Part shown: in pieces, positions 1 through 24,022 of the stretch | How the letters are laid out: each line of letters begins with the position of its first letter | Numbering within the stretch: position 1 is the stretch's first letter | Translations under genes and position numbers: made by a program | IMG/VR virus record: IMGVR_UViG_3300042945_000540 | Span: 1-24,022 of that record | DNA: 24,022 nt | Origin: a virus | Reading direction: 5' to 3' (one strand) | The notes under the pieces: generated by a model | The model's input: the letters and a program-made list of their open reading frames with translations, nothing else | The model's database searches: none | What the model was told of the DNA's origin: nothing

Positions 1-366
1 TTTTTAATTGAGCGTAGGCTGTGTAATGAAGTTGCTTTTGGCACCCTGCCAGAATCTGAAGGTGCACCGTATGATTTTAAAGATCACAGCGGTAGAATAT
101 GGGAAGTTAGATCAGTAACAAAACAGGGAGTTTATTTTTGTCCCAGTAACATGAAAGGTAGCGGTAGAAGTTTTGATGAAAAAGGTTTCATTGATAAGTT
201 GGATCTGGTTGATGGGTATTTCCTTGCTGATATTACAACATTTCCTGTTGTTGAGTATTGGACTGTAACCTCTGAAGAAGTAAAGAATATGTATTTTAAT
301 GGAGAACTTAGCAAGACAAGCGATATCTCTAGAGATAAAGTAATTAGATTAACTAAGGAGCAGTAG
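1..366 (+). CDS. Partial nuclease-like protein (5' end outside window)
   Basis: The reading frame is open from the first base to the TAG at 364-366, so the gene begins upstream of the window and only about 121 C-terminal residues are visible. The stretch YDFKDHSGRIWEVRSV resembles the core of PD-(D/E)XK nucleases (a D, a short gap, then E-V-R in place of E-V-K), followed by a conserved-looking YFCPS and a DGYFLADI segment. This is suggestive only and I cannot name a family. An internal ATG at 151 is not a convincing start because the similarity-like region lies before it. The last codons and the stop overlap the 5' acceptor stem of the tRNA-Met gene that follows. Confidence 0.55.
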   Translation, partial: FLIERRLCNEVAFGTLPESEGAPYDFKDHSGRIWEVRSVTKQGVYFCPSNMKGSGRSFDEKGFIDKLDLVDGYFLADITTFPVVEYWTVTSEEVKNMYFNGELSKTSDISRDKVIRLTKEQ

Positions 367-430
367 CCAAGTTGGTCAAGGCCCCGAACTCATAATTCGG
401 TTATCGTAGGTTCAAGTCCTACCTGCTCTA
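357..430 (+). tRNA. tRNA-Met (anticodon CAT)
   Basis: A full cloverleaf folds here. The acceptor GGAGCAG (357-363) pairs with CTGCTCT (423-429) with a G-U at the top. The anticodon stem is CCGAA/TTCGG with loop CTCATAA and anticodon CAT at 391-393. The T arm is GTAGG-TTCAAGT-CCTAC. No CCA is encoded. CAT could also be an Ile tRNA read after lysidine modification, which cannot be decided by eye. The gene overlaps the end of the upstream coding sequence by 10 nt. Confidence 0.93.
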
Positions 431-440
431 CTATCTAGTG

Positions 441-446
441 TATAAT
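441..446 (+). promoter_or_regulatory. -10 box ahead of the HAD/nucleotidyltransferase gene
   Basis: A perfect TATAAT lies 11 nt after the tRNA-Met and would start transcription near 453, 18 nt before the GTG at 471. The matching -35 position falls inside the tRNA T arm and acceptor and shows no recognisable hexamer, so this may be a weak or activator-dependent promoter. Confidence 0.4.
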
Positions 447-470
447 AGTATAGACTAGAAAAGAGATTTT

Positions 471-1808
471 GTGAGTAATAAACTTTTTGTTTTTGATTTA
501 GATGGCGTATTAGTAGATAGCAAGGAAATTCACTACCTATCTCTAAATCAAGCACTTGAGCAGGTCGATCCTAAATATATCATTAACGAAGAAGATCAAA
601 GAACCACATTTGAGGGATTAACAACAAACCAAAAGTTAAGGATACTTACAGATACACGTGGCCTACCAGAGCACTACTACGATCAAATCTGGAAATCTAA
701 ACAAGAAAAATCTATATCATTTTTTAATATGTTAAAAAAAGATGAAGAACTTATTAAAATATTTACTGAGATAAAAAATAATAATATAAAGTTGGCAGTA
801 GCAAGTAACAGCATCAAGAAAACACTTGAAGCCTGTCTTACATCTCTTGGAGTTCTCAGCCTAGTTGATTTCTATATAAGCAATGAAGATGGTATAAGTC
901 CAAAGCCTAGCCCAGATATGTATAACGTGTGTATGAATAAACTTGGTGCAAGCAAAAATACAACAACAGTATTTGAAGATAGTTATACTGGTAGAACAGC
1001 AGCAATTCTGTCTGGTGCAAGACTGGTAACAATAAAAAATAGATCAGATCTAACAGTTACAAAAATACAAAACGAAATATCTGGTTTGAAACAAAAGCCA
1101 AACGTATTAATTCCAATGGCTGGTGAAGGATCTAGGTTTAGATTAGTTGGCTACGATATGCCAAAGCCACTCATTAAAGTAAATGACAAGAGCATGATTG
1201 AACTAGTCATAGATAACATAGGAATAGATGCACACTACATTTTTGTAGCAAGAAAAGAAGATGAAGAGAAGCATAATATATCTGGACATCTATCCTTAAT
1301 GTGCAAAGACTTCACCTTGATACTGCAAGAGGGAAGGCTTGATGGTGCTGCAAAATCTGCTCTTTTGGCAATTGACTATATAGATAATGATTCACCACTA
1401 ATTATTGCTAACTCTGATCAGTATGCTGTATGGAATAGCAAGAGAACAATAAAAGAGTTTATAAGAAGTGGCATTGATGGTGGAATTTTAACATTTGATG
1501 CTACAGATAGCAAGTGGTCTTTTGTAAAACAAAATAAGTTTGGATTTGTTGGAGCAGTTGCTGAAAAAAATGCTATTAGTAATGAGGCTACATGCGGTAT
1601 ATACTATTGGAAAACTGGTAAAGACTTTGTTAAATACACCAACAAGATGATCCTGTCTGAAAACAAAACAAATAATGAATTTTACATTTGTCCAGTATAC
1701 AATGAAGCAATCCAGGATGAAAAGATAATCAAATCTGAACGGGTCTATGAGATGTGGGGACTAGGAACACCAGAAGACCTAAGTATATTTTTGGAGAATC
1801 ACAATTGA
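471..1808 (+). CDS. HAD-family phosphatase fused to a nucleotidyltransferase
   Basis: This 445-residue protein has two enzymatic parts. Residues 1-200 are a HAD phosphatase of the phosphoglycolate phosphatase/beta-phosphoglucomutase type: FDLDGVLVDS with D9 and D11, VASNS near 110-114, K145 in KPSP, and FEDS with D170. Residues 210-440 are a GT-A nucleotidyltransferase like those making NDP-sugars: PMAGEGSRF at 215-223, PKPLI at 231-235, NSDQY at 314-318, and GTPEDL near the end. The start is GTG, chosen because the HAD motif begins right after it. A fusion of this kind would dephosphorylate one intermediate and activate another with a nucleotide, probably for a surface glycan or head-group. 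The substrate is unknown. The stop overlaps the next gene's TTG start. Confidence 0.85.
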   Translation: MSNKLFVFDLDGVLVDSKEIHYLSLNQALEQVDPKYIINEEDQRTTFEGLTTNQKLRILTDTRGLPEHYYDQIWKSKQEKSISFFNMLKKDEELIKIFTEIKNNNIKLAVASNSIKKTLEACLTSLGVLSLVDFYISNEDGISPKPSPDMYNVCMNKLGASKNTTTVFEDSYTGRTAAILSGARLVTIKNRSDLTVTKIQNEISGLKQKPNVLIPMAGEGSRFRLVGYDMPKPLIKVNDKSMIELVIDNIGIDAHYIFVARKEDEEKHNISGHLSLMCKDFTLILQEGRLDGAAKSALLAIDYIDNDSPLIIANSDQYAVWNSKRTIKEFIRSGIDGGILTFDATDSKWSFVKQNKFGFVGAVAEKNAISNEATCGIYYWKTGKDFVKYTNKMILSENKTNNEFYICPVYNEAIQDEKIIKSERVYEMWGLGTPEDLSIFLENHN

Positions 1809-2251
1809 TTTTAATAGCGCATAGAGGAAATATCTCTGGTCCAAACCCAGAAACAGAAAACACTATAAGTCAGTTGTTATATGCAATTAAAATGGGATTT
1901 GATGTTGAAGTAGATGTGTGGGTTGTTGAAGGTAAGATGTATTTTGGTCACGATGAGCCCAAGCATTTAGTCTCATCAGAAGATTTTTATAAGGTGTGTA
2001 ATCATGCTTGGTTTCATTGTAAAAACCTAGAATCATTAAACCATTTTATTAAATATTTTCCAACATACAATTACTTTTGGCATCAATTAGATGATTTTAC
2101 ATTAACAAGCAATAACAAGGTATGGACATATCCAGGAATGGAAGTTGGACCCAACTCAATTATAGTTGATTTAGAAGCAACTGATATAAGAAACTACAAC
2201 AATATTTATGGAATTTGTAGTGATAAAGTATTGTTACTTAAGACTTCTTAG
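1805..2251 (+). CDS. Short GDPD-like phosphodiesterase domain protein
   Basis: The protein starts at a TTG that overlaps the upstream stop (TTGA), with GGAG about 8 nt before it. A longer in-frame version from 1754 would lie inside the preceding gene and is less likely. The 148 residues open with LIAHRG, the glycerophosphodiester phosphodiesterase signature, and keep the expected catalytic set: H6-R7-G8, E35 and D37 in VEVDVW, and H49 in GHDE. Typical GDPD enzymes are around 230-300 residues, so this is a shortened barrel. Its tight coupling to the phosphatase/nucleotidyltransferase suggests the three activities process one phosphorylated, nucleotide-activated compound, possibly a glycerol-type head-group. 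That pathway is inference. Confidence 0.75.
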   Translation: MILIAHRGNISGPNPETENTISQLLYAIKMGFDVEVDVWVVEGKMYFGHDEPKHLVSSEDFYKVCNHAWFHCKNLESLNHFIKYFPTYNYFWHQLDDFTLTSNNKVWTYPGMEVGPNSIIVDLEATDIRNYNNIYGICSDKVLLLKTS

Positions 2252-2369
2252 GGTGCTTTGGTTCGTATGGTTCAATCTTAGATTTAATGCGACCATCTTT
2301 ATATAATCTTACAATCCAGCCATCTTTGATCTGAATTGGATTAAACGCTGTTGCTTTTTTCTTTGGCAT
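2238..2369 (-). CDS. Small basic protein, 43 residues
   Basis: A short ATG-started gene of 43 residues begins MPKKKATAFNP and ends PYEPKHPKKS. It is Lys-rich and contains a compact DGWIVRLYKDGRI segment that would form beta strands. AAGGGGTAAG precedes the ATG as a ribosome binding site. It begins 2 nt after the stop of the Cys-rich gene upstream and is probably co-transcribed with it. Its last codons overlap tail-to-tail with the GDPD-like gene on the + strand. The function is unknown; a nucleic-acid-binding role would fit the charge only. Confidence 0.65.
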   Translation of the reverse strand: MPKKKATAFNPIQIKDGWIVRLYKDGRIKSKIEPYEPKHPKKS

Positions 2370-2371
2370 TC

Positions 2372-2701
2372 TTACCCCTTAAATAAACTAGTAATTCTTG
2401 TATCTTTTGAATAATCTTTTGCATCTTCCTTTATTGCACTAAACAATGATTCATTTTTTTCTACTGGAACGCAGTTAGGGACTGGACTACCATCTTCTCC
2501 TGGCTTCATCCCACGCTGGACATACCCATCCCAGCACGGATCAGCCTTCCCAATTGATGAGTCATACATGGCCATAGCAACCTCTGAATCGGCGTTTGGA
2601 GAGCATACAGGGCAGTCTGGGCAGTCTACATTTAGTTCTTTACAGGTCTCACAGTCGCATCCTTGATAGGTGCTTGTTGGAAGGATTTCATTTTCTGACA
2701 T
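2372..2701 (-). CDS. Cys-rich protein with DPCW...PNCVP motif
   Basis: The 109-residue protein has a Cys cluster at C15, C17, C20, C27, C30 and C33 that could bind zinc or an Fe-S cluster. It is followed at about 54-79 by DPCWDGYVQRG and PVPNCVPV, a compact two-cysteine motif that I have met in other environmental phage proteins (recollection, not a search). The C-terminal third is charged. The ATG at 2701 lies exactly 6 nt after a TATACT box, so the mRNA is probably leaderless. The function is unknown. Confidence 0.7.
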   Translation of the reverse strand: MSENEILPTSTYQGCDCETCKELNVDCPDCPVCSPNADSEVAMAMYDSSIGKADPCWDGYVQRGMKPGEDGSPVPNCVPVEKNESLFSAIKEDAKDYSKDTRITSLFKG

Positions 2702-2707
2702 CCTATA

Positions 2708-2713
2708 AGTATA
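2708..2713 (-). promoter_or_regulatory. -10 box for a leaderless start at 2701
   Basis: Read on the - strand this is TATACT followed by TATAGG and then the ATG, which places the expected transcription start on the A of the start codon. The -35 region shows no good match. The box lies just upstream of, and diverges from, the tRNA-Arg promoter on the other strand. Confidence 0.55.
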
Positions 2714-2720
2714 GCATAGT

Positions 2721-2749
2721 TTGACATAGTTGACTCTTGAGTGTATACT
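2721..2749 (+). promoter_or_regulatory. Sigma70-type promoter of tRNA-Arg and the 2854 gene
   Basis: TTGACA (2721-2726), a 17-nt spacer and TATACT (2744-2749) form a near-consensus vegetative promoter. The predicted start near 2756 is two bases before the tRNA 5' end. The coding gene at 2854 follows the tRNA by only 23 nt and is likely on the same transcript. Confidence 0.85.
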
Positions 2750-2757
2750 TATGATAT

Positions 2758-2830
2758 ACCTCTGTAGTTCAGTGGACAGAACGTTGGACTTCTAAGCCAA
2801 GCGTCGCAGGTTCGATTCCTGCCAGGGGTG
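2758..2830 (+). tRNA. tRNA-Arg (anticodon TCT)
   Basis: The acceptor ACCTCTG (2758-2764) pairs with CAGGGGT (2823-2829), including a T-G wobble. The anticodon TCT is at 2791-2793 and the T arm is GCAGG-TTCGATT-CCTGC. The anticodon stem TTGGA/GCCAA has an A-G mismatch at the loop-closing pair, which is unusual. No CCA is encoded. It reads AGA and AGG, codons that are frequent in the surrounding AT-rich genes. Confidence 0.92.
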
Positions 2831-2853
2831 CTAGAAAGGCTCTAAGGGGGATT

Positions 2854-3555
2854 ATGGACACTTCTACCGTATATTGGTGTATAGATACTGACCTGCCAAG
2901 TTTAGGTCCGTCTAAGACTATCCTGCCACTTTTTAATAGTGTTGTTAGCGAAAGAAATAAGAATACTGATCCTGGATCTTCATATTATAAATGTAAGTCT
3001 GCACAAGAAATGTTTAATAATACTTTCATACTTCCATCTACAGAAAATCTTCACATATTATTTAGTGGTGGCAAATTATTGAACACCAGAGATGCTAAAA
3101 AATTTAGACCAAGAATGCCAGTGTTTCAGGATGGTCCTGCAGTAGATTACGATTCCAGATGGTTATTTTTTTCTGAAGATGAAATCAATATTCAGTTAAC
3201 CCCACCATATTTTCATAAGACAAAAGCATCAGAATACGCTACAGTCTTAAGTGGTGAATTTAATATTAGTAAGTGGTTTAGGCCAATTATTCCAACATTT
3301 TCATTGTGGGATTCATCTAAAGAGTTAGTGATATCTGAACAAGATCCTTTAGCCTATGTTAACTTTATAACTGATAAGAAGATTATACTTCAAGAGTTTA
3401 CAGAAACAGAAAAAATAAAACACATAATGAATGAGTGCATAATGATGAAAGAAAAATTTCCCAACCTACCTCTTTCAGAAAGTTATAATAAGTTTTTGTT
3501 ATCTAATAAACATAAAGAACTTATAAAAGAAATTAAAAATAATCTAGTTTTATAG
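2854..3555 (+). CDS. Conserved-looking phage protein of unknown function
   Basis: This 233-residue protein starts at an ATG preceded by AAGGGGG. It has no signal peptide or membrane segment. Visible features are a Trp/Tyr-rich N-terminus (VYWCID), a central NIQLTPPYFHKT segment, then GEFNISKWFRPI and DPLAYVNFITDKKIILQEF, and a charged helical C-terminus. I recall similar segments in proteins of unknown function from aquatic phages but cannot name a family. It probably shares the tRNA-Arg promoter. Its end overlaps by 6 nt with the end of the gene on the other strand. Confidence 0.7.
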   Translation: MDTSTVYWCIDTDLPSLGPSKTILPLFNSVVSERNKNTDPGSSYYKCKSAQEMFNNTFILPSTENLHILFSGGKLLNTRDAKKFRPRMPVFQDGPAVDYDSRWLFFSEDEINIQLTPPYFHKTKASEYATVLSGEFNISKWFRPIIPTFSLWDSSKELVISEQDPLAYVNFITDKKIILQEFTETEKIKHIMNECIMMKEKFPNLPLSESYNKFLLSNKHKELIKEIKNNLVL

Positions 3556-4056
3556 TTTGTGTCTTTCAGACACTTTAAATTCGTTTTCTTTTCCTTCATA
3601 TTCAACAACTATTACAACCATTGGCTCTGTGGATTCAAAACAATAAGGCTGATTGCTATTAACTATAGCAGCCCTGCCAGCAACTGCTGAAAGAGTTTCT
3701 ACGACATCCCCATCTTTTAGAATATCTAGTTTTCCACCAGAATCATTAACAAAATAAACCAATGATGGATTTTCATATTGAAAATAAACCTTTAAGTCAG
3801 GTCTAACAATGAAAATTGCAGAAGCATTGACAATTTTTTGTATTGACACTAATGTATCATCTTTATATTTGTTGATTATGTTTTTCACATCTTCAGTAAA
3901 TATAGATTTTCTTTTTTCATTGACCACTGCATGATGAAAAAAAGATTTTGTTTCATTGTCAAATATCCAAGGGAACCTAACATCTTTATCAATGTAGGTT
4001 GTGCTTTGTAGAGTATTAACCTCTTCATCTTTAAGAAAGTTTTGATTATATAACAT
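3550..4056 (-). CDS. Degenerate 2OG-Fe(II) oxygenase-fold protein
   Basis: The 168-residue protein has the layout of a phage 2-oxoglutarate/Fe(II) oxygenase family: an N-terminal FLKDEEVNTLQS helix, an FPWIF segment, then strands LVYFVND, GKLDILKDGD and GRAAIVNSN, and a terminal VVIVVEYEG strand. The iron ligands seem to be lost. Where the H-x-D should stand the sequence reads VYFQYE, and where the distal His is expected it reads YCFEST. If the fold assignment is right, this is a non-enzymatic remnant or a repurposed scaffold. No strong ribosome binding site precedes the ATG. It is the last gene of the long leftward run. Confidence 0.6.
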   Translation of the reverse strand: MLYNQNFLKDEEVNTLQSTTYIDKDVRFPWIFDNETKSFFHHAVVNEKRKSIFTEDVKNIINKYKDDTLVSIQKIVNASAIFIVRPDLKVYFQYENPSLVYFVNDSGGKLDILKDGDVVETLSAVAGRAAIVNSNQPYCFESTEPMVVIVVEYEGKENEFKVSERHKL

Positions 4057-4071
4057 AATGTTTTAATTAGA

Positions 4072-4093
4072 GGGGGACAGTTTCCCATCCCCC
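4072..4093 (-). terminator. GC-rich hairpin after the holin-like gene
   Basis: GGGGGA and TCCCCC form a 6-bp stem around a 10-nt loop, 6 nt past the stop of the 4100-4378 gene. No T-run follows, so it may only attenuate transcription or protect the mRNA 3' end rather than end transcription fully. Confidence 0.35.
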
Positions 4094-4099
4094 AACTAA

Positions 4100-4378
4100 C
4101 TACTTCGCTACCTTCTTTGCAACTGCCTTCTTACGAGCAGGTGCCTTCTTTACTACCTTAGCAGTCTTTACTGCTCTATCAACCTCTTCTACTGATGGCA
4201 TCTTGCCAAATGCAGTATCTGAAGGGTTTGCTGCTCTCAATACAACGGGGACAAGTGCTCCAAGTAGTGAGTATGCTAGTGTCTGTGGATCTGTCACTCC
4301 AGAGGCATACATTGCTGTTGCTGCTCCAAGAACTGATCTTCCGTATGACGCTAGTGCTGCTTTCATTTGCTTATTCAT
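4100..4378 (-). CDS. Small membrane protein with Lys/Ala tail, possible holin
   Basis: The protein has 92 residues. Two hydrophobic segments (about residues 13-28 and 33-50) are joined by the short turn GVTDPQT, then comes LRAANPSDTAFG and finally a tail rich in Lys, Ala and Val (KKAPARKKAVAKKVAK) like a histone H1 tail. Two short membrane helices with a basic C-terminus match class II holins in general form. It is distant from the endolysin gene, so the holin role is tentative. A strong AGGAGG precedes the ATG. Confidence 0.6.
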   Translation of the reverse strand: MNKQMKAALASYGRSVLGAATAMYASGVTDPQTLAYSLLGALVPVVLRAANPSDTAFGKMPSVEEVDRAVKTAKVVKKAPARKKAVAKKVAK

Positions 4379-4389
4379 ATTTATTCCTC

Positions 4390-4548
4390 CTAGGATATGA
4401 TTCTTACTAGTATATCATAGCCAAGCCATAGTCCAATTATTCCTGCGACTCCCGCAAAAACTGGTGGTGCTGGCACTGGCAATTTGAATGCAGCAAATAT
4501 AACGCCACACCCAAAACCTGTTATAACTGATAAAATAATTTCTTTCAT
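4390..4548 (-). CDS. XapX-like (DUF1427-type) small membrane protein
   Basis: The 52-residue protein begins MKEIILSVITGFGCGVIF, continues with KLPVPAPPVFAG and ends with a second hydrophobic stretch, GIIGLWLGYDI. The pattern of helix, K-L-P-x-P-A-P-P, then helix is that of the XapX/DUF1427 family, whose function is unknown. The ribosome binding site GGAGAGAGG lies upstream. The gene sits between the oxygenase at 4550 and the holin-like gene at 4100, whose Shine-Dalgarno sequence directly follows its last codons. Confidence 0.75.
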   Translation of the reverse strand: MKEIILSVITGFGCGVIFAAFKLPVPAPPVFAGVAGIIGLWLGYDILVRIIS

Positions 4549-4549
4549 T

Positions 4550-5122
4550 TTAATGCCTCTCTCCTTTATTTGTAAACCAAATAGGTATAGAATACTTTAT
4601 TCCAGAGACCACTGGGTGGGCTATGTGTGAGTATTCCTCTGTAGATGGAAAAAATAACATAGATGGAGTCTTTGGCTTTACAGAAATTCCCAATTTTGTA
4701 AACTCTAGATCTCCACCCTCATATTCTTCTGGGTTCATATATATAACACAGGAAACTATCCTAGGTATTTCACTGTTTGGATTATAATCTGAATGCTCTT
4801 TAAAGAATGATCCAGGATAATACTTTAGTAGTGTAATCTTTTCGGATCTAACTAAAGATCTAAATTCTGTATTAAGTAGATAATGATTAAGTTTTTCTAT
4901 AATCTGAGAATTAATACTATAAAAAAGTTTAGAGTCTTTTTCTTTTATTTCTATTTGTTGGCTAGACCTGATTAGTGGATCTACCATTTGACTATCTCCA
5001 ATTATTGAGTTGTGCCAATTTAGATTATGATTTTCAAAATCTTTAATTAATTCATTAGATTTTTCTTTGCTAATTATTGACTCATAAAGTAAAACATTTT
5101 TTGCTAATTTTAAATAATTCAT
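4550..5122 (-). CDS. 2OG-Fe(II) oxygenase, prolyl-4-hydroxylase-like
   Basis: This protein of 190 residues is predicted to use 2-oxoglutarate, O2 and Fe(II) for a hydroxylation. The metal ligands are H110 and D112 in FKEHSDYN and H166 in SHIAHPVVSG, with K176 in GIKYSIP where the family has Arg or Lys to bind 2-oxoglutarate. EEYEGGDLEF at 132-141 is the usual beta-turn before the distal histidine. The length fits the P4H/PiuC-like group. The substrate is unknown; phage members are common and often linked to protein or nucleotide modification. AGAGGAAG lies upstream of the ATG. Confidence 0.85.
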   Translation of the reverse strand: MNYLKLAKNVLLYESIISKEKSNELIKDFENHNLNWHNSIIGDSQMVDPLIRSSQQIEIKEKDSKLFYSINSQIIEKLNHYLLNTEFRSLVRSEKITLLKYYPGSFFKEHSDYNPNSEIPRIVSCVIYMNPEEYEGGDLEFTKLGISVKPKTPSMLFFPSTEEYSHIAHPVVSGIKYSIPIWFTNKGERH

Positions 5123-5123
5123 A

Positions 5124-5531
5124 CTAATCTTCCTCTTGCGGAAGAAGTTTTTTTAATTCTTCATAAGATTCAGCAATTTTCTTCATAGAGTAATAGTTTG
5201 GTGCCATAGACATAAGATCCCCATACTCTTTAAAGTAATTAATCTCTGGCTCAATATCAGAAACAAACTTACTTATGCCCAACTGAACACTCTCTATATA
5301 ATCAAATGCCCAATCTCTAGACTGATTCAAAAAACTTACAAAGTCATCTGTTTTTTCAATCTCTTCTTTGTCTTTCATTGTGCTAATTTTATTTAAAAGA
5401 AGTTCGTTGTCAGCATCGGACTGAGCAAGTCTTATTGCTGTGTCTTTTTGCTTAATCCTCATTTTAACATTATCTACAATAATTAAAAAGAAAAAACACA
5501 TAAACAGCATAAATGATATAAAATCAAACAT
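5124..5531 (-). CDS. Membrane-anchored coiled-coil protein, unknown function
   Basis: The 135-residue protein has one N-terminal membrane segment (FISFMLFMCFFFLIIV) with no cleavage site. A charged helical region follows, likely a coiled coil (about 23-65), then RDWAFDYIESVQ and EPEINYFKEYGDL, and an acidic end LLPQEED. The ATG overlaps the previous stop by 8 nt and has GGAGG upstream. A membrane-tethered cytoplasmic helical protein is the best description. No family is named. Confidence 0.65.
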   Translation of the reverse strand: MFDFISFMLFMCFFFLIIVDNVKMRIKQKDTAIRLAQSDADNELLLNKISTMKDKEEIEKTDDFVSFLNQSRDWAFDYIESVQLGISKFVSDIEPEINYFKEYGDLMSMAPNYYSMKKIAESYEELKKLLPQEED

Positions 5532-5760
5532 CTTTTCCTCCTTCTCTTACTAGCATAACTATTGCCCCATTGTCCTCTAAGGCTTTTTTTACCCGAATCA
5601 TATACTCAACGGATTGAATTTTTTCATCATGGGATAGATGTAAAAAATCCTTCTCAGATGCACGGACAGTAATAAAATGATCGTTATCAACTATCGTCAG
5701 TTTAAAGTTTTTGGGTGGACGAATTGAATGAAATGCCATACGCATTTGTTCTGTATACAT
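5524..5760 (-). CDS. Small unknown protein, 78 residues
   Basis: I choose the ATG at 5760, which overlaps the upstream TGA as TGATG. A TTG one codon earlier is possible. The sequence suggests an alpha/beta fold: MRMAFHSIRPPKNFKLTIVDNDHFITVRAS split by charged loops, then a helix (DEKIQSVEYMIRVKKALEDN) and a strand, AIVMLVREGG. No catalytic motif or cysteine cluster is seen. It is flanked by two membrane proteins in one overlapping transcript. Confidence 0.6.
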   Translation of the reverse strand: MYTEQMRMAFHSIRPPKNFKLTIVDNDHFITVRASEKDFLHLSHDEKIQSVEYMIRVKKALEDNGAIVMLVREGGKDV

Positions 5761-5990
5761 CAATCTTCTCTTCTCCAGTGCAGGTATGATTTAATATAGA
5801 CAGCACCATACGCTACTGCTGCAAATATAAAACCATATTGGTCTGTTACTAAAGCATATGCTATCCACAAACACTCATTAAATAATAAAACAAACCATCC
5901 CCAAAGAGTTTTTCTCCCAACAAAATATATACCAGATACGCCAATACAGGCAAGAACCCAGTGTGCATAATCAGCAACCCATTGAATCAT
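5760..5990 (-). CDS. Small Trp/Tyr-rich membrane protein
   Basis: The 76-residue protein has three hydrophobic segments (about 8-26, 29-47 and 51-69) rich in Trp and Tyr, ending in the charged HWRRED. The pattern GRKTLWGWFVLLFNECLWIAYA resembles a piece of a small transporter such as PnuC, but the length is far too short for a full one. It has no signal peptide. GGGAG lies upstream of its ATG. A membrane function is safe to state; transport is speculation. Confidence 0.65.
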   Translation of the reverse strand: MIQWVADYAHWVLACIGVSGIYFVGRKTLWGWFVLLFNECLWIAYALVTDQYGFIFAAVAYGAVYIKSYLHWRRED

Positions 5991-5993
5991 ACA

Positions 5994-6278
5994 TTAATCT
6001 CCCAACGTAAGTGTTTGCCAAGTTTCAGCCCAGGCTGCTTTGGATCTATGACGAGAAAACTCTCTAGATATTGATCCATTCTCTAGATAAACTCCACCCC
6101 AAACTCCCCATTCTTTTTGTGAAACACCAACAGCAAAGCAGTGTTTTCTTACTGGGCATTCTGAGCATAGTTTATCTATTGCAGGACGAAGGGCCTCGTC
6201 ATCTTCATACTTTTCAAAAAATAAATTTGTGTCATAGTCTAAACAGACAGCATCATCTTTCCAATCATGCTTCTTCAT
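5994..6278 (-). CDS. WhiB-family Fe-S transcription regulator
   Basis: The 94-residue protein carries the four WhiB cysteines, C12, C38, C41 and C47, as C-x25-C-x2-C-x5-C, which bind a redox-sensitive [4Fe-4S] cluster. The G-V-W-G-G motif at 58-62 follows, then a basic tail for DNA contact (SRHRSKAAW). WhiB proteins occur only in actinobacteria and their phages, so this gene is the best host indicator in the window. Known phage WhiB proteins (for example from mycobacteriophage TM4) can interfere with host WhiB control; that role here is inference. It follows the upstream gene with no gap. Confidence 0.95.
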   Translation of the reverse strand: MKKHDWKDDAVCLDYDTNLFFEKYEDDEALRPAIDKLCSECPVRKHCFAVGVSQKEWGVWGGVYLENGSISREFSRHRSKAAWAETWQTLTLGD

Positions 6279-6488
6279 CTACATCACATACTTATTTGGA
6301 ATCTCCCACCCCATACGTGAAGGATTAAAGACCTTTTTTAGGTGCCACTTACCGCCTGCATAAACACCACTTTCTGATGTTCTGCCCTTTTCAGAGCGTT
6401 GCAATTCAATAACTGACCATCCATCCCACGATAGGATTGGTGAATTAGAGACGATAGTCTCCATTTGTTCTAATGACTTTACTAGCAT
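6279..6488 (-). CDS. Small unknown protein, 69 residues
   Basis: The protein is small and Trp-rich: SWDGWSVIELQRS, then GVYAGGKWHLKKVFNPSR, then GWEIPNKYVM at the end. The ending GWEIPN looks like a conserved motif rather than chance. It is predicted soluble and mostly beta. GGGAG precedes the ATG. It ends directly against the WhiB start, so the two are probably translated together. I cannot assign a function. Confidence 0.6.
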   Translation of the reverse strand: MLVKSLEQMETIVSNSPILSWDGWSVIELQRSEKGRTSESGVYAGGKWHLKKVFNPSRMGWEIPNKYVM

Positions 6489-6497
6489 TTTTTCTCC

Positions 6498-6848
6498 CTA
6501 GTGTCTAAATAATCCAACATCAATATTTTTGAGTTGGGCAGAGGTTGCAAGTTTTGAAACTGGTTCCTTTGGTTTTGATAGAAAAGCAAAATAATTCACA
6601 TCATCTATATTTTCTTCAACCCAACTGGGTGCCACCTTATATAACTTTATTTTTTTGCCACGAGCCTTCATTCCTCGCTCTGAAAGATTTGTAAACTCGG
6701 ACGCCATAGCATTTATATTTCCTGGTCCTGCTGAATAAACATAAAAGTATGGATCATCTTCCTTAATTGCAGACATTGCAACACCCATAGCCCTTAAAAA
6801 GACTTGATAGTCTGTAAAAGTCTGTGTGCCCTGAATCACAACAATCAT
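6498..6848 (-). CDS. Possible SLOG/DUF2493-like nucleotide-binding protein
   Basis: The 116-residue protein begins IVVIQGTQTFTDYQVFLRAM, a strand, a G-T-x-x-F-x-D loop and a helix. YFYVYSAGPGNINAMASEF follows, a glycine-rich loop with strand and helix, and then KKIKLYKVAPSW. This order resembles Rossmann-like SLOG/DUF2493 proteins, where the Gly-rich loop contacts a nucleotide. The similarity is by pattern only. Its ATG overlaps the previous gene's TGA (ATGA). Confidence 0.6.
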   Translation of the reverse strand: MIVVIQGTQTFTDYQVFLRAMGVAMSAIKEDDPYFYVYSAGPGNINAMASEFTNLSERGMKARGKKIKLYKVAPSWVEENIDDVNYFAFLSKPKEPVSKLATSAQLKNIDVGLFRH

Positions 6849-7249
6849 TGTTCTGTATCCTTCCTTAGTTCATCCATTATAAAAAGCATCTTGTCTAATT
6901 CTACCTTATCCATACCCATAGTGTCAACTACTGATGCCCTATCTTTATCTATAAAGAATCCATCCATTGGGGCCATATAAAATGCACTATCCTTGATCCA
7001 ATATGCAATATCATTTACAATTATTACCTTTACATTAATTTTATTTTCATGGTTTTTTGATTGCCTATTGATTATTGGTGGCTCTCTGTATGTGTCTATT
7101 AGCGGAAGAATAGGCCTAACTATTTCGTGAATGTGGCTTTGCCTATAAACAATCCCAGTATTTTTTTTAATAGGACTAGTATTCATTACAAACTTTGTTG
7201 CAGCAAAAAACACTATAAGTGTAGTCATTGCTCCGACAAAATAAGACAT
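6845..7249 (-). CDS. Membrane-anchored unknown protein
   Basis: The 134-residue protein has an N-terminal hydrophobic segment (YFVGAMTTLIVFFAATKFVM) followed by a polar, Pro-containing linker and a C-terminal domain with strands VKVIIVNDIAYWI and AFYMAPMDGFFI. The membrane segment could be an uncleaved anchor or a signal peptide; no clear A-x-A site is visible. The start ATG overlaps the previous TAA as TAATG. The function is unknown. Confidence 0.6.
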   Translation of the reverse strand: MSYFVGAMTTLIVFFAATKFVMNTSPIKKNTGIVYRQSHIHEIVRPILPLIDTYREPPIINRQSKNHENKINVKVIIVNDIAYWIKDSAFYMAPMDGFFIDKDRASVVDTMGMDKVELDKMLFIMDELRKDTEQ

Positions 7250-7581
7250 TATCTCTCCAACAGAACTCTTATTATTTCTTTAAGCGTATACTGATGACCT
7301 TTGTTTAGTTTTGCAACTGATTCTGGATCAAACGCCTTTTTTGTAACTCTTACAACTGGATTGATATCTGTTATATCCATATCAAGAAATCCATACTCCC
7401 ATAAGGCTATAGTCTCTGAAGAAAAATACTTAGAGAACTCATTATGAAGTTCTGGATTTATAGACTGAAGTTTATTTGTAAAATTATATAACGGCTCTCC
7501 AGTATCAAGATCAATTCCTGCTACTTCAAGCGCTCCTTGCAATATAAGATCTTCAATGATCTTTGATTCTTCATCCATCAT
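7249..7581 (-). CDS. Unknown protein, longer member of a tandem paralogue pair
   Basis: I place the start at the ATG at 7581, which overlaps the previous TGA as ATGA and has GGAG 6 nt upstream; a TTG at 7593 is less likely. The N-terminal half (QGALEVAGID, YNFTNKLQSINPEL) matches the neighbouring 7578-7796 protein closely. This copy has an added C-terminal part: WEYGFLDMDITD, RVTKKAFDPESV and TLKEIIRVLLE. The helix-and-strand order could suit a winged-helix fold, but that is a guess. Confidence 0.65.
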   Translation of the reverse strand: MMDEESKIIEDLILQGALEVAGIDLDTGEPLYNFTNKLQSINPELHNEFSKYFSSETIALWEYGFLDMDITDINPVVRVTKKAFDPESVAKLNKGHQYTLKEIIRVLLER

Positions 7582-7796
7582 CTTAGTCTCCAAGTCATAG
7601 TCTCTGGTCCACGTTTAATTAATCTAAACATATGATGTTCAAACTGATCCCGTAAATCATCGTAAAGGGATGGGCTGACTTTTTTAAGTTTGTCTGTTAT
7701 CTTATAAGTAAGAAGACCATCGTTATCTATGCCTGCAACCTCTATAGCACCCTGATTAAGTAGATGCTCAACCAGTGCTTGATTTTTTATATCCAT
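7578..7796 (-). CDS. Unknown protein, shorter member of a tandem paralogue pair
   Basis: The 72-residue protein shares LxQGAxEVAGID, the K-x-T-D/N-K-L-x-x-x-x-P pattern and the helices around them with the next gene, so the two arose by tandem duplication. This copy stops after one domain with a basic ending, MTWRLR. GAAGGA lies upstream of the ATG, which follows the thioredoxin stop by 1 nt. The function is unknown. Confidence 0.65.
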   Translation of the reverse strand: MDIKNQALVEHLLNQGAIEVAGIDNDGLLTYKITDKLKKVSPSLYDDLRDQFEHHMFRLIKRGPETMTWRLR

Positions 7797-7797
7797 T

Positions 7798-8052
7798 TTA
7801 TCCTTCTATAAAAGTAATTAGTTCTTCTCTTGTTTTTGCCCCATTGATTCGTCCAACTTCTTTGTTGTCTTCAATCAATATAAAAGTTGGGATAGATCTA
7901 ACCCCAAAATCTTCAACCATTTCGGTTTCAGAATCAGCGTCAATCATAAAGAATCTGGCAGTTATTTGATCATGGTTTAACTGTTCCACTATTGGCTTTA
8001 CCTTTTCGCATGGCTTGCACCATTCAGCAGTAAAGTATAGGACATGCTTCAC
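7798..8052 (-). CDS. Thioredoxin-like protein
   Basis: The 84-residue thioredoxin-fold protein has active site W11-C12-K13-P14-C15 and the cis-proline P55 in RSIPTF. A buried Asp of the family may be represented by D38 or D40 in MIDAD. It is shorter than cellular thioredoxins (about 105 residues), as is usual for phage versions. It would reduce disulfides, for example in ribonucleotide reductase or in WhiB/Fe-S proteins; the partner is not visible here. The start is GTG, overlapping the upstream nuclease stop as GTGA. Confidence 0.92.
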   Translation of the reverse strand: MKHVLYFTAEWCKPCEKVKPIVEQLNHDQITARFFMIDADSETEMVEDFGVRSIPTFILIEDNKEVGRINGAKTREELITFIEG

Positions 8053-8456
8053 TTGCCAGACTTCTTTCTAGCCTTTAAAAGCGCATCAAAATCTTTAACC
8101 TTAGTGTCACCCATATATCCCCAAGCATATCCATCATTAATCATCTTATCATTAACAGACTCTGTATCTCCATTAATATATAGCCAACCAAGAATACGAC
8201 CATACTTTTCGGATGAGTCCATCTTTTCTGTTTTGATTACAACAGACTTAGCATCCTTAAGATGCTTCTTTAAGTATTCCTTAGACTCAAGACCAAGAGC
8301 CTTTTCTTTAAGGTCCTTAGTGCGGGACTCAGGGGTATCAATACCCGCTAACCTCACACGGGATTGAAACAAAATATCAAACCCTAAATCAATAAGAACA
8401 TCGATGGTATCTCCATCTACAACATTCTCTACTTTTCTTACATAGTATTCATACAT
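8049..8456 (-). CDS. SNase-family (thermonuclease-like) nuclease
   Basis: The 135-residue staphylococcal nuclease homologue has VVDGDTIDV (D14, D16), RLAGIDTPE (R35, D40, E43) and EKYGRILGWLY (R87). These are the calcium-binding and catalytic residues of the family, all intact. The C-terminal NDGYAWGY matches the usual end of the fold. No signal peptide is seen, so it acts in the cytoplasm, perhaps in host DNA breakdown or nucleotide recycling. The start overlaps the upstream stop as TAATG. Confidence 0.93.
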   Translation of the reverse strand: MYEYYVRKVENVVDGDTIDVLIDLGFDILFQSRVRLAGIDTPESRTKDLKEKALGLESKEYLKKHLKDAKSVVIKTEKMDSSEKYGRILGWLYINGDTESVNDKMINDGYAWGYMGDTKVKDFDALLKARKKSGK

Positions 8457-8698
8457 TAATATGACTCTCCCTTTGCTCTGTTCTCAATAAGTTTTTCTCT
8501 TTCATCTACTACACTAATCATAAAAGACATCATGCTGTTGTATCCGTCTGGGATAGCCATTATTGAATTGTAGTGGTGCCCACAAAATAATAGATCTCCA
8601 GAGATACCAGTAACTTGAACTAAGGCCTCTGCATTACACTTATCACATCTATCCTTTGGTCCAAGGACCCATTCTTGCTTTACTTCTTCTTTTAGCAT
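8456..8698 (-). CDS. Small zinc-binding protein, DUF7455-like
   Basis: The 80-residue protein has RCDKCNAEALVQV followed by LLFCGHHYNSI, a C-x2-C plus C-x-H-H zinc site like the small actinobacterial DUF7455 proteins. I choose the ATG at 8698 over the one at 8707 because the TATAAT at 8708-8713 would start the transcript at about 8701, leaving the 8707 ATG outside the mRNA. Its biological role is unknown. Confidence 0.75.
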   Translation of the reverse strand: MLKEEVKQEWVLGPKDRCDKCNAEALVQVTGISGDLLFCGHHYNSIMAIPDGYNSMMSFMISVVDEREKLIENRAKGESY

Positions 8699-8707
8699 TG
8701 TAAACAT

Positions 8708-8713
8708 ATTATA
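8708..8713 (-). promoter_or_regulatory. -10 box for a nearly leaderless start at 8698
   Basis: A perfect TATAAT on the - strand ends 9 nt before the ATG at 8698, so the expected 5' end is about 3 nt from the start codon. The -35 region has only a partial match (GCAACA at an 18-nt spacing). The box overlaps the stop region of the glycosyltransferase gene. Confidence 0.5.
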
Positions 8714-9710
8714 GCACCCTATCTTTTAGCCTGTTGCGTAACTGTATTTCAGATACGCCGTGAAAATCAAAGAAATCTTGTATGGATTTTTTTAAACCTC
8801 TCAAGTCCATGTAATAATTATACCCCTTAAGTATTAAAAGCGCAAGTTGCTTTTTTGAATTTGGTAAATCATCTTCTGTTGCACCTATATTAATTAAATG
8901 GTTTGACCATCTTGTATTTACCTTTGGATACTCGATCCCTAGATATTCTCCAATTACACCTGAATCAACATCTGATAATTCAAAGTTCTTATATTTTAAT
9001 GGTGAATTTAAAAATAAACTCCTGTCAAATATTGACTTTTTATCTTTAGCCTCTGTAACCATATAAGTTTTTGGTATTTCATAAATAGAAAATCCATTAC
9101 AGAATAGTAACAAAGATAAAAGTATATCTTCTTCTCCCCACAGGTATCCGATTGGGTATTTTAATTTCATTATTTCTTTACCAGCAAAAATAAAATGAGG
9201 CATTATCCAGTTAGACAAAAATGGATCGTAGATCTCTCTATCTTTTGAATCTATGAAGCATTTTGATGAGTGCTCAATAGGTATATGGCTTCCTGGATGC
9301 TCTGTTTCTGTAACGATAGTTTTATAAAATATATCTAAAAATCGATCCCTTAGTGGCTGACTGATTACTGCCATACTGCTTTCTGGTAATTGAGAGTGCC
9401 AAGATATTAAATCAGAGTCCCACCCTTTCTTAAACCCAGTATGGCAATCAATACTCAAAACGTAGTCTTCATCGTTATATAGTCCCTGAATAAAACTTCT
9501 GGTCCTGCCAAGTCCGTATACTATGTTACTTGGAAGTGTAATTACCCTTATTTCATTTTTTATATCTGATAGATCTATTGATGATAAACCCTGTAGAGAG
9601 ATTCCAAAAGACAGTCCGATGGGGTTATCACTTTTATCAATGCAATCTAGTATTGTATCTTTAATTCTATCATCAGACAGCGATGGAATCATTACAAAAA
9701 TTGTTGACAC
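8709..9710 (-). CDS. GT-A glycosyltransferase, Skp1 GlcNAc-transferase-like
   Basis: This 333-residue enzyme resembles the UDP-GlcNAc:polypeptide GlcNAc-transferase family (Pfam GlcNAc). The evidence is the opening FVMIPSLSDDR, then YGLGRTRSFIQGLYNDEDYVLSIDCHTGFKKGWD, in which D88-C-H90 stands in place of the classical DxD metal site, as DSH does in Skp1 GlcNAcT. YLWGEEDILL further on supplies the likely catalytic acidic residues. There is no membrane segment, so it should act in the cytoplasm on a phage or host acceptor. The start is GTG overlapping the previous stop (TAGTG). Confidence 0.8.
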   Translation of the reverse strand: MSTIFVMIPSLSDDRIKDTILDCIDKSDNPIGLSFGISLQGLSSIDLSDIKNEIRVITLPSNIVYGLGRTRSFIQGLYNDEDYVLSIDCHTGFKKGWDSDLISWHSQLPESSMAVISQPLRDRFLDIFYKTIVTETEHPGSHIPIEHSSKCFIDSKDREIYDPFLSNWIMPHFIFAGKEIMKLKYPIGYLWGEEDILLSLLLFCNGFSIYEIPKTYMVTEAKDKKSIFDRSLFLNSPLKYKNFELSDVDSGVIGEYLGIEYPKVNTRWSNHLINIGATEDDLPNSKKQLALLILKGYNYYMDLRGLKKSIQDFFDFHGVSEIQLRNRLKDRVL

Positions 9711-9898
9711 TATTTTTTCCTATTGTCCGTGGAATAAAATCCAGGACCGTTGAGGACTACTCCAAAATTAGAGTATACACGGGACAAAGGCATTAAACAA
9801 AACTCGCACTCATATCCTGGATCATCCTCTTTAATAGAACGAACTTTAATAATTGTTCCTTCACAAGAACCCATACACTCATACTCATATGCTGGCAT
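9710..9898 (-). CDS. FmdB-like zinc ribbon protein
   Basis: The 62-residue protein begins MPAYEYECMGSCEG, followed by YECEFCLMPLSRVYSN, a C-x-C and C-x2-C pairing that can bind one zinc, and ends with GPGFYSTD as FmdB-type proteins do. The cellular role of this family is poorly known. Its ATG overlaps the ferredoxin stop (TAATG), so both are translated together. Confidence 0.85.
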   Translation of the reverse strand: MPAYEYECMGSCEGTIIKVRSIKEDDPGYECEFCLMPLSRVYSNFGVVLNGPGFYSTDNRKK

Positions 9899-10203
9899 TA
9901 CTTTTCCTTTATTTCTGGGTGATCCATATCTTTATTCTTTAACTTATTTGCACCGTGCAAGTTTCCAATAGGAATAAAAAACTCTTTGTTTATTCTTTCA
10001 AACTCTTTTTTATTTTCTGGCAAATCATCTGCCCAATAAATTGCATCTGTAGGGCATGCTGGCTCGCATGCACCGCAGTCGATGCACTCTTCTGGATTAA
10101 TATAAAGCATCCGTCCGCCTTCATAGATGCAATCCACAGGGCATTCTGCAATGCAGGACCTATCCTTGACGTCAATACAAGCGTCAGTTACTACGTATGG
10201 CAC
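9898..10203 (-). CDS. fdxA: 7Fe ferredoxin, FdxA type
   Basis: The 101-residue protein is very close in pattern to actinobacterial 7Fe ferredoxins. C9, C17 and C50 would hold a [3Fe-4S] cluster, and C21, C40, C43 and C46 a [4Fe-4S] cluster. C25 is the extra family cysteine, and D11 stands where a fourth [3Fe] cysteine would be. CPVDCIYEGGRMLYI and CIDCGACEPACP are typical. The long C-terminal tail (FFIPIGNLHGANKL) also matches cellular homologues. It carries electrons, with partner unknown. The gene is probably host-derived. The start is GTG at 10203, right after the previous stop. Confidence 0.93.
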   Translation of the reverse strand: MPYVVTDACIDVKDRSCIAECPVDCIYEGGRMLYINPEECIDCGACEPACPTDAIYWADDLPENKKEFERINKEFFIPIGNLHGANKLKNKDMDHPEIKEK

Positions 10204-10308
10204 TTACTTCTTCTTTGCTTTAACTGTCCAGATTGGAGCCTTAAGTTGATCTCCACCCCATTCGTATCCAAGTGCTTTTACAACAAATTTAATAATTTTA
10301 ATTCTCAT
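10204..10308 (-). CDS. Very small basic protein, 34 residues
   Basis: The ORF begins MRIKIIKFVVKALGYEWGG and ends VKAKKK. Its ATG overlaps the previous gene's stop as TAATG, and its own TAA is followed at once by the ferredoxin GTG. This tight packing is the main evidence that it is real. The N-terminal half could be an amphipathic helix. The function is unknown. Confidence 0.6.
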   Translation of the reverse strand: MRIKIIKFVVKALGYEWGGDQLKAPIWTVKAKKK

Positions 10309-10508
10309 TACTTTACCTTGTTTCCAAACTTTGCCCAGACTCTTTCGTGAAGGAAATATCCAAGTGCTTCCCAACCAATATAAAAAAGAGCACCTAGACT
10401 AGCATACTCCCACTCACCAGTAAATATATAAATTACTCCAGCAACTCCAACAAGATGAAATGTTTCCCAACTTGCTGTTTTTAGTAGTGTTCTTTTAGTT
10501 GATTCCAT
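10308..10508 (-). CDS. DUF2061-like membrane protein
   Basis: The 66-residue protein begins with KRTLLKTASWETFHL. A first membrane helix (VGVAGVIYIFTG) is followed by EWEYASLGALFYIGWEALGYFLHERVWAKFG. The K-x-x-S-W start and HER-x-W near the end are the DUF2061 pattern. The family's role is unknown. A consensus promoter ends 5 nt before its ATG, so the mRNA is probably leaderless and this is the first gene of the ferredoxin transcript. Confidence 0.82.
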   Translation of the reverse strand: MESTKRTLLKTASWETFHLVGVAGVIYIFTGEWEYASLGALFYIGWEALGYFLHERVWAKFGNKVK

Positions 10509-10513
10509 AATTA

Positions 10514-10542
10514 ATTATAGCAAACTTATCCCTTGTTGTCAA
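10514..10542 (-). promoter_or_regulatory. Consensus sigma70 promoter, leaderless start for DUF2061 gene
   Basis: On the - strand: TTGACA (10537-10542), a 17-nt spacer, TATAAT (10514-10519), both hexamers perfect. The expected start at about 10507 coincides with the ATG at 10508. The -35 box lies inside the last codons of the gene at 10526-11392, so the phage embeds this promoter in coding sequence. Confidence 0.88.
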
Positions 10543-11392
10543 CATTGGAAAGTGGCTGAACTCCTTTTCTTTGGTGAACGCCAGCATCTTCGGCAGTTGG
10601 TATTTCGTCCCAAGGAATTGGTGGAAGCCCAATCTCTGCGTGTTCTTCTAGGTATAGCCTGTCAAACATATACCTTCTTTGCCAAGTATAGTTAACAAAC
10701 GAATCAGTGTCTCTAAAATGTTGACCAAACTTAAACTTACTGTTTAACTCTTCAGACCTAGTATGATCTTTGCTTTCGCTTGGAACACACCAGTGATTTT
10801 TATTAATTAAATGAAAGAAGATGGCCTGATAGTATTCATCTGGATCATTGTTTGCCCAAGATGGTCTGTAATGATAGTCAAATTGTGGCTGGCAAATGAT
10901 TGCTTGATTAGGCTTTGTTATAAAGTTTGTATTTCCAGCAACAAAACCCCAGTCTCTATTACCGCCAATGTGTAAATCTACCATATATGGACCTGGGGCA
11001 TGATCAATGTGTAGGGGTAGCCTTGGAACTCTACCCTCAGAGGTTATCTGGTGATGAGCATACATGTGATATGCAAAATGAACATCTTCCGTTCCCAATA
11101 AACCTCTTACTTTTTCTACAGCATAGTCCATAAACTTTTGTGGTATTTGGACGCCCTCTTCCCACTTATTCATTTGATGGGAAAAGTCTACTTTATTTAA
11201 ATCATAAGATGTAAGAATTTCTAAAAGTTCTTCAAACATTTCAGGAGGAAAGAACTCATCAACAAGAAAAGGTTCAAAGAATACGACATCTTTAGTTAGG
11301 ATTTCTTCAATATCTAGGTAGTCTTCCTTTGTCATATACTTCCACTCAATCTTTTCTGGATTAGGATGGTTTGCATAGATTGGAGTTATCAC
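10526..11392 (-). CDS. Large 2OG-Fe(II) oxygenase-like protein
   Basis: The 288-residue protein has an H-x-D at H128 and D130 in LPLHIDHAPG, followed by the strands YMVDLHIGG and GFVAGNTNFI. H174 and R176 in DYHYRPSW could be the distal iron ligand and the 2-oxoglutarate contact. This order matches the double-stranded beta-helix of 2OG-Fe(II) oxygenases. The flanks (WEEGVQIP, HMYAHHQITSEG and a C-terminal Trp/Arg-rich part) are not ones I recognise. GTG start overlaps the endolysin stop (TAGTG). Confidence 0.6.
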   Translation of the reverse strand: MITPIYANHPNPEKIEWKYMTKEDYLDIEEILTKDVVFFEPFLVDEFFPPEMFEELLEILTSYDLNKVDFSHQMNKWEEGVQIPQKFMDYAVEKVRGLLGTEDVHFAYHMYAHHQITSEGRVPRLPLHIDHAPGPYMVDLHIGGNRDWGFVAGNTNFITKPNQAIICQPQFDYHYRPSWANNDPDEYYQAIFFHLINKNHWCVPSESKDHTRSEELNSKFKFGQHFRDTDSFVNYTWQRRYMFDRLYLEEHAEIGLPPIPWDEIPTAEDAGVHQRKGVQPLSNVDNKG

Positions 11393-12192
11393 TACTTCGC
11401 TCCCTTTATTGCTTTGTATGTTGCAGCATCTACAATGCCATTTGGCTTAATACCCTTTGATTTCTGAAAAGCCTTAACAGCCTTATCCGTTACTGGTCCA
11501 AAATTTCCTTCTGCTGGTTTTACACCAAGTGCTACCTGAATAGCCTTTACGGAAGGTCCTTTTGCACCAATTTTAAATGACTTAAACTCTTTACTTTCAG
11601 TAGTTTTGGTAGGTTTTGCTTCTGTTTTTACTGGGGCATCTGATGATCCAACCTTAGAAAGCAATGGAAGGTTTTCTTCTCCCACATACACTGGACGACC
11701 CCAACCAACTACAGCATTAACCAACTTCTTCTTATTATTCTTTACATATCCACGAGTCTTCTCAACGCACATTCCTCCATTGCGCTGGTCTCCCTTTGCA
11801 GTTCCTGAAGTGTTTCCCTCAATAACTTGGATTGTTCCATCTCCATTATTCTTAATACAAATACCTACATGTGAAATACGATTTACACCATCTTCTGGGA
11901 AATCAAAGAAGATCCAGTCTCCAGGAGTAGGATCATCATTACGAGCATCTGCCCAACGATTATTTTTCTTAAACCAATCTGAGGCTGCTACTGTTGATGC
12001 AGACTTTGGATAACGTTTTGGGTCTAGTCCAGCAGTAAACGCTGACCAGGAAACAAATGACTGACACCATGGAAGGAAGTTTGCACCTGTCCACTTGCCA
12101 TACTTTGTTTCGTTATCTTTTGGACCTTCAATGGTTCCAATTTCTTTCTTTGCAACCTCAATGATTGCCTCTAAACTTCCTTTTATTGCCAT
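11392..12192 (-). CDS. Endolysin: CHAP domain plus peptidoglycan-binding domain
   Basis: The 266-residue lysis enzyme would cut host peptidoglycan as an amidase or endopeptidase. Residues about 8-168 are a CHAP domain with C43 in PWCQSF and H108 in RISHVGICI as the catalytic pair, and E125 in QVIEGN as the likely third residue. A Pro/Thr/Lys linker (185-203) leads to a PG_binding_1 domain (206-262, FKIGAKGPSVKAIQVALG and NGIVDAATYKAI). It has no signal peptide, so it needs a holin to reach the wall. AGGAGGAG lies upstream and a TATAAT box precedes it. Confidence 0.93.
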   Translation of the reverse strand: MAIKGSLEAIIEVAKKEIGTIEGPKDNETKYGKWTGANFLPWCQSFVSWSAFTAGLDPKRYPKSASTVAASDWFKKNNRWADARNDDPTPGDWIFFDFPEDGVNRISHVGICIKNNGDGTIQVIEGNTSGTAKGDQRNGGMCVEKTRGYVKNNKKKLVNAVVGWGRPVYVGEENLPLLSKVGSSDAPVKTEAKPTKTTESKEFKSFKIGAKGPSVKAIQVALGVKPAEGNFGPVTDKAVKAFQKSKGIKPNGIVDAATYKAIKGAK

Positions 12193-12218
12193 GGGATACT
12201 CCTCCTATTGTCCCTTTT

Positions 12219-12224
12219 ATTATA
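12219..12224 (-). promoter_or_regulatory. -10 box of the endolysin gene
   Basis: A perfect TATAAT on the - strand would start transcription near 12212, giving a leader of about 20 nt with a strong AGGAGGAG. No -35 hexamer lies at normal spacing; a TCGACA is 21 nt upstream, which is too far. The rest of 12193-12303 is AT-rich with no other feature. Confidence 0.55.
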
Positions 12225-12303
12225 CCATATTTAATATATATAGTTTGTCGACTTTTTAATTTTTTTATATCTTACGGGGTGCCTAATAATAAAAAAAAGT
12301 AGT

Positions 12304-13185
12304 TTAATTTTGCTTATCATAGCCCCTCCTTAAAAACTCTTTTAAAAAATCTTTATAGACTAACTCGTTCCAACCAGATCCTGGATGAACTCCATCCTGT
12401 GCTTTAGACCAGTATGGTAAATTGTTTACATTTTCTTTAGTTAAAAAGTCACTATCGGTTCCATCAAAACTAAACATATTAGAGCCTGTAAAATAATTAT
12501 TAAATTTAATTTTTTCAAACACTTCATTTGCTGTATTATTCCAACTTGACCATATTAGTTTTATGTTATTTAGTCTACAAATATCTTCTAATATTCTAAT
12601 ATTTTCTATTGAATTAAATGCACCATACTGCTCTTTATAGTTTAAAGTATACACCCTTTGAGTAATAAACTTTTTTGGTCCAGCAATCCATTGTGGGTGA
12701 ACTAAACAACTTATAATCTTGTTGGATATTGGATCATACTGTAAATCTCTTGCAAAGTTAGGTAACAATACAAATATAAATTCTGGCGCACCATATTTTC
12801 TAATAAAAGTTAATATGTTTTTTACTATAAGCCTTGTAGATGCCCCAGTAGAGGAAACATTGTAAAAATTATTTACACCTATTTCTTTTGAAAGTCTTGA
12901 ATACCAGGTAACATCTTCTGGCAAACCTTCTCCCAATGTTATAGAGCATCCAGCAAAAAGAATATTTTTTAATTTAGGGTCGAACTCATTAAAATGCCTA
13001 GATCTAAACCCATCAGAGTTTATCTGATAAGTAATTTCAGGACCATCTACAATGCCATGGCAACCAATATTGTTTGTATATAAGTAGTTGTCTTCTCTCC
13101 TATAGATACTTGCATACTGGCTTTGTTCTCTCGTAAGATCAGTTCCAACTAAAAAATCATCTATAAACTCATTTAAAAAATTCAT
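12304..13185 (-). CDS. SGNH/GDSL-type hydrolase
   Basis: The 293-residue protein shows the SGNH blocks: GCSIT with nucleophile S81, a glycine in the STGAST loop (G114), N143 in LLPNFARD, and D264-x-x-H267 in QDGVHPG near the C-terminus. These enzymes remove or transfer acyl groups from glycans or lipids. There is no signal peptide. The ATG overlaps the carbamoyltransferase stop (ATGA), so the two proteins are made together and may modify the same molecule (inference). Confidence 0.85.
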   Translation of the reverse strand: MNFLNEFIDDFLVGTDLTREQSQYASIYRREDNYLYTNNIGCHGIVDGPEITYQINSDGFRSRHFNEFDPKLKNILFAGCSITLGEGLPEDVTWYSRLSKEIGVNNFYNVSSTGASTRLIVKNILTFIRKYGAPEFIFVLLPNFARDLQYDPISNKIISCLVHPQWIAGPKKFITQRVYTLNYKEQYGAFNSIENIRILEDICRLNNIKLIWSSWNNTANEVFEKIKFNNYFTGSNMFSFDGTDSDFLTKENVNNLPYWSKAQDGVHPGSGWNELVYKDFLKEFLRRGYDKQN

Positions 13186-14606
13186 CGTATTATCTTATTT
13201 CCGTATTGACTTTCCCATTCAGCAATATCAATTTCATCATTTAGTAGTGGCTGCCCTTTAATATTTAAACTTGTATTAAGTAATATTGGAACACCAGTTT
13301 GCAAAAAGAATTTGTTTAAAACTCTATAAAGTCCCTGATGTTGCTCTCTATTTACTGTCTGAACCCTGGAAGTCCCATCTTGATGAACTACAGCAGGTAT
13401 CTTTTCTGGCTTTAGGCACTTAACTGTATATTGCATATACGGGCTGGAGTAGTCCATATCAAACCATTTTGATGCATGATCTTCCATAACCACTGGAGCA
13501 AATGGTCTAAATAGTTCTCTTTGTTTAATTAAGTTTACTTTGTCTTTAATCAATGGGTCTCTTGGGTCTGCAAGTATACTTCTATTCCCTAGCGCTCTTG
13601 GACCATACTCTGCTCTACCTGTTGCTACTGCCACCACTCCATTTTTCAATATACCGTCCACAATTTCTTGAATTGGATACTTGCCACCAAGATCATAACC
13701 AAGATAGGGAGTCTTCCAATCAAGATGTTTTCCGTATAATGCTGCTGCTGCGCCAAGTGAACTGCCTGCATCTCCTGGGTTTGGCATAATCCATATCATA
13801 TCAAAAATGTTCCAAAGAAGTGTATTTGCAGAAGAGTTTAGAGCACAACCACCCATGAATACTAAATTATTTTTACCAGTAAGTCTCTTTGCCATACGCA
13901 TAAACTCATTTAATCTTTGTTCATAGACTACTTGAACTGCTGCTGCAATGTCAAACTTGTCTTGCTCGGTTATTGTGAAGCCCCAGTCATTGATTCCTTT
14001 ATGAAAATTATAACTTTGCTTTGAATATGAAGGGAAGTATTCATCAACCTCTTTGTAGTATCTTGTCCAGTCCCCATAAGCAGCCATTCCCATCATAATA
14101 TATTCTTCTTGGTTTGGCATAAGGCCAATCAATTTAGTGAATGCTGAATAAAACAATCCAAAACTAACAGGGTAATTTTGCTTATACTTTAACTTAATTT
14201 TATTTCCTTCACCTACCCAGATAGTGGAGGTGTTGTATTCTCCAATAGCATCTAGAACCACTATCGCAGCATCATTAAAATCGCTTGTGTAATATCCTGC
14301 TGCTGCATGAGAATAATGATGTGTAAAAGATTTTCTTGGAATCCCATCTATATCAAACCTTGGTTTCCAATCCCCAGATCCACCCTTTAAAGCCAGCCTA
14401 GAGGCTTTTAGAAGGGGCTTTTCGTAGTAGGCAATGTGATCTGGTCTACCATACTGCAAAGCATCTTTTATTAAACTATCATTGACATACCAGTCATTTT
14501 TTTGTTTGCTATATCTTTCTGCATGCCCTGCAAAAAGTATCTCGCCATCCTTAATTAAAGAAACGGATGCGTCATGAGATGTCTCATTTATGCCAAGTAT
14601 AATCAC
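13182..14606 (-). CDS. Carbamoyltransferase, NodU/TobZ family
   Basis: The 474-residue enzyme is predicted to transfer a carbamoyl group from carbamoyl phosphate through an adenylate. The N-terminal Kae1-like part shows GINETSHDASVSL (H11, D12), HHYSHAAAGYY with H96, H97 and H100, and VLDAIGEY with D119. The C-terminal part shows GRAEYGPRALGNRSILADP. The family usually has about 550-600 residues, so this is compact, but no motif seems missing. The start is GTG, overlapping the stop of a 27-residue ORF as TAGTG. The acceptor is unknown: a sugar, a DNA base or a glycan are all possible. Confidence 0.92.
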   Translation of the reverse strand: MIILGINETSHDASVSLIKDGEILFAGHAERYSKQKNDWYVNDSLIKDALQYGRPDHIAYYEKPLLKASRLALKGGSGDWKPRFDIDGIPRKSFTHHYSHAAAGYYTSDFNDAAIVVLDAIGEYNTSTIWVGEGNKIKLKYKQNYPVSFGLFYSAFTKLIGLMPNQEEYIMMGMAAYGDWTRYYKEVDEYFPSYSKQSYNFHKGINDWGFTITEQDKFDIAAAVQVVYEQRLNEFMRMAKRLTGKNNLVFMGGCALNSSANTLLWNIFDMIWIMPNPGDAGSSLGAAAALYGKHLDWKTPYLGYDLGGKYPIQEIVDGILKNGVVAVATGRAEYGPRALGNRSILADPRDPLIKDKVNLIKQRELFRPFAPVVMEDHASKWFDMDYSSPYMQYTVKCLKPEKIPAVVHQDGTSRVQTVNREQHQGLYRVLNKFFLQTGVPILLNTSLNIKGQPLLNDEIDIAEWESQYGNKIIR

Positions 14607-14689
14607 TAGTAAATATACCTTTTATTTTTCATCTTCTTTTTATATCTTCTTTGCCAGATATACCATTTAATTTTTTTAATTATGATCAT
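14606..14689 (-). CDS. 27-residue basic leader-like ORF
   Basis: A short ORF begins MIIIKKIKWYIWQRRY and ends NKRYIY, with more than ten Lys or Arg residues. Its ATG lies exactly 6 nt after a TATACT box, and its TAG overlaps the carbamoyltransferase GTG as TAGTG. It may be a leader peptide that couples translation to the next gene, or a small membrane- or nucleic-acid-binding peptide. The length makes chance possible, but the promoter and overlap support it. Confidence 0.5.
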   Translation of the reverse strand: MIIIKKIKWYIWQRRYKKKMKNKRYIY

Positions 14690-14695
14690 TTAATA

Positions 14696-14701
14696 AGTAT
14701 A
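14696..14701 (-). promoter_or_regulatory. -10 box for a leaderless start at 14689
   Basis: TATACT, then TATTAA, then ATG on the - strand. The expected transcription start is the A of the ATG. The -35 position falls inside the tRNA-Asn 3' half and has no good match. Confidence 0.5.
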
Positions 14702-14708
14702 CCATTTG

Positions 14709-14781
14709 CTGGGGTGGCAGGTATCGATCCTGCGACATCCGAATTAACAGTTCGGCACTCTACCATCTGAGTTACACCCCA
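14709..14781 (-). tRNA. tRNA-Asn (anticodon GTT)
   Basis: On the - strand the acceptor TGGGGTG pairs with CACCCCA. The D arm is ACTC...GAGT, the anticodon stem CCGAA/TTCGG holds loop CTGTTAA with GTT (14746-14748), and the T arm is GCAGG-ATCGATA-CCTGC. No CCA is encoded. It lies 8 nt after the stop of the subtilisin-like gene and is probably cut out of that transcript. Confidence 0.95.
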
Positions 14782-14789
14782 CCACCCTC

Positions 14790-15566
14790 TTAGTTAGAGA
14801 GGATTGTCGCCACCTTTAAAGATGGACTGACTGAGTTAGCAGCAACAGCAGCAGTTGCTACTGAAGTTGAAAACTGAATAGAAGAACCCTGGATAAGGTT
14901 TTTAATTGTTGAAGTTTTATCTGGTGTTACAAGAGATGCAAGCATATCTACCTCACCAGACTTATATGTTTTTCCATAAATATATGAGCCAATTGAGACT
15001 ACCTCTGAAACGCATGCTGGGAAATCAATAGACTTTGATGTAGTATTTCCTGCTGCTGCATATACCTGAATACCCTTTGAGTTTAGTGAAACAACAGAAG
15101 ACTTAACTCGATCAAATCCTGTCTGTGGTGTATATGGTGCTGTGGCTGGTGGAAAACACTGACCTACCAACTTGGCAGTGGTGTTGTTAATAAACCTTGA
15201 AAAGGAAACAGCCGAAACATTGTGTGAATTACTGTTTACAAAATCAAGTGCTGAGATGAGGCCAATCAAATTAACCTCTGAAGAAGTTCCAGTCTTGCTT
15301 ACTGGGGCGCCCTGAACCAAAACTAATGTTGCTGTTGGATTTTGTTGACGAGCAACAAGAGCCATCTGAGTTCCGTGATCCATAGTAGACTTTGTTTTAT
15401 TAACACATCGATCTGATGCTACGCAAACAAACTCAACACTACCACTGATCTGAGATAAATTAAATGCATTATCAATGATTACAACTCTTTCACCAACTGC
15501 TGCTTGTGATTGAACTGGGATTACTACTGAAAATAATACTGCTACTAGTGCTACGATCTTCTTCAT
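14790..15566 (-). CDS. Secreted subtilisin-like (S8) protein
   Basis: The 258-residue protein has a signal peptide (MKKIVALVAVLFSVVIPVQSQAA, cut after AxA-like QAA). The subtilase residues follow in order: D32 in VVIIDNAF, H64 in MDHGTQMA, N174 in AAAGNTTS for the oxyanion hole, and S235 in STSVATA, matching GTSMATP with changed flanks. The domain is compact and four other cysteines may form disulfides. It would be exported to or through the host envelope. The final Pro of the serine motif is Ala, so activity is likely but not certain. AAGGAAT lies upstream of the ATG. Confidence 0.82.
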   Translation of the reverse strand: MKKIVALVAVLFSVVIPVQSQAAVGERVVIIDNAFNLSQISGSVEFVCVASDRCVNKTKSTMDHGTQMALVARQQNPTATLVLVQGAPVSKTGTSSEVNLIGLISALDFVNSNSHNVSAVSFSRFINNTTAKLVGQCFPPATAPYTPQTGFDRVKSSVVSLNSKGIQVYAAAGNTTSKSIDFPACVSEVVSIGSYIYGKTYKSGEVDMLASLVTPDKTSTIKNLIQGSSIQFSTSVATAAVAANSVSPSLKVATILSN

Positions 15567-15582
15567 TTTATTCCTTTTCTAT

Positions 15583-15786
15583 TTACGATATCATCAATCT
15601 GATGACATGACAACATGGGTCGCCACCTGCGTCCCACTCTTCTAACTCTTCTTCATCCATATATTCGTATCCACCATCATGGGTATTGCAATAAGGAGGG
15701 GTTACCCAACCTCTATCAATTCCATTTGACAGCCAGATACCAAATTCTTGCTCTTCTGGAGATAAATCTTCGTGAATGTGATCCAT
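15583..15786 (-). CDS. Small acidic protein with paired cysteines
   Basis: The 67-residue protein is strongly acidic, with EDLSPEEQEFGIWLSNGI, WVTPPYCNTHDGGY, a run of Glu and Asp, and GGDPCCHVIRL at the end. C33, the H36-D pair and C58-C59-H60 could bind a metal. The W-V-T-x-P-x-C-x-T-H-D-G segment looks conserved, and I recall similar actinobacterial proteins. The function is unknown. The ATG follows a promoter at exactly leaderless distance. Confidence 0.72.
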   Translation of the reverse strand: MDHIHEDLSPEEQEFGIWLSNGIDRGWVTPPYCNTHDGGYEYMDEEELEEWDAGGDPCCHVIRLMIS

Positions 15787-15792
15787 ATATAA

Positions 15793-15821
15793 AGTATACC
15801 CTTAAAGACTGACAACGTCAA
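15793..15821 (-). promoter_or_regulatory. Promoter with exactly leaderless spacing for 15786
   Basis: On the - strand: TTGACG (15816-15821), a 17-nt spacer, TATACT (15793-15798), then TTATAT and the ATG. +1 falls on the A of the start codon. The promoter lies in the end of the Ntn-peptidase gene. Confidence 0.85.
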
Positions 15822-16326
15822 CTGGGCCCATACAAGATGGGTTAAATTTAATTGCTGCACTTACCGCTGAAACAACACGGTTTCTAGCATTTTTTTGTTT
15901 ATCTGTTGCATACAGAACTCCAAAAGCATATTCTGCACCTGACCCCATAGCCAAATATGGAAGTGAGTATTTAGATAAAGACATATCTGCAGAACTATGT
16001 TCATAGATTTCTCCACGGACTGCGATAATCAAACCAAGATCTCCATCTTTGGATGTGTCAACCCAGAACTCATTATAAAATTCTTTAAGTTCTTTAATAA
16101 ATTTTGTTTGCATAAACTTATCTGTATCTTTAATGTTGGGAGGGGTTGGCTTAAAGTTATAACGGATTCTTTCTCCGTCCATTGCTCCTGCATATCCAAT
16201 TAGATATGGTCCTATTTTCCAAACCTTTGGAGCAGAAAGTGATAGAATAGTTCCATCATCTGAAGCACCACGGTCTCCAGCCATATAAATTTTGTCTTCA
16301 TGTTTTACTACAGCAATGCAAGTCAT
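15802..16326 (-). CDS. Proteasome/HslV-like Ntn-hydrolase peptidase
   Basis: I start this at the ATG of 16326 because it has GGAG upstream and places a Thr directly after Met; an ATG at 16368 lies before the predicted transcript. After Met removal the 173-residue chain has T1, D17 in AGDRGAS and K33 in APKVWK, exactly the catalytic set of HslV and proteasome beta subunits. GYAGAMDGERI and AMGSGAEYAFG also match. Such proteins form rings and cut peptides; no partner ATPase is visible here. It could process virion precursors or degrade host proteins (inference). Confidence 0.9.
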   Translation of the reverse strand: MTCIAVVKHEDKIYMAGDRGASDDGTILSLSAPKVWKIGPYLIGYAGAMDGERIRYNFKPTPPNIKDTDKFMQTKFIKELKEFYNEFWVDTSKDGDLGLIIAVRGEIYEHSSADMSLSKYSLPYLAMGSGAEYAFGVLYATDKQKNARNRVVSAVSAAIKFNPSCMGPVDVVSL

Positions 16327-16358
16327 GGCTAAAGCCCTCTCCAGATAGGTGATACTCA

Positions 16359-16388
16359 AGTATACCATTGCCCAGAGAGGGCTGTCAA
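16359..16388 (-). promoter_or_regulatory. Promoter of the Ntn-peptidase gene
   Basis: On the - strand: TTGACA (16383-16388), an 18-nt spacer, TATACT (16359-16364). The start near 16352 leaves a leader of about 26 nt with GGAG before the ATG at 16326. Unlike its neighbours, this gene has a normal leader. Confidence 0.82.
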
Positions 16389-16404
16389 CTATGTCTTACA
16401 ATGA

Positions 16405-16689
16405 CTAATTAGCCTTTTTGTCTACAGTCTTAAATGCTTCATTTATTTCTGCGATTGTAAGTTTTCCATCGTCCAAAAAAGCCCTAGCCAGTCTTTCTAT
16501 AACTGTGGCTACGCCTAATAGTCCTGCTAAGAATACAGCCTGCATAGTATCAATTCCTACTACTGCTCCTGCTCCCAAGACTGATAGTCCTGATGCTGCG
16601 AATACCGCTAAAATTCTCATCAAGATGTTTGTTATTGCTTTTTGTGGGTGTTCTTTCTTTGGGGGTTCTACTATTTTTTTAGTTGCCAT
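16405..16689 (-). CDS. Two-helix membrane protein, possible holin
   Basis: The 94-residue protein has a basic, Pro-containing N-terminus (KKIVEPPKKEHP), two Ala/Gly/Val-rich membrane segments (about 23-44 and 48-66), and a charged C-terminus with DDGKLTIAEINEAF. The last part resembles an EF-hand-like or helical tail seen in membrane proteins of Streptomyces and related phages (recollection). It is the last gene of the PA14-protein transcript. A holin function is possible, as for the 4100 gene, and cannot be decided from sequence. Confidence 0.65.
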   Translation of the reverse strand: MATKKIVEPPKKEHPQKAITNILMRILAVFAASGLSVLGAGAVVGIDTMQAVFLAGLLGVATVIERLARAFLDDGKLTIAEINEAFKTVDKKAN

Positions 16690-16690
16690 T

Positions 16691-16918
16691 TTATTTCTCC
16701 TTCCTTAGCGGGATTGTAATTAGCCAAATAATTGTTGTTGCCATTACAGCAATTCCAACAATATCTCTTGCTGATCCCGTCAAAGTTAGCCATGCGATAA
16801 AGAAGCCAAGGAGGGTGAATGCTTGTGCAATTAATTCCATTCCTGCATCTTTAAACCATTTGATTAATCCCTTGAGCATTTTGCCTACCAGGTTGATGGC
16901 TTTATTGATTATTTTCAT
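16691..16918 (-). CDS. Small membrane protein, 75 residues
   Basis: The protein starts with an amphipathic basic helix (MKIINKAINLVGKMLKGLIKWFKDAG), followed by two membrane segments (about 30-48 and 50-70) and a basic end, RKEK. Its ATG overlaps the PA14-protein stop (ATGA), and its AGGAGG binding site is provided by the last Arg codons of that gene. It may help place or export the neighbouring surface protein, or act in lysis; both are guesses. Confidence 0.65.
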   Translation of the reverse strand: MKIINKAINLVGKMLKGLIKWFKDAGMELIAQAFTLLGFFIAWLTLTGSARDIVGIAVMATTIIWLITIPLRKEK

Positions 16919-19002
16919 TTGTTCCTCCTTATCATTGCCCCTGCAATTTGTGATGCAATGACCACTGGGACAATTACTTCCTGCGCTTTTTCTCTCTGAT
17001 CATCTGTCATATCCATACCTAACTCAGAGAAATTAGATAGGAGTTCTGTAACATCCACTTCAAATACTGCTCCAAGTGGGTCTGCCAAGAATGCTTCTGT
17101 TTGCACTTCTGTTACTGCATCTGCTAATGTAAATGGCATTGGGGTTTCTCCTGCATCCCCTGCTCTTTCTGCGAACTCAACAAATGCTGATGCAAGTGCT
17201 GGGTTAGACTTCATCTGCTCAGCAATCTGTGCAACTTCTGATGCCTTGATACCAAGGTCTCCAGCAATCTCTGCCTTTGCTTCTTGTGTCAAAGACTTAA
17301 GGGTTTGGCTAACTGCTGCTACTTGCTCAGGTGAAAGTGTAACTAACTTGTTATCCTTGCTTGTAAGGTTAGCAATAACATTAGATAGATCTTCTTCTGT
17401 TCCCGTTCCTTTTTCAGGAATAAGTTCAGCCAACTCTTCATCTTCTATTTCAGGATTAGTTGTTGGTTCTGGTTCAGGGGTTGGCTCTTCTGTAGGTTCT
17501 GGGGTCGGTTCTTCAGTTGGTTCTACCACTGGTTCCTCTGTTGTTTCTGGATCTGGGGTTGGCTCATCAGTTGGCTCTGGCTTAGGCTCCTCTGTAGGCT
17601 CCTCTGTGGGTTCTGGAGAAGGTTCTGGGGTAGGGTCTACCGTAGGTTCAGGACTTGGCTCAGGGGTAGGCTCAACTGTTGGTTCAGGAGTAGGTTCAGG
17701 CTTTGGTTGGTTTGCTGCAGCGTTGGCTGCTGCTTGAGCGATAGCAGCATTAAGTTCTCTCTGTGCCTGCTCGTAATAGTATTCCCAAGCATCATTAATA
17801 GCATTATTTAAGTCAACGATTGATTGATTATATATTTCTATTCTGCTGTTCTTCAACTCTAAAGCATCTTCTGTATCTGCAACCGCATCCAGATGTTCTT
17901 GTGTCTTGGTTTGCAAGATCTGGTTCATTGATGATAGTGTTGCATTCTCAGAGTTATAAATACTTAGTTTGTCATTATATACTGCTAATTTATTATTATA
18001 GGCTGTTTGTGCTGTTGCCCTTGCTGCAAGTGCTTCATCATATGCATCTATCTGTGCTTGAGTTGGTCCTGATCCAGAAGAGAATGTATTCAGATTACAA
18101 CTAAAGTTTTCTCCCCATACTCGTGGATCTCCAGCATAGTCACAGCCTGCACCAGTCATTCCACCAGGAATTGTCCATCCAAGATGATAAGATCCTGGGC
18201 CTCCTCCGTTATACCACCATATCTCAACATCCAAAGTTTTGTCTTCGCTTACGTCATATGTTGGAGACCATGGGCTCCACCTTACTCCTTGCTCTACCCA
18301 TTGATTCGATACTAGATCTTCGTCAATAAACATTCTAAATCCATCATCTGTATATCCAGCAAACGATACTGTTGTGAACCATGATGGAACTGTTATCTGT
18401 CCAGTAAATTTAACTATAAAATTTTCAAATCTGTTACCGCAAACTGGAAGGCTCATATAATTTGAGTTCCAGGTGCCAGAACAAAGAACAGATCCTGGGA
18501 CTGCTTGATTGCCATTTCTTAATAGGTTATAAACCGTATATGCCAAACCTGTTCCTCCAGCAGCCTGCATATTAGACTGTGTGGTTTGAACATTTATGTT
18601 GGCTATATTAAGTGCATCCTGTGCATCATTTCTTTCTTCAAGGGCATTGTCTTTATGTTCAAGGGCCAAGGCTACTGTTGCTGTCTGGCCATCCACATTT
18701 GACTGAGCAAGGTTCTTTGCTTCTAGTGCTGTGGCTTCTGCCTCTACTGAATCATCATAAGCATCAGTGGCACTATCTCTAAGTTCCATCGCATTTTTAG
18801 CATAGGAAAACTTATTTTCTGCTATGTCTATAAGTTCTATTAAGTCATCTTGGTAGCCAAGATCGTCTACGCTATCGTTAAGTTCCTGTATTTCTTTGGC
18901 TGCAACTGTGAGTGGATCGTCAGAGTGGGCTTCCTGGGGGGCTATGAGTAGCCAGCCAAAGGCTAAAACTGTGGCTGTTACTATTCTTAGTAGTCGTTTA
19001 AT
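16915..19002 (-). CDS. Secreted PA14-domain stalk protein with AUU start
   Basis: The first ATG (18789) would lose an obvious signal peptide, so I extend the gene to an ATT at 19002 (KRLLRIVTATVLAFGWLLIAPQEAHS follows the start), with AAGGGGG 7 nt upstream. There is no ATG, GTG or TTG in that stretch; a CTG at 19020 is the only rival. The 695 residues comprise a signal peptide, alpha-helical coiled-coil stretches, a PA14-like carbohydrate-binding domain (about 150-283, with GYTDDGFRMFIDED and VEIWWYNGGG), another coiled coil, a Pro-Glu-Thr stalk (about 432-518) and a helical end. That end finishes VIVPVVIASQIAGAMIRRNK, a probable membrane anchor. It looks like a surface adhesin or host-displayed protein. 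Confidence 0.75.
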   Translation of the reverse strand: MKRLLRIVTATVLAFGWLLIAPQEAHSDDPLTVAAKEIQELNDSVDDLGYQDDLIELIDIAENKFSYAKNAMELRDSATDAYDDSVEAEATALEAKNLAQSNVDGQTATVALALEHKDNALEERNDAQDALNIANINVQTTQSNMQAAGGTGLAYTVYNLLRNGNQAVPGSVLCSGTWNSNYMSLPVCGNRFENFIVKFTGQITVPSWFTTVSFAGYTDDGFRMFIDEDLVSNQWVEQGVRWSPWSPTYDVSEDKTLDVEIWWYNGGGPGSYHLGWTIPGGMTGAGCDYAGDPRVWGENFSCNLNTFSSGSGPTQAQIDAYDEALAARATAQTAYNNKLAVYNDKLSIYNSENATLSSMNQILQTKTQEHLDAVADTEDALELKNSRIEIYNQSIVDLNNAINDAWEYYYEQAQRELNAAIAQAAANAAANQPKPEPTPEPTVEPTPEPSPEPTVDPTPEPSPEPTEEPTEEPKPEPTDEPTPDPETTEEPVVEPTEEPTPEPTEEPTPEPEPTTNPEIEDEELAELIPEKGTGTEEDLSNVIANLTSKDNKLVTLSPEQVAAVSQTLKSLTQEAKAEIAGDLGIKASEVAQIAEQMKSNPALASAFVEFAERAGDAGETPMPFTLADAVTEVQTEAFLADPLGAVFEVDVTELLSNFSELGMDMTDDQREKAQEVIVPVVIASQIAGAMIRRNK
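17455..17712 (-). repeat. Pro-Glu-Thr/Ser low-complexity repeat
   Basis: The coding sequence repeats short units such as PEPT, PEPS and EEPT for about 85 residues. The DNA is correspondingly repetitive, built from variants of the GGTTCTGG, GGTTCAGG and GGTTGGC type. The region is prone to length change by slippage and forms an extended spacer in the PA14 protein. Confidence 0.85.
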
Positions 19003-19040
19003 TCCCTTTCCCCCTTGCAGACGATATGTCTGATAGGATG

Positions 19041-19046
19041 ATTATA
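19041..19046 (-). promoter_or_regulatory. -10 box of the PA14-protein transcript
   Basis: TATAAT on the - strand follows the terminator of the previous gene. Transcription would start near 19034, 32 nt before the ATT start codon. The -35 region lies in the terminator stem and shows no match. Confidence 0.5.
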
Positions 19047-19060
19047 CCATTTTATTGCAC

Positions 19061-19093
19061 AAAAAAGGGGCTACCGTAATTGGTAACCCCTTT
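19061..19093 (-). terminator. Rho-independent terminator of the Ala-rich surface protein gene
   Basis: On the - strand, AAAGGGGTTACC and GGTAGCCCCTTT form a 12-bp stem with one T-G pair around a 6-nt loop. The 3' arm runs directly into a stretch of six T. It lies 13 nt past the stop at 19107. Confidence 0.92.
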
Positions 19094-19106
19094 AATGTTG
19101 GACTAA

Positions 19107-20246
19107 TTACTTAACTAGAGTAACCTTAGCCTTTGGATTCTTTGCATTCCACTTCTTAGCAAGTGCATTGAATGATGTCTTAATTGCCTTAAGTGCAGCA
19201 GCATTATCTGCAGTCAACTTAGCAATTGTTGCATCCTTATCAAGGATAACCTTGTCAGAAGCAGCCTTTGCATCTGCAAGTGCCTTGTCTGAAGCGACCT
19301 TTGCATCAGCAAGTGCCTTAGCAGAAGCAGCCTTCTCAGCAGCAATTAGAGCAGTGTGCTCTGCAGTTGCTCTGATTAGTGCAGCATCTGCAGCAGCCTT
19401 TGCAGCAAGCGCTGCATCCTTTGCTGCAACCTGTGCAGCAAGTTCTGATACTAGATCACGAACTGCAATCTCTGCAAATGGTGCAAGTGTTGGAGCAGTC
19501 AAACCAACTACTGCTGCTGCAACTGCATCTGATGATGTTGTTGGTGCAAAAGTAATTAGTGATCGTGTTCCTGTTGTTGGAAGAGTAGCCTTAAAGGTTG
19601 CTGTTCCAAAGTCTGTTAGAGTAGCACCAGTTGTTACTGTTGCTGTATCCATAACTGCTGTTGAAGCAAATACGGTTGCTGTAATTGACTTGCCAGATAC
19701 CTTGTTGCCAAATGCATCTGTTGCAGTTACAACGATATCCTGCTTAGTTCCTGCTGCACCTGCTGAAGGTGCTGAAACTGTTAGGTTGTTAATCTTTCCA
19801 GCAGTTCCCTGAACGTAGTATGTAAGAGTTGTTCCACCGTTGTTGATTACAACTGTTCCAATTGCTGTTGTCTTTGTGTAGACAAAAAATGTTGCAGTTG
19901 TTCCAGTGCCTGTTGCGATTGTCAAAGATGATGATCCTGACGATGCTCCGACTGGTGCTGCTGATGTGTGTAGTGCTGATACGATTGTTGCGTTAGTTGC
20001 TACTGCAGAAACTGATGTTCCTGCTGCTACTGTTGCCACAAAGCGTAGTGCATCTGCTGCATCGATTGTGTTATCTGCTGGGACTGGTAATGTAGCAGGT
20101 GTTGCGATTACACCGTTAGTAGTGTTTGCTACTGAATCTAGTGTTACTGCGACTGTCATTACTGTAGCATTTGCAGGTGCTACTGCGACCATGCCCAAAG
20201 TCATGGCTGCAACCACGGCTAGTGCGATTTTCTTAAATGAGTTCAT
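19107..20246 (-). CDS. Secreted Ala-rich surface protein with Big-like and coiled-coil parts
   Basis: The 379-residue protein begins with a clear signal peptide (KKIALAVVAAMTLGMVAVAPANA, cut after ANA). A Thr/Ala/Val-rich beta region follows, including an Ig-like (Big-type) domain around NLTVSAPSAGAAGTKQDIVV and TDAFGNKVSG. The C-terminal third is a very Ala/Lys-rich helix with 11-residue repeats, and it ends FNALAKKWNAKNPKAKVTL. This design is like S-layer or envelope proteins of planktonic actinobacteria (recollection). The gene is richer in GC than its neighbours because of its Ala content. It could be a captured host gene or a host-mimicking surface protein. AAAAGGAAT precedes the ATG. 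Confidence 0.75.
   Translation of the reverse strand: MNSFKKIALAVVAAMTLGMVAVAPANATVMTVAVTLDSVANTTNGVIATPATLPVPADNTIDAADALRFVATVAAGTSVSAVATNATIVSALHTSAAPVGASSGSSSLTIATGTGTTATFFVYTKTTAIGTVVINNGGTTLTYYVQGTAGKINNLTVSAPSAGAAGTKQDIVVTATDAFGNKVSGKSITATVFASTAVMDTATVTTGATLTDFGTATFKATLPTTGTRSLITFAPTTSSDAVAAAVVGLTAPTLAPFAEIAVRDLVSELAAQVAAKDAALAAKAAADAALIRATAEHTALIAAEKAASAKALADAKVASDKALADAKAASDKVILDKDATIAKLTADNAAALKAIKTSFNALAKKWNAKNPKAKVTLVK
19251..19349 (-). repeat. 33-bp tandem repeat encoding 11-residue helical units
   Basis: Three successive 33-nt units (19251-19283, 19284-19316, 19317-19349) code for A-S-x-K-A-L-A-D-A-K-x type repeats. The first two differ at 4 positions; the third is more diverged. 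Eleven-residue periodicity is typical of a right-handed coiled coil. Confidence 0.8.
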
Positions 20247-20264
20247 TTAATTTATTCCTTTTCG

Positions 20265-22046
20265 TTATAGTAGATTTAGTCTATCCAAATAATCTTTTAC
20301 ATCGTTTGGCATAGGTTTATATTGTATCACATTGTCTTCAGGCCTGTCAACTTGCTTAGGTCGATCACTAATTGTGTGAATATCAACTTCAAGGTTAAGG
20401 TCTCTTGGGGTATGTGATATTGCCCCAAATATTGCTCCACACACAGCATCAGCCAAGTCCTTTGACTTTTTGCGGGGGTGGTCAACTCTATCATTTTTCA
20501 TGATCTTTAGTTGTGTTAGTTCGTCGAACAGAAGTTCGATGGCTGGCATAAGAAGTCTTTCTTCATACACTAACATTGCCATATCCTCATAATGTTTTTT
20601 AGCAACAGAAACAGTATCAGTTCTCATTCCTACTTGCTTCAATTCATTTTGAATATCAAAAGATTGCCAACGGTCAAACGAAACCATTCCAATATTAAAT
20701 CCTAGTCTACGAAGATTTTGGATCCACTGTTTTACTTCTGAAAGATTGACTGGGCCCTCAACCTTTGGCTCCCACCAAGCAACAGCATCTACTATTACTA
20801 TGGGTGCAACCTGCTCGTAGTCTTTGATTACTTGAACATTAACCCATTTGTCAACATGGGCAATAGCAACTGCACACTTGTCATGCTTTTGTGCAAGGTC
20901 GGCGTGGACATAGTATATCTTGTTTGGATCTGGCTTAAAGTTTTCGTCAAACCTTTTAAAGGTATCGATAGGGTTTCTTGACACCATACAGTTTCTTACT
21001 TTTTCAATCTGCTTAAAAAATGCATCAGATGCAAACGTAGGGACACATGCAAAACGCTGCATAGCATCTCCTAGATCAGTCATAAAGGCAATCTTAAAAT
21101 CATCAATCTTTCTTGTAGGATTTACTTCCCACGTAGGTCTTTTTAATGCGAATACTCCTGGGTATTTATATGAGATTATATGATCTTCATCCCACGAAAT
21201 TTCAAAAGTATTGTCTGCTGCATCATCTGGCAGTAAAGGATTAATAACAAACTTGTGAGTCTTTTCTACAGCCTCTTTTTCAGCAATGACCGCATCATAT
21301 CTTTCTGAAATAAAGTCACCTGGATATCTTGGGAATGAAAGCAGTGCAACCTTACCAAGGTCAGGGAAACGAGAGTCTACAGATGCACGGAAAGCCTTGT
21401 AGATATTCTCCGCAGTCTTTCCCTGATCATTACCACTTCCAATTTCAGATGCAAAACCAGAAATCTCATCAAGAACTGCAAGAATAAGGTTCAAACCTTC
21501 GTGGGATTCTCTTTCTGAGTGACCAGAATAAACTGTGATTGATTTATCAAACTCTATAGAGTCAGCCTTTGCATAAAACTTTCCAGCAAACCAGGGAGAG
21601 TTTTCGATCTTAGTCTTAAATCCTTTAAAGAAAACATTCTTTGCCTGTTGAGCGTTAATAGCAACGTTAATAAGGTCGATAGCATCTCCGCCAGGTTTTC
21701 CAAAGTATCTTGCAGGTTCTTTTAGGCACAGTAGTTTGTATACTATGTATGAGCAGGCTACGGTTGATGTGAAGTCTTTTCCAGATCCCTTGCCAAGTTG
21801 CAAAATGATTTCATTTTTAGTATATTTTTCATAATATCTGGCACCTTCTTCAGCACCCAAAAGATCTATAAGGTCTTCTTTACGATATATCTGGCTCATT
21901 GCTTCAACAATATCGTATTGAATATCAGATAGTCCAGGCTGATTTAGATATTGCTCACCCTCAACAAACGTCTTTGCGTCTACTGGTGTTTCTGCAAAGT
22001 GATTATCTTTAAGTGCTTCAAAGAAATCATTAAACTCCGTGGACAA
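20265..22046 (-). CDS. Terminase large subunit
   Basis: The 593-residue packaging motor has an ATPase part with Walker A GKGSGK (85-90) and Walker B LILAVLDE (187-194, D193/E194). The RNase H-like nuclease part has D383 in YVHADLA, D458 in MVSFDRW, and D530 and D533 in KSKDLADA. Full length and motifs are intact. It cuts phage concatemers and drives DNA into the prohead. The start is TTG, lying within the last codons of the probable small subunit and preceded by GAGG; no ATG is available near this position. Confidence 0.96.
   Translation of the reverse strand: MSTEFNDFFEALKDNHFAETPVDAKTFVEGEQYLNQPGLSDIQYDIVEAMSQIYRKEDLIDLLGAEEGARYYEKYTKNEIILQLGKGSGKDFTSTVACSYIVYKLLCLKEPARYFGKPGGDAIDLINVAINAQQAKNVFFKGFKTKIENSPWFAGKFYAKADSIEFDKSITVYSGHSERESHEGLNLILAVLDEISGFASEIGSGNDQGKTAENIYKAFRASVDSRFPDLGKVALLSFPRYPGDFISERYDAVIAEKEAVEKTHKFVINPLLPDDAADNTFEISWDEDHIISYKYPGVFALKRPTWEVNPTRKIDDFKIAFMTDLGDAMQRFACVPTFASDAFFKQIEKVRNCMVSRNPIDTFKRFDENFKPDPNKIYYVHADLAQKHDKCAVAIAHVDKWVNVQVIKDYEQVAPIVIVDAVAWWEPKVEGPVNLSEVKQWIQNLRRLGFNIGMVSFDRWQSFDIQNELKQVGMRTDTVSVAKKHYEDMAMLVYEERLLMPAIELLFDELTQLKIMKNDRVDHPRKKSKDLADAVCGAIFGAISHTPRDLNLEVDIHTISDRPKQVDRPEDNVIQYKPMPNDVKDYLDRLNLL
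20321..20350 (-). promoter_or_regulatory. Candidate promoter inside the terminase 3' end
   Basis: On the - strand: TTGACA (20345-20350), an 18-nt spacer, TACAAT (20321-20326). The start near 20314 would give a leader of about 68 nt for the Ala-rich surface protein. The box lies in coding sequence, so chance is possible, but the -35 hexamer is perfect. Confidence 0.5.
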
Positions 22047-22563
22047 CAGTTATTACCTCATCCTTTTTAGATACTGCAGATAGTCTACGCATAATGTCAT
22101 CACGAACCTGTGGATATTCTGCTGCAATGTCTTTTAGAATAGACATAAGAACTTCTTGACGCTTTTCAATTTCCATCATCTCTTCAGCCAGTTCTTTGTT
22201 TTCAAGCAGGCCAGCCTTTTGAAGCATGTCAATTCGCTTTGATTCGATATCCATTACAAGTTTAATTGCAGCAGTCTTAGCACTAAGGTTATTAGTCATA
22301 GATGCTTCATCAATAACTTCATATGTGCGAGAAACCAACTTACTATAGTGTGTATCTGCTGCAGCGAGTGCTTCTTTGGCACGAGCACGAATAGCATCAT
22401 TAGCAGATGCCATAACCTTCCACTCGTTAATAAGCGTTACCACTCTTTGTCTTGGTATCGATAACTGCTTAGAGATTACAGTTGGATCGTTCCCTTTAAG
22501 ATACTCTTCAACAACAAGGTTGACTTGATCTAAATGCTTAACTAAATCATCTTCAGTTGACAT
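22030..22563 (-). CDS. Probable terminase small subunit
   Basis: The 177-residue protein lies directly before the large terminase and overlaps it by 17 nt. A helix-turn-helix is visible at about 25-52 (DPTVISKQLSIPRQRVVTLINEW), as expected for recognition of the packaging site. A long helical and charged region follows (KTAAIKLVMDIESKRIDMLQKAGLL and EEMMEIEKRQEVLMSIL) that would make the oligomer. The name rests mainly on position and HTH; direct family similarity is not certain. Confidence 0.75.
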   Translation of the reverse strand: MSTEDDLVKHLDQVNLVVEEYLKGNDPTVISKQLSIPRQRVVTLINEWKVMASANDAIRARAKEALAAADTHYSKLVSRTYEVIDEASMTNNLSAKTAAIKLVMDIESKRIDMLQKAGLLENKELAEEMMEIEKRQEVLMSILKDIAAEYPQVRDDIMRRLSAVSKKDEVITVVHGV

Positions 22564-22795
22564 ATTTTCCCTCTAGTCTATTAATTTCATCTTTAATATA
22601 GAAAATTGCTTTTTCTAGATCTTGAATTGTTTTTGACTCATCTTTAAGTCCTGCTCTCCAAAGATACTTAAAAGCATTACCAATATTAAAGTTGCGATGG
22701 CGGGTAATCTCAATGCATTCTACACCAGAAGGATCTGTTGTATAGTGCTGTGGGTGATTGACCTGATCAACAGTGATGTTTAGATTTTCACTCAT
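22553..22795 (-). CDS. DUF3310 (SaV-like) phage protein
   Basis: The 80-residue protein has VNHPQHYT, GVECIEITRHRNFNIGNAF and KYLWRAGLK, the hallmark order of the DUF3310 family. The biochemical role is unclear; it has been labelled nucleotide kinase in some phages without much support. I use the ATG at 22795 because it has GAGG 9 nt upstream and follows an ATGAGTGA overlap with the preceding small gene; an ATG at 22810 is the alternative. Confidence 0.9.
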   Translation of the reverse strand: MSENLNITVDQVNHPQHYTTDPSGVECIEITRHRNFNIGNAFKYLWRAGLKDESKTIQDLEKAIFYIKDEINRLEGKYVN

Positions 22796-22922
22796 ACGAC
22801 TCTTCCTCATCGTCTTCCCAATTAAATGCTTCTGGCAAACCTCTTAAGGTGTATAGTGCATAAGAAACACCAACGGCACCTGCTATTGTTACTGCAACAA
22901 TTAATTTCTGAATCTTATTCAT
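22788..22922 (-). CDS. Small membrane protein, 44 residues
   Basis: The protein opens MNKIQKLIVAVTIAGAVGVSYALYTL, one membrane segment, then RGLPEAFNWEDDEEESYE, a strongly acidic end. The start overlaps the HTH gene's stop (ATGA) and the end overlaps the DUF3310 start by 8 nt. It is probably real given this packing. The function is unknown. Confidence 0.7.
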   Translation of the reverse strand: MNKIQKLIVAVTIAGAVGVSYALYTLRGLPEAFNWEDDEEESYE

Positions 22923-23074
22923 CGCTTTGATTTCCTTAATCCAAATTTAGCAAGGTATACGTAGATAGTTTCTAGACTAACTCCGCACTCCTTTGCAATC
23001 TCTTCTGGAGTCTTTTTATCCATAAGATATCTCTTACGCATATAGACTTCTGATGTATATAGTTTAGCAGCCAT
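22919..23074 (-). CDS. Small helix-turn-helix protein, 51 residues
   Basis: It has 51 residues with a basic start (YMRKRYLMDKKT) and a helix-turn-helix, TPEEIAKECGVSLETIYVYL, in which E-E-I-A-x-x-C-G-V-S is the usual turn. It could be a DNA-binding regulator or a resolvase-type HTH. It starts 4 nt after the RuvC-like stop at 23079 and has GGAG upstream. Confidence 0.75.
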   Translation of the reverse strand: MAAKLYTSEVYMRKRYLMDKKTPEEIAKECGVSLETIYVYLAKFGLRKSKR

Positions 23075-23078
23075 GATG

Positions 23079-23648
23079 TTATTTGTCAACTCCTATTGCT
23101 TTATCCCAGTTAGATAGAGCCCAATGCCCAATTCCGCAGGCATCTGCTACGTCATTATCAGTAATAGTTCTATCGTATATGGTATTAATATATCTAATAG
23201 TTCTTTGTTTTCTAAGTTCTCTTTCGTGAGATTTTAACCAAGATTCTGACTTCCCTGGATTTTGTGATTTAATATATAGTTTCTCATCCTTGGATATCTT
23301 TTTGTTACCAATAAAGTTTTGCCAAGTAATAGGAGCAACCTTACCAATTACAGTCGTTCCAGTTTGTCCTGCAGCGCCTAGAATTGCGCCTTGAACTAAA
23401 GCAAGATCTGCAGCAGTCTTTGGGCTATTCATAAACACAGTGTGCTCAATAATAATTGCTTCAAAACCGCCATATATTTCAAGAAATGCTTTTACCTTTT
23501 TCCCAGCATCCATAACCTTTTCGTAGGTATCTTTGCCTTCAAAGGTAATCTTGCCAACACTTATAATTTCTTTTGTAAAAGTATCAAACATAGCAAATGC
23601 AAGACTGTTGGTGCTTGCGTCAATAGCGCAAATACGCTTTGGAATCAT
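23079..23648 (-). CDS. RuvC-like Holliday junction resolvase
   Basis: The 189-residue protein has an RNase H-like nuclease fold with catalytic acids D10 in CAIDAST, E68 in IIIEHT and D166/D169 in TDNDVADA. This is the RuvC arrangement, and the length is close to RuvC. It would cut branched DNA before packaging. I start at the ATG of 23648 (MIPKRICAID), which has GGGG upstream and follows the previous stop by 13 nt; an ATG at 23681 would overlap that gene. Confidence 0.87.
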   Translation of the reverse strand: MIPKRICAIDASTNSLAFAMFDTFTKEIISVGKITFEGKDTYEKVMDAGKKVKAFLEIYGGFEAIIIEHTVFMNSPKTAADLALVQGAILGAAGQTGTTVIGKVAPITWQNFIGNKKISKDEKLYIKSQNPGKSESWLKSHERELRKQRTIRYINTIYDRTITDNDVADACGIGHWALSNWDKAIGVDK

Positions 23649-23661
23649 TTCTATTCCCCAC

Positions 23662-23946
23662 TTATTCTTTACCATTTGCAATACCTTTCATATCTTTTAA
23701 TGCTTTATTTACTTCTTTTGGATCAACTACGCAGTTGTTGCAAAGAGATTCATCATTATATATTGATAAATCTAGATCACAACTTCTACATTTCCTATTT
23801 TTACCGACACGCTTTTGCCTTCTTGTATATATGTATCTATCTGCAATTTTTTGCTTCGTTGCTTGATCTCTACAAGATGTAGAGCAGTATATCTGATAAG
23901 ATACTGTTGGACTAAATTGGTTATCGCACCAACTACAATGTTTCAT
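23662..23946 (-). CDS. Zinc-finger protein with two cysteine pairs
   Basis: The 94-residue protein has two Cys sets: C4, C7, C21 and C25 in CSWC and YCSTSC, and C53, C56, C69 and C72 in CRSC and CNNC. A basic stretch (RYIYTRRQKRVGKNRK) lies between them. Two zinc ribbons with a basic linker suggest nucleic-acid binding, possibly transcription or resolvase support. The C-terminus is charged. It is co-transcribed with the RuvC-like gene. Confidence 0.72.
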   Translation of the reverse strand: MKHCSWCDNQFSPTVSYQIYCSTSCRDQATKQKIADRYIYTRRQKRVGKNRKCRSCDLDLSIYNDESLCNNCVVDPKEVNKALKDMKGIANGKE

Positions 23947-24022
23947 CTTCTAGAGGCTCCAAGGATTTAAGTTTTAACTCTCCTGCGCCTGCCTCTGCAC
24001 ATGCTTTTTGAATTGGACATGA
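23933..24022 (-). CDS. Partial protein, C-terminal 29 residues
   Basis: The frame is open from the window edge to the TAG at 23933-23935. The visible part begins SCPIQKACAEAG and ends EPLEDETL, and the C-P-x5-C pair could bind a metal or Fe-S cluster, as at the end of some WhiB proteins or RecB-like nucleases. This is too little to decide. Confidence 0.45.
   Translation of the reverse strand, partial: SCPIQKACAEAGAGELKLKSLEPLEDETL

Follow-up and report, generated by a model that had tools for sequence, protein, structure and literature searches.

What might a phage make with a phosphatase, a nucleotidyltransferase (NTase) and a miniature GDPD encoded in two overlapping genes? The question was raised by a stretch of virus DNA of 24,022 bases (IMG/VR record IMGVR_UViG_3300042945_000540, positions 1 to 24,022), called here the window. 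The window was taken to be a fragment of a freshwater actinobacterial phage because of its WhiB gene (PF02467), its terminase and the close relatives sharing its gene order. The cassette lies on the plus strand, flanked by a tRNA-Met gene (357-431) and an unrelated minus-strand gene, and has the following features.

471-1808, plus strand: HAD phosphatase-NTase fusion, 445 aa, GTG start (Pfam, PHROG, AlphaFold2, conserved residues)
477-1070, plus strand: HAD domain of the fusion, class IA variant 3, residues ~3-200 (TIGR02009 and beta-PGM-like models, PDB relatives)
1101-1805, plus strand: nucleotidyltransferase domain of the fusion, residues ~211-445 (PF00483, PDB 4evw)
1793-1796, plus strand: GGAG, likely ribosome-binding site of the mini-GDPD, 8 bases 5' of its TTG (sequence)
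1805-2251, plus strand: mini-GDPD, 148 aa, TTG start (PHROG 34507, PDB profile match, AlphaFold2, Foldseek)

The initial annotation had proposed three activities encoded with a start/stop overlap, and this layout was confirmed: two translationally coupled genes with three domains occupy 471-2251, and the TGA stop of the fusion shares four bases with the TTG start of the mini-GDPD (TTGA, 1805-1808). For the second gene, 1805-2251 is the preferred reading; the TTG/TGA overlap, the GGAG and the family start MxLIAHRG agree on this start. A mechanical open reading frame starting at 1754, a longer frame of the same gene, was rejected because its added residues are the end of the NTase read out of frame and relatives start at MxLIAHRG. 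Fusion copies of 90% identity are present in other phage contigs. Against one such relative (L003), dN/dS was 0.057/0.955 (~0.06) for the fusion and 0.083/0.493 (~0.17) for the mini-GDPD; judged by these ratios, both genes are under purifying selection and are not chance open reading frames. Another plus-strand gene (2854-3555), 3' of the cassette and of a tRNA-Arg, encodes a 233-aa protein of phrog_17480, which is of unknown function, and it clustered only with copies in close actinophage relatives.

The HAD_2 family of Pfam matched residues 7-186 of the fusion at 94.8 bits, over the curated cut-off; the fusion also matched PHROG 8468 and PHROG 3980, and its AlphaFold2 model had a pLDDT of 94.4. 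D9, D11, K145, E169 and D170 were invariant in the alignment of 64 fusions, while position 112 was Ser or Thr and is S112 in the window protein, and all of the class IA motifs (DxD, Ser/Thr, Lys and ED) are therefore present. D9 is predicted to be the nucleophile and D11 the acid/base. The same DxD, Ser, Lys and ED motifs with a cap domain are found in the HAD IA variant 3 sugar phosphatases, in beta-phosphoglucomutase (beta-PGM) and in the phosphatase domain of MtlD (7ocn), and the PDB relatives were 3kbb, 7ocn and beta-PGM. The domain could accordingly be imagined as a beta-PGM-type phosphomutase that converts a hexose 6-phosphate to the 1-phosphate, so that the fusion would need only two steps to lead from central metabolism to an NDP-sugar. 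The best sub-family models are indeed beta-PGM-like, with TIGR02009 scoring 82.7 bits under its cut-off of 153, and H21 and K77, invariant in the fusions, lie at or near what we take to be H20 and K76 of beta-PGM. However, Lys45 and Arg49, which hold the second phosphate in beta-PGM, align with E48 and T52 of the window protein, positions conserved in the fusions as E/D48 and T52, and other HAD types take the place of this domain in variant loci, as would be expected of a phosphatase. Mutase activity is less likely because the second-phosphate residues are not kept, and we regard this reading as distinctly unlikely. The window HAD differs from these relatives in being the N-terminal partner of an NTase, and K45 and R49 of beta-PGM are not kept in it.

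The NTP_transferase family (PF00483) matched residues 216-392 of the fusion at 36.8 bits (cut-off 21.2). The motifs of the domain are a GEGSRF loop, K232 and NSDQ with D316, and G218, G220, R222, K232 and D316 were invariant across the 64 fusions. The nearest solved structure was 4evw of Vibrio cholerae (profile E 2.7e-28, TMt 0.82), whose function is not established, and the next fold matches were ST0452, RmlA and GlmU. PF00483, the GxGxRF loop, the PKP lysine and the catalytic Asp (NSD) are common to the window domain, 4evw and the RmlA/GlmU-type enzymes, although the window NTase shares only ~24% identity with 4evw and is fused to a HAD domain. On its motifs and fold, the domain is classed as an RmlA/GlmU-type sugar-phosphate nucleotidyltransferase.

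This class bears on the nature of the product, for which the initial annotation had suggested CDP-glycerol or CDP-ethanolamine. In such a scheme the NTase would make a CDP-polyol or CDP-amino-alcohol (glycerol, ribitol or ethanolamine) whose phospho-head-group is transferred, and the phosphodiester so formed would be trimmed or recycled by the GDPD. A product of the glycerophosphodiester or polyol-phosphate kind would suit a GDPD-type enzyme, the near relatives of the HAD domain include the phosphatase half of mannitol-1-phosphate dehydrogenase/phosphatase (7ocn), and some RmlA-fold enzymes (IspD/TarI, LicC) produce CDP-polyols or CDP-choline. Nevertheless, PF01467, the HIGH-motif cytidylyltransferase family of TagD and ECT, had no Pfam match in the window fusion protein, and the nearest folds are sugar-1-phosphate NTases. 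The neighbour clusters that were examined held sugar epimerases, isomerases and glycosyltransferases but neither a polyol dehydrogenase nor a phosphotransferase. The guess of CDP-glycerol or CDP-ethanolamine is unsupported because the NTase is RmlA/GlmU-like and not a HIGH-motif cytidylyltransferase; the sugar-phosphate enzymes of variant loci (RpiB, PfkB, cupin and RuBisCO-like proteins), described below, also speak against it, and we consider a CDP-linked product unlikely.

The claim that the GDPD keeps its catalytic residues in 148 residues held, with one qualification. Among 129 mini-GDPDs, H6, R7, E18, N19, E35, D37, H49, H71, H93, D96, T101, W107 and C138 were invariant, K73 was kept in 128 and D50 in 124, so that the catalytic His-Arg, Glu-Asn, Glu-x-Asp and His-Asp are intact in 124 to 129 of them. 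The qualification concerns the metal site. The Glu of Glu-x-Lys is the third metal-binding residue of canonical GDPDs; it is absent from the mini-GDPD, and the aligned position is the invariant His71, so an invariant His probably stands in its place. The distance from H49 to H71 is 22 residues, while the canonical spacing at this insertion is ~60 residues, which indicates that the insertion following the HD strand and preceding the Glu-x-Lys strand is missing.

No Pfam family matched the mini-GDPD at E 0.01, PF03009 included, and no NCBIfam model matched at E 0.1; PHROG 34507, which it matches, is annotated as unknown function. Its AlphaFold2 model had a pLDDT of 95.8. When the family profile was compared with the PDB, the Pyrococcus GDPD 7e0v was matched over the first 50 residues (E 2.1e-4), and the top Foldseek matches were mostly GDPDs, although these were weak (probability at most 0.99, E above 0.001, TMq 0.5-0.6). 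A single-sequence PDB search gave CsrA matches, which were set aside as chance; the profile was needed to reach GDPD. The protein shares with the GDPDs 7e0v, 2pz0, 3qvq and 3no3 the HR...EN...ExD...HD motif, the Foldseek matches suggest a barrel-type fold like theirs, and its WxYPG and GICSD strands resemble the end of the canonical barrel, but it has 148 residues where they have ~240-250. It is GDPD-type by motif and outside the Pfam family by test. With its GDPD-like site intact in only 148 residues, the putative barrel is of interest as a minimal form of that fold. Structural matches were also seen in giant viruses (BFVD), namely in Homavirus (A0A3G5A5B5) and Bodo saltans virus (A0A2H4UUJ1): a close match of 34% identity lies inside a protein bearing the name FkbM methyltransferase, while the protein with the weaker match is named glycosyltransferase/phospholipase.

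The two genes are found together well beyond the window. When the mini-GDPD alone was used to fetch 80 loci, 75 of them had an NTase within ~6 kb (58 as the HAD-NTase fusion and 17 as another NTase), and when the fusion was used, 66 of 80 had the mini-GDPD; as these are the 80 best-scoring loci of each scan and come from related viruses, the neighbourhood counts are not independent events. The mini-GDPD was not found in the other 14 fusion loci, to which contig ends contribute. The genes often have the four-base overlap or are separated by one or two genes, and in SAR11 and alphaproteobacterial genomes the order is reversed and the adjacency kept. Domain swaps retain NTase, phosphatase and GDPD together. 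Two loci (L013, L015) have the order NTase-HAD with a C-terminal HAD of a different type, and a third (L007) has NTase-NTase plus a small stand-alone HAD. In L008, an NTase-RpiB fusion lies beside a HAD and a PfkB-like kinase. A GT61 glycosyltransferase is fused to the mini-GDPD in L093, and a single gene of ~830 aa joins HAD, NTase and GT61 in L095 (4378-6879), so that activation and transfer may share one polypeptide there. L096 and L097 share this long architecture (L097 from 4143, also ~830 aa), and no mini-GDPD was seen in the L095 and L097 loci.

This linkage bears on the idea that the mini-GDPD is a general glycerophosphodiesterase supplying glycerol 3-phosphate or phosphate from lipid turnover, with its adjacency to the NTase being incidental. 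The GDPD-like active-site motif and fold would fit such a role, but an NTase is linked in those 75 of the 80 best-scoring loci, a GT61 fusion exists, and the canonical substrate-side insertion is missing; we consider it the least probable of the readings.

The surroundings agreed with the glycan-decoration setting that had been proposed for the cassette. A GT2-like glycosyltransferase was a neighbour in 68 loci and a DUF7796 family protein, a putative glycan enzyme with no solved relative in the structure-database search, in 81 loci. Epimerases, GT11, GT6, GT61 and FkbM methyltransferases were also frequent across viruses, and GT61 is fused to either partner. A cupin-like protein of ~110 aa with a conserved HYH..E motif and no Pfam match over cut-off occurred in 29 loci (e.g. 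L013:5672-6004 and L010:4929-5249), mainly with NTase variants that have no N-terminal HAD. RuBisCO-like proteins were found in NTase/mini-GDPD loci of both IMG/VR viral contigs and marine genome contigs, often with the small cupin (L015:4203-5390; also L054, L058, L076, L180, L181 and L184); the one of L015 was tested and matched PF00016 (2.6e-33), with 4nas as its best solved relative (E 3e-39).

Grouping of the sugar-activation gene with glycosyltransferases was thus found in relatives, and the close relative L003 has the same GT2-like gene (710-1327) as well as a GT61 (4703-5683). Within the window no glycosyltransferase directly adjoins the cassette, the nearest being 6.5 kb away on the other strand (8709-9710, minus), and there is no sugar kinase or isomerase. 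That gene encodes a GlcNAc-family glycosyltransferase (PF11397), a possible user of the donor made by the NTase. Elsewhere on the minus strand (12304-13185 and 13182-14606), a NolO/NodU-type carbamoyltransferase gene (PF16861, PF02543) overlaps a second gene by four bases. The partner has GCSIT and DGVHPG motifs, is SGNH hydrolase-like and had no Pfam match, and the two are possibly another glycan-modifying pair.

A cassette of this type had been called unusual in a phage, and this view has to be given up. The IMG/VR profile scans gave at least 590 mini-GDPD relatives and at least 556 fusion relatives, each among the 600 stretches listed. Among annotated phages, most of the fusion is present in 11 records and the mini-GDPD in 16. 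These 16 are without exception Synechococcus phages, wherever the full fusion occurs the mini-GDPD is there too, and in phage B23 the two genes have a four-base overlap as in the window. A single-pattern scan of 84,980 bacterial and archaeal genomes gave 28 relatives, mostly in SAR11 and other marine groups, and in one SAR11 family a full-length or nearly full-length copy was present in 4 of 147 genomes. The scan counts suggest that viruses commonly carry the family and that in cells it is an accessory gene, the viral and cellular scans having used different pattern sets so that their counts are not strictly comparable. One contig filed as a Chitinophagaceae MAG (L172, CANGYR010000020.1) has the actinophage gene order and an 87%-identical mini-GDPD, and it looks like a mis-binned phage contig.

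It had also been suggested that the cassette defends against host nucleases. This was not supported, the results being neither for nor against it; the PADLOC anti-phage and counter-defence models gave only a spurious Cas11a match (17.2 bits). In a related reading, the product would be a sugar or other group placed on the phage DNA to shield it from host nucleases, the role proposed for the glycosyltransferases carried by acI phages (PMC10202952). Against this, none of the window's genes was recognised as modifying bases, by way of hydroxymethyl-pyrimidine or in a similar manner. The setting that recurs is a glycan cluster holding glycosyltransferases of several families, and SAR11, SAR116 and Prochlorococcus genome contigs have the pair as well. 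We hold DNA modification to be very unlikely.

Taken together, the data suggest that the pair is probably the core of a widespread viral module that supplies glycan decoration with an activated sugar or a polyol resembling one, with the mini-GDPD dedicated to the pathway. A common and undescribed viral surface-glycan module is the most likely reading because the pair recurs across at least hundreds of viral sequences and usually has genes for sugar transfer around it, and a sugar is favoured over glycerol or ethanolamine owing to the RmlA/GlmU-like fold and to the isomerases and kinase of the variant loci. In this pathway, the HAD domain would take one phosphate off a phosphorylated, probably bisphosphorylated, sugar precursor, and the fused NTase would join the phosphate that is left to an NTP, yielding an NDP-sugar. 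Transfer of the sugar to a cell-surface or virion glycan would then fall to a glycosyltransferase (GT2-like, GT61 or other) whose gene lies near the pair or at another place in the phage. The mini-GDPD, as a cytosolic metal-dependent GDPD-like enzyme, may work on an intermediate of this compound that contains a phosphodiester or pyrophosphate linkage. We infer the HAD, NTase and glycosyltransferase steps from family knowledge and context and the mini-GDPD step from its linkage; the order of steps, the sugar-type substrate and the in vivo target are likewise proposed.

A phosphodiesterase-type enzyme in NDP-sugar synthesis is unaccounted for, and it counts against this explanation, as do the lack in the window of an adjoining glycosyltransferase and of a sugar kinase or isomerase, and the 14 fusion loci in which no mini-GDPD was found. 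We tentatively raise the possibility, with low confidence, that the mini-GDPD represents a new, largely viral family that forms, cyclises or transfers a sugar phosphodiester or cleaves an NDP-sugar, rather than hydrolysing glycerophosphodiesters, and that this is a regular step in a nucleotide-sugar pathway not yet described. If true, the fixed set of phosphatase, NTase and mini-GDPD would define a glycan-donor pathway of a new kind, found in phages and in some marine bacteria. In either case, an enzyme set present in at least hundreds of viral contigs, including those of cultured cyanophages, has had no named function, and its mini-GDPD has no Pfam or NCBIfam model. As a small, directly testable unit of two genes, the cassette gives a way to ask what sugar is activated by aquatic phages and for what reason; up to now the answer has been no more than the label 'LPS/capsule genes'.

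No description of this domain combination was found in the open-licence literature. Cyanophages are reported to carry LPS/capsule-modification clusters with HAD phosphatases, PfkB kinases, NTases, epimerases and many glycosyltransferases, and the sections of that account considered here name HIGH-superfamily NTases and mention neither the HAD-NTase fusion nor the mini-GDPD (PMC7824862). The pair sits in such clusters in S-CAM9 and B23, and the mini-GDPD is found in them with an unfused NTase in S-SM2 and Bellamy. What is new here is the set of phosphatase, NTase and mini-GDPD that recurs across loci, together with the domain swaps within it and the GDPD-like family of minimal size. In contrast to the cyanophage clusters, the pair in the actinophage of the window stands almost alone.

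Follow-up and report, generated by a model that had tools for sequence, protein, structure and literature searches.

What function is served by the cluster of seemingly exported and proteolytic proteins encoded beside the large terminase gene in IMGVR_UViG_3300042945_000540? The whole stretch analysed, positions 1 to 24,022 of that record (24,022 nucleotides), is called the window here. It is assigned to actinophage DNA from its WhiB gene and TerL identity. The whiB-like gene (PF02467) lies at 5994-6278, and whiB is cited as a key indicator of actinophages (PMC10202952). TerL, encoded at 20265-22046 on the minus strand, matches PHROG terminase families and is 54-55% identical to TerL of Streptomyces phages in the Stanwilliamsviridae; its gene is the anchor upstream of the cassette. 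The phages carrying this cassette are a large group that probably has actinobacterial hosts. The low G+C suggests that these hosts may be Nanopelagicales.

All parts named in a preliminary description of this DNA, including two membrane proteins and an Ntn peptidase, are present on the minus strand, as are the other features located below. The order in IMG/VR contigs is terL, Ala protein, surface protein, TM protein, holin-like protein, Ntn peptidase, orf67 and protease. Because the Ala, surface and TM genes lie between terL and the Ntn gene in all 81 contigs that span both (84 loci minus three same-contig duplicates), the arrangement is not due to chance. Conservation of order in related contigs, which had been proposed as a check, was thus confirmed, and scattered genes were not seen. 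A crude signal-peptide rule was positive for 101/101 subtilisin-like, 116/123 Ala-family and 54/54 surface proteins (the last with unpadded N termini), and for 0/130 TerL and 0/95 Ntn proteins. It also marked 25 of 40 tm75 membrane proteins, so signal peptides are not separable from TM helices by this rule. In the window, the signal peptides suggested earlier for the Ala, PA14 and subtilisin-like proteins were recovered, that of the PA14 protein only from an ATT start at 19002. The small acidic protein orf67 (15583-15786), which comparison of loci found to be conserved in place, had not been listed before.

The gene farthest from terL in this order encodes the protease (14790-15566), which has a signal peptide and occupies a hypervariable slot, where median pairwise identity is 40% versus 87-88% for TerL and Ntn. 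From its residues (Asp32, His64, Asn174 and Ser235) and modelled fold, the window protein is predicted to be a Subtilase (Peptidase S8); the model has a pLDDT of 84.8, and its best Foldseek matches in the PDB are subtilisins (TM about 0.58). A script counted subtilisin-type proteins in 98 of 109 distinct slot loci, and the catalytic Asp, His, Asn and Ser are complete in all 100 complete unique proteins of this type. Pfam S8 (PF00082) was matched above cut-off in L035 and L113, and not by the window protein or six other subtilisin-like members tested. Seven loci are counted as trypsin- or HExxH-type: L127, L242 and L173 hold a trypsin-type protein (triads read by eye), L064, L130 and L105 an HExxH-type protein, and in L108 only an N-terminal fragment of the slot protein is visible. 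Pfam Trypsin was matched above cut-off in L144, L173, L242, L265 and L253. Since the HExxH proteins MP1 and MP2 gave no Pfam, NCBIfam or PDB match over cut-off, their metalloprotease class is a motif-level assignment; the best profile match of an HExxH protein was M66 for L261, at 20.2 bits versus a cut-off of 20.6. The crude export rule was negative for the L064 HExxH protein (0/1) and the MP2 family (0/3), which have a hydrophobic N terminus only.

No two protease classes occurred together in the records tested: S1 was absent in 9/9 S8 records, S8 in 5/5 S1 records, and both in 5/5 HExxH records. The slot looks, from its sequences, as if it nearly always holds an exported protease of one of several unrelated kinds. 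No protease was found in the fragment contigs L093, L151, L197 and a near-copy, L202 (the S1 search covered only part of L093, and the search of L202 only part of that contig), so it does not seem to be absolutely required. Unrelated folds at a fixed position, with one class per tested record, argue that selection acts on the biochemical activity itself, probably outside the cell membrane. The preliminary description suggested that these proteins may block other phages, change cell adhesion or process envelope proteins; the comparative data single out one activity, putative exported proteolysis.

The neighboring genes suggest where this activity may belong. Next to the surface-protein gene, whose stop its start overlaps, is the gene for tm75 (16691-16918), a small membrane protein with two hydrophobic segments. 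It is followed by hol94 (16405-16689), a two-TM protein called holin-like from a weak match to the PHROG holin phrog_443 (E 0.007); its best match is phrog_26427, labelled nuclease. The hol94 gene lies between terL and Ntn in 67 of the 81 contigs; among the 14 that lack it, a different membrane protein is encoded in three (L050, L074 and L078). An endolysin with CHAP and PG_binding_1 domains, both above the Pfam cut-offs, is encoded at 11392-12192, beyond the region that the preliminary description covered. Among the 79 distinct loci for which 4 kb of sequence is available, 69 have a relative at most 4.2 kb behind the protease, often with one to four other genes between; the other 10 have no CHAP gene there. 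In L258, L261, L265, L278, L280, L050 and L074 a CHAP endolysin gene directly precedes Ntn. Since the endolysin is usually encoded at one of these two places, the whole looks like a late envelope/lysis cassette. The preliminary description, which spoke of an island next to the terminase, missed this lysis context; its predicted export, gene order and absence of a described match stood.

The Ntn peptidase (15802-16326) resembles HslV and proteasome beta subunits (phrog_1040, HslV family, E 5e-24; just under the cut-off of Pfam Proteasome). Its conserved start is MTC at 16326, with Thr behind Met1, and it has no signal peptide. We also considered whether Ntn is tied to lysis elsewhere and dropped the idea: the annotations of four other phages show no lysis gene up to 4 kb away from Ntn, although most genes in that interval are hypothetical.

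Two large proteins complete the cassette. The Ala protein (19107-20246), described from a family alignment and a structure model, is composed of a signal-peptide-like N terminus, Ig-like beta domains, a helix of about 105 residues and a conserved basic C terminus. The model (pLDDT 77.7, pTM 0.57) has strands at residues 31-263 and the helix at 265-369. Its Foldseek matches are generic Ig-like ones only, complement C3 domains being at the top (TM 0.26), with InvE at rank 20 and invasin at rank 49; in the viral library the top match is a phage Big-1 protein (TM 0.24). The surface protein (16915-19002, 695 aa) has a PA14-type head, coiled coils, a Pro/Glu-rich stalk, a conserved C-terminal domain and a hydrophobic end. 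The PA14 match of the window protein is weak and below the Pfam cut-off. Heads vary across the family (PA14, Fn3-like and other binding-type) on a conserved anchor. Close homologues in host genomes, another check proposed earlier, were not found by two scans of genome contigs: 0/245 pattern matches were confirmed for the Ala alignment and 0/185 for the surface-protein C terminus, at low sensitivity, because each scan could draw on just two short peptide patterns.

The gene order, predicted export signals, catalytic residues, replacement of folds, linkage to holin-like and endolysin genes and the non-AUG start described below can all be read in the sequences. From these we tentatively propose, at somewhat less than an even chance, that the cassette serves to digest the host surface with an exported protease during lysis; the timing, the protease substrate and the need of proteolysis for lysis are what we infer. 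The host would make the Ala and surface proteins late in infection and then export them, and the hydrophobic C terminus, together with tm75, would hold the surface protein. The holin-like protein would open the membrane and the CHAP endolysin the peptidoglycan. The exported protease, whether subtilisin-, trypsin- or metalloprotease-type, would digest S-layer-like or wall-bound host proteins, opening the cell for the release of progeny. The protease would diversify and be swapped for unrelated folds because hosts differ in their surface proteins. If this role is true, the protease would add a class of lysis effector, and a protein surface barrier is predicted in the hosts. Counting against the proposal are the four loci in which no protease was found, the HExxH proteins left unmarked by the export rule, the subtilisin-like proteins without a Pfam S8 match, the genes often placed between protease and endolysin, the loci lacking CHAP or hol94, and the absence of S8 and S1 matches in DSL-LC01 and two Stanwilliamsviridae phages, which are compared below.

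The main rival, which we consider rather unlikely, is that the exported protease removes the phage's proteinaceous receptor from infected cells and their debris, blocking re-adsorption of progeny or rival phages; the Ala and surface proteins would meanwhile coat the cell. In its favour, a protease slot that exchanges folds and diverges fast would suit variable receptors, and the surface proteins carry varied binding-type heads on a conserved anchor. Against it, the slot adjoins the holin-like gene and the endolysin, and subtilisin occurs with both common surface types (48 contigs with PA14 and 16 with BIG6), which shows no pairing of protease and surface protein; both observations are nevertheless compatible with this rival. 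If true, receptor destruction would be a route to superinfection exclusion. It is improbable that the protease processes the phage's own exported Ala or surface protein, releasing or activating it. Although the genes are adjacent and conserved together, surface proteins of the PA14 type are found beside proteases of different classes (HExxH in L064, trypsin type in L127), and a simple type-by-type count saw no correlated change. Ig-like and PA14 domains are common among virion proteins, and phage Big-1 proteins are among the matches of the Ala model; yet all or nearly all proteins of the three families begin with a signal-peptide-like stretch, and this, together with the protease, the hydrophobic C terminus and the tm75 partner, makes it very improbable that ordinary virion or tail proteins were mistaken for exported ones. 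Exported proteases are usual scavenging enzymes, but a host-benefit or nutrient role, digesting debris or the proteins of predators, is the most improbable reading given the fixed place in the late region beside lysis genes, the single protease of these classes per tested record and the lack of an obvious benefit to a lytic phage.

Phage lysis cassettes comprise a holin, an endolysin and a spanin, with LysB in mycobacteriophages. The present cassette shares with them the CHAP/PG-binding endolysin and, tentatively, a holin in the form of the holin-like protein, and some members (L258, L263 and L280) likewise have a small lipoprotein, as does Actinomycetia phage DSL-LC01; it differs in adding a variable-fold protease and two large exported proteins, and no spanin or LysB was identified by searches without a dedicated model. 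In DSL-LC01, a metagenome-assembled phage from Dishui Lake, a hol94 homologue (48% identity; phrog_443 at 1.5e-5, best match again the nuclease-labelled phrog_26427) lies beside the lipoprotein and a second membrane protein. Its surface protein, located elsewhere, is 944 aa long, has an Fn3-like domain in common at 48% identity and ends like tm75, the TM part probably being fused to the C terminus; its annotated start is ATG. DSL-LC01 gave no S8 or S1 match. Two phages, Wofford and Francob (Stanwilliamsviridae, a family named only in Wofford's record), have the TerL proteins compared above; the 10 kb behind their terL carry no annotated holin, endolysin or protease but HNH and tRNA genes, and in Wofford also a gene annotated tail fiber. 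By annotation, the gene order behind terL is not shared with these two, and two phages of the family gave no S8 or S1 match. L113 has the S8 catalytic domain in common with phage subtilases (phrog_3677; Bacillus phages Goe17/25/27), at only 24-25% identity; the window subtilisin-like protein had no match in the phage records. A PADLOC defence search with 7 proteins gave no match, and nothing describing such a system appears among the titles and abstract openings listed.

The surface-protein gene has an unusual start. With table-11 starts its frame covers only 16915-18789 and lacks a signal peptide, whereas the frame from ATT at 19002-19000, which lies behind AAGGGGGAA, has a clear one. The start codon is AUU, AUA or AUC (AUH) in all 54 distinct starts found by a pattern that allows any first codon and requires a Shine-Dalgarno match, K-(K/R/S)-L behind that codon and a stretch resembling a signal peptide; matches to the tm75 gene were excluded, and surface genes with a different N terminus would escape it. 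In the divergent clade it gave a start at four of six loci, all ATT, and none in L263 and L265. Other genes gave mostly ATG by pattern: 88/94 for Ala (2 GTG, 2 CTA, 1 ATT and 1 AAA), 66/67 for the S8 protease (1 ATT), 28/32 for Ntn (4 GTG) and 49/49 for hol94. The conserved AUH start is a natural test of AUG avoidance by a gene. In Streptomyces, according to PMC5472188, the GTC start codon of sigR is repressed by IF3; a non-canonical start as a control point in actinobacterial translation would be common to both, with AUU, AUA or AUC in a phage gene here. It is possible, if doubtful, that exported proteolysis is a lysis function in its own right in phages whose actinobacterial hosts have a protein coat. 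The protease slot, independent of fold and rapidly exchanged, would then be the counterpart of an endolysin for a proteinaceous surface, and the obligatory AUH start would set the output of the surface protein coupled to it.

Three elements usually precede this start: a terminator, a promoter of the extended -10 kind and a hairpin. In the window the intrinsic terminator (19061-19090) lies between the Ala and surface-protein genes. Of the 54 distinct upstream regions, 43 have a similar one by a relaxed rule, against 0.05 expected from shuffles; a strict script found 0/53 because it disallowed a G-U pair, and a second stricter scan also missed the terminator. The promoter element TGGTATAAT is at 19041-19049, and TG-N precedes TATA(A/C)T in 52 of 53 leaders having a -10. 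The leader hairpin is CAGAC-ATATC-GTCTG (19018-19032) in the window; 40 of the 42 distinct leaders can form a stem of at least 5 pairs, compared with a mean of 5.4 and a maximum of 11 in shuffles, and the arms show compensatory changes. Folded singly, the sequences give weak structures (z -0.55 to -1.93), and the element may be a DNA operator palindrome. In L074 and L080 the hairpin is absent and the ATT start retained. A stop codon lies immediately 5' of the start in 15 of 54 cases. The Shine-Dalgarno sequence of the window is AAGGGGGAA (19008-19016), and the distance from the end of the core to the start codon is 7-8 nt in 52 of the 54 distinct starts and 11 nt in two.

The exported and proteolytic genes that the preliminary description placed next to the terminase are all present, but the start positions of two had to be corrected. 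For the PA14 gene the start is ATT at 19002 instead of ATG at 18789, which gives a product of 695 aa with a predicted signal peptide; the Ntn peptidase gene starts at 16326. The window is a phage region with genes mostly on the minus strand and three tRNAs. The nearest isolates of its terminase large subunit are Streptomyces phages (54-55% identity), one of which, Wofford, has a record filed in Stanwilliamsviridae. The window also carries a WhiB gene, an actinophage marker. Small thioredoxin, staphylococcal-nuclease-like and ferredoxin-like genes are clustered at 7798-10203.

Related loci (L-numbers) in IMG/VR were collected by a scan with the terminase gene (terL), from which the best 80 of at least 600 matches were taken (82-89% identical), and by three further scans, two with Ntn and one with terL. 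Because the best 80 were taken per scan, the sample is biased to near relatives. The Ala protein, the surface protein (PA14-type in the window) and the small membrane protein tm75 were found in all 81 contigs spanning terL and Ntn, and the holin-like hol94 in 67 of them. In L076, a DUF885 protein (15600-17297; E 2e-116) stands in place of the Ntn peptidase, between hol94 and the small acidic protein orf67.

The protease slot, which follows orf67, is occupied by different types of protease. Ntn is followed by three or more genes in 157 contigs, 109 of them distinct, and a subtilisin-like (S8) gene was found in 98 of these 109. The slot holds trypsin-type (S1) proteins in L127, L242 and L173, proteins of two HExxH families, putative metalloproteases at the motif level, in L064 and L130 (MP1) and L105 (MP2), and only an N-terminal fragment of an HExxH-type protein in L108. 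No protease was found among the next five genes in L093, L151, L197 and L244; on the contig of L244, a trypsin-type gene lies at another place. In L197 (6227-6940) and L202 (7275-7988) the slot encodes a protein of 237 aa that has a signal-like start and no known domain. Among loci of the divergent clade, L265 carries a trypsin-type protein, and the protein of L261 is MP2-type and contains HEFGHSIGLPH. In whole-record searches, in which many records are fragments, 9 of 9 records with S8 lacked S1, 5 of 5 with S1 lacked S8, and neither S8 nor S1 was found in any of the 5 records with HExxH types.

The four catalytic residues are kept in 100 of 100 complete unique subtilisin-like proteins. The window protein and six other members tested scored above no Pfam cut-off, and the relatives L035 and L113 passed that of PF00082. 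The predicted structure of the window protease (pLDDT 84.8) has subtilisins as its top solved-structure matches, with sedolisins and PatA/PagA-type proteases ranking lower. A crude signal rule was positive for the subtilisin-like proteins, for both of the S1 proteins that were scored and for L130, and negative for L064 and three MP2 proteins. The unlike HExxH proteins L064:10614-11789 and L110:7749-9287 have a common N-terminal module (74 residues, 70% identical), behind which the catalytic part appears, from sequence, to have been swapped. The trypsin-type proteins L253:586-1722, L242:2129-3202, L173:6391-7620 and L265:14745-15911 have a similar short C-terminal Cys motif, C-x-K...CPxGY/W, which is possibly a surface-binding tail.

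When each contig was represented by one locus, the median identity between pairs was 39.9% for the protease, 57.7% for PA14-type proteins, 77.6% for Ala, 86.7% for TerL and 87.9% for Ntn. The proteases were less than 50% identical in 710 of 2026 pairs (35%) with Ntn at least 95% identical.

The heads of the surface protein are variable (PA14, an Fn3-like domain and others), and they stand on a common leader and C-terminal domain. DSL-LC01 is described in passages of PMC10611076 as an uncultured lake phage with a predicted Actinomycetia host. Its 944-aa protein has an Fn3-like domain 48% identical to that of the surface protein and its last segment is tm75-like (E 7e-5 in a one-to-one comparison; E 0.001 as the sole match among 303 frames of that locus). 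This suggests that the surface protein and tm75 act together.

Where at least 4 kb of sequence was available (79 distinct loci), a CHAP endolysin was found behind the protease, no more than 4.2 kb away, in 69 (median distance 775 bases); none was found within this distance in the other 10. It stands immediately before Ntn in L258, L261, L265, L278, L280, L050 and L074, and before Ntn with a single gene in between in L078. In L258, L261, L050, L074 and L078 it is preceded by a membrane protein of a different kind, and a small lipoprotein is also encoded in this region in L258, L263 and L280. The match of hol94 to a holin family is weak in the window and better in the DSL-LC01 homologue; the best-scoring family for both is one labelled nuclease. 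For the two-TM holin-like protein at 16405-16689 of the window this is PHROG 26427, whose nuclease label looks wrong.

Export signals, catalytic residues, fold replacement and linkage are evident at the sequence level. We propose that the slot protease would act at lysis on host surface proteins. Receptor destruction by the protease fits nearly as well. In the literature searched, mostly open-access journal papers, no description of the cassette was found. The first Nanopelagicales phages are given in passages of PMC10202952 as 39 kb and of a different family. Neither PMC6802176 nor PMC12143481 uses the word 'protease' in its main text, and PMC12596118 has it once, in the title of a reference; the passages of PMC11039613 on phages and Nanopelagicales contain nothing bearing on the cassette.

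The surface-protein gene begins with a non-AUG codon in every distinct start found, 54 in total: ATT in 42, ATA in 8 and ATC in 4. The divergent clade adds four, all ATT. The infC gene has a non-AUG start under IF3 control. A GTC start under IF3 control is described for Streptomyces sigR in passages of PMC5472188. In 52 of the 54, the end of the Shine-Dalgarno core is 7 or 8 bases 5' of the start codon, and in 43 a terminator lies upstream. A leader hairpin of at least 5 pairs, with compensatory arm changes, was found in 40 of 42 leaders (shuffle mean 5.4). The leader pattern AGACAT...AAGGGGGAA has a single match in four of six large records and none in the other two. The promoter-plus-leader pattern was found in 7 of 9 records, with a single match in each except the record of L235, where one extra match is without hairpin arms.
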